From: Lachnospiraceae bacterium
GTDB lineage: Bacteria > Bacillota > Clostridia > Lachnospirales > Bianqueaceae
Assembly (NCBI GenBank): GCA_022794035.1
Contig: JAAWDX010000007.1
Location: forward strand, 124,001 to 188,000
DNA length: 64,000 nucleotides
Direction: 5' to 3'
Within the stretch, counting starts at the first letter, position 1. Every line of letters begins with the position of its first letter. The notes under the pieces were generated by a model. The model ran no database searches, was not told the DNA's origin, and was given only the letters and a program-made list of their open reading frames with translations. This document shows, piece by piece, positions 1 through 64,000 of this stretch. A program made the position numbers and the translations under genes.

Positions 1-81
1 TAAAAGTCTTGAATAGATATCAAAGGACCGTTCACCCCTGCTTGTTTCTTCAATGACATATGGCACTAATGCATTTCTCAT
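1..81 (-). CDS. clpP: ATP-dependent Clp protease proteolytic subunit, N-terminal fragment (runs off the window)
   Basis: The first 27 codons are readable on the minus strand, starting at the ATG at 81-79 and running off the left edge. The translation opens [19 protein letters not shown], followed by FDIYSRLL, which is the characteristic ClpP start (VPxVIExTxxGERxxDIYSRLL). ClpP is the serine peptidase of the cytosolic ClpXP/ClpCP proteases. An AAAGGA ribosome binding site lies about 10 nt upstream. It follows tig, the usual tig-clpP order. The catalytic Ser/His/Asp lie outside the window. Confidence 0.93.
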
Positions 82-140
82 ATTCTCTATTCCTTTCTTT
101 TATCCTATAAAATACCGCTGCCGACATCTTCCTATATGCA

Positions 141-173
141 CAAGAAACGACTTTAAGCCAAAGTCGTTTCTTG
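141..173. other. Perfect 14-bp inverted repeat between tig and clpP
   Basis: The arms are 141-154 and 160-173 with a 5-nt loop, and pairing is perfect (core AAGAAACGACTTT). It lies about 30 bp after the tig stop and 60 bp before clpP. Neither strand carries a T-run after the stem, so it does not look like a standard intrinsic terminator. It could be a processing or stabilising hairpin, or a protein-binding dyad, that uncouples tig and clpP expression. Confidence 0.6.
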
Positions 174-206
174 TAATCATATCCTGCGCGGCTCTTTCCT
201 TCTCTA

Positions 207-1490
207 TCAGGCCTTTGCGTTTTCTGCAATAAACTCCAAAGCCTTCTTTGTCTTTAGCTCAGCTTTCATACTCTCAATTTCTGCCTCGGTAATGGCGGCC
301 TTCAGCTTGTCTGCCTCCATGCCGTACATCTTAGCCATAGACTCCACTTCTGCGTCCACATCCTCCTGTGTCGCCTCCAGATTCTCTGCCTTCGCGATCG
401 CTTCCAGCACCAAGCTCTCTTTCAGACGACGCTCTGCTTCCGGACGAACCGATTGACGCATACCTTCTAAATTGCTGCCCGTCATCTCCATGTATTTCTG
501 CATATCCATTCCCTGATAACGAAGCGTCTGCGCAAATTGATTGATCATTTGATCACACTGCTCCAACACCATGGGCTCTGGCATATCCATTTCCGATTTT
601 TCTACTACCTTGCCAAGCAGCTTTGCTTTACGGGATTCCTCCACCTGCTTTGCTTTGCGCTCTTCCAATGTTTTTCTGGTATCAGCCTTGTATGCCTCCA
701 GCGTATCAAACTCAGAAATTTCTTTTACAAGCGCATCATTGATCTCCGGCACTTCATTGTACTGAATTTTCTTTACCGTCACTTTAAACATAGCCGGCTT
801 GCCTGCCAGATCCTTCTGATGATATTCCTCTGGGAATGTTACGTTGACCTCGCACTCATCCCCTATGTTCTTTCCTACCAGCTGATCCTCGAAGGTATCG
901 ATAAAGCTATGAGAGCCTAATTTCAGATCATGGTTCTCTCCTTTGCCGCCCTCGAAAGGAGTTCCATCCATAAAGCCTTCAAAGTCAATCGTCACAATAT
1001 CATCCATTTGCGCAGCTCTGTCGGTAATCTCAACCATACGAGCATTGCGTTCGGCAGCTCTCTTAATTTCTGCCTCTACATCCTCATCCGATACAGAAGC
1101 ATCCTCTGCTTCTACCTCAAGGCCTTTATACTCGCCCAGCTTCACTTCCGGTTTAACCGCTACCTCACAGGTAACCTGAATCGGCTTTCCCTCTTCGATC
1201 GTATCTACATTCACTTCCGGTCTGGACATAACCTCCAGCTCCAGCTCTTTCACGGCCTCATCATATAATTCGGGCAGCACTGCATTGATTGCATCTTCAT
1301 AAAAGATCTCTTTGCCGTATGCCTTTTCGACCAGCTTACGGGGTGCTTTTCCCTTGCGGAAGCCGGGAAGCGAAATCTGCTTTTTCGCTTTATTATAAGC
1401 GACATCCATCGCCTTCTCAAACTGCTCCGGGCTAATTTCCAGAGTAAGCTTAACCATGCTGTTTTCCAGCTGCTCTACCTGATGATTCAT
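207..1490 (-). CDS. tig: Trigger factor, ribosome-associated chaperone and peptidyl-prolyl isomerase
   Basis: The protein has 427 residues, normal for the family. Trigger factor docks at the ribosomal exit tunnel and shields nascent chains in the cytosol. The ribosome-binding signature GFRKGKAP is at residues 43-50 of the N-terminal domain. An FKBP-like domain follows at roughly 160-245, then the helical C-terminal chaperone domain. The ATG at 1490 has an AGGAGG site 8 nt upstream. The upstream promoter has near-consensus boxes, and clpP follows 125 bp downstream after a hairpin. Identification is firm. Confidence 0.97.
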   Translation of the reverse strand: MNHQVEQLENSMVKLTLEISPEQFEKAMDVAYNKAKKQISLPGFRKGKAPRKLVEKAYGKEIFYEDAINAVLPELYDEAVKELELEVMSRPEVNVDTIEEGKPIQVTCEVAVKPEVKLGEYKGLEVEAEDASVSDEDVEAEIKRAAERNARMVEITDRAAQMDDIVTIDFEGFMDGTPFEGGKGENHDLKLGSHSFIDTFEDQLVGKNIGDECEVNVTFPEEYHQKDLAGKPAMFKVTVKKIQYNEVPEINDALVKEISEFDTLEAYKADTRKTLEERKAKQVEESRKAKLLGKVVEKSEMDMPEPMVLEQCDQMINQFAQTLRYQGMDMQKYMEMTGSNLEGMRQSVRPEAERRLKESLVLEAIAKAENLEATQEDVDAEVESMAKMYGMEADKLKAAITEAEIESMKAELKTKKALEFIAENAKA

Positions 1491-1545
1491 TTCGATATCC
1501 TCCTGATGTATCTAATTGTACAATGACATTGATTCCTAAATTAGC

Positions 1546-1575
1546 ATTATACAGTATGACCCTGTTAAGTGTCAA
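1546..1575 (-). promoter_or_regulatory. Sigma-A promoter of tig
   Basis: On the minus strand TTGACA (1575-1570) is followed by an 18-bp spacer and TATAAT (1551-1546), both consensus. The predicted start of transcription lies about 50 bp before the tig start codon. The -35 box sits just beyond the stop codon of the spore-protein gene, so tig has its own vegetative promoter. Confidence 0.8.
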
Positions 1576-1780
1576 CATGTTTTTCTTCCGATATGAGTCG
1601 TTTTCGTTTAGCCAGAAGTCCGCCGATCCGTCCGGTCTCTTTGGCCGTCAGTCCCTTCCAGCCTACTGCCTGTACCTTTTCAAAGAGCCCCAGCTCCTGG
1701 GCAATCTCATATTTCATTTTTTCCTGCGGCCTAAGTCCCTCTACTTCCTTTTGCGTCTGCGGTATTTTCCGTTTTTTCAT
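1565..1780 (-). CDS. Alpha/beta-type small acid-soluble spore protein family member
   Basis: The protein has 71 residues. The central part matches the alpha/beta SASP pattern: KYEIAQELGL, then GWKGLTAKETGRIGG and a basic tail. SASPs coat and protect DNA in the dormant spore core, and the conserved ELG and GxIGG segments are the family's DNA-binding helices. The ATG at 1780 has an AGGAG site 8 nt upstream and overlaps the stop of a 38-codon ORF by four bases. The family is normally forespore-specific (sigma-G), but I found no convincing sigma-G boxes. The gene shows that the organism probably sporulates. Confidence 0.88.
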   Translation of the reverse strand: MKKRKIPQTQKEVEGLRPQEKMKYEIAQELGLFEKVQAVGWKGLTAKETGRIGGLLAKRKRLISEEKHVDT

Positions 1781-1893
1781 GGTAACTCTCCTTTTATAAA
1801 ACGTTTGGCCTTCCGTATTTCTTCTTGCCTCCGTGCAAAGTGTTCCACAAAAAAACCAAATTTATACAGCGTCCTGCCTGTTTTGCTAGTCAA
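1777..1893 (-). CDS. Possible 38-residue basic small protein, overlapping its neighbours at both ends
   Basis: An open frame runs from a TTG at 1893 to a TGA at 1779-1777. The TGA shares four bases (ATGA) with the start of the spore-protein gene, and the TTG overlaps the stop codon of the upstream membrane-protein gene. The product is basic and looks protein-like, with a core YKFGFFVEHFARRQEEIRKA and an RFIKGELP end. No strong ribosome binding site precedes the TTG, so translation may rely on coupling to the upstream gene. I do not recognise the family. It could be a real small protein or a lucky open leader. Confidence 0.42.
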   Translation of the reverse strand: MTSKTGRTLYKFGFFVEHFARRQEEIRKAKRFIKGELP

Positions 1894-2716
1894 CCGCCGT
1901 TTTTCCGCGCTTTAGCTCCTCCAAATTCAAAAATAGAATTGAAAGCGCAATATATCCGTATATATTCCAGACTGAAAGCAGCACTGAAAAAATCACCTGA
2001 ATAGCAAAGGAAAGCAAAGGAATGGTGATCTGAGCGGTTATACTGCTCAGCATATAGTTACATACCATCAAAGCACCGCCTGTAAGCAGTAAAATAACGG
2101 CATAATTTCCAATTGCCTTTCCCATCCGTCCCTTTAAAACAAAGGCTACATAGCGAAAGCCGTCAAATCCAAAGCGCCCGCGCAGCGCCGCCGCATTACA
2201 GATAAAGCCATGCAGCAGGTTATACATCACGGCTCCCAGCAAAATCAAAGGAAAAGCTAAAAGCAGCATTCCCGGCATCATCAGCAGCAGCCCTGCGGCC
2301 ATTCCTGTGCTGAATAAAAGCAGCATCAGCAGCATAACCGTAAACGCTGCCCGCAGCCACATTCTAAGCCCCCGATAAAAGGCCGTGCCAAACGCCAGCC
2401 TCTCCTCATCAAAAATCTGATTATGTACCATCACTGCCGTAACCAGCACAGCAGCCATCTCCAAAAACGAAAGGCCGATTTCCCCTTTATAAATGCCCAG
2501 CAGCTGGTTCCATAGCTCCTCCAGGTTTTCTCCTGACAGATCGATCTGCAAAAGCGTATACTGCGTCAAAAGCTGCACCGGCAAATACACTGCAATCATC
2601 AGCAAAATAAAAGCGCCAAAACGTTCATTCAGCAGCGCAAAAGCCTGCTGCAAAATCTCCCGCAGAAGCAGCGGCCTCTCCGAAATTGCCTTATTGAACT
2701 CCCTTCGCTCTAGCAT
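1886..2716 (-). CDS. Polytopic membrane protein of unknown function
   Basis: The protein has 276 residues and about six hydrophobic segments: roughly 35-60, 85-97, 122-140, 142-170, 200-225 and 230-265. The N-terminus is hydrophilic (MLERREF...), and the loop after the fourth segment contains a hydrophilic GRFGFDGFRY stretch. I do not recognise the family with confidence; the layout recalls uncharacterised clostridial proteins related to the glycerophosphodiesterase membrane domain. It overlaps the hemZ 3' end by 7 nt and has its own AGGGAGGG site, so it is probably the last gene of the rel-dtd-MBL-hemZ operon. No catalytic motif is visible. Confidence 0.75.
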   Translation of the reverse strand: MLERREFNKAISERPLLLREILQQAFALLNERFGAFILLMIAVYLPVQLLTQYTLLQIDLSGENLEELWNQLLGIYKGEIGLSFLEMAAVLVTAVMVHNQIFDEERLAFGTAFYRGLRMWLRAAFTVMLLMLLLFSTGMAAGLLLMMPGMLLLAFPLILLGAVMYNLLHGFICNAAALRGRFGFDGFRYVAFVLKGRMGKAIGNYAVILLLTGGALMVCNYMLSSITAQITIPLLSFAIQVIFSVLLSVWNIYGYIALSILFLNLEELKRGKTAVD

Positions 2717-4149
2717 GCCGCAAGCCCTCCCTTCTGCTTTCTCTGTATCATTTCATCAATTCTGCGGATATATTCCTCCACTCCTTTTACATTAGGAACC
2801 CGCTCCAGACGGTTCTCCTCCGGAAAATATACTTTAGACACACCGCCTGCCCCAAACGCCAGAATGGTTTGTCTCTCCTCCATAATCTCAATATTATACA
2901 GCCCTTCCTTTCCCGGTATGCTGTATCCTACATTCTCAAAATTCCCCGCCATATTCTTTTGCCGGTACATATAATACGGCTGCATTCCCATCTCTGCCGC
3001 TGCTTTTGCCGTAATGCCAATCATCTGGTCAATTGTTTCATGTGAGTCCTTCAGAAGCTGCTTTGCCTGGCCCTCTTCATTCATCCGGGATGAACGCTTA
3101 ATCGCCAGTGTATGCACCGTTAAATTCTCCGGCCTCAATTGTTTAACCTGCTGCATAGAATACAGCACGTCCTCCGTTGTCTCCTCCGGAAGGCCTACGA
3201 TAAAATCCATATTGATCATATGAAACCCAGCCTCCCGCGCCATATAAAAGGCCTCCTGCACCTGCTGCACCGTGTGCCGGCGCCCGACCAGATCCAGCGT
3301 GCGCTGCACCATGCTCTGGGGATTGATCGAAATCCTTGTCACTCCCATCTCCTTTAACACATGCAGCTTTTCCGGCGTAATCGTATCCGGGCGCCCCGCC
3401 TCAACGGTAACCTCCCTCAGCCTTGAAAAATCGCACAGCTCATCCGCTGCCGCCAGCACCGCCTTCATCGCGTCCGGCGTCAGCGTTGTCGGCGTTCCTC
3501 CGCCCATATAAAAGCTTTGGATCCGCCTCCCCTCAAGGAGATTGGCACTTTCTCTCATCTCCTTTAAAAGCGCCTCTGTATAAGATGAAGCCCATTTATC
3601 ATAAGCCCGCTGATCATGACTTCCAAAGGAGCAATATGAGCAGCGCGTCGGGCAAAAGGGGATCCCTACATAAACGCTCACATCTGTGCCGGTATGATTC
3701 TGCAAAAGCTGCCGCTCCTTATCCGCGACGGCGGCGCATAGCCTTGCCTTATCCTCCCGCAGCCGATACGCATCCTGCAAAATCTGCTCGGTCTCCGTCA
3801 GGCTCTTCCCCTGATCCAAATAAGCATAGGCAACCTTAGAGGGCCTGACCCCCGTCAAAATCCCCCACGGCAAAGAACATCCCAGCACCTCCAGTATCAC
3901 CCGCTTTGCCCAGTTCTTTTCCGCCTCTCCCTGATAAATATGCGACCGCTCCTTTAAGCAGGCCTCTCTGCAAAGCAGCCCCTGCTCATCATAAAGACTG
4001 GCCTTTGTCTCTCCCTCAGAAAGAATAATCCCTCTAACGCCCTCCTGCGGCGCATCTAAAACCCGCGTCATAGGAAGTACCTGACGAATCAACGTACTCA
4101 GCTCATAATGGTGCTGCGCCGGCGCAACCAGATAAAATGTTTTCTCCAC
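2710..4149 (-). CDS. hemZ: Oxygen-independent coproporphyrinogen III oxidase-like radical SAM enzyme, HemZ type
   Basis: A radical SAM protein with the CxxxCxxC cluster motif in GIPFCPTRCSYCSF, a GGGTPT SAM-binding segment, and the HemN-like SINPQS and MDFIVGLPEET blocks. HemZ-type proteins are annotated as coproporphyrinogen dehydrogenases, although the activity of many clostridial members is unproven. I prefer the GTG start at 4149 because GAAGGAG lies 5 nt upstream. An ATG at 4170 would extend it by seven codons and overlap the preceding gene; it has a weaker, more distant site. The gene follows the MBL hydrolase and overlaps the next membrane-protein gene. Confidence 0.88.
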   Translation of the reverse strand: MEKTFYLVAPAQHHYELSTLIRQVLPMTRVLDAPQEGVRGIILSEGETKASLYDEQGLLCREACLKERSHIYQGEAEKNWAKRVILEVLGCSLPWGILTGVRPSKVAYAYLDQGKSLTETEQILQDAYRLREDKARLCAAVADKERQLLQNHTGTDVSVYVGIPFCPTRCSYCSFGSHDQRAYDKWASSYTEALLKEMRESANLLEGRRIQSFYMGGGTPTTLTPDAMKAVLAAADELCDFSRLREVTVEAGRPDTITPEKLHVLKEMGVTRISINPQSMVQRTLDLVGRRHTVQQVQEAFYMAREAGFHMINMDFIVGLPEETTEDVLYSMQQVKQLRPENLTVHTLAIKRSSRMNEEGQAKQLLKDSHETIDQMIGITAKAAAEMGMQPYYMYRQKNMAGNFENVGYSIPGKEGLYNIEIMEERQTILAFGAGGVSKVYFPEENRLERVPNVKGVEEYIRRIDEMIQRKQKGGLAAC

Positions 4150-4163
4150 CGCTTCTCCTTCTT

Positions 4164-4805
4164 TTACCATAAAAACGGATTTTCCTTCCGCTCTCTGCCA
4201 ATCGTCGTTTCCATGCCATGTCCCGGAAGCACCCTCGTTTCATCCGGAAGCCGAAGCAGCTTTTCCCGAATCTGCCGTATCAGCTCCGCAGCCTCTCCAT
4301 GATACAGATCCGTTCTTCCTACCGAACCGGCAAAAAGCGTATCACCGCTAAACAATATCCCCGCTTCCGCATGATAAAAACACAGACTGTGATCCGTGTG
4401 GCCAGGCACCTCAATGGCCTGCCATTTTTGGCCGGCCGCCTCAAACGCCTCCTGATCCGATACATACCGTCCATTTTGCGGCAGTGCCGCAAGCAGCTCA
4501 TCCAGCACCTCTGCCCCCATACTCATGATCGGATGAGAGCGCTCCTGCATATAGGCTATCTCCTGACCATGAATCCAGATGGGCAGGTGCCATTTCTGCG
4601 AAAGGGCTGCCGCGGCGCCGACATGATCAAAGTGACCATGTGTAATGGCAATCCCCTCCGGCAATAGCTGCCGGTGCTCAATATGACGGATCAGCTGCTC
4701 GGCTTCCGCTCCCGGATCTATGATCAGCGTCCGGCGCGTCCGTTCATCCGATACGAAATAGCAGTTAGCACAGTAGCTTCCTACTTCTATTTTTTCTATC
4801 TGCAT
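4164..4805 (-). CDS. Metallo-beta-lactamase-fold hydrolase, glyoxalase II-like
   Basis: The protein has 213 residues. The metal-binding signature THGHFDHVGA appears near residue 55, followed by a conserved GHTDHSLCF block, GDTLFAGSVGRTDL, and a C-terminal PGHG. This is the full ligand set of small YcbL/GloB-like MBL hydrolases, which hydrolyse thioesters such as S-lactoylglutathione analogues; the true substrate is unknown. Its ATG overlaps the dtd stop (TAATG) and an AAGGAG site precedes it, indicating translational coupling. This position between dtd and hemZ is common in clostridia. Confidence 0.9.
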   Translation of the reverse strand: MQIEKIEVGSYCANCYFVSDERTRRTLIIDPGAEAEQLIRHIEHRQLLPEGIAITHGHFDHVGAAAALSQKWHLPIWIHGQEIAYMQERSHPIMSMGAEVLDELLAALPQNGRYVSDQEAFEAAGQKWQAIEVPGHTDHSLCFYHAEAGILFSGDTLFAGSVGRTDLYHGEAAELIRQIREKLLRLPDETRVLPGHGMETTIGRERKENPFLW

Positions 4806-5260
4806 TAAAACTCCTTATCGCTGTCTAAAAGCAGCGTTACCGGGCCGTCCAGCTCGGCTGCGATCTGCATATCAGCCTGAAACACCCCGGTATGCACGGG
4901 CACGGCCGCATGCTCTTTGGCATATTCCACAAATCGGTTATAGATCGCTGCGGCCTCATTCACAGGCGCTCCGCTGCTGTATCCGGGCCTGCGGCCATGC
5001 CGGCAATCTCCATAAAGCGTGAAATTAGAAACCAAAAAAACGCTGTATTCCTTGTCGGTCACTGATTGATTCATTTTCCCATTTTCGTCTTCAAAAATCC
5101 GCAGCTGGAGCAGCTTATCCAGCATATATTTCATTACCTTTTCATCCTCGTCTCCGCTCTGGATCCCGATCATAGCCAGGATCCCCTGCTGCATTTGATC
5201 ATGAAAGGCCCCGTCTGCTGTCAAGGTGACCTGCTTCACCCTTTGTAAAACCATCCGCAT
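4805..5260 (-). CDS. dtd: D-aminoacyl-tRNA deacylase
   Basis: The protein has 151 residues, the usual length. It opens MRMVLQRV, carries GRRPGYSSGAP, TGVFQADMQ and the DGPVTLLLDS end, all typical of DTD. The enzyme removes D-amino acids and glycine mischarged on tRNA by means of a Gly-cisPro pocket, which corresponds to the GP here. One oddity: the usual SQFTL motif reads SNFTL, so the conserved Gln is replaced by Asn. It sits 32 bp after rel and overlaps the MBL gene, the normal clostridial arrangement. Confidence 0.95.
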   Translation of the reverse strand: MRMVLQRVKQVTLTADGAFHDQMQQGILAMIGIQSGDEDEKVMKYMLDKLLQLRIFEDENGKMNQSVTDKEYSVFLVSNFTLYGDCRHGRRPGYSSGAPVNEAAAIYNRFVEYAKEHAAVPVHTGVFQADMQIAAELDGPVTLLLDSDKEF

Positions 5261-5292
5261 ACCCTTTTCTTTATCTCCCTTCTATCTTTTCA

Positions 5293-7533
5293 TCATGCAT
5301 TAGCGCGCAGCACGTCATACACGCCCGGCACCTGAAGCAGCTTTTTTACAAGCTGTTCAAGCTGACTTTTGGCCGTAATTTCCACCGAAATAGAAAATAT
5401 ATTTTCCTGATTGTTTTTGGTCCTTCTAACTGCCAGCGAATCGATATTGATATCCTCGTGATTGATAACGCTGCTGATATCCATCAGAAGTCCTTTTTTC
5501 TCTGTCGTAATCACCTGAATGGTCGCGATAAAAGTATTATTTCCTTCTGCGGCTGCGCCCCATTCCGCCTCCAGAAGACGCTTTCTCTCTTCCTCTGGCA
5601 GATTGATAATATTAGGACAATCCGTTCTGTGGATCGATACACCCCGGCCTCTGGTTACATAGCCTATGATCTCATCGCCAGGCACTGGATTGCAGCATTT
5701 TGAAAAACGGACGGCTACATCATCCAGCCCTTTAACAATAATCGCACTCTTTCCCTTATGAACCTTGGCTTCATTGGCAGAGGGCTTGTTTTCATTTCGC
5801 TCTGCCGCCCGCTGCGTCAGCTGATCTAAAAACTCCTCCTGCGTGATCTCTCGTTTTTTCTTTTTGTTATATTCTTCATACAGGCGGTTCACAACCTGTC
5901 CTTCTTTTAATCCGCCGTGACCGATGGCTGCCTGAATGGATTCCCAGTCCTTAAAGCCGTACTTTCTCTGCACGATTTCCATCCACTCCGGCTGCAACAG
6001 CTCATGTGCTGGGGGCAGGCCCTTTATTTTAATATATTTTTCAATCAGCTCTTTGCCTCTGATAATATTTTCCTGCTTCTTTTCTTTTTTAAACCACTGA
6101 TTGATTTTGTTTTTCGCCTGCGAGGTTTTCGCAATATTCAGCCAATCGGCGCTGGGGCCTTTGCAGTTCTGCGAGGTCATGATTTCAACCTGATCGCCAA
6201 TTCCCAGCGTATAATCCAGCGTCACGATCTTGCCGTTGACTCTGGCGCCCACCATTTTATTGCCTACAGCGCTGTGAATCTGATAGGCAAAATCAATAGG
6301 CGTGGATCCGGCAGGCAGGTTAATCACATCGCCGCGCGGCGAAAAACAATATACGCTTTCCTGAAATATGTTTAAATCATCCTTGAGCGCACTGATAAAC
6401 TCATGATTATCATCCAGATCCTTTTGCCACTCCAAAATTTTTTGCAGCCATTTCATTTTTTCCAGCTCGCTGGTATCCTCGGCGCCTGTTTTGCCTTCTT
6501 TGTATTTCCAATGAGCGGCAATGCCGTACTCAGCGGTCCGGTGCATTTCCCATGTACGGATCTGCACCTCAAACGGACTGCCGTTTGGCCCCATCAATGT
6601 GGTATGCAGTGACTGATACATATTGGTTTTAGGCATGGCAATATAGTCCTTGAAACGGCCCGGCATGGGCAGATACATTTCATGAATCACGCCCAGCGTA
6701 CCATAGCAGTCCTTCACGCTGTCAACGATCACCCGCACGGCAACCAGATCATAGATCTGATCCAGCGTTTTATGCTTGTTCACCATTTTTTTATAGATAC
6801 TGAAGAAATGCTTAGGACGTCCGTAAACGGAGGCCTTGATATCCATTTCCGACAGCTTTTCATGAATCTCGGCCACAATCCCGTCGATATAATGCTGCCG
6901 CTCTTCTAATTTGACATGCAACTGCTTAGAAAGATCATGATACACATCCGAATGAAGATATTTTAAGCAGAGGTCATCGAGCTCGACCTTCACCTTGCTG
7001 ATACCCAATCTCTCAGCAATAGGCGCATAGATATCGAGCGTCTCTCTCGCTTTTTCCTTTTGCTTGTTTTCATCCTTATAATTGAGCGTCCGCATGTTAT
7101 GCAGCCTGTCCGCCAGTTTAATCAGAATTACACGGATATCCTTGGCCATGGCCAAAAACATTTTTCGATAATTTTCTGCCTGAATCTCCTGCTTATCATT
7201 AGTTTTATAGGTCAGCTGCTTTAGTTTAGTCACACCGTCCACTAAAAGCGCCACCTCATCGCCAAATTCCCTGCGGACATCCTCCAGCGTAATTTCCGTA
7301 TCTTCTACCACATCGTGCAGCAATCCCGCTATGATGGACTCCAGATCGAGCTCCAGCTCCGCCAAAATGATGGCCACATGAAGCGGATGAATAATATATG
7401 GCTCTCCCGATTGGCGCTTCTGTCCCTCATGCGCCTTTTCTGCCAGCAAATAAGCCTTCTCAACCTGCGTCAGGTCAGTTGAGGGATGATACTTAAGAAT
7501 ATGTTCTACTAACTGATTATATAAAGGATCCAT
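5293..7533 (-). CDS. relA: Bifunctional (p)ppGpp synthetase/hydrolase, RelA/SpoT family
   Basis: The protein has 746 residues from the ATG at 7533. It carries the HD hydrolase domain (LLHDVVEDTE near residue 75), a synthetase domain with GRPKHFFSIYKKM and EVQIRTWEMH, then a TGS domain (INLPAGSTPIDFAYQIHS), a cysteine-containing zinc-finger/RIS region (FSKCCNPVPGDEI) and a C-terminal ACT domain. Both catalytic domains look intact, so it should make and degrade the stringent-response alarmone. I chose 7533 because AGGAGGAAGGTAT lies directly upstream; an open frame extends 33 codons further but has no such site. It heads the rel-dtd-MBL-hemZ operon. Confidence 0.96.
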   Translation of the reverse strand: MDPLYNQLVEHILKYHPSTDLTQVEKAYLLAEKAHEGQKRQSGEPYIIHPLHVAIILAELELDLESIIAGLLHDVVEDTEITLEDVRREFGDEVALLVDGVTKLKQLTYKTNDKQEIQAENYRKMFLAMAKDIRVILIKLADRLHNMRTLNYKDENKQKEKARETLDIYAPIAERLGISKVKVELDDLCLKYLHSDVYHDLSKQLHVKLEERQHYIDGIVAEIHEKLSEMDIKASVYGRPKHFFSIYKKMVNKHKTLDQIYDLVAVRVIVDSVKDCYGTLGVIHEMYLPMPGRFKDYIAMPKTNMYQSLHTTLMGPNGSPFEVQIRTWEMHRTAEYGIAAHWKYKEGKTGAEDTSELEKMKWLQKILEWQKDLDDNHEFISALKDDLNIFQESVYCFSPRGDVINLPAGSTPIDFAYQIHSAVGNKMVGARVNGKIVTLDYTLGIGDQVEIMTSQNCKGPSADWLNIAKTSQAKNKINQWFKKEKKQENIIRGKELIEKYIKIKGLPPAHELLQPEWMEIVQRKYGFKDWESIQAAIGHGGLKEGQVVNRLYEEYNKKKKREITQEEFLDQLTQRAAERNENKPSANEAKVHKGKSAIIVKGLDDVAVRFSKCCNPVPGDEIIGYVTRGRGVSIHRTDCPNIINLPEEERKRLLEAEWGAAAEGNNTFIATIQVITTEKKGLLMDISSVINHEDINIDSLAVRRTKNNQENIFSISVEITAKSQLEQLVKKLLQVPGVYDVLRANA

Positions 7534-7652
7534 ATACCTTCCTCCTGCTTCGACGATCCATAGGGATAATAAACCTATTATATACAGTTTACCCATTGAT
7601 TTCAACATTTTTCTATCCAGAAGAGAAACCACTTGGCTTCCTGAAAGACTTC

Positions 7653-7681
7653 TTGCAGCTTTTTCCTAATTTTGTTATAAT
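7653..7681 (+). promoter_or_regulatory. Sigma-A promoter of the cyclophilin gene
   Basis: TTGCAG (7653-7658), a 17-bp spacer and TATAAT (7676-7681) precede the cyclophilin gene. The leader of about 55 nt contains a short hairpin (GGATGC/GCATCC, 7690-7707) before the AGGAGG site. The gap 7534-7743 separates the divergent rel and cyclophilin genes; I could not pick out a clear rel promoter. Confidence 0.65.
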
Positions 7682-7743
7682 CTTTTGTAGGATGCTGCAT
7701 GGCATCCCCATTATAAAGCTGATTTATTTTTAGGAGGATTATC

Positions 7744-8220
7744 ATGATTACCATCACTATGAATACCGGTAAGCAAATCAAGCTGGAGCTCTATCCGGAG
7801 ATTGCGCCCCTGACTGTGCAAAATTTTATTGATTTAGTCCAAAAAGGATTTTACAATGGGCTCACGTTTCACCGTGTCATCTCTGGATTTATGATTCAGG
7901 GCGGCGATCCCGAGGGCACTGGTATGGGCGGTCCCGGATACTCTATCAAGGGCGAATTTAGCCAGAACGGTGTGCCAAACAGCTTAAAACACACGCGCGG
8001 CGTTATTTCTATGGCCAGAGCTATGAATCCTGATTCCGCAGGCTCTCAGTTTTTCATTATGCATCAGGACGCTCCTCATCTGGACGGTGCCTATGCTGCC
8101 TTTGGTAAGGTCGTTGAAGGCATTGAGGTCGTAGATGAAATCGCTGGCTGCGAAACGGATTTTCGCGATATGCCCCTTGAGCCGCAGGTCATGACCGAGG
8201 TGACCTACACCGAAGCATAA
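7744..8220 (+). CDS. Cyclophilin-type peptidyl-prolyl cis-trans isomerase
   Basis: The protein has 158 residues and no signal peptide, so it is probably cytosolic. It shows the cyclophilin core: GLTFHRVISGFMIQGGDPEGTG, with the catalytic Arg of FHR, then GSQFFIMHQDAPHLDG and AFGKVVEG. The enzyme isomerises X-Pro bonds during protein folding. The ATG follows AGGAGGATTATC. It is a single-gene transcript with its own promoter and a probable terminator downstream. Confidence 0.95.
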   Translation: MITITMNTGKQIKLELYPEIAPLTVQNFIDLVQKGFYNGLTFHRVISGFMIQGGDPEGTGMGGPGYSIKGEFSQNGVPNSLKHTRGVISMARAMNPDSAGSQFFIMHQDAPHLDGAYAAFGKVVEGIEVVDEIAGCETDFRDMPLEPQVMTEVTYTEA

Positions 8221-8353
8221 AGTACGATACAAGACCGCAACGAATTTTCAAAGAATTGTTACAGTCTCTTCATTTTAATTTCATTTATCTTTAGTACAAT
8301 ACAAGCATCCCCTTCTTTTTTATGAAAGATCCCCTCTTACACAAAAAAGAGAG

Positions 8354-8386
8354 AAAGGCGCGTCGGATCCCCTCTGGCGCGTTTTT
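8354..8386 (+). terminator. Probable intrinsic terminator after the cyclophilin gene
   Basis: The left arm AAAGGCGCG (8354-8362) pairs with CGCGTTTTT (8378-8386), including two G-T pairs, and a T-rich tail continues to about 8390. The gap 8221-8508 holds this terminator and, before the helicase, a TATGAT-like -10 box (8423-8428) without a clear -35, plus a GGCGT/ACGCC hairpin in the leader (about 8453-8472). I see no gene in it. Confidence 0.5.
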
Positions 8387-8508
8387 CTTTTCCGCAAAGA
8401 AGACTATCTTTCCGCCTCCATCTATGATAAAATAAGCTCACAGAAGCGCGGTGCGGCGTTTTATAAACCACGCCCTCATGCTAAAGCGCTTCGGAATGGA
8501 GATTAAAT

Positions 8509-10116
8509 ATGACGCAGACTTTTACTTCCCTCGGTATTGATGAGGATATCATAGCCGCCATCCGCGATCTTGGATATAGCGCTCCCACCGAAATCCAAAG
8601 TCAGGCAATTCAAAAGCTGATAAAGGGATTTGATTTAATCGGGCAGTCCCAGACCGGCACCGGCAAAACCGCCGCCTTTGGCATTCCGTTAATTGAACTG
8701 ATCGACCCTGATGATAACCGAATGCAGGCTACCGTGCTCTGTCCTACCCGTGAGCTCTGTCTTCAGGTAACAGAGGAGCTGCGCAAGCTTCTCAAATATA
8801 AATCAGGCATCCGCGTCATCCCGATCTATGGCGGGCAGCCCATCAGCCGCCAAATTCAGGAGATGAAGAAAGGCGTATCTATTGTTGTCGCCACACCCGG
8901 ACGTTTTCTGGATCATCTTCGCCGCCATACACTTCGTCTGGATCAGGTACAAATGGTTGTTCTGGATGAAGCAGATGAAATGCTGAATATGGGATTTCGG
9001 GAGGATATCGATCTTATTCTTTCTCAAATGCCGACGCCCAGACAAACGGTTCTCTTTTCTGCTACTATGTCGGAGCCGATCCGTCAGCTCGCTGCCTCTT
9101 ATATGGAAGCGCCGATCGAGATCCGCACCACTCCGCAGGATCAGCTTACCGTAGATCAGATTGAACAGGTCTATTTTGAAATGAAGGCTAAAATGAAACC
9201 AGAGGCTCTGCGCCGCCTGCTTGATCTCTCGCGTCCGGCCGGCTGTCTGATCTTCTGCAATACCAAAAAACAGGTGGCCGCTCTCACAGAATTTCTTCAG
9301 AAGCAGGATTACCCCGCTGACGGCCTGCATGGTGATCTGCGGCAAAGTCAGCGCGACCTTGTGATGAAACGCTTCCGCAAGGGAGAAATTGCCATTTTAA
9401 TTGCAACGGATGTTGCAGCGCGCGGTCTGGATATCCAAGGAGTTGAGCTTGTCATCAATTATGATATTCCAGAGGAGCCGGAGGCCTATGTTCACCGTAT
9501 CGGCCGCACGGCCCGCGCAGGACGCAGCGGTACTGCCTATAGCTTTGTTGTCGGCCGCGAGCTTAGCCGACTGCAGCAGATCATGCAGTATACCGGATCT
9601 ATGATCAATCCGCGCCGTCTCCCCACGCTTCAGGAGATAGAGGAGGCGCATAGAGTCCATCTCTTAGATCAGCTTCGCTCTCTTATTAAAGAGGGAAAAA
9701 ATGCCAAATATCAAGGCACCGTACAGCATCTAATGCAGGAGGGGTACTCTGCAGAGGAAATTGCCTCTGCTCTTTTGGCTCATATTCTCTACACGCCTGA
9801 TGCCCCTTCTTCTTCTTCGGAAGATACCTTTTCCAAAATGCCGACCAAGGTAAGCCCTGATGATTTTCAAAATGCTTCGATGGTCAAGCTGCATCTCAAT
9901 TTGGGCAAGCGGCATAAAATCCGCATCAAGGATATTGTCGGCAGCATCGCCGGAGAATGCGGCATTCCTGGTTCTGCTTTGGGACATATTGATATTTTAG
10001 AAACCTTTTCCTTTGTAGAAATTCCTTCTTCCCTGGCTGCAGAGGTAATCGAAATCATGAATGGAAATGAAATTAAGGGAAAAAAAGTAAAAATTGAGCT
10101 TGCTGAAAAGCGTTGA
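8509..10116 (+). CDS. DEAD-box ATP-dependent RNA helicase with a DbpA-type RNA-binding domain
   Basis: The protein has 535 residues. Motifs occur in order: Walker A QTGTGKT, PTREL, DEAD, SAT, the RGLDIQGVELVINYD block and HRIGRTARAG. The last 75 or so residues (from about 460) match the DbpA/YxiN RNA-binding domain, which directs helicases of this class to 23S rRNA during 50S assembly. A Gln motif precedes Walker A. The ATG has a GGAG site 8 nt upstream. The next gene follows after 37 bp and is probably co-transcribed. A cold-shock or ribosome-assembly role is inferred from the family. Confidence 0.93.
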   Translation: MTQTFTSLGIDEDIIAAIRDLGYSAPTEIQSQAIQKLIKGFDLIGQSQTGTGKTAAFGIPLIELIDPDDNRMQATVLCPTRELCLQVTEELRKLLKYKSGIRVIPIYGGQPISRQIQEMKKGVSIVVATPGRFLDHLRRHTLRLDQVQMVVLDEADEMLNMGFREDIDLILSQMPTPRQTVLFSATMSEPIRQLAASYMEAPIEIRTTPQDQLTVDQIEQVYFEMKAKMKPEALRRLLDLSRPAGCLIFCNTKKQVAALTEFLQKQDYPADGLHGDLRQSQRDLVMKRFRKGEIAILIATDVAARGLDIQGVELVINYDIPEEPEAYVHRIGRTARAGRSGTAYSFVVGRELSRLQQIMQYTGSMINPRRLPTLQEIEEAHRVHLLDQLRSLIKEGKNAKYQGTVQHLMQEGYSAEEIASALLAHILYTPDAPSSSSEDTFSKMPTKVSPDDFQNASMVKLHLNLGKRHKIRIKDIVGSIAGECGIPGSALGHIDILETFSFVEIPSSLAAEVIEIMNGNEIKGKKVKIELAEKR

Positions 10117-10153
10117 TACACATTTTTAAGTGTGAAGAATAGGAGGTTATAGT

Positions 10154-11068
10154 ATGAAACGACTGACACAACTTTTAACAGGTATCCTGACACTGGCGCT
10201 AACCCTTGCCTGCTTTTCCTTGCCTGCAATGGCAGATGCCGCTGCCGGTGATACGGTAGCCATTTTAGGAGAAGATTTGGATGATGAAGAACGCAGTGCC
10301 CTTTTATCTCAGTTTGGCGCTACCGAACAAACCGTTTTACTCACCATTTCCAATGCAGAGGAGCATGAAGCGCTCGATGCTTTAATTCCCTCCGGACAGA
10401 TTGGCACCAAAGCGATCAGCTCCGTCATGATCACTTATAAAGAGCCCGGCTCTGGACTGCGTATTCAAATGAATCATATTACGTATGTAACCCCCCAAAG
10501 CTATGCGGATGCATTGACCACGCTGGGGATCACCGATGCCGATATCTTAGTATCCGCTCCCTTTGATGTCTCCGGTACAGCAGCTCTGACCGGTATCATG
10601 AAGGGCTTTGAAAAGCTTACCGGTCAGACGATCGATGAGGATGTGAAGGCTGCCGTCAATGAAGAGGCTCTTGTCTCTACTGACCTCAGCCAAGAGCTTG
10701 CTGAAAATCAAGGCGATCCAAACGCACAGGAAACGGTCTCGGATATTATCAGTGATATTAAGCTGGAAATCAGTGAAAAAAATCCTCAAACAACCGAAGA
10801 GGTCGAGGCCATCATCCGCGAAGTTCTCCAAAAACACGGCATCACGATTTCCGACGAGCTTTTTCAGCGGTTAGTATCTTTATTTGATAAAATGAAAGAT
10901 CTTGATATTGATTGGAAACAGGTTGCCAAAAGCATTGAAACCAACGCCAATCAGCTTTTTAACGATTTGATTCAAGGCGCTCAGTCAGAAGAAGCCCGCA
11001 GCTTTTTCCAAAAAATCGGCGATTGGTTTGCTGATCTCTGGGCTCAGATTAAATCCTGGTTCTCCTAA
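10154..11068 (+). CDS. Secreted DUF1002 protein (YpuA-like)
   Basis: The protein has 304 residues. An N-terminal signal peptide (hydrophobic 10-24, cleavage near AMADA) is followed by the DUF1002 region: GDTVAILGEDLDDEER, then MITYKEPGSGLRIQ and YADALTTLGITDADILVSAP. The C-terminal 100 residues are helical and end in a Trp-rich DWFADLWAQIKSWFS tail. Function is unknown; the Bacillus relative YpuA is linked to the cell envelope. AGGAGG lies upstream of the ATG. It sits 37 bp after the helicase gene and ends before a palindrome-rich spacer. Confidence 0.85.
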   Translation: MKRLTQLLTGILTLALTLACFSLPAMADAAAGDTVAILGEDLDDEERSALLSQFGATEQTVLLTISNAEEHEALDALIPSGQIGTKAISSVMITYKEPGSGLRIQMNHITYVTPQSYADALTTLGITDADILVSAPFDVSGTAALTGIMKGFEKLTGQTIDEDVKAAVNEEALVSTDLSQELAENQGDPNAQETVSDIISDIKLEISEKNPQTTEEVEAIIREVLQKHGITISDELFQRLVSLFDKMKDLDIDWKQVAKSIETNANQLFNDLIQGAQSEEARSFFQKIGDWFADLWAQIKSWFS

Positions 11069-11435
11069 TTGTTCACCGGCGGCTGCCTAACTTTATTCAG
11101 CTAAATGCAGATGGTTTCCGCCAAAATCAGCAAAAATAAAAAAATGGTGGAAAAAATTCCACCGCTTCAGGCTTACGCCAGGCTTGGCGTAAATCTGCCA
11201 ATTGACGTAAAAAATTCTGTTATTCTGCTGTCTTCCGCCATATGTGGCTGAAAAGACTCAGCCACATATGGTCAGTAAATGAGCTGTGGCTGAGTTTTTT
11301 CAGCTATAGATTGTTTCTTCAGCCATGGTTAGCATAAAAAATTGAGCTATATCGTCCATTTCCGCCATTGGCGGCGGAAGAAAAGGCTTACAGAATGCGA
11401 TAGCAAAGCAACGTCTTTGTCGCTTTCCTTTGATT
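11069..11435. repeat. Palindrome-rich spacer between convergent genes
   Basis: No gene is visible in these 367 bp. There are at least three perfect hairpins: 11146-11163 (GGTGGAA/TTCCACC), 11173-11192 (TTACGCCA/TGGCGTAA) and 11238-11271 (14-bp arms around CATATGTGGCTGA, 6-nt loop). TGTGGCTGA recurs at about 11285 next to a T6 run. TTCCGCCA occurs three times, near 11116, 11233 and 11360. An AAAGCGAC/GTTGCTTT hairpin (about 11406-11427) lies just past the MFS stop. Some of these may end the two convergent transcripts, but the number and regularity exceed that need. Confidence 0.6.
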
Positions 11436-12713
11436 CTATTTTTCTGTCTGTTCTATCCTTTTGCGCCCTGCCAGTAAAATCCCGCCGCCGATCACAAATA
11501 ATAGGATAATACTTAAAATGGCATAAGAGGAGCGGCCTGTAATTGTTGAAATCACGGAATAAAGAAGCGGCCCCATGACGGATGCAAATTTCCCGAAAAT
11601 TTCAAAGAAGCCAAAATACTCATTGGACCTTTCTTTGGGAATCATTTTTCCAAAATAGGAACGGGACATTGCCTGGATTCCTCCTTGGGAGGTGCCGACT
11701 AAAACGGCTAAAATCCAGAAAATCACAAGTGCCTGATGATTTGTTAAAAATGCCTGTTCCATACCAAAGCCCATGATAAATCCTAGAATGCATACCAGTG
11801 TATATACGCCGATACCCATCAGGATCACACGGATGCCGCCGATTTTTTCGCCCAGCTTGCTAAACCAAATCGCAAAGGGTACGGCGACGATCTGCGTCAC
11901 CAGCAGCGCTAATACCATGCCGGTAGAGCCTAATCCTAAGCTCGTTCCATAGGCGGTAGACATTTTGATAATCGTCCCTACGCCATCGATATAAAAGAAA
12001 TAGGCAATCACAAAAAAGCGCAGACGTTTATCTTGCCAAATTGCTTTGGCTGTGTGGGCAATATTGTGAAAGGTCTCCTGCAGCACACCCTTGCCCTTAC
12101 TCTCCGTATGATATTTCTGTTTTACATGGCGTAAAAAAGGAATGGAAAAGAGTCCCCACCATACTACAGTAATCACAACAGAAATCCGCACTGCTTCTGC
12201 ATTCGACAGACCTATTTTATCGTGAAGCATGACCAGCGCAATTGCAATCAAAAAGGGAATCGTGCTGCCTCCGATGTATCCCATCGCATAGCCCCACGCC
12301 GAAACTCTGTCCATCCGCTCCTCATTCGTTACATCCGTCAGAAATGAATCATAACATAGACACGAGCCGCTGAAGCCAATCGCACCTACTACATAGGCGC
12401 TCAGCAAAAGCCGCCAATCTGTAATCAGTGCGCAGGCTGCCGTCCCCAGCATTCCCAAAATCCAAAACACGATAAAAACTTTCTTTTTATTTCCTTTTCG
12501 GTCTCCCAAGGCGCCTACAATCGGGGCCAGAATTGCCATGACCAGCGTGGCAGCGGAAGATCCGTAGCCCCACCAAATATCTCCGCTTTCTCCTGCCACT
12601 CCTGTAAAATAGATAGGAAACAGAGCCGCCATCATAATCGTTGCAAATACAGAATTGGCCCAGTCGTACATGATCCAGCTTTTTTCTTCTCGGCTAAACT
12701 TTTTCGTATCCAT
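11436..12713 (-). CDS. MFS transporter, UMF1/Atg22-like family
   Basis: The protein has 425 residues and about twelve transmembrane segments. It opens MDTKKFSREEKSWIMYDWAN, the YDWAN motif being typical of UMF1 (Atg22-like) transporters, and carries a GALGDRKGNKKK loop between helices 2 and 3. It lies in the cytoplasmic membrane; the substrate is unknown, although members are proposed to export amino acids or small solutes. The start at 12713 has AAGGAG upstream; an open frame extends 20 codons further without a site. It is divergent from an XRE regulator and its promoter overlaps a palindrome. Confidence 0.9.
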   Translation of the reverse strand: MDTKKFSREEKSWIMYDWANSVFATIMMAALFPIYFTGVAGESGDIWWGYGSSAATLVMAILAPIVGALGDRKGNKKKVFIVFWILGMLGTAACALITDWRLLLSAYVVGAIGFSGSCLCYDSFLTDVTNEERMDRVSAWGYAMGYIGGSTIPFLIAIALVMLHDKIGLSNAEAVRISVVITVVWWGLFSIPFLRHVKQKYHTESKGKGVLQETFHNIAHTAKAIWQDKRLRFFVIAYFFYIDGVGTIIKMSTAYGTSLGLGSTGMVLALLVTQIVAVPFAIWFSKLGEKIGGIRVILMGIGVYTLVCILGFIMGFGMEQAFLTNHQALVIFWILAVLVGTSQGGIQAMSRSYFGKMIPKERSNEYFGFFEIFGKFASVMGPLLYSVISTITGRSSYAILSIILLFVIGGGILLAGRKRIEQTEK

Positions 12714-12750
12714 GGGAAACTCCTTTATTAAATTGATTTGTAATATTTTT

Positions 12751-12778
12751 ATTATATCATTTTGACATTTCATGTCAA
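12751..12778 (-). promoter_or_regulatory. Consensus promoter of the MFS gene with an overlapping palindromic operator candidate
   Basis: On the minus strand TTGACA (12778-12773), a 16-bp spacer and TATAAT (12756-12751) form a consensus sigma-A promoter. A 17-bp palindrome, TTGACAT-TTC-ATGTCAA (12762-12778), covers the -35 box and part of the spacer. A second TATAAT, on the plus strand (12796-12801), probably belongs to the divergent XRE gene, so one bound dimer could control both genes. Confidence 0.65.
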
Positions 12779-12878
12779 GTTTTCTGTTTTTATGATATAA
12801 TATGCTATTCCTATATGGTGAAATCTGGGATATACTACAAGCAGCTTATATACTTTTGATCTTAAGGAGCTAACTGAT

Positions 12879-13307
12879 ATGCGCAAAAAATCAAACTTTG
12901 ATTATGATTTTTCAGATATGGGGCGTCGGATCCAAATTCGCCGCAAAGAGCTGGGGCTAACCCAGGAACAGCTTGCTGAAAAAGTAGACTGCAGTCTCAC
13001 TCACCTTTCCCGCATAGAAGGTGGGTCAAGACCCAGCTTAGAGTCTTTGATCCGAATTAGCACACTACTGGGCTATAGCCTCGATGATTTAACCGGCCTA
13101 TACCCTGCTAAAAATCCTTATTTAAAAGAACTTTGTGATCTTTTCCTACAGCATTCTACGGAAGAGCAGCAGATGGCACTTCATGCAATGCGCCACTTTT
13201 TTCATCTGCTGGATCAAATTAAAGCACGTGTCAAACAAAAGGAGCCTCTCTCCTACTCTTCCGTCTCTTCTGAAAAAGTCACAGAAGAAACCTGTGCTAA
13301 GCCCTGA
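12879..13307 (+). CDS. XRE-family transcriptional regulator
   Basis: The protein has 142 residues. A Cro/CI-type helix-turn-helix spans about 14-72: MGRRIQIRRKELGLTQEQLA, then the recognition-helix region SLTHLSRIEGGSRPSLESL. The C-terminal half is helical with no recognisable domain, and the last 20 residues are Ser/Glu rich. An AAGGAG site precedes the ATG. It is divergent from the MFS exporter and may control it through the shared palindrome. Its 3' end overlaps the convergent deacetylase gene by 55 nt, unusually long for this window. Confidence 0.9.
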   Translation: MRKKSNFDYDFSDMGRRIQIRRKELGLTQEQLAEKVDCSLTHLSRIEGGSRPSLESLIRISTLLGYSLDDLTGLYPAKNPYLKELCDLFLQHSTEEQQMALHAMRHFFHLLDQIKARVKQKEPLSYSSVSSEKVTEETCAKP

Positions 13308-14071
13308 AACTGCCGCCCCGTATGATCAAGCTCATACGGCGGCTGATACAGAAGCTCAGACGCGCACCCAATCGTATAGCCCTGCTCCTCTAAACGGCTC
13401 AGCAGCTCATCCAGTGCCTGCGCTGTATATTTCGTATCATTATGAAATAAAATAATCGCGCCGTTTTTAAGCTCCTTATGGTTCAGCACCTTCTCCTGGA
13501 TTTCCGCTACGCCGTATTCTTTCCAGTCCAGACTGTCTACCGACCACTGGACGACCTCATATCCTAAATTTCTGGCTGTGCGCACCACCTCATTATTATA
13601 GGATCCATACGCCGGCCGGTACAAAACAGGCGCCGCTCCTAAAAGGCGCTGCATCTCAGCCTCCTGATCCTCGATTTCTTTTTTTAATGCCTCTCCCTTT
13701 AAGCTAACCGGATCCAGATGCTGATCGCCGTGATTGCCGATTTCATGACCAGCATTATAGATCTTCTTCGTTTCCTCTGGATGATTACGAATCCAGCACC
13801 CGCATAAAAAGAACGTTGCCTTAACCTGGTGAGCCGCCAAAATGCCAAGCAGCGCATCCGTATCACTAGCTCCTGCCGCCGCATCAAAGGTAATGGCAAT
13901 TCTCTTTTCCGGCGTCTCTACGCTATAGATCGGCAGCTCGCGCACTCCTGTGCTGGATACCTCCAGCGTCTGCAGCCTCCAGCCATCCAGTACGGCTACC
14001 GCACAGGCAATAAAAAGCAGTACGCCGCACAGCATAAACCCCAGTGTTCTTTTTGTAATCACCCAAAACAT
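13253..14071 (-). CDS. Membrane-anchored polysaccharide deacetylase (NodB domain, PdaB-like)
   Basis: The protein has 272 residues. An N-terminal membrane segment (about 8-28) is followed by a NodB domain outside the cell. The usual TFDDG motif is replaced by TFDAAAGASDT, a form related to the TFD-x-x-WG variant of PdaB-type spore enzymes. The zinc histidines are in GHEIGNHGDQH, with YRPAYGSYN and LFHND following. It probably deacetylates peptidoglycan or another glycan, possibly in sporulation. I use the ATG at 14071, which has GAGGA 6 nt upstream; an ATG two codons earlier is too close to that site. It overlaps the convergent XRE gene. Confidence 0.87.
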   Translation of the reverse strand: MFWVITKRTLGFMLCGVLLFIACAVAVLDGWRLQTLEVSSTGVRELPIYSVETPEKRIAITFDAAAGASDTDALLGILAAHQVKATFFLCGCWIRNHPEETKKIYNAGHEIGNHGDQHLDPVSLKGEALKKEIEDQEAEMQRLLGAAPVLYRPAYGSYNNEVVRTARNLGYEVVQWSVDSLDWKEYGVAEIQEKVLNHKELKNGAIILFHNDTKYTAQALDELLSRLEEQGYTIGCASELLYQPPYELDHTGRQFQGLAQVSSVTFSEETEE

Positions 14072-14165
14072 AGTCATTCCTCATTTTTTATTCTGCTGTT
14101 TAAGCTATATGCGCTTTTCTTGTCCATCTTGTCATTCAAATTTCAAATACAACAAGGATCTTTCT

Positions 14166-15116
14166 ATGAAAAAACTATGCTCCCTTTTCTTAATCGGTAT
14201 ACTGCTGTTAACCGCCTGCCAAAAGCCGCAGGCCCAAACCTCTGTCTACTATGACTTATTTGATACCTATTGCCGTTTTACTGCTTACGGACTCAGCACT
14301 GCTGAATTTGAGACCGTTTCCGAAAAACTGCATGCCTTTCTGCTGCAGTTTCATCAGGAAACCGACATCTACCATCCCTATGACCATATCACCAATCTTT
14401 ACAGTATCAATCACGCCGCAGGCGAAAAAAAGCTCACGGTCTCTGATCAGCTGATGGCTTTTCTGTATTTTTGTCAGGATGCCTACACGGTCTCACAGCA
14501 GCGGGTTAATGTGATGCTTGGCGCCGTCACAGCGCTTTGGCATCTGGGACGCGAACAAAATACCGTTCCCGATCTGTCATCCCTAACCAACGCCAAGCAG
14601 CATACTCAGATAACCTCGCTACAACTAGACGCTGATGAAAGCACGGTCTATATCTCAGATCCTCTAGCCTCTCTTGATGTAGGCGCTTTAGCTAAGGGGT
14701 ATGCCGGGCGTCTGGCCGTCGCGTTTTTAAAGCAACTTGGCGTTGAAAATTTTTTACTGGATCTGGGCGGCAACCTATGTGCATACGGAGCCCCTTCCGG
14801 CCGCGATCAATTTACCATTGGCCTGCAGGACCCCTCTGGCGAAGAGGGCACCTATGCCTGTACAAAACAGCTTCAGAATCAATGCGCTGTCACCAGCGGT
14901 GATTATCAGCGGTTCTATGAAGTAGAGGGAATAAAATATCATCACATCATTGATCCGGATACCCTTTTTCCTTCCGTCTATCATCACTCCGTCACGGTAA
15001 TACACGAAGACTCCGCTATGGCTGACCTTCTTTCCACCGCTTTATTCTTATTACCGGAGGAAGAAGGCACCGCCTTAGCGGAGTCCTATGACGCAGTCGT
15101 CATCTATTTAGATTAA
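14166..15116 (+). CDS. apbE: FAD:protein FMN transferase, ApbE lipoprotein
   Basis: The protein has 316 residues. A lipoprotein signal peptide ends at LLLTAC, so it should be anchored outside the membrane. ApbE blocks are present: YDLFDTYCRFTAYG, SLDVGALAKGYAGR, FLLDLGGNLCAYG and a HHIIDPDT region. ApbE covalently attaches FMN to Thr of target proteins. The ATG at 14166 gives a proper signal peptide and has AAGGA upstream. The frame stays open further upstream, and 19 codons before the start would read as a small CPSC zinc-ribbon-like piece, but without a ribosome binding site. The 3' end overlaps the MATE gene by 4 nt. Confidence 0.92.
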   Translation: MKKLCSLFLIGILLLTACQKPQAQTSVYYDLFDTYCRFTAYGLSTAEFETVSEKLHAFLLQFHQETDIYHPYDHITNLYSINHAAGEKKLTVSDQLMAFLYFCQDAYTVSQQRVNVMLGAVTALWHLGREQNTVPDLSSLTNAKQHTQITSLQLDADESTVYISDPLASLDVGALAKGYAGRLAVAFLKQLGVENFLLDLGGNLCAYGAPSGRDQFTIGLQDPSGEEGTYACTKQLQNQCAVTSGDYQRFYEVEGIKYHHIIDPDTLFPSVYHHSVTVIHEDSAMADLLSTALFLLPEEEGTALAESYDAVVIYLD

Positions 15117-16600
15117 GCTGCTTTTTTATTTAATGATTTGATCTGTTTCCATTTTCCGGATCGGAACCGTGCAAAAATCAAGGTAGTTCTCAAGATCTGA
15201 TCCAGCGCCATCGCAATCCATGCGCCTTCCAATCCCATTCCCAAGCCATGAATGGCAAAAATTGCAAATCCAGGACGCACCAATAATACCGTAATAAAGG
15301 TCACGATTGCAGTTGCCTTGGTGTCACCGGCACCTCGCAATCCGCCGGCAATGATAAACTGAGAGGACTGGAACGGCTGAATAAAGGCCATAACCATTAA
15401 GATCTTAGCTCCCATATTGACAATCTCAGCTTCATTATTGTACATGGCCACAATATTGCCGCCGAAGAAGAAGAATACACAGGCAATGCCCAATGCAATG
15501 ATAAATCCAATTCTTCGTGTTCGCTTACAATATGCCTGTGCCATGTCCGGCCGCTTTTTCCCTAAGCTTTGTCCTACTAAGGAAGTCGCAGAAACAGCAA
15601 AGGCCTGACCGCTCATAAAGGAAAGCGCCTGAATATTCATACATACCTGATGAGTTGCATAAGCAATGGTTCCCAGAGAAGCAACTGTTTTAGTATAGAT
15701 AATCATACCGGCACGCATCACCAGCTGCTCAATCATAGCCGGGAAGCCAATCTGGAAAATTTTCTTAAGCTCCTGCCAGTTTGGCTTAAAGCCTTCTCTG
15801 ACATTCAGATGCAAATACCGCTTTCCTCTCATAATATAGAAAAAGGCATACGTAAAAGCAACAAACTGTCCGATAATTGTCGCCAAAGAGGCGCCTGCAA
15901 CTCCCATTTCCGGGAATCCAAAATGTCCATATATCAAGAGGTAATTAAAAATTACATTGACAATATTAGCCGTCATATTGTATATCATAGCGGTTCTTGA
16001 ATCGCCCACGCCTCTTAGCGAGGCTGTCACTGTAGTTGTCAGCGCCATGAAAACAAATCCGATCATCTGAATCCGCAGATATGTCACGGCTCCCTCTAAC
16101 GCCAGCTCATCCTTAGCGCCCATAAAGATGACCATCGGTCTTGCAAATATGTAGCCAAGTACAGAGGCCAGCGTGGAAAATACAAATGTCAGCAAAATCG
16201 CCTGTCTTAAGATCATATTGGCCTTCGCCTGTTCGCCGGCTCCCCGATACCGCGCCACCATAGCGGTTGCACCTACGTTCATAGCCGTAAACATGGTCAT
16301 AAGCAGGAATTTAGGCTGTGTTGTCAGCCCTACGGCTGTTAATGCCCACGCTCCCAGCGATCCTACCATCATCAGATCCACCATAGACGCCAGTTGCGTG
16401 AGCATAAGCTCCACAAAAGACGGCCATGCAATTCTGACAATATCTTTATATAGCATCCCCGATGTAACCTCAGGGGGAAGTGTATTGGAAACCTTTTCGT
16501 TTTTACCAAAACCTTCAGCGCTGTCATCTCCAAATTCTACTTCATCCAGCGCTGTTTTAATCATCTTAACTTTTTTTTCTTCTGCCTGTGCTTCCGCCAT
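15113..16600 (-). CDS. MATE-family multidrug/toxin efflux transporter
   Basis: The protein has 495 residues with about twelve transmembrane helices. A soluble N-terminal tail of about 45 residues (acidic and basic) precedes the core, which starts near GMLYKDIVRIAWPSFVELML. MATE features include MVDLMMVGSLG, GATAMVARYRGAG and GLRGAGDTKATA. It probably exports cationic compounds in exchange for Na+ or H+. AGGAGG precedes the ATG. The promoter region has an AT-rich palindrome. The long tail and the sequence differ clearly from the second MATE protein at 44.7-46.0 kb. Confidence 0.93.
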   Translation of the reverse strand: MAEAQAEEKKVKMIKTALDEVEFGDDSAEGFGKNEKVSNTLPPEVTSGMLYKDIVRIAWPSFVELMLTQLASMVDLMMVGSLGAWALTAVGLTTQPKFLLMTMFTAMNVGATAMVARYRGAGEQAKANMILRQAILLTFVFSTLASVLGYIFARPMVIFMGAKDELALEGAVTYLRIQMIGFVFMALTTTVTASLRGVGDSRTAMIYNMTANIVNVIFNYLLIYGHFGFPEMGVAGASLATIIGQFVAFTYAFFYIMRGKRYLHLNVREGFKPNWQELKKIFQIGFPAMIEQLVMRAGMIIYTKTVASLGTIAYATHQVCMNIQALSFMSGQAFAVSATSLVGQSLGKKRPDMAQAYCKRTRRIGFIIALGIACVFFFFGGNIVAMYNNEAEIVNMGAKILMVMAFIQPFQSSQFIIAGGLRGAGDTKATAIVTFITVLLVRPGFAIFAIHGLGMGLEGAWIAMALDQILRTTLIFARFRSGKWKQIKSLNKKAA

Positions 16601-16629
16601 TTTATCCTCCTATTCTAGCACCTCAATTT

Positions 16630-16648
16630 AGTATACTAGTATAGTATA
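16630..16648 (-). promoter_or_regulatory. AT-rich palindrome in the MATE promoter region
   Basis: TATACTAGTATA (16632-16643) is a perfect 12-bp palindrome flanked by further TATACT and AGTATA copies, so several -10-like boxes overlap it on the minus strand. It lies about 30 bp before the start codon. It looks like an operator for a small dimeric repressor over the promoter. The regulator is not adjacent. Confidence 0.4.
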
Positions 16649-16689
16649 TAGGAATCTTTCTTAAATGTCCAGCACTTTTTAAAATATAT

Positions 16690-17490
16690 TTAAAAAACTT
16701 CTTCCTTGCTTTCCTTCAGCATCTGATTGATTTCTTGAACTGGATCGGCAGTAACTCGGCTTGCCTGCTGCTTTACCGGCGCCGGAGACCACTGCATGGC
16801 AAATGCCAGACCTGCTTCCTGAAACATAGAGATATCATTATAACTATCTCCAAAGGCTGCTACCTCTTCTTTAGAAAATCCCTTTTGCTTCATGAGCTCT
16901 CGCAGCGCACTGCCCTTGCTAACGCCTAAAGCCGTAAAGTCCATCCAAGACCTGCCCGAGACCACTGCCTGAACCTTTTGATCCCACCGCTCTGCCAAGT
17001 CCGCACTGACTTTGTCGATTCCCCCTTCCCTAAAAGCAGAAACCTGCAAACAAGCTTCCGGGATCTCTTGTAGATCACGCACAATTTGAACGGGATAACG
17101 CACTAGCTCTTCCATACGATGCCGATATCTTTCTGTTTTCGGCTTTATATAGCAATACTGAGCCGATGTAATTAAAAACTCACAGTCTGCCTGCTGCTCA
17201 ATGTCCTGCGCAATCGCCAGTGCCGTTTTTCTTTCTAACGGATTTTGATATAGAACCCTTTCATTTTGCAGCATGAGCGTGCCATTGGCACAGATAAAAA
17301 TCATTTGCTCCTGCAAGGGGCCCCAGAGCCCCTTTAAACTCATATAGGGCCTTCCTGATGCAACAACCATCAAGAGGCCCTTTTGAATGGCCTGAGCGGC
17401 CGTATGCAGAACGTTTTCTTCTAAAGCATACTGACCGCTCGGCAAAAGTGTACCATCCATATCGCTCACGATACATTGTATCCTACTCAT
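16690..17490 (-). CDS. Cof-type HAD-superfamily phosphatase
   Basis: The protein has 266 residues. Motif I is SDMDGTLLPSG with the two catalytic Asp residues, motif II is VVASGRPY, and motifs III/IV are near KGSALRELM and AFGDSYNDISMF. The C2-type cap lies between. Such enzymes dephosphorylate sugar phosphates or flavin/pyridoxal phosphates; the substrate here is unknown. The ATG at 17490 overlaps the stop of the ABC permease gene, so it is probably translated as the last gene of the exporter operon, although its role there is not obvious. Confidence 0.9.
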   Translation of the reverse strand: MSRIQCIVSDMDGTLLPSGQYALEENVLHTAAQAIQKGLLMVVASGRPYMSLKGLWGPLQEQMIFICANGTLMLQNERVLYQNPLERKTALAIAQDIEQQADCEFLITSAQYCYIKPKTERYRHRMEELVRYPVQIVRDLQEIPEACLQVSAFREGGIDKVSADLAERWDQKVQAVVSGRSWMDFTALGVSKGSALRELMKQKGFSKEEVAAFGDSYNDISMFQEAGLAFAMQWSPAPVKQQASRVTADPVQEINQMLKESKEEVF

Positions 17491-18805
17491 ACCGCAGCGC
17501 CTCAATCGGATTCAGATTAGAAGCCTTTACAGACGGGATCAATCCAAATACAATGCCGATAATCACAGAAAATAAAACCGAGATCACAATAGAAGGAATA
17601 CTGATCGCCGTCATCGTTTCCGTCATAACCGCGATCACCTTCGCTAAAATGAGGCCGGTAAAAATTCCCAGAACGCCTCCAATGCTGGTGAGCACCGCTG
17701 CCTCTGTCAAAAATTGACCCAGAATTTTACTCTTCTGTGCTCCCAAGGCTTTCTTCAGCCCGATCTCCCGTGTTCGTTCTGTGACGGATACCAGCATAAT
17801 GTTCATAACGCCAATGCCGCCTACCAAAAGAGAAATACTGGCAATCCAGATCAAAAGCTGATTCGTAGAATTGCTCAGCTCCTGCAGCTGTTTGGCCTGC
17901 TCGAGCAGATCCTCATTCTTATATAGCAGATTGTTTCCCTCTGTATACCCGGCGCCCTGCTCCTCCTCAGTCATCACCTCGTCCGCTGCCGCTGCTTCTA
18001 CGGCAGAAAGTCCGGCATTAGCATTGAGGATTTCCGCTGTTTTTTTGCCTGCCTGCGTCATATCATCGGTTGAAGCTGCTTTAACCGCAACTGTCTGCGG
18101 CTCATCATACTGATATAGAACAGGCCACATAGAATCCGGCACCATCACATTGCCTGCGTTTCCCTGCCCCATATACATATAATATTCCTCTTCGGTCTGA
18201 ATCACTGGCTGAAACGATTTCGACAAATTCACAACGCCAATCACCGTAAAGGGCTCTTGGCGAATCTCAATCGTTTTTCCAATGGGATCCTCATCCTGAA
18301 ACAGTGCCTCCGCTGCGGCCTGATCCAATATAGCCACCTTGCGGCCCTCTGTATAATCCTTTTGTTCAAAACCCCGGCCTTTTTCCAGACGATATCCAAA
18401 GACGTCCATATAATTTGTATCAATTCCCAGCACATTGCCTCCGCTCAGCGCAATATCCATATGATAAACAGCATTATATTCCGAGCGGGTATGGTACAGA
18501 CTTGCATTTTGCACTTCATCTAAATCTACAATCTGCCCTCTGACGTCCTCTGTGATCACAGGAATCTCCGATGGAATCGTTTCATAGGTAGGATCCAGCT
18601 CATAGCTGCCTCTATAAAGCTTGACTTTGACCGTGTTCGTACCCGAGCCAATCAGGTTTTGCTTAATCTGCTCATTGGTACCTGTTATGGTCGATACAAT
18701 CGCAATAATAGAAGCAATGCCAATGATAATTCCCAGCATCGTCAGGAAGGATCTCATTTTATGCGACCAAATCCCCTGGAAGGATAATCGGATATTTTCT
18801 ATCAT
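17483..18805 (-). CDS. ABC transporter permease, MacB/FtsX type
   Basis: The protein has 440 residues. It has one N-terminal membrane helix (about 19-40, after IWSHKMRSFLTMLG), a large extracytoplasmic MacB-PCD domain (about 45-300) and three C-terminal helices from about residue 310, with ERTREIGLKKALGA and the terminal NPIEALRYE, all typical of MacB-like permeases. These work by mechanotransmission rather than classic transport. It is the fourth gene of an operon with two adaptors and one ATPase. An AAGGAG site lies 9 nt before the ATG. Confidence 0.94.
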   Translation of the reverse strand: MIENIRLSFQGIWSHKMRSFLTMLGIIIGIASIIAIVSTITGTNEQIKQNLIGSGTNTVKVKLYRGSYELDPTYETIPSEIPVITEDVRGQIVDLDEVQNASLYHTRSEYNAVYHMDIALSGGNVLGIDTNYMDVFGYRLEKGRGFEQKDYTEGRKVAILDQAAAEALFQDEDPIGKTIEIRQEPFTVIGVVNLSKSFQPVIQTEEEYYMYMGQGNAGNVMVPDSMWPVLYQYDEPQTVAVKAASTDDMTQAGKKTAEILNANAGLSAVEAAAADEVMTEEEQGAGYTEGNNLLYKNEDLLEQAKQLQELSNSTNQLLIWIASISLLVGGIGVMNIMLVSVTERTREIGLKKALGAQKSKILGQFLTEAAVLTSIGGVLGIFTGLILAKVIAVMTETMTAISIPSIVISVLFSVIIGIVFGLIPSVKASNLNPIEALRYE

Positions 18806-18823
18806 AGTATGTGGCTCCTTCCT

Positions 18824-20608
18824 TTAATAATAATTTTCTTGGGCAATCTCTGTGCTCAGTCCCTCTTTTGCCAGATTGCCATACGGAAAAGCAATGTAAT
18901 CCTCCATGCTGAGTCCTTCTTTGATTTCTGTATAATAGCCGTACAGGCTTCTTCCTTTTATAACGGGCTGTTTGATCAGCTTTCCATCTTCGCCCTGCTT
19001 CATCACATAGCTTTCGCCCTGTTCGGTCCGCACATACATATTAGGGATAAAAAGCGCCGACTCTGTTTCTCCGCTCTCTGATTCTCCCTGAATACTGATG
19101 CTCACGCCTTCACCATTGCTTAGCCCCTCTGTTTCATCAATAAAAGCAGTGAAGCGATAGAAAGAGACATTGGGGTTTCCTTCCGAATAGCTGTAATATC
19201 CGTCCGTTTCCGGATAATCCGAAATTTCTGTGATCTGTCCTGTATAGCTCATGCCTGTCATCCAGGAATTGATCACAATGGCCTGACCTGCCTGTACCTT
19301 TTCAAGCTGCAGCTCTCCCATGGTCCCCGTCACATAAAATCCTTCATCAGCCGTGACGACAATATACGGACTTCCCATTAGATTTTCCGGGTCGCCCACT
19401 GATTTTACAACGCCGTTTACTGTGCTTTTTACTGTAGCATCCGCTAACTGCCGCTCTGCCTTTTGATAAGCAATCTTAGCCAGCTTTAAATCAATTCCTT
19501 TTTCGGTGTACTCGAGCTCTTTCTCGGAGATCATCCGATCGAGTTCTTCTCTTGTATAGCCGCCGGGCACAGGATCCGGAATCGGGTCCGGTTCAGGCTC
19601 CGGTTCGGGTTCAGGCTCTGGCTCTGGTTCGGGCTCTGGAATTACCGGCGCCTTATCCGCTGTGAGCAGATAAATGCCGCCCTGTGTTAAAGAAATCATC
19701 ACCACGCCATCTTCATTTGCCGTCAGCGCTGCATCCACTTCTGGATGCGTAATCCCATTAAAATGAAGATCCTGTGTGCTCATCGTTCCATTTAACGGAT
19801 AATGAAGCTCATAGGAAGCCGGCCATTCCTGCTGCAAAACTGTTAAAATGGTAACCGTATCCCGAATGACTCTTCGCTCTACCTGCAAAGAGAAGGTACT
19901 GCCTGCCGGGAGTGATTCTGCAGCCGTTAAATCCGCAATGAGCGCATAGGCCTCTTTTCCCTCTTCCTGTATGGAAAAACGAACGAACTTTCCTTTTAAA
20001 GTTTCCCATTCCTCCGCCGTAATTTCTCGTTTCTCATCCTTGATCTCATAGCGCAGTGGATCCTCTTTTGTACCGCTGCCCGCAGGCTCCTGCGGCGGCT
20101 GCGGTACATCCGGCTCCGGCTTTGAAGACTCATCTGGGGCAGAAGAATCTGAATGATCACCGGATTCCTGCTGATCGCCTATGCCTGTCATAGAAGAAGA
20201 AACCGATGAGGCAGGGGTATTTTTCAGTTTTTCAATTTCCTGCGCCAGCATCTGCTGATACAGCTCTGCTGAGTCGATGCTGATTTTTTGTCTTTCCAGC
20301 TCTAATTCCTTTAAAGTGCTGTCATAGGTCAAAATAGGATCTCCAATCTGAACTTCAGCCCCCTCTTCCACATACACCTGCTTAACCGGTGTTGTGGCAT
20401 CCAGATAGATTTCCTGTGTCTTGGCTGTCTGAATATACCCGCTGGTCATAAGCGAATCGTCCATCCCGCCTCCGCTGAGCATACTCACCGGCAGCACCTT
20501 GGCTACTTTAGCGCTTCCGCGGGAAACTGCCAGCCCGATTCCTCCGGCTACTATGCTCACGCAGAGCAAAGCGGACAGACAAATGGTAATGATTTTTTTT
20601 CTACTCAT
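18824..20608 (-). CDS. Membrane-fusion (HlyD/MacA-like) adaptor with a large insert in the coiled-coil hairpin
   Basis: The protein has 594 residues, much longer than the usual 350-450. It has one N-terminal membrane helix (about 6-27), a lipoyl half-motif (YVEEGAEVQIGDPILTY, 79-95), the first hairpin helix (96-130), and then an insert of about 215 residues. The insert consists of a Ser/Pro linker, a small mixed domain (about 180-320) and a run of Glu-Pro repeats at 323-347. The second helix (351-390) and the beta-barrel (395-520) then complete the adaptor. The ATG at 20608 has AGGAGG upstream and overlaps the ATPase stop by 8 nt. It probably links the permease to the envelope or captures substrate. 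Confidence 0.88.
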   Translation of the reverse strand: MSRKKIITICLSALLCVSIVAGGIGLAVSRGSAKVAKVLPVSMLSGGGMDDSLMTSGYIQTAKTQEIYLDATTPVKQVYVEEGAEVQIGDPILTYDSTLKELELERQKISIDSAELYQQMLAQEIEKLKNTPASSVSSSMTGIGDQQESGDHSDSSAPDESSKPEPDVPQPPQEPAGSGTKEDPLRYEIKDEKREITAEEWETLKGKFVRFSIQEEGKEAYALIADLTAAESLPAGSTFSLQVERRVIRDTVTILTVLQQEWPASYELHYPLNGTMSTQDLHFNGITHPEVDAALTANEDGVVMISLTQGGIYLLTADKAPVIPEPEPEPEPEPEPEPEPDPIPDPVPGGYTREELDRMISEKELEYTEKGIDLKLAKIAYQKAERQLADATVKSTVNGVVKSVGDPENLMGSPYIVVTADEGFYVTGTMGELQLEKVQAGQAIVINSWMTGMSYTGQITEISDYPETDGYYSYSEGNPNVSFYRFTAFIDETEGLSNGEGVSISIQGESESGETESALFIPNMYVRTEQGESYVMKQGEDGKLIKQPVIKGRSLYGYYTEIKEGLSMEDYIAFPYGNLAKEGLSTEIAQENYY

Positions 20609-21305
20609 AGTCTTCCTCCTGTACATAGCCCCGGCCTGTTCGTTCTTCCATGATCTTTCCATCGCGCAGTACAATAATGCGCTTCGCACATTCTGCAATT
20701 TCCGGCTCATGTGTAATCATAATAATTGTAACGCCTTCTCTATTTAGTTCTTCAAAAAGCTTCATAACCTGAATACCGGCTTTTGTATCCAGTGCACCGG
20801 TAGGCTCATCCGCTAAGAGAACCTTAGGATGATTCACCAAAGCTCTGGCAATCGCTACTCTCTGCTGCTGTCCTCCGGAAAGCTGATTAGGCCTGAAGTT
20901 AAGACGCTCGCCAAGACCTACGCGCTCCAGCGCCTCCTTAGCCATCGGCTCTCTTTCCTTTCTGGGGACGCCGGCATAAACCAGCGGCAGCTGCACATTG
21001 GATAATGCTGTCTCTTTCGGCAGAAGATTAAACTGCTGAAAAACGAATCCAATCAATTGATTACGAATTTCAGCCAGCTCCTTTTCTTTTCGGCTCTGTA
21101 TATCCCGCCCGTCCAGCTCATACCGGCCTGTCGTAGGCAGGTCCAGACATCCGATCAAATTCATCAAGGTTGTTTTTCCTGATCCGGAAGGTCCCATGAT
21201 GGCGACATATTCTCCTTCGCCCACCTCCAAATCGATCGCTTGAAGCACCGGAACCGGCAATTTTCCCTGCTGATATGTTTTGGTAATTCCTTCCAACTTT
21301 ACCAT
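20601..21305 (-). CDS. ABC transporter ATPase, MacB/LolD family
   Basis: The protein has 234 residues. Walker A is GPSGSGKTT, followed by the Q-loop FQQFNLLP, signature LSGGQQQR, Walker B VLLADEPTGALD and the H-loop ITHE. This is the ATPase class that pairs with MacB/FtsX permeases. I use the ATG at 21305 with GGGAG 7 nt upstream; a TTG two codons earlier is possible. It lies between the two adaptor genes and overlaps the second one. Confidence 0.95.
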   Translation of the reverse strand: MVKLEGITKTYQQGKLPVPVLQAIDLEVGEGEYVAIMGPSGSGKTTLMNLIGCLDLPTTGRYELDGRDIQSRKEKELAEIRNQLIGFVFQQFNLLPKETALSNVQLPLVYAGVPRKEREPMAKEALERVGLGERLNFRPNQLSGGQQQRVAIARALVNHPKVLLADEPTGALDTKAGIQVMKLFEELNREGVTIIMITHEPEIAECAKRIIVLRDGKIMEERTGRGYVQEEDYE

Positions 21306-21328
21306 CTTCAATCTCCCTTCCGATGCAA

Positions 21329-22501
21329 TCAGCTTATCGCTACTGGCGCACCTTCCTTGACCGTATCATCCGGCCATGCGATATAGCTCTCCTGTGTCAG
21401 ACCCTCAAGGATTTCATACTGGCCCATGCTTTCATCATATTGTCCCAGCGTAACCGCCTGCTTTTGAATCTTGCCTCCGTCTTCTGTCCATACCGTATAG
21501 CTGCCGTCTTCTTCCTGCATAAGGTAGCCCTCATAAATCCAAATGCCTTCCGTATGAACCGGCACTGATTCTCCTACTTCAATATAAACATGCTGCCCCA
21601 GCATCAAGCCTTCATAGGAATCCAGCACAATATAAAAGGGATATTTAGACGACTGCAAAGAGGTATCCCCGCCCATACCGCCATAGTAATTATTCTGATT
21701 TCCCTGACTTGCATTTTCTGTATCAATTTCTGTAATGGATCCGCTCCATACCAAATCCTCTCTCACTCTGGAACGAACCGTGACGGCCTGCCCTTCTTGA
21801 ATCATATAGATATTTTGTTCATTAATCAGGCCTTTTACGCGATATTCCCCCGTCGCCAGAATGGTCATGAAGCTTTTCGGATTTCCATACTCATCTGTTG
21901 TGCCATTTTCTTCGATAGAACGCACAACACCTGCCATCGTTGTCGTAACAATGGCCTGCTCAATGCTCTTTTGTGTTTTTTCAATCTCCATGGATTTGAC
22001 TTTGCGTTCATATTCTGATTGCTTCAGATTGGCATTGCTCTCCTGGATCTGCATCGTATATTGCAGCTGCTGATCACTGGGAGCGTTTGCCTTTTCCCGT
22101 TCCAGCTCTGCAATTTTTTGACGCTGGCTCTCCAAGCTGTTGTCCAGCCTTTCCAGCTCTAGCTTTTGCTGCTCCAGCGACATACTGAGTTCCTCTGTAT
22201 CATAGCGAAAAAGAGCATCGCCTTCTTTGACCTCATCGCCTTCCTTGACAAAAAGCTCTGCCACTGTTCTGCCGTCCTCTAGACGAATCTCCAATGTTTT
22301 CTGCGGTTCAACCACGCCGGCATACCGATTCTGAAGACCCTGCTGCGCTTGGTTAAGCCCCATTAGTTCTGATATCTGTGTGACAAATACTGCATCCTGC
22401 GATGCAGCCTCTCCGGAGCCGCGCATCCAGAAAAAGCTGATTGCAATAATCAGGGCCCCCAGAGCAGCGCCTCCTATCATAAGCCATACCTTTTTTTTCA
22501 T
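21329..22501 (-). CDS. Membrane-fusion (HlyD/MacA-like) adaptor, first of two in the operon
   Basis: The protein has 390 residues. It has one N-terminal membrane helix (about 5-26), a lipoyl half-motif (LFVKEGDEVKEGDALFRY, 83-100), a coiled-coil hairpin (about 104-185, rich in Glu/Gln/Lys), the second lipoyl half near TTTMAGVVRSIEENG, and beta-barrel and membrane-proximal domains. This is a standard-length adaptor. The ATG at 22501 has AGGAGG upstream. It is the first gene of the exporter operon; a possible promoter (TGCAAT-16-TACAAT on the minus strand) lies about 40-70 bp upstream. Confidence 0.92.
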   Translation of the reverse strand: MKKKVWLMIGGAALGALIIAISFFWMRGSGEAASQDAVFVTQISELMGLNQAQQGLQNRYAGVVEPQKTLEIRLEDGRTVAELFVKEGDEVKEGDALFRYDTEELSMSLEQQKLELERLDNSLESQRQKIAELEREKANAPSDQQLQYTMQIQESNANLKQSEYERKVKSMEIEKTQKSIEQAIVTTTMAGVVRSIEENGTTDEYGNPKSFMTILATGEYRVKGLINEQNIYMIQEGQAVTVRSRVREDLVWSGSITEIDTENASQGNQNNYYGGMGGDTSLQSSKYPFYIVLDSYEGLMLGQHVYIEVGESVPVHTEGIWIYEGYLMQEEDGSYTVWTEDGGKIQKQAVTLGQYDESMGQYEILEGLTQESYIAWPDDTVKEGAPVAIS

Positions 22502-22631
22502 CGAAATCCTCCTATTCGAAGCATACTTTGCTAAAAGCATTGTAGCATATTCCCTGCTTAATTGCACTGCTCTAAAGTGTAAAATTTTTGAATATAATTC
22601 TTAAAATTGCTTTAACTCTGTATATTTCAAC

Positions 22632-22895
22632 TTAATCATGACATTCCCGCAGGCATCTGGACGGGTCAACATCGACCAAAATGATATCCTCTCCGATCTT
22701 GCAAATTTGTTTCCATTCAATCCAGTACTCGCTTTGCGTTCCGAAAAAGCCAAAAAGCTTTCCGGGCTCCGGCACCATCACAGCACAGATTTCTCCGCTG
22801 CAGGCATTGATCTCCAAATCCTGAATATGACCAAGACGGCTACCATCCCGCACATTGATTACATCCTTGCAGGATAGTTCTGAAAATCGTATCAT
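22632..22895 (-). CDS. YlmC/YmxH-family PRC-barrel protein
   Basis: The protein has 87 residues. It opens MIRFSELSCKDVINVRDG, followed by RLGHIQDLEIN and a GKLFGFFG segment, the pattern of the YlmC/YmxH PRC-barrel family found in spore-forming Firmicutes and often annotated as sporulation-related. The biochemical function is unknown. It is a single gene with a GAGGT site before the ATG. It ends about 130 bp before the exporter operon. Confidence 0.88.
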   Translation of the reverse strand: MIRFSELSCKDVINVRDGSRLGHIQDLEINACSGEICAVMVPEPGKLFGFFGTQSEYWIEWKQICKIGEDIILVDVDPSRCLRECHD

Positions 22896-22974
22896 GATAC
22901 ATCTACCTCTTTTTTATTTTCATTATATGTGCTTTTAAAGACCTCTCATTCCCTTTTATATGAATCTGCATACA

Positions 22975-23009
22975 AAAAGGCCCCGACCATTTTTTCTGAT
23001 CAGGGGCCT
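22975..23009 (-). terminator. Intrinsic terminator after the HelD-small membrane protein operon
   Basis: AGGCCCC (22979-22985) pairs with GGGGCCT (23003-23009), and the pairing extends inward to about 12 bp. On the minus strand it is followed by TTTTT (22978-22974). It lies 10 bp after the stop of the 165-residue membrane protein gene and ends the long operon beginning upstream. Confidence 0.85.
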
Positions 23010-23018
23010 ATCTATTTA

Positions 23019-23516
23019 TTATGAATGCAGTGATTTAGTAAAATGAAGAAGTCTGTGCATCTTAACTATGATGAGGATTCCGACTAAAGACTCAAGCCCC
23101 AGCAATATATAAGGGAGTACCGGCACCAAACTTAAAATAGGACTGCATATCTCGCATATCAGGATCAGAATCAGCGCCGTTTCCATCAGCTGATCCTGCT
23201 CACTTTTCTCCTTGCTGCCAGTTAGCCTTTTATGCGCCTGATATAGGCTACGTACAAGCAAAAATTGTCCGATAGCCGTTAAAAGAGTAAGCACAATCGA
23301 AATCAGATAAGATGTTCTTTCCGCTCCCGTGATGACGGCCACTGCCGCTACCGCGATGCTCAGCAGCAAAATTCGGGAAGAGTAGATCTTTTGATACTGC
23401 CATCCTCTAAAAACAGCAATAAACAAAAGAATATATCCAAAAAGATCCGGGAAAAAATCAACTCCGCCCATCCACACATCGATATATAAAAACAAAAGAC
23501 CTAAGATTACCAGCAT
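23019..23516 (-). CDS. Small integral membrane protein of unknown function
   Basis: The protein has 165 residues with about five hydrophobic segments (roughly 1-17, 22-38, 48-63, 68-88 and 112-152), separated by a basic loop QAHKRLTGSKEKSEQ. I do not recognise a family. It follows the 71-residue protein after 3 bp and ends at a strong terminator, so it is the last gene of the operon. The ATG at 23516 overlaps no neighbour; a GGGGGAGTAA stretch serves as its site. Confidence 0.7.
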   Translation of the reverse strand: MLVILGLLFLYIDVWMGGVDFFPDLFGYILLFIAVFRGWQYQKIYSSRILLLSIAVAAVAVITGAERTSYLISIVLTLLTAIGQFLLVRSLYQAHKRLTGSKEKSEQDQLMETALILILICEICSPILSLVPVLPYILLGLESLVGILIIVKMHRLLHFTKSLHS

Positions 23517-23519
23517 AGA

Positions 23520-23735
23520 TTACTCCCCCACACTTGACTCCTCTGCGCTTTCCTCTTCTGGCACAGGATCCTCAGACATGTCACCGCTTCCTTCCGGTTC
23601 GATGACAAGCTCGTTTTTCAACAGGATTTGCACCGCTTCCTTCACATAGGCAGGCCGCAGAATACAAAAGAGCATCCCAAGAGCTAAAATGAGGGCGGCG
23701 ATCGCTAGCCCGATACGCATGATTCTATTTTTCAT
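23520..23735 (-). CDS. Small single-span membrane protein of unknown function
   Basis: The protein has 71 residues. One hydrophobic helix (about 7-28) follows a basic MKNRIMRIG start; the tail from about 45 is strongly acidic (Glu/Asp/Ser/Pro rich). No family is recognised. Its start overlaps the HelD stop by 4 nt, so it is translationally coupled to HelD. It may be a membrane partner, but nothing in the sequence proves this. Confidence 0.65.
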   Translation of the reverse strand: MKNRIMRIGLAIAALILALGMLFCILRPAYVKEAVQILLKNELVIEPEGSGDMSEDPVPEEESAEESSVGE

Positions 23736-25873
23736 TTTTCAGAATCCTTATCCTCTGCTGTAATATGCGCGAGGCAGTGCAGCGCTCTGCTGCACAAAAT
23801 ATAGGAGAGCAGACCATCCTCTTTCGGCTTGGAGGCCTCGACCGCGACCACACCATCAAATTCTAAGCCCTTTGCAAAATAGACCGGCATGATCAAAAGC
23901 GATGCTTCCGTGGAATCCTTTTCTGTACTCACAAGCTGAGCCTCTAGTTTATCCTTTAACAGTGAGTCGATGATGCGCGCCTCCGCAATGGTCTGGCACA
24001 AGATGGCGCAGCGCTCCATGCCTGCTGCCTGCTGCCTCTTGACCTCCTGCACGATCTGCTCTGTCAGCTGCTCTGGCGTCTGAAATATCAGATGACGCAC
24101 CGGTTCTCCGCTTCTTTCGACTGCTCTCATCGCATTCTCTCTTTTAAGAAGTCTCCGGGCATATTCGATGATTTCCTTCGTACTGCGATAGCTTAAATCC
24201 AGCTCATACACATGAAGCTTTTGCCGCTCTGCGGGGCTGAGCGCTTTCTCCCATTGATCCATCATACTGTTGTGGGCACTGCCTTTAATCTTCTGCCGGG
24301 TATCCCCTACAATTGTATAGCTCTCGGCGCCGGTCAGCTGCTTGAGAACATAAAATCCAAATGCTGATATATCCTGGGCTTCATCGATGACTAAATGCCG
24401 AATGGGGTAGGCTCCCTTTCCTTCCAGCTTTGTCTTGACATAAAGCAAGCCGACCAGATCATCCTCTGTCCAGGGCGCATCCTCCGGCTTTTGCACGGCC
24501 TGTGCATACCACGCCTCCTGCTCCGGCAGCACATACAGACTGCGCAGCCCTTTGGTGAACTGATACACTTCCCGCAAATACTGATGGATCGCATCTACCT
24601 GTTCGATCTCCAGATCATTTACCAGGTAATAATCGGCCTTCTTTTTGGCCTCCTGAATTTTGTAACGGTACGCTGCCTTAAGCCTTCTGATGGTATCGTT
24701 TCTAAGATCTCTCAGCCGGCTTCTGATCATACGCTTAATCTTTTCACAGCGGCGGATATAAGGCAGCCGCTGCTGCGTTTTGAAAAAGAGCTGATTGCGC
24801 TCCTCGGCCGACATCAGCGTCTGATTCTGGAATATCAGATCCTCAGCGGCCTGCTGCTGCTCTTCCAGTTCCTTAAAGGCCTTATCCAGCTGGGCCTTAA
24901 AGGCCATCGAGGATTTGTACTGGGCCTCCTGCATAAACCGCTTGTCTTTGCCCGTCAGCATCCGTTCATAATAATCCCTTGTTTTCAGCACCTCTCTCTG
25001 CGGACGCAGCAGCCGAAGCGCCAGCTCCTTGACGGTATACTGGAAGCTTCCCTCTGCCTCTCCCAGATCAGGAAGCACATCCGAGATATAATCCATAAAA
25101 AGCTGATTAGGACCGATAATTAAAATATTGTTGTTTAAACGTTCACGGTAATTATAAAGCAGATACGCGATGCGGTGCAGCACAATGGTTGTTTTACCGC
25201 ATCCAGCCACCCCATTAAGCAGCACATTATTTTCAAGCGGCTCCCGGATGATATCATCCTGCTCCTTTTGAATGGTGGCAATGACCTCTTTTAAACGGCT
25301 GCCGCTGCTGCCGGATAAAACCATCTGCAGAATGTCGTCTTTGATATCGATCTCCGAATCAAACATGCCTTTAAGCACCGCATTCTTGATAATATACTGC
25401 CTGCGGCGCTTCAAATCGACCTGACGGTCTCCGGCAGGCGCCCGATAGACCATCTCTCCCAGCCTCTGCTGATAGAAAAGCGATGCAGCCGGCGTACGCC
25501 AGTCCAAAATGATGGGTTCGCCCTCTTCAGAAAGACCGGACTTGCCGATATAGTAGCTGTATTCTTCATCATCAGCCATATGATCCACATAATCAATGAG
25601 GCCAAAATATGGCTGATAATACATGCGGCTCAGCTGCTGGACGCGCTGATAGGTGGCCGTATAATGTGCCTCCTTCACCGGATCCTCCTGATTGAACTGA
25701 TACTGTTTTTTCCGCGGAATTTCCTCAAACAAAAACTTGCGGTAATCCACGATTTCCTGTTTTAAGGTGCCTAAATCCTTTAAGCGCTCCTCCATCTGCT
25801 TCTGGATCATCGCCTGCACATCCTGCAGGAATGCCTTCTCTTCCTCTAGCGTCTGCTTTAGCTGTATTTCCAT
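23732..25873 (-). CDS. helD: UvrD/Rep-like ATPase HelD, RNA polymerase recycling factor
   Basis: The protein has 713 residues. An N-terminal coiled coil (about 1-70) precedes a superfamily-1 ATPase core with Walker A GVAGCGKTT near 220 and Walker B VIDEAQD near 500. The linking region is long and charged. HelD pulls stalled RNA polymerase off DNA and nucleic acid in Firmicutes. I use the ATG at 25873 because GGAG lies 6 nt upstream; an ATG four codons earlier has no good site. The preceding gene is a nucleoside kinase and a small membrane gene overlaps the 3' end. Confidence 0.92.
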   Translation of the reverse strand: MEIQLKQTLEEEKAFLQDVQAMIQKQMEERLKDLGTLKQEIVDYRKFLFEEIPRKKQYQFNQEDPVKEAHYTATYQRVQQLSRMYYQPYFGLIDYVDHMADDEEYSYYIGKSGLSEEGEPIILDWRTPAASLFYQQRLGEMVYRAPAGDRQVDLKRRRQYIIKNAVLKGMFDSEIDIKDDILQMVLSGSSGSRLKEVIATIQKEQDDIIREPLENNVLLNGVAGCGKTTIVLHRIAYLLYNYRERLNNNILIIGPNQLFMDYISDVLPDLGEAEGSFQYTVKELALRLLRPQREVLKTRDYYERMLTGKDKRFMQEAQYKSSMAFKAQLDKAFKELEEQQQAAEDLIFQNQTLMSAEERNQLFFKTQQRLPYIRRCEKIKRMIRSRLRDLRNDTIRRLKAAYRYKIQEAKKKADYYLVNDLEIEQVDAIHQYLREVYQFTKGLRSLYVLPEQEAWYAQAVQKPEDAPWTEDDLVGLLYVKTKLEGKGAYPIRHLVIDEAQDISAFGFYVLKQLTGAESYTIVGDTRQKIKGSAHNSMMDQWEKALSPAERQKLHVYELDLSYRSTKEIIEYARRLLKRENAMRAVERSGEPVRHLIFQTPEQLTEQIVQEVKRQQAAGMERCAILCQTIAEARIIDSLLKDKLEAQLVSTEKDSTEASLLIMPVYFAKGLEFDGVVAVEASKPKEDGLLSYILCSRALHCLAHITAEDKDSEK

Positions 25874-25911
25874 AAACTTCTCCATTCCATAGTTTCTCTG
25901 CTCTTTTGCTC

Positions 25912-27576
25912 CTACTGCCGGTAAATTCCGCCGCCAATAAATTCTCGGATGATGGACATCTCCGGCACTACCTCAGAGCTCACGCTCAGAAAATAATCCA
26001 AAAACTTAATCAGGCGCCTTGCCTCTTTGTACTCAGGCTCCTCTTTCTGAATTTTAAACAAAAGCGGCTCCGCATAGGTTTTGAGCACGGCCAGCTCATA
26101 GATATGCGCCGAATTAAAAATCTCATCTGCTGCCTCCTGAAACGGAAAAATATTTCTTTCTTCTCCATTTCTCACCGATGGCCATCTGCGGATCGTATCC
26201 GCTGCCGATGTAGCCCGGTGCTGATAATCCCTGACCATTCTTCGCAGCAGCCGCCCGTCTGTTGTCGGGATACGATTATGATCATCAATATTGAGCATGG
26301 TAATCGCACTAATATAAATCTTAAACTTCTGCGCCTTAGGAATCTCCTTGCTGACCTCCTCGTTCAGGCAGTGTATTCCCTCCACAATCAGTACATCGGC
26401 ATCTCCCAGCTTTAAGATATCGCCTCGAAATTCCCGCTTGCCTGTTTTAAAATTATATACTGGCAGCTCCACTGACCGCCCCTCCAGCAGCTGCTGCATA
26501 TGCACATTGAAAAGTGCTGTATCCACAGCCTCCAGCGCCTCAAAATCCTGCAGGCCATCCTCTCCGAACGGCACCTCATCGCGGTTAATAAAATAATTAT
26601 CCATCGAAATCAGATGCGGCCGCATGCCTTCGGCCCGCAGCTGGATGCCCAGCTTCTGTGCAAACGTAGTTTTGCCCGACGATGAAGGACCGGCCACTAA
26701 AACAAGCTTAACCGTCTGTTTGCCCGCTATGCGGGAAGCCATTTCCGCAATCTGCTTTGCATGCAGGGCTTCCGAGATTTGGACCAGATTTTCAATCTCT
26801 CCTGAGGCAATGCATTCATTCAGCGCGCCTACATTCTCTACCTGCAGGATGCGGCTCCAGCGCTTGGACTGCTGGAAGACACCGAAAAGCTTTGGCTGCG
26901 GCGTAAAGCTGCGCAGGCTGTACGGGGCTGTACGCTGCGGTGTGATCAGCATCACGCCCTCTTCATAGGGAATCAGATTGAACCACTGCAGCGCTCCGGC
27001 AGACGGCAGCATGCCGCCGTAAAAATAGTCCTTTTCCGAGCATAGGCTATATAAATTGATATTGGAGCTGGCGCGATAATGAAGCAGCTGCTTTTTGTCC
27101 TGTCGGTTTTTTTCGGCAAATACATTCATTGCATCATCCATCGTGTAGGTCTGCTTATGAATTGGCTCATTCTGTCTGACCAGCTGCCGCATCTTCGCTA
27201 AAATGGCGCCGATCTGGCGCTCACTGAGCAGATAGGTCTCCTGCGCCTGCCGCACTTCGATATAGAGATTGCCGCCCAGCGAATGTAGCACGACGGCTCT
27301 TTTATCGCGTCCCAGGACCTGCTGCGCACTGGTAATGAAAAGATAAAGCAGCGTCCTTACATAGATGCGGTATCCTTCTATATCGCTTAATGTAATCCAT
27401 TTTCCTGTGCAGTCGCGCTTTACGGATTCACTGAGCTCATATAGCTGGTGCCCGCTTTCTACGCACATGATGGGCGCCTCTGCCGGCCCGCGCTCGCGCT
27501 CTGCTGCGATCTGCTGCCAGCTAATGCCCGAAGGATATAGCCTTGCCGGCTCGCCGGCCATCTGTATCTGTATCAT
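25912..27576 (-). CDS. Uridine-kinase-like nucleoside kinase with an N-terminal extension
   Basis: The protein has 554 residues. The C-terminal half is a P-loop kinase of the phosphoribulokinase/uridine kinase type: Walker A GPSSSGKTT near 288, SMDNYFINRDEVP, YNFKTGKREF, VIVEGIHCLNEE-like block and RRMVRDYQHR. The first 270 residues resemble the region shared with TGS/threonyl-tRNA synthetase-like editing domains in clostridial nucleoside kinases. It probably phosphorylates uridine or cytidine, but the substrate is not shown. AAGGAGGG precedes the ATG. It lies between nif3 and helD. Confidence 0.87.
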   Translation of the reverse strand: MIQIQMAGEPARLYPSGISWQQIAAERERGPAEAPIMCVESGHQLYELSESVKRDCTGKWITLSDIEGYRIYVRTLLYLFITSAQQVLGRDKRAVVLHSLGGNLYIEVRQAQETYLLSERQIGAILAKMRQLVRQNEPIHKQTYTMDDAMNVFAEKNRQDKKQLLHYRASSNINLYSLCSEKDYFYGGMLPSAGALQWFNLIPYEEGVMLITPQRTAPYSLRSFTPQPKLFGVFQQSKRWSRILQVENVGALNECIASGEIENLVQISEALHAKQIAEMASRIAGKQTVKLVLVAGPSSSGKTTFAQKLGIQLRAEGMRPHLISMDNYFINRDEVPFGEDGLQDFEALEAVDTALFNVHMQQLLEGRSVELPVYNFKTGKREFRGDILKLGDADVLIVEGIHCLNEEVSKEIPKAQKFKIYISAITMLNIDDHNRIPTTDGRLLRRMVRDYQHRATSAADTIRRWPSVRNGEERNIFPFQEAADEIFNSAHIYELAVLKTYAEPLLFKIQKEEPEYKEARRLIKFLDYFLSVSSEVVPEMSIIREFIGGGIYRQ

Positions 27577-27585
27577 ATGCCCTCC

Positions 27586-28377
27586 TTATCGAATCCAATC
27601 TATCGCTGGCTCCTCCGCTGCATAGATGCGAAGGGCACGTCCTGTCTCCTGCGCCCATTGCTGCAAAGTCTGTACCGTCCACTTGACAGATAGGCGGTCT
27701 GTGCCAAAATGCGAGGCATCTATCAGGGCTAATCCTTTAGCCTTTGCCTCCTCTGCCTCATGATAGCCAATATCTCCTGTAATCAGTACATCCGCTGCCT
27801 CCTCGAGCGCTAACGACATAAAATCCATCCCGCTGCCGGTGCAGAGCGCTACGCGGCTCACCTCCTGCTGCGCCTCACCGATTAGGCGCAAATACGGAAG
27901 GAAAAACTGCTCCTTGACCAGCTTTCCCAAAGCCTCCAGAGAGAGCGGAGCCGGCAGCTGCCCAAGCCTCAGGCAGGCCTGCTCGCCCGGCCTTGCAACA
28001 GCTCTGACCTTTTCAAGCCCCAGAAGGGCCGCCGCATAATCGTTATTGCCTCCAGGAGCTGTGTCCAGATTCGTATGCGCGCTATACAGCGCAATCCCAT
28101 GCTCGGCTAGTGTCAAAAGCCTCCGTCCTGTTCTATCTTCATCTGTTACTCTTTTAATCGGATGAAAAATCAGCGGATGATGCGTGATCAAACAATCCGC
28201 CTGCTGCTGCAGAGCCTGCTGCACGACCGCTTCGCTGGCATCTACGGCCACCATAACCGTTTCAATACTTTTATCCAGACGCCCTAGCAAAAGGCCTGGA
28301 TTATCATAGCTTTCTGCATAGGATAGCGGCGCCCACTGCTCCATAAATTCAACAAGATCCCTCACTTTGCTTTTCAT
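27586..28377 (-). CDS. Nif3-like dinuclear metal centre protein (YqfO family)
   Basis: The protein has 263 residues, the short form without the PII-like insert seen in Bacillus YqfO. It shows the family's DNPGLLLG, LITHHPLIFHPIK, YSAHTNLDTAPGG and HFGTDRL blocks, containing the metal-ligand His and Asp residues. The biological role is unsettled, with GTP cyclohydrolase-type or metal-handling functions proposed. Its start overlaps the trmK 3' end by 29 nt, the usual clostridial pairing. Confidence 0.93.
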   Translation of the reverse strand: MKSKVRDLVEFMEQWAPLSYAESYDNPGLLLGRLDKSIETVMVAVDASEAVVQQALQQQADCLITHHPLIFHPIKRVTDEDRTGRRLLTLAEHGIALYSAHTNLDTAPGGNNDYAAALLGLEKVRAVARPGEQACLRLGQLPAPLSLEALGKLVKEQFFLPYLRLIGEAQQEVSRVALCTGSGMDFMSLALEEAADVLITGDIGYHEAEEAKAKGLALIDASHFGTDRLSVKWTVQTLQQWAQETGRALRIYAAEEPAIDWIR

Positions 28378-29080
28378 ACTCTCTCGCCTCTTGTATTTCC
28401 TGCATCCGCATTCTCAGCTCCTGCTGCCGCCGGCCTGCGCTGTCACTGCCGGCTTCTGCCTCTTGAAGAAGTCGCGCTAAAATCTTACGCATTTTTTCTT
28501 CTTCCTGCTGCAGGTAATCTTTAAAAATCACTGTCGGTTTATGAGCAAGTGCCTGCCCATACCGATACTGCCACCGCTTTTCAAATCGCTGGCATCCTTG
28601 GCTGCACACAAAAATCCAGTAATATTTATCCCTGTCCAGCACCAGCCGCTCCGTTTCAATCTGAAAGGAAAGGCTATGTAATGTATATCTGACAGCGTCC
28701 CAATCGGACTGCGGCTGCAGAATAAGCTGCTGCATCTCTTTTAATATATTCTTAGGACGCGCATTTTCTGCCTTCAAAATTTCGCAGATCAATAAACCGC
28801 CCATGCCGGCTATGATGGCCGCATCCACTTCCCCTGGCTCAATCTGTGCAAATCCATTCGACAGGCGCGTTTCAATGCGCCCCTGTAAATCTGCTGCCTG
28901 TATATGCTGCTTTGCCCGCTGCAGCGGCCCGCTGCGCACATCGCAGGCTAATGCCCGTTTACAGATGCCTCTTTGGATGAGCTCGATCGGCAGATAGGCA
29001 TGATCGGTTCCGATGTCCGCTATGGCCTTACTTTGCCGCATACACGCGGCTATTTCCTCTAATCGAACGGATAAACTCAT
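28349..29080 (-). CDS. trmK: tRNA (adenine(22)-N1)-methyltransferase
   Basis: The protein has 243 residues. A class I methyltransferase fold shows ADIGTDHAYLPI at the SAM site, CDVRSGPLQRA, and AGMGGLLICEIL. TrmK methylates A22 of tRNAs with SAM. The C-terminal third is charged and probably coiled, as in Bacillus TrmK. Its ATG follows the rpoD stop with no gap (TAAATG), and it overlaps nif3; these three genes are a common Firmicute string. Confidence 0.94.
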   Translation of the reverse strand: MSLSVRLEEIAACMRQSKAIADIGTDHAYLPIELIQRGICKRALACDVRSGPLQRAKQHIQAADLQGRIETRLSNGFAQIEPGEVDAAIIAGMGGLLICEILKAENARPKNILKEMQQLILQPQSDWDAVRYTLHSLSFQIETERLVLDRDKYYWIFVCSQGCQRFEKRWQYRYGQALAHKPTVIFKDYLQQEEEKMRKILARLLQEAEAGSDSAGRRQQELRMRMQEIQEAREYEKQSEGSC

Positions 29081-30154
29081 TTACTCCAAAAAGTCCTTTA
29101 ATTTTTTGCTCCGGCTTGGGTGACGGAGCTTTCTTAATGCCTTTGCTTCGATTTGACGAATCCTTTCTCTGGTCACGCCAAACCGCGAACCTACCTCTTC
29201 GAGCGTGCGCGCCCGACCGTCATCCAGTCCGAACCGCAGGCGCAGCACCTTCTGCTCCCGCTCCGTGAGCGTGCCAAGCACCTCCAGCAGCTGTTCCTTC
29301 AGCAGCGTGAAGGCGGCGGCATCGGCCGGAATCATCATCTCGGTATCCGGAATGAAGTCCCCCAAATGGCTGTCTTCCTCTTCTCCAATCGGCGTCTCCA
29401 GCGAGACTGGCTCCTGCGCAATTTTCAGAATTTCGCGCACCTTTGCTACCGGCATATCCAGCTCTTCGGCGATTTCCTCCGGCGAGGGGTCTCTGCCAAG
29501 CTCCTGCAGCAGTGAACGAGAAACCCGAATCAATTTATTGATCGTCTCCACCATGTGCACCGGAATCCGGATCGTACGCGCCTGATCCGCAATCGCACGG
29601 GTGATGGCCTGACGGATCCACCATGTCGCATAGGTACTAAACTTATATCCCTTACGGTAGTCAAATTTCTCTACCGCCTTGATCAGTCCTAGATTTCCTT
29701 CCTGAATCAGATCCAAAAACAGCATGCCGCGGCCCACATAGCGTTTGGCAATACTCACCACCAGACGCAGATTCGCCTCTGCCAGCCGTTTTTTAGCTTC
29801 CTCATCTCCATTTTCCATTCTTTTGGCCAGCTCGATCTCCTCGTCAGCTGACAAGAGCGGAACCTTTCCGATTTCTTTTAAATACATTCTGACCGGATCG
29901 TCAATGCGGATTCCCTCCGGAAGCGTTAAATCAATCTCTTCTTCCTCCGGCGCCTCCTCAATGAATCCAATCACATCGATACTGTGCCCTTCCAGAAAAT
30001 CATATACCTTTTCAATTCCTTCCGGCGTTAGATTCATATCCTGAAACGCTTCCACGATCTCATTTTGCTCCAGAACATTTTTCTTTTTCTTCGCGGTTTC
30101 CACGAGCATCTTTAGTTTTTCGCGAAATTTAACCTGTGTATCACTCGGCTGCAT
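29081..30154 (-). CDS. rpoD: Primary RNA polymerase sigma factor (sigma-A)
   Basis: The protein has 357 residues. It has a shortened region 1.1, region 1.2 ([12 protein letters not shown]), region 2 with the -10 recognition segment ([33 protein letters not shown]), region 3, and region 4 with an HTH for the -35 box ([22 protein letters not shown]). The length is typical of clostridial SigA. The ATG at 30154 has AAAGGATG upstream; an ATG seven codons earlier lacks a site. It follows dnaG by 28 bp in the classic dnaG-rpoD pair. Confidence 0.97.
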
Positions 30155-30182
30155 AATAACATCCTTTCTTCTCATTTCTGTT

Positions 30183-31988
30183 TTATGAATGAGTCATGGG
30201 TATCGTAATTTTTAAATCTTGCAGAGCCTTTTTCTGATTGATCGCCGCCTGCAGTGCGGCCAGATCGTCACCTCTTCGGATTGTCTCCTCCATCCGCTCA
30301 AGCTTAAGCGAACGCACGGTCTCTGTTAAAAACTTTTCAAGTGCCAGCCTGTCCTCCGGCAGCTTAAACGAGGCCAGCGCTGAAACCTTTTCCTGTTCTG
30401 CAACGCTGTCAAAGCAGCTGATCACATCCGCCAGCTGCGGCGTCTTTTTCTGCCTAAGCTGGTCAAAAACATAGTCTGCCACTGCAGCATAAAATTCATC
30501 CTCCCCGGGCTTTTCTTTTTCCTCTTTTTGAACCAATTGAAAATCCGCGGATTCTACGTATGGCACCAGCGACGGATATAAATCCGGTCTTTGGATCAAA
30601 GCCGCCAGCAGCTGACGTTTTGCACTTCCTTCTTTGAAGGCTTCACCGCCTCCTTCTCTGCGCAACCGCCCTACATTGCTGCGATGCTCCAGAAGTCCGT
30701 CACTGCGCCGCAGCTCCTCCACCTCCGCTTTCAGGCTTCCTTCCGAAACCTGCATTTTACCGGCCACGTCCCGGATATGAAGCTCACGCTCCATATCGCT
30801 TTGAATCTGTGCCAGTCGTTTCGCCATATCATGAAGCGTCTGCACCTTTCCTTCCACGGTATCATGATCATGCTCCTTCATCAGCACCATCATTTCAAAG
30901 TCGACCGGATCCAGCGCCTCTTGAATTACCTTTTCAAAGGCCTGCGCGCCGCTTACTTTAATAAACTCATCCGGATCCTTAGAGCCGGGAACATGAATCA
31001 CTTTTACTTTAAGACCCGCCTCTTCTAAAATCGGAATCGCTCTGCGCGCTGCGTTCGTACCGGCGCCATCGCTGTCATAGCACAGCACCACCTGATCAGA
31101 ATAGCGCTTAATCAGCAGGCTTTGCTCCTTTGTCAGCGCCGTCCCCAAACTCGCGACTGCATTATCAAATCCAGCCTGATGCAGGGAAAGTACATCCATA
31201 TATCCTTCCACCATCATAATAAAATTGCGCCGGCTCTTTTTTGCCAGAGACATCCCGTAAAGATTTCTTCGTTTATTAAAAATTTCACTTTCCGGCGAAT
31301 TCAAATATTTTGGCTCTCCCTGCCCCATAACTCGACCACCGAAAGCAATGGTCCGGCCGGCGGCATCGAAAATAGGGAACATCAGCCGGTTAAAAAACCG
31401 GTCATATACACGCCCTTCCTTCCCCGACAGTAAACCGGCTCCCAGCAGCTCGTCCTCCGTATATCCCTTTTTCTTCAGATAGGAAGCGAGCCCCTCCCGG
31501 CTTACCGGCGCATAGCCAAGTCCAAAACGCCTCCTGAATTCTTCTGTTACCTGCCGGCTCTCTAAATAGCGAAGCGCTGCCTCGCCCGGCGGTGTCCGTG
31601 TGAGCTGATAATAATAGAACCTTGCCGCTTCCTTAGCAGCCTCCATCATTCGCTCCCGCCTCAAATATCTTTGCTTTTCCTTAGGGGACAGTTCTGCCTC
31701 CGGCAGCGCAATATGCGCCCGCTCTGCCAGATGCTGCACCGCCTCTACAAAGGTCATATTTTCCATCTGCATGAGAAATGTAAAAACATTGCCCCCGGCG
31801 CCGCAGCCAAAGCAATGAAAGAACTGCTCCCTTTCATTGACAGAAAAAGACGGCGTTTTTTCACCATGGAAAGGACAAAGGCCAAAATGATTATTTCCTT
31901 TTTTGGTCAGCGTCATATACTCAGAAATCACACTGACAATATCATTGCTTTCTCGAATCTCTCGAATCAGATCATCCGGATAATACAC
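30183..31988 (-). CDS. dnaG: DNA primase
   Basis: The protein has 601 residues. An N-terminal CHC2 zinc finger uses C38, H41, C59 and C62. The TOPRIM core has [16 protein letters not shown] and [17 protein letters not shown] DnaB-binding C-terminal helical domain follows. It primes lagging-strand synthesis. Translation starts at a GTG (31988) with AAGGAGGGG 6-7 nt upstream. It is followed by rpoD. Confidence 0.96.
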
Positions 31989-32064
31989 GCTGCCCCTCCT
32001 TTTTTCAAGTCTTTATATATAATTCGACAAAGGAGGCCGATTTCCTTTTTTCTCTTCTTAAATT

Positions 32065-32084
32065 TTTGTAAAAACTTTTACAAA
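32065..32084. promoter_or_regulatory. AT-rich dyad between dgt and dnaG
   Basis: TTTGTAAAA and TTTTACAAA form perfect 9-bp arms around a 2-nt centre, in a 125-bp gap between dgt and dnaG. There is no strong T-run specific to one strand. It could be a protein-binding site for control of dnaG-rpoD or a weak hairpin. I found only a weak -10-like TATATA further downstream. Confidence 0.4.
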
Positions 32085-32113
32085 TTTGTTTTTTACCGCA
32101 AAAAAGGGATGGC

Positions 32114-33124
32114 TTACAGCACATCCCATCTCTTTGGCATAAACATCTCCTGATACACCCGCATCGCATAATTATCAGACATCGACGATATATAGTCGCA
32201 GATCAGCACCTCCAGCTCTTCCTCTCCTGCCTTGAGCTTCATCTGGGCCGCAATTGGCAGCCATGAAGGCTCTGCCTTCATCCTAATATACAGGCTTTCA
32301 ATCAGTTTTTCCGCCTTTCTCTCCTCTTTTTTAGCCTCTGAGCCAATATGGTACACCGTCTGAAACATCGCCGCTCTCAGCTCCATCATGGCCTGCTCCA
32401 TTTCCGCGGACATCATCGTCTCCTCCTGCCTCAGGCTGGTCTCGATCACATTGTGAATCATCCGGTCGATCCGCTTAGGAAAGCTATGCCCCAGCACTTT
32501 AAGCGGCTCTGCCGGCAGATCCCCCTCCTCGATCACATGCCCCCGCAGCGCATCGTCAATATCATGATTGATATAAGCAATTTTATCCGACAGGCGCACC
32601 ACCTTTCCTTCCTCCGTGGCAGGGTGCCGGCTCATCGAATGATTCGCAATGCCGTTGCGCACCTCCCAGGTCAGATTCAGCCCCGTCCCGTTTTCCAGCT
32701 TTTCCACAATCCGCACGCCCTGCTCATCATGAGAAAATCCTCTTCCTGACAGGCGGTCTAGCACCCTTTCACCTGCATGGCCAAACGGCGTATGCCCTAA
32801 GTCATGCCCCAAAGCAATCGCTTCGATCAAATCCTCATTCAGGCGCAGCGCTCGGCCAATGCTCCTGGCAATCTGCGCTACCTCCAGCGTGTGCGTCAGC
32901 CGCGTCCTGTAATGATCTCCCTCCGGCGCAATAAATACCTGCGTTTTATGCTTCATCCGCCGAAAGGATTTGCAGTGCAGAATCCGGTCCCGGTCCCTCT
33001 GATAACAGGTCCGCAGGTCACAGGGCGTATCCGGGAAATCCCGTCCGCGGCTATGGATACTCCATGATCTTGGATTTGGCAGTAAAATCTTTTCCCGCTC
33101 CTCCTGCTGCTCTCTGATATTCAT
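32114..33124 (-). CDS. dgt: Deoxyguanosinetriphosphate triphosphohydrolase-like HD-domain protein
   Basis: The protein has 336 residues. The HD motif is complete: RTRLTHTLEV, then ALGHDLGHTPFGHAGE and NHSMSRH, with a metal-binding Asp later (SDKIAYINHDIDD). Dgt-type enzymes remove triphosphate from dNTPs and control their pools. The length matches the shorter Dgt clade of Gram-positive bacteria. AGGAGGGAG precedes the ATG. It sits 19 bp after addB and upstream of dnaG. Confidence 0.93.
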   Translation of the reverse strand: MNIREQQEEREKILLPNPRSWSIHSRGRDFPDTPCDLRTCYQRDRDRILHCKSFRRMKHKTQVFIAPEGDHYRTRLTHTLEVAQIARSIGRALRLNEDLIEAIALGHDLGHTPFGHAGERVLDRLSGRGFSHDEQGVRIVEKLENGTGLNLTWEVRNGIANHSMSRHPATEEGKVVRLSDKIAYINHDIDDALRGHVIEEGDLPAEPLKVLGHSFPKRIDRMIHNVIETSLRQEETMMSAEMEQAMMELRAAMFQTVYHIGSEAKKEERKAEKLIESLYIRMKAEPSWLPIAAQMKLKAGEEELEVLICDYISSMSDNYAMRVYQEMFMPKRWDVL

Positions 33125-33143
33125 GTCAGCTCTCCCTCCTGCT

Positions 33144-36100
33144 CTATTTTTCTTGCTCTTCCTTTGCCAGTCGCTCCCAAAACTCCTCGGCGCTCAGCTT
33201 CTGCGCCCTGCGCGTCTCATACCCCGGCAGGCGCTCATCAAACGGGCAGGCCCTGCGGTACTCACAGAAGGAGCAAGCCGTTTTCTGCCCAAGCTGCACC
33301 GGTTCCTGCGCGATTTTGCCCGTGCTCATATCCTGCGCAAGCTCTCGCACCTTGCGATGGGTAAATTTCTTAATCTGCTCAAACTGTGCAGCGCTCGCCG
33401 TCTGGTTCCGCTTATGAAATGCACCGCTCTTAGTCAGCTCCGCCCTCACAACCAGCGGATCCTCCTCCAGTCCATGGTCCATATGCCCAATAACCTGCGG
33501 ATCATCTAAAAAGAGCCCGTCCAGCCGGCTGTTTTTCAGCACCAGCCTCTTCAGCTCCGCCTCTGCGCCGCCCTCGCTCTTTGGCATATTCGAAATCAAA
33601 TGAAAATAGAAAAATCCGGCCGGCTTAGCCTTATACGCTGCCTGCCCCGCTTCCAGATATACCGGAAGCTGCAGCTGCAGGCCCGCATATAGCTGCTCCG
33701 GATCATACGCCGTCTGTCCGGATTTGTAATCAATAATTCTCACATAGCGCTGATCCTGATCCTGCCACAGATCAATCCGATCGATCTTTCCCTGCAGGCG
33801 CACAGACCTTCCATCCTCCAGTGGAACCTCCACCGCAGCGCCGGAAAATTCCTCCGCGCGCCCCGCGCCAAAGCGCCATTCAAAAGCCGCCGGCGTAAAA
33901 TCCCCCAGCGCCGTCTGCTCGCTCAGGATCTGAACCGCCCTCGCCACTGTTTTGGTCAGCTTTTTCCAGTAATACCGATACCGCCCCGTCGTCTGATAAA
34001 CCGGGTATTCCTCCTGCTTCAGCTGCGCCAGCTGCTCCGCCAGCTGCTCCGCCTCCCGCTCCTGCAGCGCCTGCAACAGATATTCCCCTGCCTCCTGCAA
34101 AATATCATGCAGCACATTGCCATCCTCCAGGCTCCTCACCTGCGGCACCTCACGCTCCTTCAGATACAGCCCGTACCGCAGATAATAAGAAAACGGACAT
34201 CTGGCATACTGCTCCAGCTGCGTAATACTCAAAAGCCGCTGCGCCGGATCCATCAGCCTCCTCGCTACCCCCGCCGAAAGCAGGCGCTTCTCTTGACGCG
34301 CCATGCGCCCTGCCTCCATCAGATACAGCTGCCTTTCATATCCATGTGCCATCAGCCACTTGCCGGCAGCGCCGGAAAAAGGAGACGGCTCCTCATACAA
34401 AAAGGGCAGCGGCCGCGAGACCTTCTTTCTCTTCTCCCCCTCCGCATGACTGCCTGCCAGCCGGACCAGCCGCTTCCATATCGCAGAGCGCCCAAACGCC
34501 TTGCCGTCGCTGCTGCCGTCGCTGCAGAAAAAATACAGCCTTTCCCGCGCCTTTCCTGCTGCGGCATATAAAAGATAATACTGCTCCATCAGGTTTTCTT
34601 TTTCGCCCTGTGCAATTTCAAGCTCTGCGCCCGCCTGTAGCCGTTCCTTCTGCGTCAAAAGGCTCTGGGTGCCTCCTATCTTAGGAAAGCTTCCCTCCTG
34701 CAGTCCAATAAAAAACACGGCCCGATATCCTGTAAGCTTAGAACGGCCGATATCCGCAATCAGCAGCTCATCCATCGACGGCGGCAGCTGCCCCATCTTG
34801 GACTGCGAAAGCCCCACATCCAAAATGGCTGCATACTCCCGGATATCCATCTCTACAGATCCCATCGCCTCGCATAGCCGCTCCTGCAGCGTTTCGATCA
34901 GCTCAAACATCCTTCCGTATTCCATCGCCTTTAAGAGCTGCCCGGCCTGTTCCAGGCGCTCTGCCTGTTCTGCCAGCTTTTCTTCTATATGCTGGGCTCT
35001 GGCAAGCGCCTGATAGGCTTTCGTAAATTCTGCCGCGCTGTGCCTGCCGCTTGTACTTTTTACAAATTGCTCCAACTGATCCGCCAATTGGCAATAGGGC
35101 GTTTTCCACAAGGCCGCTTCTTCTTCGGTTAAGCCCTGCTTCTCCTGCATCCTAAGCGCCTCAAAAATCCGCTGCGCCCCCCGCCAATTTTCCTTAAGCG
35201 CCTGATTTTCAAGGATATCCAGCTCCTCCCGCGCAATCTCCGTCAGCCCCGTTTTCAGCAGGGCCAGCAGCGCCTCGCCTGAAAAACCGCTTTCCGGCCA
35301 CTCTCCCAGAGCATGCAGCCACTGAACATAGGGGCTGCCGGTAATATCCGCCTTTTCATCAATAAATCCCGGAATCTGATACAGCTCCAGCTGCCGGCGC
35401 AGCGCTGGCGCATAGCGATCGATATCAGCAGCCACAACCGCCATATCCCGGTAAGCATACCCCTTTTCACGCACCAGATACAAAATCTCATGCAATACGC
35501 ACTGCAGCTCCTGCGCCTGATTGGCCGCCGATTGCACGCACACGCGTCTCTCCTCTCCTTCATAGGGCACCGGCACCGTTTTGCAAAGCTCTCTGCTCAC
35601 GTGCTGCAGCTGCTGACTGCGCCTATCCTCCTGCTGCCAGCTGACGCGCAGCGGGATCCGGTACTGCTCACTCATCTGCTGCAGCTTCCAAACCGTCTTC
35701 TGCGTTGTAAAAAAGAATTGCCGCGGCAGCTCCCGCCAGTCCTCTGCCGCCTGCACTGCTTTATAAGCCGCCGGCGTTATCGTAATGGCCACCGTCAGCT
35801 TTTTAGCATATAAGGCCAGTCCGGTTAGAATCCGGTACTGCTGCGGCGTAAAGCCGCTGAAATCATCCACAAACACACAGGCATTTTTAATGAGAGCCGA
35901 CTGCGCAATGCGTCCTGCCAAAAGGTCCAGCACCTCTTCCGAGGCGATGGTCTGCTTTTCTCCGTAGGCTTTAAAATACTTCCATAAAAGCGCAATATCC
36001 TGCAGCTTAGCCGCGAGAATACTTTCCTGCGGCTGCTGCTCGATCAGCTGCTGCAACGCCTCTTCATCCAGCCGGTATTGAAACAGCTCCGTCATCATAA

Positions 36101-36470
36101 GCTTAAGCTGCCCAATAAACCCCTGCTGCCCCACGCTGCTGCCATAGTATACCAGCTCTTTTTGATGATCTCTGGCCAGCTTATACAGCACCATACACTT
36201 GCCCATGTCATCCAAAAGCTTTACCGGAGGCATGCCGGTTTCTGCAAAAATGCGATGCGCCAAGCGGTTGAAACTCAGAATTTCTGTGCCCAGCATGCTG
36301 CGCCCCGGCATTTTTTGAATCAGCTGCTGCTGCACCTTGAGCGTTGTCTGCTCTGGCACGATATAAATCAGCGGACGCTGCGCATCCTCTGCAGCAATCT
36401 GGCTGATCTCCTGCTGCAGCCTCGTCGTTTTTCCGCCTGCGGCGGCTCCTAAAATGAGCTCTAGCGGCAA
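33144..36470 (-). CDS. addB: AddB subunit of the AddAB helicase-nuclease
   Basis: The protein has 1108 residues, near the family's 1150. The N-terminus has Walker A GAAAGGKTT (8-16), inactive-helicase folds follow, and the C-terminal RecB-type nuclease carries the iron-sulfur cysteines, one in YARCPFSYYL and three in CSFCEYRRACPF. AddAB resects double-strand breaks to Chi-like sites. I use the TTG at 36470, because AGGAGG lies 8 nt upstream and the promoter -10 at 36510-36515 excludes the ATG at 36542. The next gene is dgt, so addA is not adjacent here, unlike most clostridia. Confidence 0.92.
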   Translation of the reverse strand: MPLELILGAAAGGKTTRLQQEISQIAAEDAQRPLIYIVPEQTTLKVQQQLIQKMPGRSMLGTEILSFNRLAHRIFAETGMPPVKLLDDMGKCMVLYKLARDHQKELVYYGSSVGQQGFIGQLKLMMTELFQYRLDEEALQQLIEQQPQESILAAKLQDIALLWKYFKAYGEKQTIASEEVLDLLAGRIAQSALIKNACVFVDDFSGFTPQQYRILTGLALYAKKLTVAITITPAAYKAVQAAEDWRELPRQFFFTTQKTVWKLQQMSEQYRIPLRVSWQQEDRRSQQLQHVSRELCKTVPVPYEGEERRVCVQSAANQAQELQCVLHEILYLVREKGYAYRDMAVVAADIDRYAPALRRQLELYQIPGFIDEKADITGSPYVQWLHALGEWPESGFSGEALLALLKTGLTEIAREELDILENQALKENWRGAQRIFEALRMQEKQGLTEEEAALWKTPYCQLADQLEQFVKSTSGRHSAAEFTKAYQALARAQHIEEKLAEQAERLEQAGQLLKAMEYGRMFELIETLQERLCEAMGSVEMDIREYAAILDVGLSQSKMGQLPPSMDELLIADIGRSKLTGYRAVFFIGLQEGSFPKIGGTQSLLTQKERLQAGAELEIAQGEKENLMEQYYLLYAAAGKARERLYFFCSDGSSDGKAFGRSAIWKRLVRLAGSHAEGEKRKKVSRPLPFLYEEPSPFSGAAGKWLMAHGYERQLYLMEAGRMARQEKRLLSAGVARRLMDPAQRLLSITQLEQYARCPFSYYLRYGLYLKEREVPQVRSLEDGNVLHDILQEAGEYLLQALQEREAEQLAEQLAQLKQEEYPVYQTTGRYRYYWKKLTKTVARAVQILSEQTALGDFTPAAFEWRFGAGRAEEFSGAAVEVPLEDGRSVRLQGKIDRIDLWQDQDQRYVRIIDYKSGQTAYDPEQLYAGLQLQLPVYLEAGQAAYKAKPAGFFYFHLISNMPKSEGGAEAELKRLVLKNSRLDGLFLDDPQVIGHMDHGLEEDPLVVRAELTKSGAFHKRNQTASAAQFEQIKKFTHRKVRELAQDMSTGKIAQEPVQLGQKTACSFCEYRRACPFDERLPGYETRRAQKLSAEEFWERLAKEEQEK

Positions 36471-36509
36471 TCCGGCCCCTCCTCTCGTTTTATCTGCATT
36501 GTAATGAGA

Positions 36510-36538
36510 ATTATAAACGTTTTTAAGACGCTTGGCAA
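36510..36538 (-). promoter_or_regulatory. Sigma-A promoter of addB
   Basis: On the minus strand TTGCCA (36538-36533), a 17-bp spacer and TATAAT (36515-36510) are present. The transcription start is expected near 36503, about 30 bp before the TTG start codon of addB. This placement rules out the upstream in-frame ATG at 36542. Confidence 0.75.
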
Positions 36539-36598
36539 GCATAGCCCGGCTTATTTCTTCATATATTGAAGCAGATTATAAAACAGGAGATTTTAACT

Positions 36599-37024
36599 AT
36601 GTCTGTTCGTATTATGTCTCTCAAGCTAAACCGCCTGCTGATGTACGCCGGCATTGCTCTGGCCGTTCTGATTGCGCTGGTGATTCTGCTGACCAAGCTG
36701 CTGGGCGGCTCTTCCTCTGGCAGCGCATCCGCTGATACTGAGTATTATCCGGGTACTTATACAACCTCCGTCCCTCTGGGAACCGGCTGCATTACTGTAC
36801 AGATGACGTTTAGCGAAACCGGTATCGAGGCTGTCAGCTATGACATTCCGGATACGGTCCAATCGGTCTATCCGCTGGTACAGCCCACGGCGGCTTCCAT
36901 CGGCCAGCAGCTGACAGAGGGCACGCAGATGGAGGCCCTGCAGATTGACAGCGCCTCTTCCGAAACGGCGGCTCATCTGCTGAAGGCCATGAAGCTGACC
37001 GTTGACAAGGCCACGGTTCAATAG
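36599..37024 (+). CDS. Membrane-anchored protein with an FMN-binding-like domain lacking the flavinylation motif
   Basis: The protein has 141 residues. One membrane helix (about 16-32) is followed by a Gly/Ser linker and a small domain: YYPGTYTTSVPLGTG, ITVQMTFSETGIEAVSY and a C-terminal SSETAAHLLKAMKL helix. The order resembles the FMN_bind domain of RnfG/NqrC-like proteins, but the usual SGATxTS flavinylation motif reads SASSETA, so covalent FMN is unlikely at the normal site. CAGGAGA precedes the ATG. It is divergent from addB and ends at a hairpin. The fold assignment is tentative. Confidence 0.6.
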   Translation: MSVRIMSLKLNRLLMYAGIALAVLIALVILLTKLLGGSSSGSASADTEYYPGTYTTSVPLGTGCITVQMTFSETGIEAVSYDIPDTVQSVYPLVQPTAASIGQQLTEGTQMEALQIDSASSETAAHLLKAMKLTVDKATVQ

Positions 37025-37035
37025 GTCTGACATAG

Positions 37036-37064
37036 CAAGGGCAGGATCCCGTTTCCTGCCCTTG
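37036..37064 (+). terminator. Hairpin after the FMN-binding-like gene
   Basis: CAAGGGCAGG (37036-37045) pairs perfectly with CCTGCCCTTG (37055-37064). The tail is only weakly T-rich (AATTTACTT), so termination may be partial. It starts 12 bp after the stop codon, and the next promoter's -35 box overlaps its end. Confidence 0.6.
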
Positions 37065-37090
37065 AATTTACTTGCAAAATCGATTACAAT
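37062..37090 (+). promoter_or_regulatory. Promoter of the mannosidase operon
   Basis: TTGAAT (37062-37067), a 17-bp spacer and TACAAT (37085-37090) lie about 45 bp before the GH2 start. The leader holds a small TGCGC-TGCG-GCGCA hairpin (about 37101-37114) before the GAGGA ribosome binding site. Confidence 0.6.
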
Positions 37091-37134
37091 AAGCAAAAAC
37101 ATGCGCTGCGGCGCAGAAATGAGGACATCCATCT

Positions 37135-39606
37135 ATGAAACATACCATCATGCTGTCCGACTGGGTCATGAAGCATCCCGTTTATGGCTCTCTGCCCTGC
37201 CGGATTCCCTTTTCCATGTACGGCACTCTGCTCGAGGCCGGCAAAATCCCGGATCCATTTTACCGCGACCAGGAGTATGCGCTCACAGCTCTTTCTGAGC
37301 AGGATTACACCTTTGAGACCACGTTTGAAGCACCGCCCGAGCTTATCAAAAATCCTTTCCAAAAGCTGCGCTTTGAAGGCATCGATACCATCGCCACCAT
37401 TTTTCTAAACGGCCGGCAGATCGGACAGGCCTTCAACATGCACCGCACATGGGAATTTGATATTGCCAGCGCTCTGCAGCCCGGCCAGAACCAGCTGCAA
37501 ATCGTGCTGCATTCCCCGACTCGCTATATGCAGGAGCGCCAGAGCCGTCATTTTGTCTGGGGACAGTCTGATACTATGGATGGCTTTGCCCATATCCGCA
37601 AGGCCAGCTGCATGTTCGGCTGGGACTGGGCGCCGAAGCTGCCCGACATGGGGCTTTTCCGTCCTGTCAGCTGGATTAGCTACGCAGCTGACCGCATTCA
37701 GGATGTGCGCATCCATCAGCACCATACGCCGCAGGCCGGCACAGCCGGAACCTCATCCACCTCTGTTGCCTTAGAGCTGCAGATTGCTACCGAGCAATCC
37801 ACTCCGGGAACCTCCTTTTCCGTACAGGTGGAGGGACCGGGCTGCCGCCAGGAGGCTTTTCTCTCCGCTGCCGGTCAGGGGCGAATTGAAATTCCCAATC
37901 CCCAGCTTTGGTGGCCCCATGGCTATGGCGAGCAGCCGCTCTATACAGTTACGGTAACGCTTTTGCAGGAGGACAAGCCGCTGGACGTCTGGACGCGCCG
38001 TATCGGCCTGCGCACGCTGACTGTCAGCACAGCCGCTGACAAGTGGGGCAATGAATTTTGCTTTGTGGTAAATGGTCTCAAAATGTTTGCTATGGGTGCC
38101 GATTACGTGCCTGAGGACTCTCTCATTGGCCGGCTATCGCGCCAGCGCACAGAAAAGCTGATCCAAAGCTGCATCAGGGCGAATTTTAACTCCATCCGCG
38201 TTTGGGGCGGCGGACAGTACCCCTCCGATGACTTTTTTGATCTCTGTGATGAATACGGCCTCGTTGTCTGGCAGGACTTTATGTTTGCCTGTGTGAATGT
38301 ATGGCTCAGTCAGGAATTTACAGACAATATCCGTCAGGAATTTATCGATAACATCCGCCGGCTGCGTGATCATGCCAGCCTCGGCCTTCTTTGCGGCAAC
38401 AATGAAATGGAAATGGCCGTGCTGGAATGGGAAGGCTGCCGCGACAGCGCTCTGGCCAAGCAGGATTATCTGCAGCTTTATGAGCACATTTTGCCGGATC
38501 TGTGTGCAGAGCACTGCCCTGATATCTTTTACTGGCCCTCCTCGCCCTCTTCCGTCGGCGGCTTTGACAGCCCTCAGGACGAAAACCGCGGGGATGCCCA
38601 TTACTGGGGCGCGTGGCATGGCAGCATTCCTTTTGAAAGCTATCGCCAGTATTATTTCCGCTTCTGCTCTGAATTTGGCTTTGAAGCCTTTCCTAATATG
38701 AAAACGATTCGTTCCTTTGCCGAACCGGAGGATATGAATCCGTTTTCTCTGGTCATGGAAAGCCATCAAAAATGCCGGAGCGGCAATACCAAGATTCTTT
38801 CATATGCTTCTGATAAATATCTGTATCCCTATGATTTTTCCTCGCTCGTATACACCTCGCAGCTCCTGCAGGCGGATGCGATCCGCTATGGCGTTGAGCA
38901 TTTCCGGCGCTTTCGCGGGCGCTGCATGGGCGCCATCTATTGGCAGCTTAATGACTGCTGGCCGGTGGCTTCCTGGGCCTCGGTTGACTATTACGGCCGC
39001 TGGAAAGCGCTCATGTACAGCGCGAAGCGCTTCTTTGCCCCGGTTCTGCTGTCCGCGCATGAAAACGGCTATCTAGTGACGCTTTCCCTCTCCAACGAAA
39101 CCCGTGAGGCCTTTAGCGGAAGCGTTCGCTGGCAGGTAATAGACCGCGACTTTACTGTCTATGAACAGGGCGAGCTGCCGGCGTCTATTTTGGCGCTTAG
39201 CGCCGCTGACCTTCCTCAGCTGGATCTCACGCAGGCCTTAAAAGGAAAGGAAACAGAGCGCCTGCTGGTCTATGCGCTCTATGATCAGGCTGGGCAGCTG
39301 ATTTCGCACTCTTCCCTTCTGTTTTGCAAACCTAAGCATTTTCAATTTAAGCAGACGCCGGTTCAGGTGCGCATTGAGGGATCGGGCGGTCAGTTTACGC
39401 TGTATGTATCGGCTGATTCCTATGCCAAGAGTGTGGAGCTTGATTTTACAGCGCATGATCTGCTGCTGTCAGACAATTATTTTGATATGACCAGTGCTGC
39501 TCCTCTCGTGCTGACTGCAAAGACCGAGAATCTTGCGGTTACGGCTGAGCAGCTGATGGCTGATTTGACGGTGCAGACCGCAGCCTCAATCGGAAGGGAG
39601 CGATGA
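37135..39606 (+). CDS. Glycoside hydrolase family 2 protein, probable beta-mannosidase
   Basis: The protein has 823 residues with no signal peptide, so it is probably cytosolic. A jelly-roll sugar-binding domain (MYGTLLEAGKIPDP, HRTWEFDI, FGWDWAPK) precedes an immunoglobulin-like domain and a TIM barrel with the acid/base E424 in CGNNEME and nucleophile E513 in SEFGFEAF. The GWDWAP segment and length fit beta-mannosidases that cut terminal beta-mannose from oligosaccharides. The GH32 gene overlaps its end by 4 nt. GAGGA precedes the ATG. Confidence 0.92.
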   Translation: MKHTIMLSDWVMKHPVYGSLPCRIPFSMYGTLLEAGKIPDPFYRDQEYALTALSEQDYTFETTFEAPPELIKNPFQKLRFEGIDTIATIFLNGRQIGQAFNMHRTWEFDIASALQPGQNQLQIVLHSPTRYMQERQSRHFVWGQSDTMDGFAHIRKASCMFGWDWAPKLPDMGLFRPVSWISYAADRIQDVRIHQHHTPQAGTAGTSSTSVALELQIATEQSTPGTSFSVQVEGPGCRQEAFLSAAGQGRIEIPNPQLWWPHGYGEQPLYTVTVTLLQEDKPLDVWTRRIGLRTLTVSTAADKWGNEFCFVVNGLKMFAMGADYVPEDSLIGRLSRQRTEKLIQSCIRANFNSIRVWGGGQYPSDDFFDLCDEYGLVVWQDFMFACVNVWLSQEFTDNIRQEFIDNIRRLRDHASLGLLCGNNEMEMAVLEWEGCRDSALAKQDYLQLYEHILPDLCAEHCPDIFYWPSSPSSVGGFDSPQDENRGDAHYWGAWHGSIPFESYRQYYFRFCSEFGFEAFPNMKTIRSFAEPEDMNPFSLVMESHQKCRSGNTKILSYASDKYLYPYDFSSLVYTSQLLQADAIRYGVEHFRRFRGRCMGAIYWQLNDCWPVASWASVDYYGRWKALMYSAKRFFAPVLLSAHENGYLVTLSLSNETREAFSGSVRWQVIDRDFTVYEQGELPASILALSAADLPQLDLTQALKGKETERLLVYALYDQAGQLISHSSLLFCKPKHFQFKQTPVQVRIEGSGGQFTLYVSADSYAKSVELDFTAHDLLLSDNYFDMTSAAPLVLTAKTENLAVTAEQLMADLTVQTAASIGRER

Positions 39607-40718
39607 TCATGAAACGATTCGAACATCATTTTGAACCGCAGACCGGCTGGATGAATGATCCGAATGGGCTGGTCTATTTTCGCGGACAGTACCATGCTTT
39701 CTTTCAGCACTTTCCTTATGCGCCTAAATGGGGGCCGATGCACTGGGGACATGCGGTCAGCCGTGATTTGATTCACTGGGAGGAGCTTCCGGTCGCGCTC
39801 CGCCCTGATCAGGAGTATGAAAATAACGGCGGCTGCTTTTCCGGCTCGGCCATTGTAAAGGATGACAAGCTGTATCTATTTTACACCTCCGTCGGTATGC
39901 GCCTTGGTCAGACGCAGTCCATGGCGGTGAGCGAGGATGGCATCCATTTCACTAAATATGCCGGCAATCCCATCCTGCGCGCATGTCCGATTGACAGCGG
40001 CGCTCCCTGCGGCAACCGGGATTTTCGCGACCCTAAGGTGACTGAAATAAACGGCCATTACTATATGGTCTGCGGCAGCGGTCAGGACGGCATGGGAAAG
40101 GTGCTTCTCTTTCGCTCTGATGATTTGATCCATTGGGCGTTTGTGTCCATCCTGATAGAGGGCCGCCAGTACGGAACCGTCATTGAATGCCCTGACTTTT
40201 TCTTTCTGGATGGCCAGTATGTGTTGATGTTTTCTCACATGGGCCGGACGGAATATGCTACCCACTTTATGGTCGGCAGCTTTGACGGCGTACATTTTAC
40301 TCCCCAGCAGCATGTGCAGATCGAGGCTGGTCCAGATTTTTATGCGCCGCAGACCTTAGCCGCTCCAGACGGCCGCCGGATTCTCATTGGATGGATGTAT
40401 CACTGGCAAAAGCCGCTGCCTGCCGGAGCTGCTCATGCAGGTGCTCTGTCTCTTGCCCGCACGCTGCAGATCGAAAACGGTCGCCTGCTGACAAGGCCGG
40501 TTGCCGAAGCGGAGTCTCTGCTGCGCACTGCCTCCCCCTATGTCAGCATCCAAGGAAATCGCCTGCTGCTTTCCGACGGACGGCGCACTGTCCTTTCTAA
40601 AACATTTCCGGCGATTCGCAGCATTCAGATCTTAGAGGATCAAAAGGCCGTAGAGGTCTTTGTCAACGACGGCGAATGGGCCGCCAGCACCTGGCTGGAT
40701 GATGAGGTCTTCTCATGA
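39603..40718 (+). CDS. Glycoside hydrolase family 32 protein, short sucrase/fructosidase-like
   Basis: The protein has 371 residues. The catalytic triad is visible: nucleophile D19 in WMNDPNG, FRDPK, and the acid/base Glu in ECPDFF. GH32 enzymes hydrolyse beta-fructosides such as sucrose or sucrose-6-phosphate. Family members usually have about 480 residues; here the five-bladed propeller is complete but the C-terminal beta-sandwich is cut to about 50 residues, ending EVFVNDGEWAASTW. The ATG overlaps the GH2 stop; a second ATG two codons later (39609) is as likely. The next gene overlaps its stop. Confidence 0.88.
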   Translation: MIMKRFEHHFEPQTGWMNDPNGLVYFRGQYHAFFQHFPYAPKWGPMHWGHAVSRDLIHWEELPVALRPDQEYENNGGCFSGSAIVKDDKLYLFYTSVGMRLGQTQSMAVSEDGIHFTKYAGNPILRACPIDSGAPCGNRDFRDPKVTEINGHYYMVCGSGQDGMGKVLLFRSDDLIHWAFVSILIEGRQYGTVIECPDFFFLDGQYVLMFSHMGRTEYATHFMVGSFDGVHFTPQQHVQIEAGPDFYAPQTLAAPDGRRILIGWMYHWQKPLPAGAAHAGALSLARTLQIENGRLLTRPVAEAESLLRTASPYVSIQGNRLLLSDGRRTVLSKTFPAIRSIQILEDQKAVEVFVNDGEWAASTWLDDEVFS

Positions 40719-41533
40719 AGCTTCTGACCATTCAGAGCCTGGCCTGCTATGGCAAATGCTCCTCTACGATTGCGCTGCCCGTGCTTTCGGCCATGGGCAT
40801 TGAAACCACGCTGCTGCCCACCTCGCTCCTATCCACCCATACCGGCTTTGCCGATTTTACTTTTCAGGATCTAACTGAGCAGATGAAGGCCGCCGCTGAT
40901 CACTGGCAAAGTCTGTCCCTTCACTTCGACGCCATATATGTTGGCTATCTGGGCAGCCAAACGCAGCTTGACTTTGTTCTTTCTTTTCTAGCTCAGCAGC
41001 CTCAGGCCCGCCTCATTGTCGATCCTGTCATGGGCGATAACGGCGCGCTGTACAGCCGCATTACGCCGGCCTATATCGCAGCCTATCAATCCCTCTGCTG
41101 CTGTGCTGATCTTATCCTGCCCAATCTGACTGAGGCCTGCGCTCTGCTCGGATATGCCTATGATCCCTCGCTGCCTCCTGAGCGCCTGCTCACCGAGCTG
41201 CGCGCCCAAGGCGCAAAAAACGTCGTGATTACCGGCCTTGCCGGTGAAAAGGAGACGCTGGGGGCCATGTGCCTGTGTGAGGATGGCAGTCATCACTCCG
41301 TGTTTAAACCCCGCATTTCCGGGCATTATCACGGTACTGGCGATTTGTTTGCCAGCGTATGCTGCGGCGCTTTGCTGCGCGGCTCTCCTCTGCCTCATGC
41401 GCTTACGCTGGCCGCGGATTTCACGGCGCTCTGCATTCAGAATACGCAGCCTTTTTTTAGTGAGGATGGCCAAAACCATTGGCATGGACTTCGCTTTGAA
41501 ACGGCCCTGCCTTGGCTCATTGAGAGGATGTAG
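40715..41533 (+). CDS. pdxY: Pyridoxamine/pyridoxal kinase-like protein
   Basis: The protein has 272 residues. It has a ribokinase-like fold with SLACYGKCSSTIALPVLSAMG at the start, IVDPVMGDNGALY, LPNLTEAC and the catalytic GHYHGTGDLFAS anion hole and base. It probably phosphorylates pyridoxal, pyridoxine or pyridoxamine in the PLP salvage route. Its ATG overlaps the GH32 stop (ATGA). Its link with the two glycosidases looks like operon hitch-hiking rather than a pathway. Confidence 0.88.
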   Translation: MKLLTIQSLACYGKCSSTIALPVLSAMGIETTLLPTSLLSTHTGFADFTFQDLTEQMKAAADHWQSLSLHFDAIYVGYLGSQTQLDFVLSFLAQQPQARLIVDPVMGDNGALYSRITPAYIAAYQSLCCCADLILPNLTEACALLGYAYDPSLPPERLLTELRAQGAKNVVITGLAGEKETLGAMCLCEDGSHHSVFKPRISGHYHGTGDLFASVCCGALLRGSPLPHALTLAADFTALCIQNTQPFFSEDGQNHWHGLRFETALPWLIERM

Positions 41534-41600
41534 GAGGCGGCGCACGTAACGCGCAGCGGTCCGTCCCTACATGGATCTTGGGAAGTTGTCAGAAGCTATT

Positions 41601-41805
41601 TTAAGCTATTTAACGTATCTTTTCTATTTTTTCTCCGTTGACAGACCCCTATCTGAAATGATTTAACGGGGCAATTGGAGGATTGTGCCCGTTAAGTATC
41701 GCATCTATGTCCATATTTAACGGCTCTATTCTCTATTTTGACCCGTTAAATGCGCTGTTATTGGCACAGCATAACGGATCTAATCACCGAAAGACACGTT
41801 AAAAA
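41601..41805. repeat. Tandem array of about four degenerate hairpin units, period about 54 bp
   Basis: In the spacer between convergent genes (41534-41942) the word ATTTAACG(G) starts at 41608, 41661 and 41715, with a weaker ATAACGG at 41770. Each is followed 25-30 bp later by its complement (CCGTTGA, CCCGTTAA, CCGTTAAAT, CGTTAAAA). Two units form clear hairpins: 41663-41695 (TTAACGGG/CCCGTTAA) and 41715-41751 (ATTTAACGG/CCGTTAAAT). No gene is visible here. Confidence 0.6.
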
Positions 41806-41871
41806 TCAAAAAACCAGGTTTGCGTAACGTGCACTCCCTGCACAAACATAGTATCGTACTGTTTCGGAAAT

Positions 41872-41901
41872 AAAAATAGCGGAAATTCTTCCGCTATTTT
41901 T
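41872..41901. terminator. Bidirectional intrinsic terminator between pdxY and the amidohydrolase gene
   Basis: AAAAATAGCGGAA (41872-41884) and TTCCGCTATTTTT (41889-41901) form a perfect 13-bp stem with a 4-nt loop, giving a T-run on both strands. It serves the two convergent operons. Confidence 0.85.
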
Positions 41902-41942
41902 GTTACCCTACATTTGTGACCCATCCAGCGAACAGCTCCGCT

Positions 41943-43544
41943 TTATCTTTTCTCCTTCTGATACACGACCCGTCCGCCTGTCATCGTGGCTTCTACTTGT
42001 ATCTTCGGCAAAGCATGCGGTTCTGTCGTAAAGGGATCCTGAGAAAGCACAACTAAATCTGCCTTCATACCAGGCAGCAGTCTCCCGATCCGCTCCTCCT
42101 GAAAACAGGCCTTTGCCGCATGCGTCGTAAACATCGCGACAGCTTCCGGCACCGTCACCTTCTGCTCCGGCTTCCAGCCCCCCTTCGGGCCGCCGGCCAG
42201 CTTTTCTCTTGTCACCGCATAATACAGATTATTCAAGACATCAAAGCTTTCAATCGGCGCATCCGATCCGCCCACCGTCAAAATGCCCAGCTCCTCCATG
42301 CTCTTCCACGCATAGATGCATTCCTGCTGTGCCTCCTGCACGCGCGCCGCTGCCATATCCATATCATACTCAATAAAGACCGGCTGGATATACGCAATGA
42401 CTCCGTCACGGCTCATCCTTTCCAAAATTTCCCGGCTCGAAATCTGCACATGCACCAGTCCATGGCGGCAATCGCTGCGCGGCATTCGTTTCTGCGCTCT
42501 CTCCAAAGCATCCAGCGTCATCTGCATCGCCCGGTCGCCAATGCAGTGCACCGCAATCTGCATGCCTGCCTCATGCGCTGTATCGATCAGCGCATTCAGC
42601 TCCTGCTGGGTAAACACTGCCAGTCCGTATTCGTCCTTGCTCCCTTTGTATGGCCGGCTCAGCAGCGCTGTTTTTGCTCCCAGCGATCCGTCCTGAATCA
42701 GCTTCAGCGGTCCAATCCTAAAATATTCTCCGCCCTGCCCCGTCCGGTAGCCCGCCTGCAAAAACGCCTGCAGCCCCGTCAAATTCTCAAAAATACACTG
42801 CTCATACACACGCACCGTCATCTGTCCCTTGGCTTCTAGGCTCTGATATGCCTCGATCATCTGCCGCCAGTCTGCCCCCGGAATGGCCACAAAATCATCC
42901 GTCTGGCAGGTCGTAATTCCACAGCGATTCAAAGCCTTCATGCCAGCTAAAAGCAGCTCCTCGACATAGGCCTGCGTCGGCTTTGGCAAAATCCGATAAA
43001 ACAGCTCGCAGGCCCCTTCATACAGCAGTCCGCTCTCCTCCTGCATCTGCTCCTGCCATTCCTGTGCCTCTCTCAGCGCGCGGATTCGCTCAAAGGCGGC
43101 GCTGTTGCAGACGCCCAGATGTCCGCAGACCCTCACCATCAAAATCGGGATTTCGGTGCTGATTGCATCCAGATCCGCCCGCGTCGGATACCGCTTTGCC
43201 ATAAAATAATCCTCATTCCAGCCTCTGGCATACACCCACGAAGCTTCCGGATGCTTCCGCAAATAAAGGCGCACCGCCTCCTGACACTCCTCCACCGAGC
43301 GGCAGTCAAAAAGCGGCGCATTACAATACGTAAACGCATAGCTAGCCAGATGCATATGACCCTCATTGAAACCTGGCAGTACAGCGCAGCCCTGCAGGTC
43401 AATCCTCTGCCCGGCCGGCAGCCGTGCCGCTTCCTCGTCGCTTCCCAGAAAGCGCACCTCATCTCCTTCTACTCCAATGGCTTCATACACCTGCCCATTC
43501 TCCATCGAATACACAGATCCATTATATAAGACTACATCCAGCAT
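41943..43544 (-). CDS. Amidohydrolase-family metal-dependent hydrolase, YtcJ-like
   Basis: The protein has 533 residues. The metal-dependent core shows NEGHMHL near residue 58, later VHCIGDRAM and GLVHVQ, GSDAPIESFDVL and a C-terminal LLPGMKADLVVLSQDP. This is the YtcJ-type branch of the urease-related amidohydrolases, with unknown natural substrates (probably amides). There is no signal peptide. It is the last gene after a MATE exporter and a phosphoesterase. It ends just before a bidirectional terminator. Confidence 0.9.
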   Translation of the reverse strand: MLDVVLYNGSVYSMENGQVYEAIGVEGDEVRFLGSDEEAARLPAGQRIDLQGCAVLPGFNEGHMHLASYAFTYCNAPLFDCRSVEECQEAVRLYLRKHPEASWVYARGWNEDYFMAKRYPTRADLDAISTEIPILMVRVCGHLGVCNSAAFERIRALREAQEWQEQMQEESGLLYEGACELFYRILPKPTQAYVEELLLAGMKALNRCGITTCQTDDFVAIPGADWRQMIEAYQSLEAKGQMTVRVYEQCIFENLTGLQAFLQAGYRTGQGGEYFRIGPLKLIQDGSLGAKTALLSRPYKGSKDEYGLAVFTQQELNALIDTAHEAGMQIAVHCIGDRAMQMTLDALERAQKRMPRSDCRHGLVHVQISSREILERMSRDGVIAYIQPVFIEYDMDMAAARVQEAQQECIYAWKSMEELGILTVGGSDAPIESFDVLNNLYYAVTREKLAGGPKGGWKPEQKVTVPEAVAMFTTHAAKACFQEERIGRLLPGMKADLVVLSQDPFTTEPHALPKIQVEATMTGGRVVYQKEKR

Positions 43545-43550
43545 CTATCT

Positions 43551-44663
43551 TTACCCTTTCTTTTGCAGTGAAATCATCACATATTCTGAGCGGCCGCTTG
43601 TACGGATCGGATAGCCCCAGCCGGCCATGCCGGAAGAAACGATGATCTGAAAGCCTTCCGTTTGGCGCTGTCCATATGTCATCTCATTAAAATGAAACAG
43701 ATCACTCAGCCACCCGGCAGGCCAGATCTGGCCTGCATGCGTGTGACCGGAAAGCTGCAGATCGACTCCGGCCTCTTGGTTTGCCTCCAGCTCCCGCGGC
43801 TGGTGATCGAGCAGCAAGATAAAATCCGAAGGATCAACTGCCTCCAGCAGCTTTGCGCTCTGCGCGCGGACGCCGCTTCCATGGGCCGCATAGGAGACCT
43901 CCTCACGCCCTACCAGCGTAAATTCTTCGTTTAAGGAAACTGCCTCGTCTGAGAGTACGCGAATCCCGGCGCCTGCCATAGCCTGCTGCAGCTGCTGCGC
44001 TGTATAATAGGGATCTGCGCTGTATAAAGCGCGGTCATGGTTGCCATATACATAAAACGTGCCGTATGTGCTGGGAATGGCTCCCAGAATCTGAAATGCC
44101 TGCTGCATCTCCTCCTGCGTTGTGCTCTCATCCACGATATCGCCTCCCAGCAGTACCATGTCCGGCTTAGCCTCAGCAATTTTCTGCGCGTAAGCGGCCA
44201 GCTTTTCTGTATCCATAGAAAGGCCAAAATGCAGGTCTGAAAGAAAGGCTATGCGGTAGCCTTCTTCACGAATTGGCTTTTCGGTATAGATTGTATACGG
44301 CTTTTCCACAACATGACCCATATTCCAGTAGCCAAAGCCAAGTACCGCCAGCGTGAGTATCACCGGCAGCAGTCCGCTTCGGTAGATTTTTTCCTTTTTA
44401 AAGCCCAGGCGGCGCAGCAGCCAGTAAACCAGGTCGACCAGCACGCCGCTTAAAAACAGATGCAGGATGATCATGACCATGCTGCTCCACAGATTGCTGC
44501 TGAGGATGCCCAGCAGCAAACAGGCCGCCATGAGAAGCAGCCGCAGCCACCTTTTTTCTGTCGGCGCTCCCCAAAAGTGCAGCGTCCGCTTAGCATAAAA
44601 ATACAGATAGATCATGATCGGCGCTAATAAAAGCGCCGGAATCAGAAAAAATAATAGTCTCAT
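43551..44663 (-). CDS. Membrane-anchored metallophosphoesterase, YkuE-like
   Basis: The protein has 370 residues. Four hydrophobic segments in the first 120 residues are followed by a calcineurin-like phosphoesterase domain: AFLSDLHFG, LLGGDIVDE, YGNHDRALY, LLLDHQPRE and LSGHTHAGQ, the full set of metal ligands. It is membrane-bound with a probably extracytoplasmic catalytic domain; YkuE-type enzymes act on phosphodiesters or UDP-diacylglucosamine-like lipids, but the substrate is unknown. The start at 44663 overlaps the MATE stop (ATGA). Confidence 0.9.
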   Translation of the reverse strand: MRLLFFLIPALLLAPIMIYLYFYAKRTLHFWGAPTEKRWLRLLLMAACLLLGILSSNLWSSMVMIILHLFLSGVLVDLVYWLLRRLGFKKEKIYRSGLLPVILTLAVLGFGYWNMGHVVEKPYTIYTEKPIREEGYRIAFLSDLHFGLSMDTEKLAAYAQKIAEAKPDMVLLGGDIVDESTTQEEMQQAFQILGAIPSTYGTFYVYGNHDRALYSADPYYTAQQLQQAMAGAGIRVLSDEAVSLNEEFTLVGREEVSYAAHGSGVRAQSAKLLEAVDPSDFILLLDHQPRELEANQEAGVDLQLSGHTHAGQIWPAGWLSDLFHFNEMTYGQRQTEGFQIIVSSGMAGWGYPIRTSGRSEYVMISLQKKG

Positions 44664-46021
44664 CAGCTTTCTGTCTTCACACCGTGCCCGTGAATCCAAT
44701 CTCCTTTAAAGAAGTAGAATAAAAAGACAACGGAGCTTAAAAACCATGTAAGCGGATATGCCCAGTTAACTACATTGATCGAAGGGATAAAATGAATGGT
44801 AATGGTGATAAACGTAACGCGGATCAGACACCAGCAGACCATCATAATCATCATCGATACCATCGGACGCCCGGCACCGCGCATAATCCCGGCCATACAG
44901 TGCGTCAGCGCTAAGAAACAGAAAAACCATCCGCAGATCCGGGCGCGCCCGGCGCCAAAAGCGACCACCTCGGCTGTGCTGTCAAAGAGCGCCATCAGCT
45001 GCGGCGCCAGCAAGATGATGATCAGCCCGATGGATTCTGCCAGAATGATGGAGCAAAACGCACCGAATTTGGCGCCCTTTTTCGCTCTGTCATACTGCTT
45101 CGCTCCCAGATTTTGACTGATGAAGGTCGTGAGTGCCATTGCAAAGCAGGTGATGGGCAAAAAGGCAAAGCCTTCGATCTTGCTGTACGCTCCCTGCCCG
45201 GCCACGGCCATTTTTCCAAAGGAATTGATATTGGACTGCACCACTACATTGGCAAATGCGGTAATGGAATTTTGAAAGCCTGTCGGGAGGCCATTATACA
45301 CAATTTGCTTGAGCTGGAATCTGTGGAAGCGGATTTTTTTCAGGACGACCCGGTATTCTTCCGGCGCTCTCAGCAGCTTGCAGAAACACATAATCGCGCT
45401 GACAAAGTGCGAAATTACTGTTGCCGCCGCCGCAGAGCCGACGCCCATATGAAATACGCCGATAAATAAAAGATCCAAAACAATGTTTACAATGGATGAA
45501 AGAATCAAGTAATATAAGGGATGACGGCTGTCCCCCACCGACTGCAAAATGCCTACGCAGCAGTTATAGAGCACAAAGGGCAGCGAGCCCAGAAAATAGA
45601 TCCTAAAATATAAAGTGGATCCGGCCAGAATGTCCTCCGGCGTCCCCATCCAGATCAGCATATGAGGCGCAAGCCAGACGCCCAGCGCTGTCAGCGCTAG
45701 ACCGCCAACAATACCAAACGCAACGATTGTATGGATGGCCTTTTGCATGTTTTCACTGTCGCGTGCCCCAAAATAACGCGCAATCACCACGCCGGCCCCC
45801 ATGGCAATTCCATTAAAAAATCCAACCATCAAAAAAATCAAATTGCCAGAGGAGCTAACCGATGCCAAGGCCTCACTGCCCAAAAAATTTCCTACAATCA
45901 ATGAATCAGCTGTATTATAAAGCTGCTGAAATAAGTTTCCCAAAAACAACGGGATGGCAAAGGCAATCAATTTCTTTTGAATAGAGCCCTCTGTCATCAA
46001 TGTACTATGATTCGATGCCAT
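44663..46021 (-). CDS. MATE-family efflux transporter (second copy, MepA/DinF-like)
   Basis: The protein has 452 residues with twelve helices. MATE hallmarks include PLFLGNLFQQLYNTADSLIVG, GAGVVIARYFGARD and a late MRGAGRPMVS. It probably exports cationic drugs or toxins. AAGGAGG lies before the ATG. It heads an operon with the phosphoesterase and amidohydrolase genes. Its promoter has the 19-bp spacer and dyad typical of MerR-family activation, suggesting induction by a small-molecule or stress signal. Confidence 0.93.
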   Translation of the reverse strand: MASNHSTLMTEGSIQKKLIAFAIPLFLGNLFQQLYNTADSLIVGNFLGSEALASVSSSGNLIFLMVGFFNGIAMGAGVVIARYFGARDSENMQKAIHTIVAFGIVGGLALTALGVWLAPHMLIWMGTPEDILAGSTLYFRIYFLGSLPFVLYNCCVGILQSVGDSRHPLYYLILSSIVNIVLDLLFIGVFHMGVGSAAAATVISHFVSAIMCFCKLLRAPEEYRVVLKKIRFHRFQLKQIVYNGLPTGFQNSITAFANVVVQSNINSFGKMAVAGQGAYSKIEGFAFLPITCFAMALTTFISQNLGAKQYDRAKKGAKFGAFCSIILAESIGLIIILLAPQLMALFDSTAEVVAFGAGRARICGWFFCFLALTHCMAGIMRGAGRPMVSMMIMMVCWCLIRVTFITITIHFIPSINVVNWAYPLTWFLSSVVFLFYFFKGDWIHGHGVKTES

Positions 46022-46064
46022 GTTTTCCTCCTTATCATCAACTCAAATTTTTACACCGCTGACT

Positions 46065-46095
46065 AGTATAACACTTAGAGCAAGCTCTAAGTCAA
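46065..46095 (-). promoter_or_regulatory. MerR-type promoter of the MATE operon
   Basis: On the minus strand TTGACT (46095-46090) and TATACT (46070-46065) are 19 bp apart, longer than optimal. A perfect dyad, CTTAGAGC-TT-GCTCTAAG (46074-46091), fills the spacer. This is the layout of MerR-family activators, which untwist an over-long spacer; the CTTAGAG half-site recalls the NmlR/AdhR/BltR-type operators. No merR gene lies nearby in the window, so the regulator acts from elsewhere. Confidence 0.75.
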
Positions 46096-46221
46096 GAGGT
46101 TTTTAAAATATTTTTAAGAAACTCAGCTTGAAGCTTGATTTGCACCTTCTTTCTCTTCTTCTTCTCTTTTCAAGGCAACTAAAATATGCTATACTCGGAC
46201 ATAGCCTAGGAGGAATATAAA

Positions 46222-46923
46222 ATGAGCGACACCATTTTAATCGTAGATGATGAAAAAGAAATTACGGATCTGATCGCCGTATATTTAGAAAATGAAAATT
46301 TCACTGTCCTGCGCGCCTACACCGCTGCGCAGGCTCTGCAATATATACAGCAGCATACCCATTCGCTCGATCTGGCCATTTTAGACGTGATGCTGCCAGA
46401 TATGACCGGCTTTGATCTCTGTCAAAAAATCCGCCAGACCTATCAGTACCCCATTATTATGCTGACGGCCAAGGGAGAAGAAATTGACAAAATCACAGGC
46501 CTTACGCTTGGCGCTGATGATTATATGACCAAGCCCTTTCTCCCTCTGGAGCTGGTCGCCCGCGTAAAGGCTCAGCTTCGGCGCTACAAGCGCTATCAAT
46601 CCGGCATCCCTGCCGATACGGATGTGTTTACCTGCTCCGGTCTCGTACTGAACAGCCGCACGCATGAATGTACCTTAAATGAACGCCCCCTCTCCTTAAC
46701 GCCAACTGAATTTTCCATTTTAGAAATTCTTCTGCGCCAGCAGGGCAGCGTTGTCAGCGCCGAGGATCTATTCCATCAGATCTGGCAGGATGAGTATTAT
46801 ACTAAAAATAATAACACCATAACCGTTCATATCCGGCATTTACGAGAAAAAATGGGGGATTCCTTTGAAAATCCCAAGTACATCAAAACAGTCTGGGGGT
46901 GCGGATATAAAATTGAAAGCTAA
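46222..46923 (+). CDS. OmpR/PhoB-family response regulator, VanR-like
   Basis: The protein has 233 residues. The receiver domain has acidic pocket DDE near 9-11, phospho-acceptor D55 in LAILDVMLPD, and LTAKGEE and KPF near 105. The C-terminal winged helix has SLTPTEFSILEILL and TVHIRHLREKM. The overall pattern fits VanR-type regulators. A TATACT -10 box (46190-46195) with weak -35 precedes it, and AGGAGG is upstream. The kinase gene overlaps its end by 11 nt. Confidence 0.92.
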   Translation: MSDTILIVDDEKEITDLIAVYLENENFTVLRAYTAAQALQYIQQHTHSLDLAILDVMLPDMTGFDLCQKIRQTYQYPIIMLTAKGEEIDKITGLTLGADDYMTKPFLPLELVARVKAQLRRYKRYQSGIPADTDVFTCSGLVLNSRTHECTLNERPLSLTPTEFSILEILLRQQGSVVSAEDLFHQIWQDEYYTKNNNTITVHIRHLREKMGDSFENPKYIKTVWGCGYKIES

Positions 46924-48055
46924 AACATCCTCTTTTCGCCTGCTGCGCATTTTTCTGATCCTTTTGTTTGCCTTTTTATGCTGCATGGGCATCCTCTATC
47001 TCTTTGACAGCGTTTTAAACGGTACTGTTTTAGACTGGCTTTCTGAGCGTTATTTTCAGTCCTATAGCTATAACTATGAGCCCGGCAAGGAATATTATGT
47101 CACAGAGCCCAACTGGAGCGCCATTAAGTCTTTGCTGCTCCGGCTCTTTCCGCTGCTGGTCCTTTGCTGGCTCAGTACGCTGATGCTGACCTCCTATTGG
47201 CAGTCGCGGCGTTCTTTAAAAACACAGACCTTTAAAATCAGCCAGCTGATTGACCAGATCATGAACCAAGAAACAGAGCAGGTCCCCCTGCCAGAGGAAT
47301 ATGCTCAGATCTGTGCCCAGATGATGCAGATCAAGGCCTCCTCGCAGCGGCATGAGCAGCTCCTCAAGGAAGAAGCTGCACGTAAAAACGATCTGATTAC
47401 TTATCTGGCGCATGATCTAAAAACGCCTCTTACCTCCGTCGTTGGCTATCTGAGCCTGCTGGACGAGGCTGGTGACATGCCCGCTGAGCAAAAAGCCAAA
47501 TACGTCCATATTGCGCTCACCAAAGCTTATCGGCTGGAAGCCCTTATCAATGAATTCTTTGATATTACGCGGTATAATCTGCAGCAGATCACATTAGAAA
47601 AAGAGACCATTAATCTCGATTATATGCTGATTCAGATGGCTGATGAATTTTATCCGCTCCTGAGCGCCCACGGCAATACGATTCAGTTAAATGTTTCCGA
47701 AAACTTAACTCTGTATGGCGATTCCATAAAGCTAGCGCGCGTATTCAACAATATTTTGAAAAACGCCATCAGCTACAGCTATCCCAACACGCCCATTCGG
47801 CTTTCCGCATACGCCGAAGGACAAACGGTCCGTATTGACTTTCAAAATCAGGGCAGCACCATTCCGCCGCACAAGCTGACAGCCATTTTTGAAAAATTCT
47901 TCCGTTTAGACGAAGCCCGCTCCACCAATACGGGCGGCAGCGGATTAGGCCTTGCCATCGCCAAAGAGATCATTACCCTGCACGGCGGCACCATTTCCGC
48001 CTCCAGCGAAAATGAAATCACTACCTTCCATATCCTCCTCCCGGCTCAGCCTTAA
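46913..48055 (+). CDS. Sensor histidine kinase, VanS-like
   Basis: The protein has 380 residues from a TTG start at 46913. Two membrane helices (about 12-33 and 75-95) bracket a 45-residue extracytoplasmic loop. The dimerisation domain carries H167 in YLAHDLKTPLTSV; the ATPase domain has N, G1 (FEKFFRLDEARS) and G2 (GGSGLGLAIAKE) boxes. It partners with the upstream regulator. The TTG overlaps the regulator stop, so it is translationally coupled. The first codon is inferred from the overlap and the start of the hydrophobic helix. Confidence 0.9.
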   Translation: MKAKTSSFRLLRIFLILLFAFLCCMGILYLFDSVLNGTVLDWLSERYFQSYSYNYEPGKEYYVTEPNWSAIKSLLLRLFPLLVLCWLSTLMLTSYWQSRRSLKTQTFKISQLIDQIMNQETEQVPLPEEYAQICAQMMQIKASSQRHEQLLKEEAARKNDLITYLAHDLKTPLTSVVGYLSLLDEAGDMPAEQKAKYVHIALTKAYRLEALINEFFDITRYNLQQITLEKETINLDYMLIQMADEFYPLLSAHGNTIQLNVSENLTLYGDSIKLARVFNNILKNAISYSYPNTPIRLSAYAEGQTVRIDFQNQGSTIPPHKLTAIFEKFFRLDEARSTNTGGSGLGLAIAKEIITLHGGTISASSENEITTFHILLPAQP

Positions 48056-48091
48056 CAATATCTTAATGATTTCACAAGGTCCCATTAAAGT

Positions 48092-48139
48092 AAAAAATCC
48101 GTATGATTGCTATACTCAAAACAGTCATACGGATTTTTT
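48092..48139 (+). terminator. Strong intrinsic terminator between the VanS-like gene and the carboxypeptidase gene
   Basis: AAAAAATCCGTATGA (48092-48106) pairs perfectly with TCATACGGATTTTTT (48125-48139); three more pairs extend the stem to about 18 bp. The T6 run ends 4 bp before the next gene's ribosome binding site and 23 bp before its start codon. It should stop the two-component transcript and, because no promoter fits behind it, may act as an attenuator for the carboxypeptidase. Confidence 0.8.
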
Positions 48140-48162
48140 ATGAAAGGAACCTTGATCAATAC

Positions 48163-49143
48163 ATGGCACACAAGCGTAAAAAACGACGTTTTTTCCTTCG
48201 TCGTCTCTTCTTTTTCGGTTTTCCCCTGATCACCCTAGCAGCGCTTTTCTATTATCTCATGCCGCTTTTTATGCCGCATTCCCCCGCTGCCGATACTCCT
48301 CCGGCCACAGGCCAAAGCCATCTTTCGCTTTCCGCCCTTCCGGAGCCAGCAGCAAGTCCCTTGGACTTATCGCAGCTTTACAGCCCCCATTCCATTCTTC
48401 TGAATGCTGAAAATGGTGAAATCCTCGCTGCCTATCAGGATGACAGCCGCATCTATCCTGCCTCGCTGACTAAGCTGATGACCGCCCTGCTCCTCGTAGA
48501 ATCCGGTGAAGACCTGGATCAGAGCGTCGTCATTCCAGATTGGATTTTTGACGATCTATATGCACAGGATGCTTCCTTAGCTGGTTTTGATCCTGGAGAG
48601 GAAGTCTGCCTGCGTGACCTCCTTTATGGCATCCTGCTCCCTTCCGGTGCTGAATGCTGTTTGACCGCTGCCCAAGCTGTTGCCGGTACAGAAGAAGCCT
48701 TCATCGAGCTTATGAATTCACGCGCTCAGGAGCTTTCGATGAACGATACCCATTTTTCCAACACAACCGGCCTTCATGCCGCAGACCACTACACCACCGT
48801 GCAGGACCTAGCCCTACTTTTGCGCTATGCGCTGCAAAATAATACTTTTCGCGAGGCGCTGCTCAGCCAGTATTATTCCGTAGCTCCTACGGAGATGCAC
48901 CCAGATGGCTTTACTTTTTACAGCACGCTTTCTGAAAGCATGCAAAATGCAGAGCTTTCTGCCCCGGAAATCCTTGGCGGAAAAACCGGCTATACTGACG
49001 AGGCAGGTCTTTGTCTGGCAAGTTTGGCTAAAATCAGCGATCAGGAATACCTCCTTGTTACCGCAGGGGCTGCCGGCTCTCATGAGACGCCGCCATATCA
49101 CATTCTGGACGCAATTTCGGTATATCGGCAGCTGGCATCCTGA
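48163..49143 (+). CDS. D-alanyl-D-alanine carboxypeptidase (PBP5/DacA family) with an altered SxN motif
   Basis: The protein has 326 residues. An uncleaved N-terminal membrane helix (about 18-36) anchors a serine-type DD-peptidase domain: S101-xx-K104 (PASLTK), then SGAEC at 161-165 in place of the usual SGN, and GGKTG (272-276). The family trims D-Ala from peptidoglycan stem pentapeptides. The C-terminal anchor of DacA is absent. It is preceded by a VanRS-like pair, which suggests control of cell-wall precursors, perhaps in glycopeptide response. AAAGGA lies 14 nt before the ATG, a rather long spacing. Confidence 0.88.
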   Translation: MAHKRKKRRFFLRRLFFFGFPLITLAALFYYLMPLFMPHSPAADTPPATGQSHLSLSALPEPAASPLDLSQLYSPHSILLNAENGEILAAYQDDSRIYPASLTKLMTALLLVESGEDLDQSVVIPDWIFDDLYAQDASLAGFDPGEEVCLRDLLYGILLPSGAECCLTAAQAVAGTEEAFIELMNSRAQELSMNDTHFSNTTGLHAADHYTTVQDLALLLRYALQNNTFREALLSQYYSVAPTEMHPDGFTFYSTLSESMQNAELSAPEILGGKTGYTDEAGLCLASLAKISDQEYLLVTAGAAGSHETPPYHILDAISVYRQLAS

Positions 49144-49154
49144 TATATTAAAAA

Positions 49155-49187
49155 AGAGTCTCGGGGACATATCATTCCCGAGACTCT
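49155..49187. terminator. Bidirectional terminator between the carboxypeptidase and aldo/keto reductase genes
   Basis: AGAGTCTCGGG (49155-49165) pairs with CCCGAGACTCT (49177-49187). An A-run precedes and a T-rich run follows, so it can stop both convergent transcripts. Confidence 0.85.
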
Positions 49188-49200
49188 CTCTTTTTCATCC

Positions 49201-50319
49201 TTAATTTTCAAAGGTTTCTGCAATTTTTTCCAGCTCTTTGATGATCTCAATATGCTGCGGACAATGACTCTCGCAGCTTCCGCAGTGCAGGCACTGCGAT
49301 GCAAGGCCGCCGTCCTTTGTGATGTTTGCATAGCTCTTCTTATCCGCTTCTTTATTGCCGAATGTCATATAATGATTCATGGTGCTGAACATTCTGGGAA
49401 TATTGATCTTCATAGGACAGTCATCGACACAATATTTACATGCTGTGCAGGGGATTTTGGGTGCTTTATTAAAGATTTCCACTACCTCAGCAATGACTTT
49501 TGCTTCTGCCTCATTGATCGGCTCAAAATCCTTCATAAATGAAGTATTATCCTCTAACTGCTCCATATTGCTCATACCGGACAGTACCGTAACCAGTCCC
49601 TCTAAAGACGCAGCATACCGAAGCGCCCAAGAGGCAACCGAAGCCTGCGGATTAAAGCTCTTGAATTTTGCTTCCAATTCATCTGACATCACTGCTAGCG
49701 AACCGCCCTTTACAGGCTCCATAATAATGACCGGCTTGCCATGCTTTCTGGCAACCTCATAGCATTTGCGGGACTGTACATTTTCACTTTCCCAATCGGC
49801 ATAGTTGATCTGCAGCTGTACAAATTCTGCTTCCGGATGCTTGGTCAAAATTTCATCCAGTACCTCAGCACTGTCATGGAAAGAGAAGCCGGCATGCTTA
49901 ATCAATCCTTTTTCCTTCATTTCCTGTACAAACTTCCAGCCGCCTGTCTCCTCTGATTTTTGGAAGGATTCCTTGCCAAGCGCATGCAATAAGTAAAAAT
50001 CGAAATAACCAGCCTCTGTTCTGGCTAAAGATTCATCAAAAATCGGCTGATAATCAGCGTATTCCTTGATCGGCCAGATCGGCATTTTGGTTGCCAGCTG
50101 AAATGCCTCTCGCGGATACCGCTTCACAACCGCATCTCGAATTGCCCGCTCTGATTTACCATCCATATACACATAAGCTGTATCGAAATATGTAAATCCA
50201 AGATCCATGTAATGATCTACCATTTTTTTAGTCTGCTCCAAATCAACCTCTTCTCCGTTCATTGGCAGACGCATAAAACCAAAGCCTAGTTTTTTAATCT
50301 CTTCCCCTAAGTAACCCAT
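49201..50319 (-). CDS. Aldo/keto reductase with a C-terminal iron-sulfur domain
   Basis: The protein has 372 residues. The catalytic set is D46, Y51, K78 and H112 (FDTAYVY, ATKMP, LLHAL). From about 290 two ferredoxin-like 4Fe-4S motifs appear: CTACKYCVDDCP and CLHCGSCESHCP. The fusion is common in anaerobic Firmicutes, where it may couple a carbonyl reduction to ferredoxin or use NAD(P)H; the substrate is unknown. AGGAGG precedes the ATG. The upstream genes run in the same direction. Confidence 0.93.
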   Translation of the reverse strand: MGYLGEEIKKLGFGFMRLPMNGEEVDLEQTKKMVDHYMDLGFTYFDTAYVYMDGKSERAIRDAVVKRYPREAFQLATKMPIWPIKEYADYQPIFDESLARTEAGYFDFYLLHALGKESFQKSEETGGWKFVQEMKEKGLIKHAGFSFHDSAEVLDEILTKHPEAEFVQLQINYADWESENVQSRKCYEVARKHGKPVIIMEPVKGGSLAVMSDELEAKFKSFNPQASVASWALRYAASLEGLVTVLSGMSNMEQLEDNTSFMKDFEPINEAEAKVIAEVVEIFNKAPKIPCTACKYCVDDCPMKINIPRMFSTMNHYMTFGNKEADKKSYANITKDGGLASQCLHCGSCESHCPQHIEIIKELEKIAETFEN

Positions 50320-50345
50320 GGTAATACCTCCTAAATAATGTTTAA

Positions 50346-50813
50346 TTATATCATGCGGCTGTACACATTAGGCTCATCATTTTGAATCACCTGTGCACCG
50401 CAGCATTTCTCATAAAAATGTACCGGGCCGGCGGATCCGATAATCGCATATCCATATCCCGCCTCCCGCAGCCCTTCCATACTTTGCAGAAGAAGGGCCA
50501 GGCCAATCCCCTGCCCTCTTTCTGCTTCTAAAACACCCGTAGGGCCAAAGTAGTCTTTTGCCGTTGCCTCATAGCACGCAAATCCGACTACCTTTTTTTC
50601 TTTGATGGCAATATAGCAGCTAACCGGCTGATTGCTGAATGCAGCCGATACCTCGCTGGCCCATCCTTCTCCAAAGTTTTCTCTTGCAAACTGCATCACT
50701 TTATGCCGATCAGGCGCAAGCGCCCGTTCAATCCGAATTCCCTTCTGTTTCAGCCTGTCTTTATTCTCTTGATTAGAGGGCAGCTGATATAAATTGACTA
50801 GCATATCCGGCAT
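50346..50813 (-). CDS. GNAT-family N-acetyltransferase
   Basis: The protein has 155 residues with the acetyl-CoA-binding segment EAERGQGIGLALLLQSM (motif A, near 98-114) and a IIGSAGPVHFYEKC end. The acetyl acceptor is unknown. Both flanks run in the same direction: glyA ends 12 bp upstream and the reductase starts 26 bp downstream. AAGGAGG precedes the ATG. Confidence 0.88.
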   Translation of the reverse strand: MPDMLVNLYQLPSNQENKDRLKQKGIRIERALAPDRHKVMQFARENFGEGWASEVSAAFSNQPVSCYIAIKEKKVVGFACYEATAKDYFGPTGVLEAERGQGIGLALLLQSMEGLREAGYGYAIIGSAGPVHFYEKCCGAQVIQNDEPNVYSRMI

Positions 50814-50825
50814 GGTTTTTCCTCC

Positions 50826-52073
50826 TTATGCTTGATATAAGGGATATTTTTCAGAGAGCAGCTGTACCGCTCGACGGGCCTCTTCCTTTCTGCCCTCAAA
50901 ATCTGATACGGTCCAATCAATGATCTGTGCAATCCTATCCATATCCTCTTCTTTCATGCCGCGCGTTGTCACCGCCGGTGTTCCCAAACGAATACCGCTC
51001 GTCACAAATGGTTTTTCAGGGTCAAATGGAATAGCATTTTTGTTACAGGTGATTCCAACCTGATCGAGGCGGTTTTCCGCTCTTTTACCAGTAATGCCCT
51101 TGCTACGCAGATCCACAAGCATAAGATGATTATCCGTACCGCCTGAAACGATCGTAAAACCGCGTTTTTGCAGGCCTTCTGCAAGCGCCTTTGCATTCTG
51201 TACAACCTGTTCTTGGTAATGAATAAACGCAGGCTGCAGCGCCTCAAAAAAGCTGACTGCCTTAGCCGCAACTACATGGCAAAGCGGCCCTCCCTGAATC
51301 CCTGGGAAAATAGCTTTGTCAATTTTTTTAGCAATTTCCTCATCATTACAGAGGATCATGCCTCCTCTTGGCCCCCGAAGCGTTTTATGCGTTGTTGTTG
51401 TCACCACATGCGCATGGGGTACTGGATTCGGATGCAGCCCTGCTGCTACCAAACCTGCAATATGTGCCATATCTACCATGAGCATTGCATTTACTTCATC
51501 GGCAATCTCACGGAACCGTTTAAAATCAATCACCCTAGAATAAGCTGAGGCTCCTGCAATGATCAGCTTGGGCTTTTCTTTTAATGCCAGTTCTCTTACA
51601 GCATCATAGTCAATACAGCCCGTTTCTTCCTTTACTCCATAGCTGACAATCCTATATTGCGCTCCTGATACATTGACCGGACTGCCGTGTGTCAAATGAC
51701 CACCGCAGGCTAAGCTCATTCCCAAAACCGTATCTCCCGGTTTTAAAAATGCATGATATACGGCAAAATTCGCCTGTGAACCCGAATGTGGCTGCACATT
51801 TGCATATCCTGCCTGAAAGAGCGCTTTTGCCCTTTCAATCGCCAATTGCTCGACTTCATCTACAAACTCACAGCCTCCATAATAGCGTTTTCCCGGATAT
51901 CCTTCAGCATATTTATTGGTCAGCGGTGATCCCATCGCTGCCATAACAGCTTTTGATACAAAATTCTCTGAAGCAATCAGCTCTATCTTCTCATGCTGTC
52001 TTCTTGTTTCTGCCTGAATCAGCTCGGCAATCTGGGAATCCACTATACGTACATCTTCTAATAAGCTCATCAT
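50826..52073 (-). CDS. glyA: Serine hydroxymethyltransferase
   Basis: The protein has 415 residues. The PLP-binding lysine lies in [16 protein letters not shown] (near 229). It interconverts serine and glycine, passing a one-carbon unit to tetrahydrofolate in the cytosol, and so feeds MetF/MetH located in this window. It starts at the ATG at 52073 with AAAGGATG upstream; the second ATG is next to it. It is divergent from a Thr/Ser exporter. Confidence 0.97.
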
Positions 52074-52103
52074 ACCCTCATCCTTTTTCAGTCTTCTTTA
52101 ATA

Positions 52104-52202
52104 ATTATAACAAATTTTTCATAAATAGCAAATGGCAAATCTTATGCAATAGCTGGAAAATTAAAAACCAGCATTGAAAAGCCTTTCTAACTATAGTATA
52201 AT
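52104..52202. promoter_or_regulatory. Divergent promoters of glyA and the ThrE-like exporter
   Basis: Plus strand: TTGAAA (52174-52179), 17-bp spacer, TATAAT (52197-52202), for the exporter. Minus strand: TTGCTA (52131-52126), 16-bp spacer, TATAAT (52109-52104), for glyA. No glycine riboswitch pattern is seen in the short glyA leader. Confidence 0.7.
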
Positions 52203-52240
52203 CAGCTTCGTTAAATCAGATGCACGAAATGGAGATTATA

Positions 52241-53554
52241 ATGGAACAACAGGAATTTCAAGCCTATTGTGCTGCTCACTATAAAAAAGTTTGTAAAATT
52301 GCACTGCGTGCCGGGGAAATTATGGCCTCTCACGGAGCCGAGGCTTACCGAATTGAGGACACCGTTTGCCGGCTTTTAAAAACCACTGGTTTCTCTTATG
52401 CAGAGGCTCATGTTTCCGTGACCGGTTTATTTATCACCCTATCTGATCCTTCTTTAGACCGCGAAGTTACGCTTGTAAAACGCATCAGCAATCGGGTGAG
52501 TGATCTCAGCCAGATCTCGCATGCCAATGAAATTTCACGCCGCTTCGTTTCCGGAGAGCTGACTATTGAACAGGCATTTCAAGAATTTGATGCTTTAGAA
52601 AATAAACAGTATTATTCACCGTTTATTATTCTTCTCAGCTTTGTTGTCATTTCCTCTTTATTTACCTTTATGTTCGGCGGCTATCCTCTGGATGCTTTAG
52701 CTTCTGCTTTTGTTGGTTTTTTTGTCGGCATAGCCTATCTGCTTTTTGGTAAACTAAAGTCCCTTGGCTTTGTCAGGGATTTTCTAGCTTCTGTTGTCTT
52801 GGGCATCTTCTGTATTCTTTTCGTATATTTTATCCCCATTGGTTCCCATCTGCAGCCTATCATTTCTGGATCTATCATGCCTTTAGTCCCTGGTATGCTT
52901 CTCACAGTTGCCATTCGGGATTTGCTGCATGGCGACTATATGTCAGGCGTTTCTCGTGCAATTGAAGCTTCTATTTGCGCCGTTTCCATTGCTGCCGGCG
53001 TCTCCATCGTTGCCCATCTGTTTGAACGAAGTCACGGTGCTCTGCTCCTTGATACGCCCCCTACTTGGTTCACCTGGGGGAAAAACTGGTTGATTACCCC
53101 GGAAATGATATTTCAGGCCGGCTGCTCATTCTTTTCAACCATTACCTTTGTAATTCTATTTAATATTGAACCCAAGCATCTCGTTCCCTGTGGTATTGTG
53201 GGCGCAGCCACCTGGTTTGTATATTATTTTGTAATCAAATACGTACCTGGCATTGCTCTTTCTAATTTTTTTGCTGCTGTAACCGCCAGCGCCATTTCAT
53301 TTTATATGGCTCGCCGGCTTCGTGCACCTGTCACCATTTTCTTTACAGGCGGTATTTTCTGTATGGTTCCGGGGGCGGGAATTTATCAGACCATGTATTA
53401 TCTGATCGGCCGCGATCTTGTTACGGGAGCTAACCGTTTTTTAAACACTTTAGAAATCGCTGCACTCATCGCCATTGCAATTGCCGTTCACACTTCTTTA
53501 GATAGCCTGCTGCGCAAGCACCACTTAAAAAAGCAGTCTCAGATTAAACGGTAA
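52241..53554 (+). CDS. Threonine/serine exporter family protein (ThrE, fused form)
   Basis: The protein has 437 residues. The N-terminal domain (about 1-135; ALRAGEIMASHGAEAYRIED) is the cytosolic DUF1212 part, followed by about ten membrane helices including the ThrE_2 domain near the C-terminus. ThrE-type proteins export Thr and Ser using the proton gradient. The start at 52241 has GGAGA 6 nt upstream. It is divergent from glyA, which makes or uses serine, so serine balance is a plausible link. Confidence 0.88.
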   Translation: MEQQEFQAYCAAHYKKVCKIALRAGEIMASHGAEAYRIEDTVCRLLKTTGFSYAEAHVSVTGLFITLSDPSLDREVTLVKRISNRVSDLSQISHANEISRRFVSGELTIEQAFQEFDALENKQYYSPFIILLSFVVISSLFTFMFGGYPLDALASAFVGFFVGIAYLLFGKLKSLGFVRDFLASVVLGIFCILFVYFIPIGSHLQPIISGSIMPLVPGMLLTVAIRDLLHGDYMSGVSRAIEASICAVSIAAGVSIVAHLFERSHGALLLDTPPTWFTWGKNWLITPEMIFQAGCSFFSTITFVILFNIEPKHLVPCGIVGAATWFVYYFVIKYVPGIALSNFFAAVTASAISFYMARRLRAPVTIFFTGGIFCMVPGAGIYQTMYYLIGRDLVTGANRFLNTLEIAALIAIAIAVHTSLDSLLRKHHLKKQSQIKR

Positions 53555-54309
53555 AGTGCAATCATTCGCCGCGCTTCTTCAGCGCTGAAATTGCCATTAT
53601 CCTCCCATGTCACAATCAGATTTTTCGTTCGTGTGTAACCAGCTTTTTCATATATTGACAGTTTCTTTTCAAACTTGTCTGCATACTCTTTATTATCCAT
53701 GAGACCTGCATGTTTCCAGATGATCTTTTCTCCATTCGGCATCCAGAGAAGAAAATCTGGGATTACTTTTTGATCCCCCATTTGCATTGGTCTTTCATAT
53801 TCGTAGGTAATCCCCTGTGCAAATAACATATTAGCGATAATCTCTTCTGATTTAGAAGCTACCAGCTCTCCCTGATCCGTCATATGCTTATAATTTTCCC
53901 GATGCCACTTTGCCTCCGCCAATTGTTTTGCCTTTTGATAGGCTTTTTCTTGATCAATCCTTTTTCTCTCTCTTTGATAGTACTCTTGTAAAATTTCTTC
54001 TCCTGTCATATGAAAAATCAGCAGCACATGCTGCAGTTTCTTTCTGAACTGAAGCAATTCTCTTAATTTTTCTTGCTGATGACGCAGAATTTCTATCTGT
54101 CTTTTCGTTGCTTCTATTTGATCCTTTGCAACCGATTTTTGAACTTTAACTTTATTTTGATAAAACTGCCAATAAGCATATTGTTTTCTATCTCCTTTCC
54201 AAACCAATGAGCCGGCCGTATGCGGAATACTTTTTTCCAGCCGTTCGATCCGCAAATGCAAATACAGAAATTGCTCCTCTAACTTATTTTTAAATTCTTC
54301 TCTTTCCAT
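53539..54309 (-). CDS. Uncharacterised protein with coiled coil and PD-(D/E)XK-like C-terminal domain
   Basis: The protein has 256 residues. The N-terminal 140 residues are highly charged and coiled. The C-terminal 110 carry a nuclease-like pattern: SKSEEIIANMLF, YEYERPM, KVIPDFLLW and IIWKHAGLMDNKEYADK. In relatives known to me the segment after PDF usually reads WEH; here it is WKH, so a catalytic acid may be missing. AAGGAGAAGG precedes the ATG. The 3' end overlaps the convergent exporter gene by 16 nt. Function unknown. Confidence 0.65.
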   Translation of the reverse strand: MEREEFKNKLEEQFLYLHLRIERLEKSIPHTAGSLVWKGDRKQYAYWQFYQNKVKVQKSVAKDQIEATKRQIEILRHQQEKLRELLQFRKKLQHVLLIFHMTGEEILQEYYQRERKRIDQEKAYQKAKQLAEAKWHRENYKHMTDQGELVASKSEEIIANMLFAQGITYEYERPMQMGDQKVIPDFLLWMPNGEKIIWKHAGLMDNKEYADKFEKKLSIYEKAGYTRTKNLIVTWEDNGNFSAEEARRMIALYRLI

Positions 54310-54430
54310 TCATCCTTCTCCTTGCTCGCTCTTTTACTTATAGTATCGGAGAAAAATATTAAAATTCCCTAAAGTTACAAAAATTTCACATTTGCTGTCG
54401 CTTGCGCCGCATTATCAATTTTTTTAATTT

Positions 54431-54469
54431 TGGTGGAAATTTTTCCTCTATTTCAGGGCTTTTCCACCA
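54431..54469. repeat. Hairpin with 9-bp arms in the spacer before the tandem repeat
   Basis: TGGTGGAAA (54431-54439) pairs with TTTCCACCA (54461-54469); another TTCCACCA follows at 54486-54493. The same GGTGGAA/TTCCACC stem occurs in the spacer at 11146-11163. The gap 54310-54779 also holds an A/T-rich stretch and the 30-bp tandem repeat; I see no gene in it. Confidence 0.55.
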
Positions 54470-54600
54470 CATCAGGCTGAACTTCTTCCACCAAGATGCC
54501 CTCGCCTCTTTCATGCAACGGATAATTTTCCGCCATCCTCCTGTTCTTCCGTCAGGTCCCGGGGAAATTTTTCAGCTGAATTTCAAATTTCTCCCAAAGC

Positions 54601-54720
54601 AAGCTCAGAACTAGAGATTAACTCATGAGCCGGCTCACGCCTAAGGATTAACTCATGATCCGGCTCACGCCTAAAGATTAACTTATGATCAAGCTCACAT
54701 CCAGAGTTTGCCCCATGTCC
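54601..54720. repeat. 30-bp tandem repeat, about four degenerate copies
   Basis: Four consecutive 30-bp blocks start at 54601, 54631, 54661 and 54691; blocks two and three are nearly identical and the outer two are more diverged. The core includes GATTAACTCATGA and CGGCTCACGCCTAA; one junction is a perfect 12-bp palindrome, TGAGCCGGCTCA (54626-54637). It lies downstream of the leuS terminator. A frame through it would encode 10-residue repeats, but I do not consider it a gene. Confidence 0.75.
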
Positions 54721-54779
54721 GCCCCCAGTCTGGACCCTGCTCCACGTCATCCCCCGCCTCCGCACTCCCAACAAAAAAA

Positions 54780-54802
54780 AGCGGACCTTTCAGAGGCCCG
54801 CT
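54780..54802 (-). terminator. Intrinsic terminator of leuS
   Basis: On the minus strand AGCGGGCCT and AGGTCCGCT form a 9-bp stem (one G-T pair) with a 5-nt loop, followed by eight T (54779-54772). It lies 7 bp after the leuS stop. Confidence 0.88.
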
Positions 54803-54808
54803 TTTCTT

Positions 54809-57217
54809 TTATCTCGCTACAATATTCACAATTCTTCCCGGCACATAGATCTCTTTCATAATGGTTTTTCCTTCCAGCGCAGCAGCCACCCTTGCGTCCG
54901 CCTTTGCCGCTGCAATCGCCGTTTCCTGATCAGCATCCTTGGGAATCATAATCGTACTCTTCACCTTACCGCTGATCTGTACAGCGATTTCAATGGTCGC
55001 CTCCACCGTCTTATTTTCATCATAAGTCGGCCATGCTGTCTGGAAAATATGCCTTTCAAATCCCAGATTTTCCCACATCTCCTCCGTGAAATGAGGCGCT
55101 ACCGGATTAAGCAACGTTAAATACGTCTTCATCTCGCCCCGAGTCACGCTGCCCTTATCATAAAACTGATTAAGCAGCGCCATCAAAGCCGCAATGCCGG
55201 TATTAAATTTAAGAGATTCAAAATCCTGACTCACCTTTTTGATCGTGCGGTGCATCGAGGTTTCCAGATCGGCGCTATAGCCCTCTCCCTCTGTCACCAT
55301 ATCCTGCAGTTTCCATACGCGCTCTGCAAATCGGCGGCAGCCCTTGACGCCCTGTGTGGACCATGGCGCTGCTTTTTCAAAATCACCAATAAACATCTCG
55401 TAAAGACGCATAGTGTCCGCACCAAACTCTTCCACGACCTCGTCAGGATTGACAACATTGCCGCGCGATTTCGACATCTTCACGCCGTTTTCTCCCAGAA
55501 TCATCCCATGAGAGGTACGCTTCTGATAGGGCTCCGGCGTAGGCACGATGCCCTGATCATACAAAAAGCGGTGCCAGAAACGCGAATACAGCAGATGCAG
55601 CGTCGTATGCTCCATTCCGCCATTGTACCAATCTACCGGAAGCCAGTAATTCAGTGCCTCCTTGCTGGCCAGTGCATGCTCATTATGCGGATCCATATAC
55701 CGCAGGAAATACCAAGAAGACCCGGCCCATTGCGGCATTGTATCCGTCTCTCTCGTCGCCGGTCCGCCGCAGACAGGACAGGTCGTATTGACCCAGTCCG
55801 TCATAGCAGCCAGCGGAGATTCGCCGTTCTCACCCGGCTCATAGCTCTCCACCTCCGGCAGTAAAAGCGGCAGCTGCTCCTCTGGCAGCGGCACCCATCC
55901 GCCGCAGTGCTCACAATATACAACCGGAATAGGCTCTCCCCAATAGCGCTGACGTGAGAAAACCCAGTCGCGCAGCTTATAGTTTACCTTTTTATGTCCA
56001 ATGCCTTTTTCGGTCAGCCATTCCACAATCGCTTTTTTTGCCTCTTCTACAGACATTCCATCTAAAAAGCCAGAATTGATCATCGTGCCCGTGGCAATAT
56101 CCGTAAAGGCTTCTTCCTGTACCTTGCCGCCTGCCACAACCTCGATAATCGGCAGATCAAATTTTTTTGCAAATTCCCAGTCGCGCGTATCATGCGCCGG
56201 TACCGCCATAATCGCGCCGGTACCATAGCTCATCAGCACATAATCCGAAATCCAGATCGGGATCTCCTGACCGTTCACCGGATTCACCGCTTTAATCCCC
56301 TTCAGCGGCACGCCCGTCTTTTCTTTCGCAAGCTCCGTTCTTTCAAAATCAGACTTGCTGTTGGCAAACTCCCGATAAGAAAGCACCTCATCAAAATTTT
56401 CAATCTGATCCTTCCACTCGTCAATATAAGGATGCTCCGGCGACATCACCATGTACGTCGCGCCAAACAGCGTATCTGGGCGCGTGGTATAAATCGTCAG
56501 CGTTTTGCCGTTGGCTGTAAAATCAACCTCTGCCCCCTCTGAACGTCCAATCCAATTGGTCTGCTGCGTTTTAACACGCTCAATAAAATCCAGCCCCTCC
56601 AGACCATCAATCAGCTTCTGCGCATATTCCGTAATTTTCAGCATCCACTGCGTCTTCATGCGGTGCTCTACCGGCGTGCCGCAGCGCTCGCAGGCTCCGT
56701 TGACCACCTCTTCATTCGCTAAACCGCATTTGCAGGACGGACACCAATTGACCGACATCTCTTTCTTATAGGCCAAGCCTTTTTTAAAGAGCTGCAGAAA
56801 AATCCACTGCGTCCATTTATAATAGCCCGGATCCGTCGTGTTAACCTCACGGCTCCAGTCAAACGAAAAGCCCAAAGACTGCAGCTGCTCTTTAAAATGC
56901 GCCACATTCCGCTTCGTCACCTCACGCGGATGAATCTTGTTTTGAATCGCATAGTTTTCCGTAGGCAGTCCAAACGCATCCCAGCCCATAGGAAACAATA
57001 CATTATATCCCTGCATCCGGCGCTTTCTGGCCACAATATCCATCGCCGTATAAGGACGCGGGTGCCCCACATGCAGCCCCTGTCCTGATGGATAAGGAAA
57101 TTCGATCAGCGCATAGAATTTCGGCTTGTCCGTAGATTCAGAAGCCCGAAACGCACCGCTCTCTTCCCAAACATTCTGCCACTTTTTCTCAATGGCTTTA
57201 TGATCATAGATCTTCAA
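54809..57217 (-). CDS. leuS: Leucyl-tRNA synthetase
   Basis: The protein has 802 residues. The class I signatures are HVGH (in [11 protein letters not shown]) and KMSKS (in [11 protein letters not shown]), with a zinc knuckle CPSCKCGL...CERCG and the editing domain at about 220-410 ([15 protein letters not shown]). It charges tRNA-Leu. I chose a TTG start at 57217 because AAGGAG lies 8 nt upstream and the product then opens [13 protein letters not shown]; a GTG three codons earlier sits on the ribosome binding site. It follows metH but has its own promoter; no T-box was seen. Confidence 0.96.
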
Positions 57218-57249
57218 TCCATTCACTCCTTACACTCAAATTAAAATTC

Positions 57250-57278
57250 ATTTTAGCAGAAGGTATTACAAAATTCAA
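57250..57278 (-). promoter_or_regulatory. Promoter of leuS
   Basis: On the minus strand TTGAAT (57278-57273), a 17-bp spacer and TAAAAT (57255-57250) lie about 30 bp before the start codon. The -35 box overlaps the metH stop codon. The leader is too short for a T-box. Confidence 0.65.
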
Positions 57279-59704
57279 GCATTTTGCGAAAAAAGCTCTT
57301 CTGCATAGCGCACCGATCCCATCGCGTCCTTGGAATAAAAGTCCGCCCCGATCTGATCCGCATAGGCCTGCGTAAGCACAGCGCCTCCCACCATCACTTT
57401 ACAAGACGGCAGCGTCTTCTTCAGCTGCCGAATCGTCTCCTCCATGTGCACCACCGTCGTCGTCATCAGCGCGCTCAGTCCCACAAGCTTCACCTGCTCC
57501 CGCTGCGCCGTCTCCACCACCAGCTCCGGTGGCACATCCTTGCCAAGATCCAGCACCGTAAATCCATAATTTTCAAGCAGCACCTTCACAATATTCTTGC
57601 CAATATCATGAATGTCCCCTTTTACCGTCGCCAGCACAATCTTGCCCTTGCTCTGCTGCTCCTTCCCGCGAAAGCTCTCCTTAATCACCTGAAAAGCAGC
57701 CTGCGCGGCCTGCGCGCTCATCAAAAGCTGAGGCAGGAACATCGTCCCCTTTTCAAACTCTTTTCCCACAAAGTCCAGCGCCGGAATCAGCTCTTCATCA
57801 ATCATGCGCAGTGCCTCTTTTTCTTTTAGCCCCTCCGCCGTATGGCGGGAAGCAAGATCCGCGAGTCCCTTGATGATGGCGTCCTGCAGCGGCGCCGCCT
57901 GCATCTGGCCTGCCGGCTTTGCTTCAGACGCTGTCTTATGCACCGCCGCGGTCATCTCCATCTGACTATATTTCTCGATATACTGACTGCAGTTCTTGTC
58001 GTATCCTTTGACCGCCAGATACACATCATAGGCTTGCCGCATGGCGGCGCTGGCCGGATTGATGATGCCGGCTGACAGGCCGCGGTCCATCGCCATGGCG
58101 TAAAAGGAAGCGTTGATGAGCTCACGGTTTGGAAGTCCGAAGGAGATGTTGGATACGCCGAGCACGGTGCCGACGCCAAGCTCCCGGCGCACTCTCTGCA
58201 GCGCCTCCAGCGTGACTCGTCCCTGTTCTTCTCCGGTGCTGATTGTCATCGTCAGTGTGTCGATAAGGATATCTTTTTTGGCAATGCCATAGGCAGCGGC
58301 TGTGTCAATGATTTTTTTGGCAATTTTGAGACGCCCCTCCGCCGTTTCCGGGATGCCATCTTCATCCAATGTGAGCCCGACGACTACGCCGCCGTATTTT
58401 TTTACAAGCGGGAAGATCGCTTCCATCACTTCGCGCTTTCCGCTTACTGAATTGATCAGTGGTTTTCCGTTGTAATGCCGCAGGGCCCTTTCCATGGTAT
58501 ATGCGTCGGAGGTGTCGATCTGCAGCGGCAGCTTGGTGATGGCCTGCAGCTCCTGCACCAGCTCATCCATCACTTCTGCCTCCCGGATCTCCGGAAGCCC
58601 CACGTTGACGTCTAAAATATGAGCTCCTTGCTCCTCCTGTTTAATCGCTTCTTCTAATATATAGTTAAAATCATGCTCACGCAGCGCTTTCTTAAGCTTT
58701 TTCTTGCCGGTTGGATTGATCCGTTCTCCAATAATCAGCGGTTTATCGCCCAAGATCTCATGAGCGCCGTAGGAGGAAACAATCGTGAGATTCTTTTCCG
58801 TCACCGGTCTGCGAGTTGCTGCCTGACAGCGCATGACCATCTGGCGAATATGCTCCGGCGTCGTGCCGCAGCAGCCGCCTATGCACTGCGCACCCGCTGC
58901 TATCATCTTTTCCTGATCCTCAGCAAATTCCTCAGGCCCTACCCCAAATACCGTCTGTCCCTCGATAAGCTGCGGCATGCCCGCATTAGGATTCACGATG
59001 ATGGGTCTGCTGGCGCAGGCCTGCAGCACCGGCATCAGCTCCAGCATCTGCTTCGGCCCCAGCGCACAGTTCATGCCAATGCAATCAGCGCCAAGCCCCT
59101 CTAGCATAGAAACTGCCGCCGGTATATCGCCACCGGTCAGAAGCTTTCCTTTCTCATCCAGCACCATGGTGACGGCTACCGGCAGATCCGAATGCTCCTT
59201 GGCCGCCAGCAGCGCCGCTTTCATTTCATAAGGATCATTCATCGTCTCAATCAAAATCAGATCTGCGAGCTCCCTGCCGGCCTGTACCACCTCAGCGAAG
59301 GCAGCATAGGCCTCCTCAAATCCCATACTCCCCAGAGGACGCATCAGCTTGCCTAGGGAACCTATGTCAAGCGCAGCAAAGCATTCACGCTTTGCTGCCT
59401 GCTGATTCTGCCGCTTTTCCTGCGCAATTGCCTCCCTTGCCAGCTGCAATCCCGCCTGCACCAGGCCCTCCACCGTATACGCTGTCTTTTCCAGCTTATA
59501 GCGGTTGACCCCAAAGGTATTGGCCTTTAAAATATGGCACCCAGCCGCTAAATAGCTTTTATGAATCCGCACAATCGTTTCCGGATGCAAAATATTCCAG
59601 GTTTCCGGAATTTCTCCTGCGGCAAGCCCTTCTTTTTGCAGCAGCGTCCCCATCGCTCCGTCAAAAAAGAGAATCTGCTGCTCTAACGCTTCTAAAAATT
59701 TCAT
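57275..59704 (-). CDS. metH: Cobalamin-dependent methionine synthase lacking the activation domain
   Basis: The protein has 809 residues against about 1200 in E. coli. An N-terminal homocysteine methyltransferase domain has zinc-ligand cysteines (MNCALGP, GGCCGTTPEHI). A pterin-binding barrel (IGERINPTGKKKLK, about 320-590) and the B12 domain with DIHDIGKNIV (near 700) follow. The SAM-dependent reactivation domain is absent, as in many clostridia, where a separate protein reactivates B12. It overlaps metF by 4 nt (ATGA). It completes the MetF-MetH methionine route. Confidence 0.95.
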   Translation of the reverse strand: MKFLEALEQQILFFDGAMGTLLQKEGLAAGEIPETWNILHPETIVRIHKSYLAAGCHILKANTFGVNRYKLEKTAYTVEGLVQAGLQLAREAIAQEKRQNQQAAKRECFAALDIGSLGKLMRPLGSMGFEEAYAAFAEVVQAGRELADLILIETMNDPYEMKAALLAAKEHSDLPVAVTMVLDEKGKLLTGGDIPAAVSMLEGLGADCIGMNCALGPKQMLELMPVLQACASRPIIVNPNAGMPQLIEGQTVFGVGPEEFAEDQEKMIAAGAQCIGGCCGTTPEHIRQMVMRCQAATRRPVTEKNLTIVSSYGAHEILGDKPLIIGERINPTGKKKLKKALREHDFNYILEEAIKQEEQGAHILDVNVGLPEIREAEVMDELVQELQAITKLPLQIDTSDAYTMERALRHYNGKPLINSVSGKREVMEAIFPLVKKYGGVVVGLTLDEDGIPETAEGRLKIAKKIIDTAAAYGIAKKDILIDTLTMTISTGEEQGRVTLEALQRVRRELGVGTVLGVSNISFGLPNRELINASFYAMAMDRGLSAGIINPASAAMRQAYDVYLAVKGYDKNCSQYIEKYSQMEMTAAVHKTASEAKPAGQMQAAPLQDAIIKGLADLASRHTAEGLKEKEALRMIDEELIPALDFVGKEFEKGTMFLPQLLMSAQAAQAAFQVIKESFRGKEQQSKGKIVLATVKGDIHDIGKNIVKVLLENYGFTVLDLGKDVPPELVVETAQREQVKLVGLSALMTTTVVHMEETIRQLKKTLPSCKVMVGGAVLTQAYADQIGADFYSKDAMGSVRYAEELFSQNA

Positions 59705-60561
59705 ACCTTTAAAATCTCCGAAATACGTGCCAAAATAGCCTCTGCAATCTCTGGTTTATTCATCGTATACACATGCACATGCGGCACTCCATTGGCCAGC
59801 AGATCAATGATCTGATCCGCTGCATACACGATCCCTGCCTGCCGCATCGCTTTAGGCGTACTGCCAAACCGATCCAAAATTGCTTTAAACCGCTGAGGCA
59901 GCTCTGTACCTGACAGACTGCCGATCCGTTTCATCTGCTTACCGTTTGTCACCGGCATGATGCCGGCACACACCGGCACAGTAATGCCAATTTCACGAAT
60001 CCGATATAAAAACCGGTACAAAATCTGATTGTCAAAAAACATCTGGGTCGTCAAAAATTCAGCGCCGGCCTCCACCTTTTCCTTCAGATGCTTCAAATCA
60101 TCCGCCTTATTCTTAGATTCCACATGCCCTTCCGGATAGCATGCCGCCCCAATGCAAAAATCTCCATAGCTTTTGATCTCCCGAATCAGCTCGCTCGCAT
60201 ACCGATATTCACATTTTCCGCCGTCCTCGGGAATGTCTCCGCGCAGGGCCAGTATATTCTCAATTCCCTTCTCCTTCAGCATCCCCAGCATCTTACCAAT
60301 CTCCTCATGCGTTGAGGAAACACAGGTCAAGTGCGCCAGCACCGGCGTATGATATTCTGTCTGCAGCGCACTGGCCAGTGCCGCCGTATACTGACTCGTT
60401 CCTCCGCCGGCCCCATAGGTTACGCTCATAAAATCAGGCCCTAGCGCAGCAATTTGCTTCGTCACGGTTTCCACAGCCAAAAACTTGTCCTCCGTCTTTG
60501 GCGGAAATACTTCAAAAGATAGGGTTGATTTCCCTGTTTTTAAAAGATCACTAATTTTCAT
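59701..60561 (-). CDS. metF: Methylenetetrahydrofolate reductase
   Basis: The protein has 286 residues. The FAD/folate TIM barrel has LSFEVFPPKTED, SVTYGAGGGTSQYT, LAHLTCV, LALRGDIPE and TTQMFFDN. It reduces 5,10-methylene-THF to 5-methyl-THF, the methyl donor for MetH, which follows and overlaps by 4 nt. GAGGG precedes the ATG. No SAM riboswitch was seen upstream; the lactonase gene ends 3 bp before it. Confidence 0.95.
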   Translation of the reverse strand: MKISDLLKTGKSTLSFEVFPPKTEDKFLAVETVTKQIAALGPDFMSVTYGAGGGTSQYTAALASALQTEYHTPVLAHLTCVSSTHEEIGKMLGMLKEKGIENILALRGDIPEDGGKCEYRYASELIREIKSYGDFCIGAACYPEGHVESKNKADDLKHLKEKVEAGAEFLTTQMFFDNQILYRFLYRIREIGITVPVCAGIMPVTNGKQMKRIGSLSGTELPQRFKAILDRFGSTPKAMRQAGIVYAADQIIDLLANGVPHVHVYTMNKPEIAEAILARISEILKV

Positions 60562-60564
60562 TTT

Positions 60565-61626
60565 TTATCCCTCTATCAGCGCTACCGGCGCATTGACAAT
60601 TGTTTTTTCATCCGTCAACGTAAGCTCTCCCGTCTCCGGCTCACGCCGGAAAATGACCATGTTATCTGACAACTGGTTCACGGCAATCAGAAGCCTCTCA
60701 TCGCCTGTCAGGATAAAATCACGCGGGTACCAGCCGCGTGTGGAATATGTATTTTGCAGTGAAATATGTCCATTTTGCGGGTTAACCTTAAACAGAGCAA
60801 TGGAATCCTCCCCCCGATTGGAAACATACAAACATCTCCCATCCTGCGTGAGACGGATCGCAGCCGGATAATTCCTGTCAGAAGGAAATTCCGGAGACAA
60901 CGTGCTCACCTGTTCTATCAGCGTAAATCCCGTTTCTTTTTCATAGGCAAGCACTGCCACTTCTGAGCTTAGCTCACAGGCTACATAGGCATATCTGCCA
61001 TCCGGACTCATGACCATATGGCGCGGACCGCTTCCGGGCGGTAGCTTAACATTCATACCAATTGCCCGGTGCAGCTTTCCTGTTTCCTCATTCATCTCAT
61101 ACAGAGCCAAAGTGTCCATGCCCAGATCACAGATCACCACATAGGCTCCATCTTTCGTAAAAAACGCACTGTGCGCATGCGCTCTTTCCTGCCTCTCGGC
61201 AACAGGACCGCTTCCAATATGACGGCGCAGACAAAACATAGGCATGAGCTTTCTGTGCATATCCACGGGATACACCTGAATCGTCGCCTCCTCATAGCAT
61301 GTCACCACCGCATACTGCTCTGCTGAATCCATTTCAATATGACAGAGTCCCCTGCCGGCTGCCACCTTTTTGCTGTGCAGGGATATTTCCTGTGTCTGCA
61401 TGTCTATTGCATACACACAGATCAGTCCCTTTTCTTCTTCTCCCGGTTCAGAAACGGCATAGAGAAAATCATGTGCGCGGCTTACATAAAAATAGGTCGG
61501 CGAGGGCTGCTCTGCCAAAAGCTGCGGCCCCTCCTCGAGCTTACCGTCAGCAGAAATACGCATTCCATAAATTCCCTTGCTGGTTTTATGTGTCTGCGTT
61601 CCCAGATATATATAATACTGCTTCAT
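60565..61626 (-). CDS. Lactonase-family seven-bladed beta-propeller protein (6-phosphogluconolactonase type)
   Basis: The protein has 353 residues. Blade motifs such as VSRAHDFLYAV, HAHSAFFTKDGAYV, GPRHMVMSPDGRYAYV, YPAAIRLTQDGRCLYVSNRG and YPRDFILTGDERLLIAVNQ are typical of the lactonase (YkgB/Pgl) family. It may hydrolyse 6-phosphogluconolactone or another lactone; there is no sign of pathway partners nearby. It precedes metF by 3 bp and probably heads the transcript. Confidence 0.87.
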   Translation of the reverse strand: MKQYYIYLGTQTHKTSKGIYGMRISADGKLEEGPQLLAEQPSPTYFYVSRAHDFLYAVSEPGEEEKGLICVYAIDMQTQEISLHSKKVAAGRGLCHIEMDSAEQYAVVTCYEEATIQVYPVDMHRKLMPMFCLRRHIGSGPVAERQERAHAHSAFFTKDGAYVVICDLGMDTLALYEMNEETGKLHRAIGMNVKLPPGSGPRHMVMSPDGRYAYVACELSSEVAVLAYEKETGFTLIEQVSTLSPEFPSDRNYPAAIRLTQDGRCLYVSNRGEDSIALFKVNPQNGHISLQNTYSTRGWYPRDFILTGDERLLIAVNQLSDNMVIFRREPETGELTLTDEKTIVNAPVALIEG

Positions 61627-61696
61627 CAGCCTGTCCTTTCTTTTGTATGATCATTTATTTTACTGCACATTTTTATAAAGTGCAAGCATTTTAAAA

Positions 61697-61734
61697 GGCA
61701 GCGCCCATATCTTATCCCAAAATATGGCGCTGCC
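61697..61734. terminator. Terminator after the small-gene pair
   Basis: GGCAGCGCC-ATAT (61697-61710, with one bulge) pairs with ATATGGCGCTGCC (61722-61734). On the minus strand a TTTTAAAAT tail follows; it lies 5 bp after the stop of the 89-residue gene. Confidence 0.75.
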
Positions 61735-61738
61735 CCTT

Positions 61739-62008
61739 TTATATCATCTTGCTAAATTGTTCAAACCGTGCTCTTTCCTCTGGCGTCAGATTCGCCTGCA
61801 AAACCTTCATCAGCATAGAAGCCTCTTCCTGACTAAGCGCTAGCCCATTGTTCTGCATTTTAAAGCCATATGACATCATAATTTGTATCTTTTCATTGAT
61901 TGGCCGATCTGCCATGAGCTCTATCATTTCTTTAAGATACTGTTGTTTAATTTTAGGCAAAGACTGAAACTCCGGCCCTTTAAAAAACTCTATCAGATTT
62001 TGATCCAT
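61739..62008 (-). CDS. Small protein of unknown function (89 residues)
   Basis: The product is all-helical in appearance and highly charged, opening MDQNLIEFFKGPEFQSLPKI and ending LTPEERARFEQFSKMI. It has no signal peptide or membrane helix. The start at 62008 has GGGAG 8 nt upstream; the frame stays open further upstream but lacks a site. It forms a pair with the 110-residue gene 23 bp upstream; both end with a short LTPE-helix. I do not recognise the family. Confidence 0.7.
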   Translation of the reverse strand: MDQNLIEFFKGPEFQSLPKIKQQYLKEMIELMADRPINEKIQIMMSYGFKMQNNGLALSQEEASMLMKVLQANLTPEERARFEQFSKMI

Positions 62009-62031
62009 GACTGCTTCTCCCTTCTTTATAT

Positions 62032-62364
62032 TCATCCTAACATATCTGTTAATGATGTAATCATGCTTTGCTGCTCCGGCGTCAATCCCTCTCTCAGCTT
62101 TAATGCCAGATTCTGATCGGGCGCCGCGGCTGCCGGCCACACTGGTGTTACTTCCTTACTCTCCCTTTCTTCTGCGGAGGTTGTTTGATTTTCCCCAGTT
62201 TCAGCAGTCTTTGGTTTTACCTCTTCTTCTACCTTCATCAGCTCCTGCAGTTCCTGCAGCTTAATCATAATACTCAGCATCCGCTTTGTGGAAGAGTCCA
62301 TGTAAGGAAGCATCATATGCAGCATTTTCATCATATCAGGGCCTCCGGCTTTTTTTGCATCCAT
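62032..62364 (-). CDS. Small Met-rich helical protein of unknown function (110 residues)
   Basis: The N-terminal half is amphipathic and Met-rich (GPDMMKMLHMMLPYMDSSTK, then RMLSIMIKLQELQELM). A Glu/Lys/Thr-rich linker (about 52-78) follows, and the end is LREGLTPEQQSMITSLTDMLG-like. AAGGAGGGG precedes the ATG. A CATATGCTA box (62388-62396 on the minus strand) resembles a sporulation sigma -10, but no matching -35 is clear. It sits downstream of aspA and its structured spacer. Not recognised. Confidence 0.68.
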   Translation of the reverse strand: MDAKKAGGPDMMKMLHMMLPYMDSSTKRMLSIMIKLQELQELMKVEEEVKPKTAETGENQTTSAEERESKEVTPVWPAAAAPDQNLALKLREGLTPEQQSMITSLTDMLG

Positions 62365-62454
62365 CCTTGATCCCCTCCTTTATCTATAGCATATGCGCCT
62401 ATTCTCTAAAACTTGATGCCCGTGTTAAATTCTTTTCCTATGGCTTTTATATAC

Positions 62455-62493
62455 AAAAACGAGGACATCTTCTCTACTGAAAATATCCTCGTT
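62455..62493 (-). terminator. Intrinsic terminator downstream of the aspA structured spacer
   Basis: On the minus strand ACGAGGA pairs with TCCTCGT (outer arms 62492-62486 and 62465-62459) followed by TTTTTG. It directly follows the last copy of the 36-bp repeat and ends aspA transcription before the two small genes. Confidence 0.75.
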
Positions 62494-62713
62494 ATGTGAA
62501 TCCTCTGAATATGTCACGCCACTTTTATAAAATCAGAACGATACCAGAGTTTGCCGCTCGCGGCAAACTCGTAAGGCGGTTCAGTATCGTGATTTAAAGA
62601 AATATATCAGGCCGCCTTTAATCCAGAACGACACCGGAGTTTGGTGCACTGCACCAAACTCGTAAAGTGGCTCTAAAATGTGAATCCTCTGAATATGTCA
62701 CGCCACTTTTATA
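62494..62713 (-). repeat. About 92-bp tandem repeat with two covarying stems, downstream of aspA
   Basis: A 36-bp stretch (62494-62529) recurs exactly at 62678-62713, where it overlaps the aspA stop. Between them lie two related units, about 92 bp apart. Each unit has an inner hairpin with common GAGTTTG/CAAACTC ends but different tips: 62547-62570 (10-bp arms) and 62637-62661 (12-bp arms). A second stem joins units: TAAAAGTGGC with GCCACTTTA, and TAAAGGCGG with CCGCCTTA. Changes are compensated on both sides. As RNA from the aspA strand it would fold into alternating stems. Confidence 0.8.
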
Positions 62714-64000
62714 CCATATGATCCGGAATCAGCATTTCATCCACTTCTTCATCGCTCAAAATATGCTTTTCCTTTAACAGGGTACGAACGGATTTTCCGG
62801 TCTTAATCGCTTCTTTGGCCACATCGGCCGCCTGCTGATAGCCAACCTTCGGACAGATCACCGTAATAATGCCTACTGAATTTTCCACCAAGTCACGGCA
62901 ACGCTCTTCATTTGCTTCAATATCCAAAATGCAATTGTCCACCAGCGTTTCAACGCCGCCCGTAATCGCATTGATGGATTCAAACAGTTCATAAAAAAGC
63001 ACTGGCTCATAGGCATTCAGCTCTAGCTGGCCCGCCTCTGCTGCCATCATAATGGTCGTATCATTGCCAATAATTAAATAGGAAATCTGTGCCATTACCT
63101 CCGGCACTACCGGATTGATCTTACCCGGCATAATAGAAGAGCCATTCTGCTTAGAAGGCAGCTTAATTTCTCCAAATCCAGTTCTCGGACCGGAAGACAT
63201 CAGGATCAAATCATGGGACATCTTCGCCAAACTCACGACACAGGTTTTTAAAATAGAAGAAACATAAGCAAATCCATCCAGATTCTGCGTACCGTCAATC
63301 AGATTTTCACATTGATGCAGATCGAGTCCTGACACCATGCTTAAACGCGGTACAATATGTTCTACAAAATAAGGCTTTGCATTAATGGAGGTACCAACAG
63401 CTGTTCCTCCCATATTTACATAGGAAAGCTCTTCCATGGCCAGATCAAAACGCCGGATATCTCTTTTAACAGCGCAGCGATAGGCTCCAAATTCCTGACC
63501 CAGGCGAATCGGCACTGCATCCTGCATTTCCGTACGTCCCATCTTTACCACGTTCCAAAACTCTTTTTCCTTCACAGCTAAAGCCTTTTCCAGACGCTCC
63601 AGCTGGAATTTAGCCTTTTTCATCAGTTTAATCGCTGTCATCTTGCCAGCTGTAGGAATGACATCATTGGTGGACTGCGCACGGTTTACATGATCATTGG
63701 GATGTACAATCTTATAATTGCCCTTAACTCCCCCCAAAATCTCAATCGCACGATTGGCAATCACTTCATTTGCATTCATGTTAATTGTGGTGCCTGCGCT
63801 GCCCTGTACCGGGTCGCAGATAAATTCATTATGGAATTTACCCTCCAAAATCTCACGGCTCGCCTGGCAAATTGCATCGCAGATATTTTTATCCAGCTCT
63901 CCGCATTCATTATTAATCGTTGCGCATGCAATTTTAATTTCTGCTAAGCTCTCAATAAACTCTTTTTCCAGTCTATGACCGGTAATATGAAAATTTTCAT
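62709..64000 (-). CDS. aspA: Aspartate ammonia-lyase, partial (5' end outside the window)
   Basis: The frame is open to the right edge. The readable part covers about 429 codons, opening with ENFHITGHRLEKEFIESLAE, so only some 30-40 codons are missing. Signatures include GSAGTTINMN, HPNDHVNRAQSTND, the GSSIMPGKINPVVPE loop, and GNTVMAE-like IMMAAEAGQLELN. The NPVVPE after the SS loop favours AspA over class II fumarase (NPTQCE). It splits aspartate to fumarate and ammonia. The stop overlaps a tandem repeat copy. Confidence 0.93.
   Translation of the reverse strand, partial: ENFHITGHRLEKEFIESLAEIKIACATINNECGELDKNICDAICQASREILEGKFHNEFICDPVQGSAGTTINMNANEVIANRAIEILGGVKGNYKIVHPNDHVNRAQSTNDVIPTAGKMTAIKLMKKAKFQLERLEKALAVKEKEFWNVVKMGRTEMQDAVPIRLGQEFGAYRCAVKRDIRRFDLAMEELSYVNMGGTAVGTSINAKPYFVEHIVPRLSMVSGLDLHQCENLIDGTQNLDGFAYVSSILKTCVVSLAKMSHDLILMSSGPRTGFGEIKLPSKQNGSSIMPGKINPVVPEVMAQISYLIIGNDTTIMMAAEAGQLELNAYEPVLFYELFESINAITGGVETLVDNCILDIEANEERCRDLVENSVGIITVICPKVGYQQAADVAKEAIKTGKSVRTLLKEKHILSDEEVDEMLIPDHMV

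Follow-up and report, generated by a model that had tools for sequence, protein, structure and literature searches.

A dispersed two-hairpin repeat behind aspA and at promoter-like sequences in a family of uncultured clostridia

The window analyzed here is a stretch of 64,000 nt, in which positions are counted unless a contig is named, and it comes from a genome of 2.3 Mb (G000). At positions 62494-62719, the window contains three units of an element of ~92 bp, two of them full and one truncated (Table 1). Read along the minus strand, which is the strand of aspA, the end of the gene (...ATG GTA TAA) is followed by unit 1, unit 2, the truncated unit 3, and, at the far end of the element, a terminator-like hairpin with a run of T residues. 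Because the aspA stop codon occupies positions 62709-62711 of the minus strand, the element begins at the stop codon. The original prediction had described an exact 36-bp direct repeat with a spacing of 184 bp, two inner hairpins (hpA) and two outer stems (hpB), with matched changes in both stems, and we found all of these in place. Both copies of the 36-bp repeat are unit starts, one belonging to unit 1 and the other to unit 3, which has neither the 3' stem arm nor hpA; between them lies unit 2, which is of a different stem type. When the array strand was folded and compared with dinucleotide shuffles, we obtained z scores of -6.2 as RNA and -5.6 as DNA. A search of Rfam 15 gave no family at its gathering score (the best sub-threshold match was TD-1, with 18.6 bits versus 64.5) and nothing credible at loose thresholds.

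Table 1. Features of the array behind aspA, in window coordinates
Feature	Position	Strand	Remark
Last codons and stop of aspA, ATGGTATAA	62709-62717	-	Resembles the extended -10 (TGRTATAATA), the usual array start
Unit 1, start (other copy of the 36-bp direct repeat)	62678-62713	-	
Unit 1, outer stem hpB, 5' arm AAAGTGGC	62702-62709	-	Model match G000:C7:186617-186719, 91 bits
Unit 1, outer stem hpB, 3' arm GCCACTTT	62664-62671	-	
Unit 1, inner hairpin hpA, GAGTTTGGTGCA..TGCACCAAACTC	62637-62661	-	
Unit 2, outer stem hpB, 5' arm AAAGGCGG	62612-62619	-	Model match G000:C7:186527-186628, 88.8 bits
Unit 2, outer stem hpB, 3' arm CCGCCTTA	62572-62579	-	
Unit 2, inner hairpin hpA, GAGTTTGCCGC..GCGGCAAACTC	62547-62570	-	
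Truncated unit 3, identical over 36 bp to the start of unit 1	62494-62529	-	Weak model match G000:C7:186448-186535
Terminator-like hairpin, AACGAGGATATTTT...GATGTCCTCGTTTTT	62455-62493	-	Outside the repeat, closing the aspA transcript; by sequence inspection

The pattern of hpA (GAGTTTG-N6..18-CAAACTC) occurs 29 times in the genome of the window, compared with 0 occurrences of a reversed control pattern. A covariance model (R1), built from 22 units of this genome (alignment A1), gave 54 matches there, which were grouped into 35 arrays. In a search that covered 96 genomes (19 of the family and 77 outside it), R1 also matched five further members of the family, namely G001, which is of the same genus (6 matches), G004 (29), G008 (36), G017 (11), and G018 (3). 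R1 had no match in any of the 77 genomes outside the family and none in 13 family members, which may hold more diverged versions. BLASTN with the region, a check of the kind that had been proposed originally, gave more places in its own genome and none in 40 relatives. The nearest relatives of the aspA gene belong to uncultured clostridia, several of them rumen MAGs, and, as far as we have searched, the repeat appears from its sequence to be confined to one family of these bacteria. No description of such a repeat family was found in the literature searched, which consisted of open-licence papers. The exact 36-bp repeat and the tandem array would also be expected from a random local duplication in one strain, with hairpins that arose by chance; this explanation is refuted by the 34 other arrays in G000 and the diverged units in the five further genomes, is at odds with the covariation of the stems (see below), and retains next to no probability.

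A type-1 unit consists of TGRTATAATA, hpB (8 bp with a loop of ~30 nt), 2 nt, hpA (a 25-bp palindrome), a linker, and the next TGRTATAAT; the linker in G000 is CGATATCGTCATGG, which continues into another TATAAT. Several versions of hpB occur in G000 (AAGGCGGC/GCCGCCTT, AGCGCAGC/GCTGCGCT, and ATCGCGAC/GTCGCGAT, with AAAGTGGC/GCCACTTT in the window), and in G004 and G008, where hpA frequently has a C.T mismatch at one fixed position, hpB is GGCGYGGC-like or similar. Many arrays also contain a type-2 unit (TGGTATAATACAGACACAGGACGACCGCAAGAATCCC...), which has two other hairpins and whose core pattern was found 17 times in G000, 25 times in G001, and 0 times in the nine other genomes searched. Every unit is made of two unlike hairpins, and neighboring units of types 1 and 2 are oriented towards each other and enclose CGTC/ACGAC motifs. 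The GTGA/TCAC pairs that the original prediction placed in the loop were found in unit 1, but, across the family, the loops fold just slightly better than shuffled ones. Two additional structures were rejected. Within the hpB loop, the signal for conservation of an inner stem was weak (mean of -3.9 versus -2.6 kcal/mol for shuffled loops, with 26% of loops at p ≤0.1). Unit 2 had suggested that the hpB loop pairs with the linker as a pseudoknot (CACGATAC/GTATCGT); complementarity of at least 6 nt was present in only 5 of 85 units when lengths of up to 7 nt were searched, so the units do not share this pairing.

Alignment A1 had not been fitted to the structure; 97.6% of its cells are paired, and both sides change in 9 of the 19 pairs. 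The covariation score was 0.330, compared with 0.128 +/- 0.013 in shuffles (0 of 500 reached 0.330) and with 0.07 or less for slid partners, which bears out the covariation claimed from the window. A larger alignment (A3) comprised 85 units from several species. The same model served to find and to align these units, which makes the pairing counts lean towards its structure; there were 1491 Watson-Crick cells, 13 G.T cells, and 16 A.C cells. Selection on RNA should tolerate G.U more than A.C, a preference that the stems of the transcribed strand do not have. Because G.T is not preferred over A.C, the pairing would be kept at the DNA level or by copying that restores the palindromes, and it looks as if one of these processes, and not selection as RNA, maintains the stems. 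The absent preference may be compatible with single copies acting as RNA.

With regard to position, a co-directional gene lies downstream of 34 of the 35 G000 arrays, counting the array at C10:9463, where the script chose a minus-strand ORF and the DNA has a ribosome site and start on the plus strand. The sole exception, the array at C13:37472 (G000:C13:37472-37666; L030), overlaps a GrpB-like gene at its 3' end and provides the last codons and stop of that gene. By simple ORF calling, units lead into a co-directional gene in 5 of 5 cases in G001, 22 of 26 in G008, and 20 of 24 in G004. We collected 69 array starts, defined by upstream DNA unlike another unit (a few tandem starts or starts with a shared upstream repeat remain among them). 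The TG of an extended -10 is present at 52 of these, and a TTGACA-like box (at least 4 of 6 positions) lies 16-18 bp away in 35, compared with 2-10 of the 69 at control spacings. This indicates that the arrays start at native promoters. A few arrays begin at the 3' end of a gene and match the -10 poorly, and, in G017 and G018, the units lack a -10 at their start. In G001, the orthologues of queA, thioredoxin, and dehydratase activase have a -10-like sequence and no array, and nagB has its own type of unit at the -10. The bias in position could also result from selection that followed random insertion. Further, four G000 arrays (C3:175276, C3:190968, C5:138065, and C12:15005) have a common upstream repeat of ~56 bp (TTTTTCAGCTAATTTCAATTTTTCCGCCACACACGGCTGAACTTATGATACAATAA), so the promoter regions are themselves partly repeated.

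Given the usual distance of 7 nt from the -10, transcription would be predicted to start within the hpB 5' arm. This bears on the possibility that the units serve as RNA elements of the leader: once transcribed, their hairpins would act on the stability, processing, or translation of the mRNA of the gene downstream, and selection on the RNA would keep both stems and the sense orientation. The almost constant placement of units in leaders in the sense direction, which apparently extends to several of the G017 and G018 units that do not start at a -10, agrees with such a role, as do the strong covariation and the position of the aspA copy between stop codon and terminator, where it is probably transcribed. 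However, an RNA from the promoter at the array start would lack most of the hpB 5' arm, the stems have no excess of G.T over A.C, the genes downstream are unrelated, the hpB loops are weakly structured, and Rfam offered no match; thus, we consider leader RNA elements an unlikely explanation.

In relatives within the family, aspA ends in ATGGTA or ATGGTC, mostly with the stop codon directly after it. At two aspA loci (L117 and L119), ATGGTATAA is present and the array is absent. At a third (L115; aspA 85% identical), which appears from its contig number and coordinates to be the G001 genome, type-2 hairpins stand directly at ATGGTATAA, the same place at which G000 has type-1 units. Among 23 aspA orthologue loci, there were 0 matches to the type-1 model, which misses type-2 units such as those at L115. 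Going by these two species, the presence of the array behind rather than before a gene would be explained by a chance likeness of the stop region to TGRTATAATA. The original prediction had offered two readings, an RNA fold selected for aspA and a small structured repeat that is mobile and multiplied here. The first is not well supported, because the units adjoin unrelated genes, G.T and A.C are equally rare in the stems, most aspA relatives are without the element, and, in the usual setting, the predicted transcription start lies inside the first stem. The second is well supported by the dispersed copies in the same genome and the units of relatives and is the favored one of the two.

Overall, we think it reasonably probable that we are dealing with a hairpin repeat of the REP/MITE-like type, small, non-autonomous, and dispersed, which lodges 3' of TGRTATAATA-like sequences; the element has the appearance of mobile or copied DNA of a little-known type and not of an RNA switch for aspA. 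In the mechanism that we propose, units would lodge in one orientation directly 3' of such a sequence, usually the -10 box of a native promoter, and each would bring a new copy of TGRTATAATA. Because the end of a unit is the same motif again, arrays could grow in tandem. The docking sequence in the window would be the aspA stop region, which would place the array within the aspA 3' UTR. We infer that insertion, and not recombination, spreads the copies and that the recognized form is probably single-stranded DNA hairpins, and the -10 carried by a unit may, judging from its sequence, act as a putative promoter. No insertion that distinguishes near-identical strains was seen, and a clean target duplication was not demonstrated, the left and right -10 motifs being slightly more alike within than between units in a comparison that counted some units twice. 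A repeat that docks at the -10 in one orientation and with its own -10 would offer a means of rewiring start sites genome-wide, and the rapid change between genera, together with the preserved pairing, makes the family a natural experiment in the copying of such repeats.

The repeat resembles REP, BOX, or MITE sequences in its shortness, its palindromes, its dispersal, and its confinement to a lineage, and it differs from BOX and REP in its promoter position. Systems of REP/REPIN with RAYT (TnpA-REP) resemble it in having short palindromic intergenic repeats with paired hairpins, lineage-specific families, and, in the genome, a RAYT-like gene. REPs are palindromes of 20-40 bp that carry an unpaired tag, GTAG or CGTC, at the base of the stem, and, for GTAG REPs, the RAYT gene is flanked by repeats (Di Nocera 2013). 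In our repeat, there is no GTAG tag; hpA is palindromic, but CGTC is 6 nt away from the stem in the G000 linker and is missing from the units of G004 and G008 and from genus g4. Further, REPs are mostly found downstream of genes (PMC3733652), whereas the present repeats are at promoters. A REPIN is composed of two inverted REPs that move as a unit; each of our units has two unlike hairpins, adjacent units of types 1 and 2 are oriented towards one another, and no movement was observed. The BOX, RUP, and SPRITE repeats of Streptococcus pneumoniae, which are small stem-loop repeats of few species and probably parasitic (PMC3049150), are similar in size, structure, and restricted occurrence, and BOX is also modular and tandem. 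BOX repeats, compared here by distribution only, are enriched between convergent genes, unlike the present arrays, which are nearly all in leaders of co-directional genes and start at a -10. Prokaryotic MITEs (reviewed in PMC10969869) are likewise short, non-autonomous, and dispersed. They are defined by terminal inverted repeats in common with an autonomous element and by a target site duplication; in the arrays looked at here, we saw neither terminal inverted repeats like those of an insertion sequence nor a clear target duplication.

A match to a RAYT-like gene is present in 16 of the 19 family genomes and absent only from three incomplete ones. The gene is single-copy, codes for a Y1_Tnp protein of 250-305 aa, and follows smc-ftsY (G000:C7:220843-221604, L208 1841-2620; L211 in G004; L210 in G001), the ftsY neighborhood having been looked at in these three genomes. 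From its sequence, it is a candidate mobilizer of the repeats. That the repeats are strict REP sequences mobilized by this Y1 tyrosine transposase gene would fit with its wide presence, with the HUH motif and Tyr kept in G000 and G001, and with the joint occurrence of hairpin repeats and RAYTs elsewhere (PMC3116915 and PMC3733652). Yet, unlike in GTAG REP systems, no unit is found in the direct flanks of the gene in G000, G001, or G004, and the proteins of the repeat-rich G004 and G008 have NSAN and RFIHQ, i.e. have lost His-x-His and Tyr, which makes it unlikely that the copy there is an active transposase. The Asn of the class-2 Y---NP motif (PMC6006769) is Glu in G000 and G001, and most RAYT-bearing relatives are without a match to the repeat model. 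We therefore regard strict REP mobilization by this gene as quite improbable.

A bolder version of the docking repeat, to which we also give little credence, is a single-stranded DNA element that would target the promoter -10, possibly in the melted open complex, and carry its own extended -10, such that each insertion would duplicate the promoter core and create the next target; the family-wide RAYT-derived protein, with catalytic residues lost in some genera, may then be kept as a hairpin binder. A vertically kept RAYT-like gene with catalytic residues lost in several genera bears on the function of domesticated RAYTs. The RAYT-like protein is also without Tyr in G013/G016 and G015. In genus g2 (L268, L269, and L270, corresponding to G006, G010, and G002), it is fused to a long C-terminal part, in ORFs of 674-685 aa, and this part matches DUF1015 in G006. 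Elsewhere in G000, an IS200-type transposase gene at C13:18792-19148 (L026) has one in-frame TAA stop, and, at C1:54957-55033 (L205), we noted by eye a degenerate unit directly 5' of an FMN riboswitch-like sequence, which is followed by a transporter-like gene.
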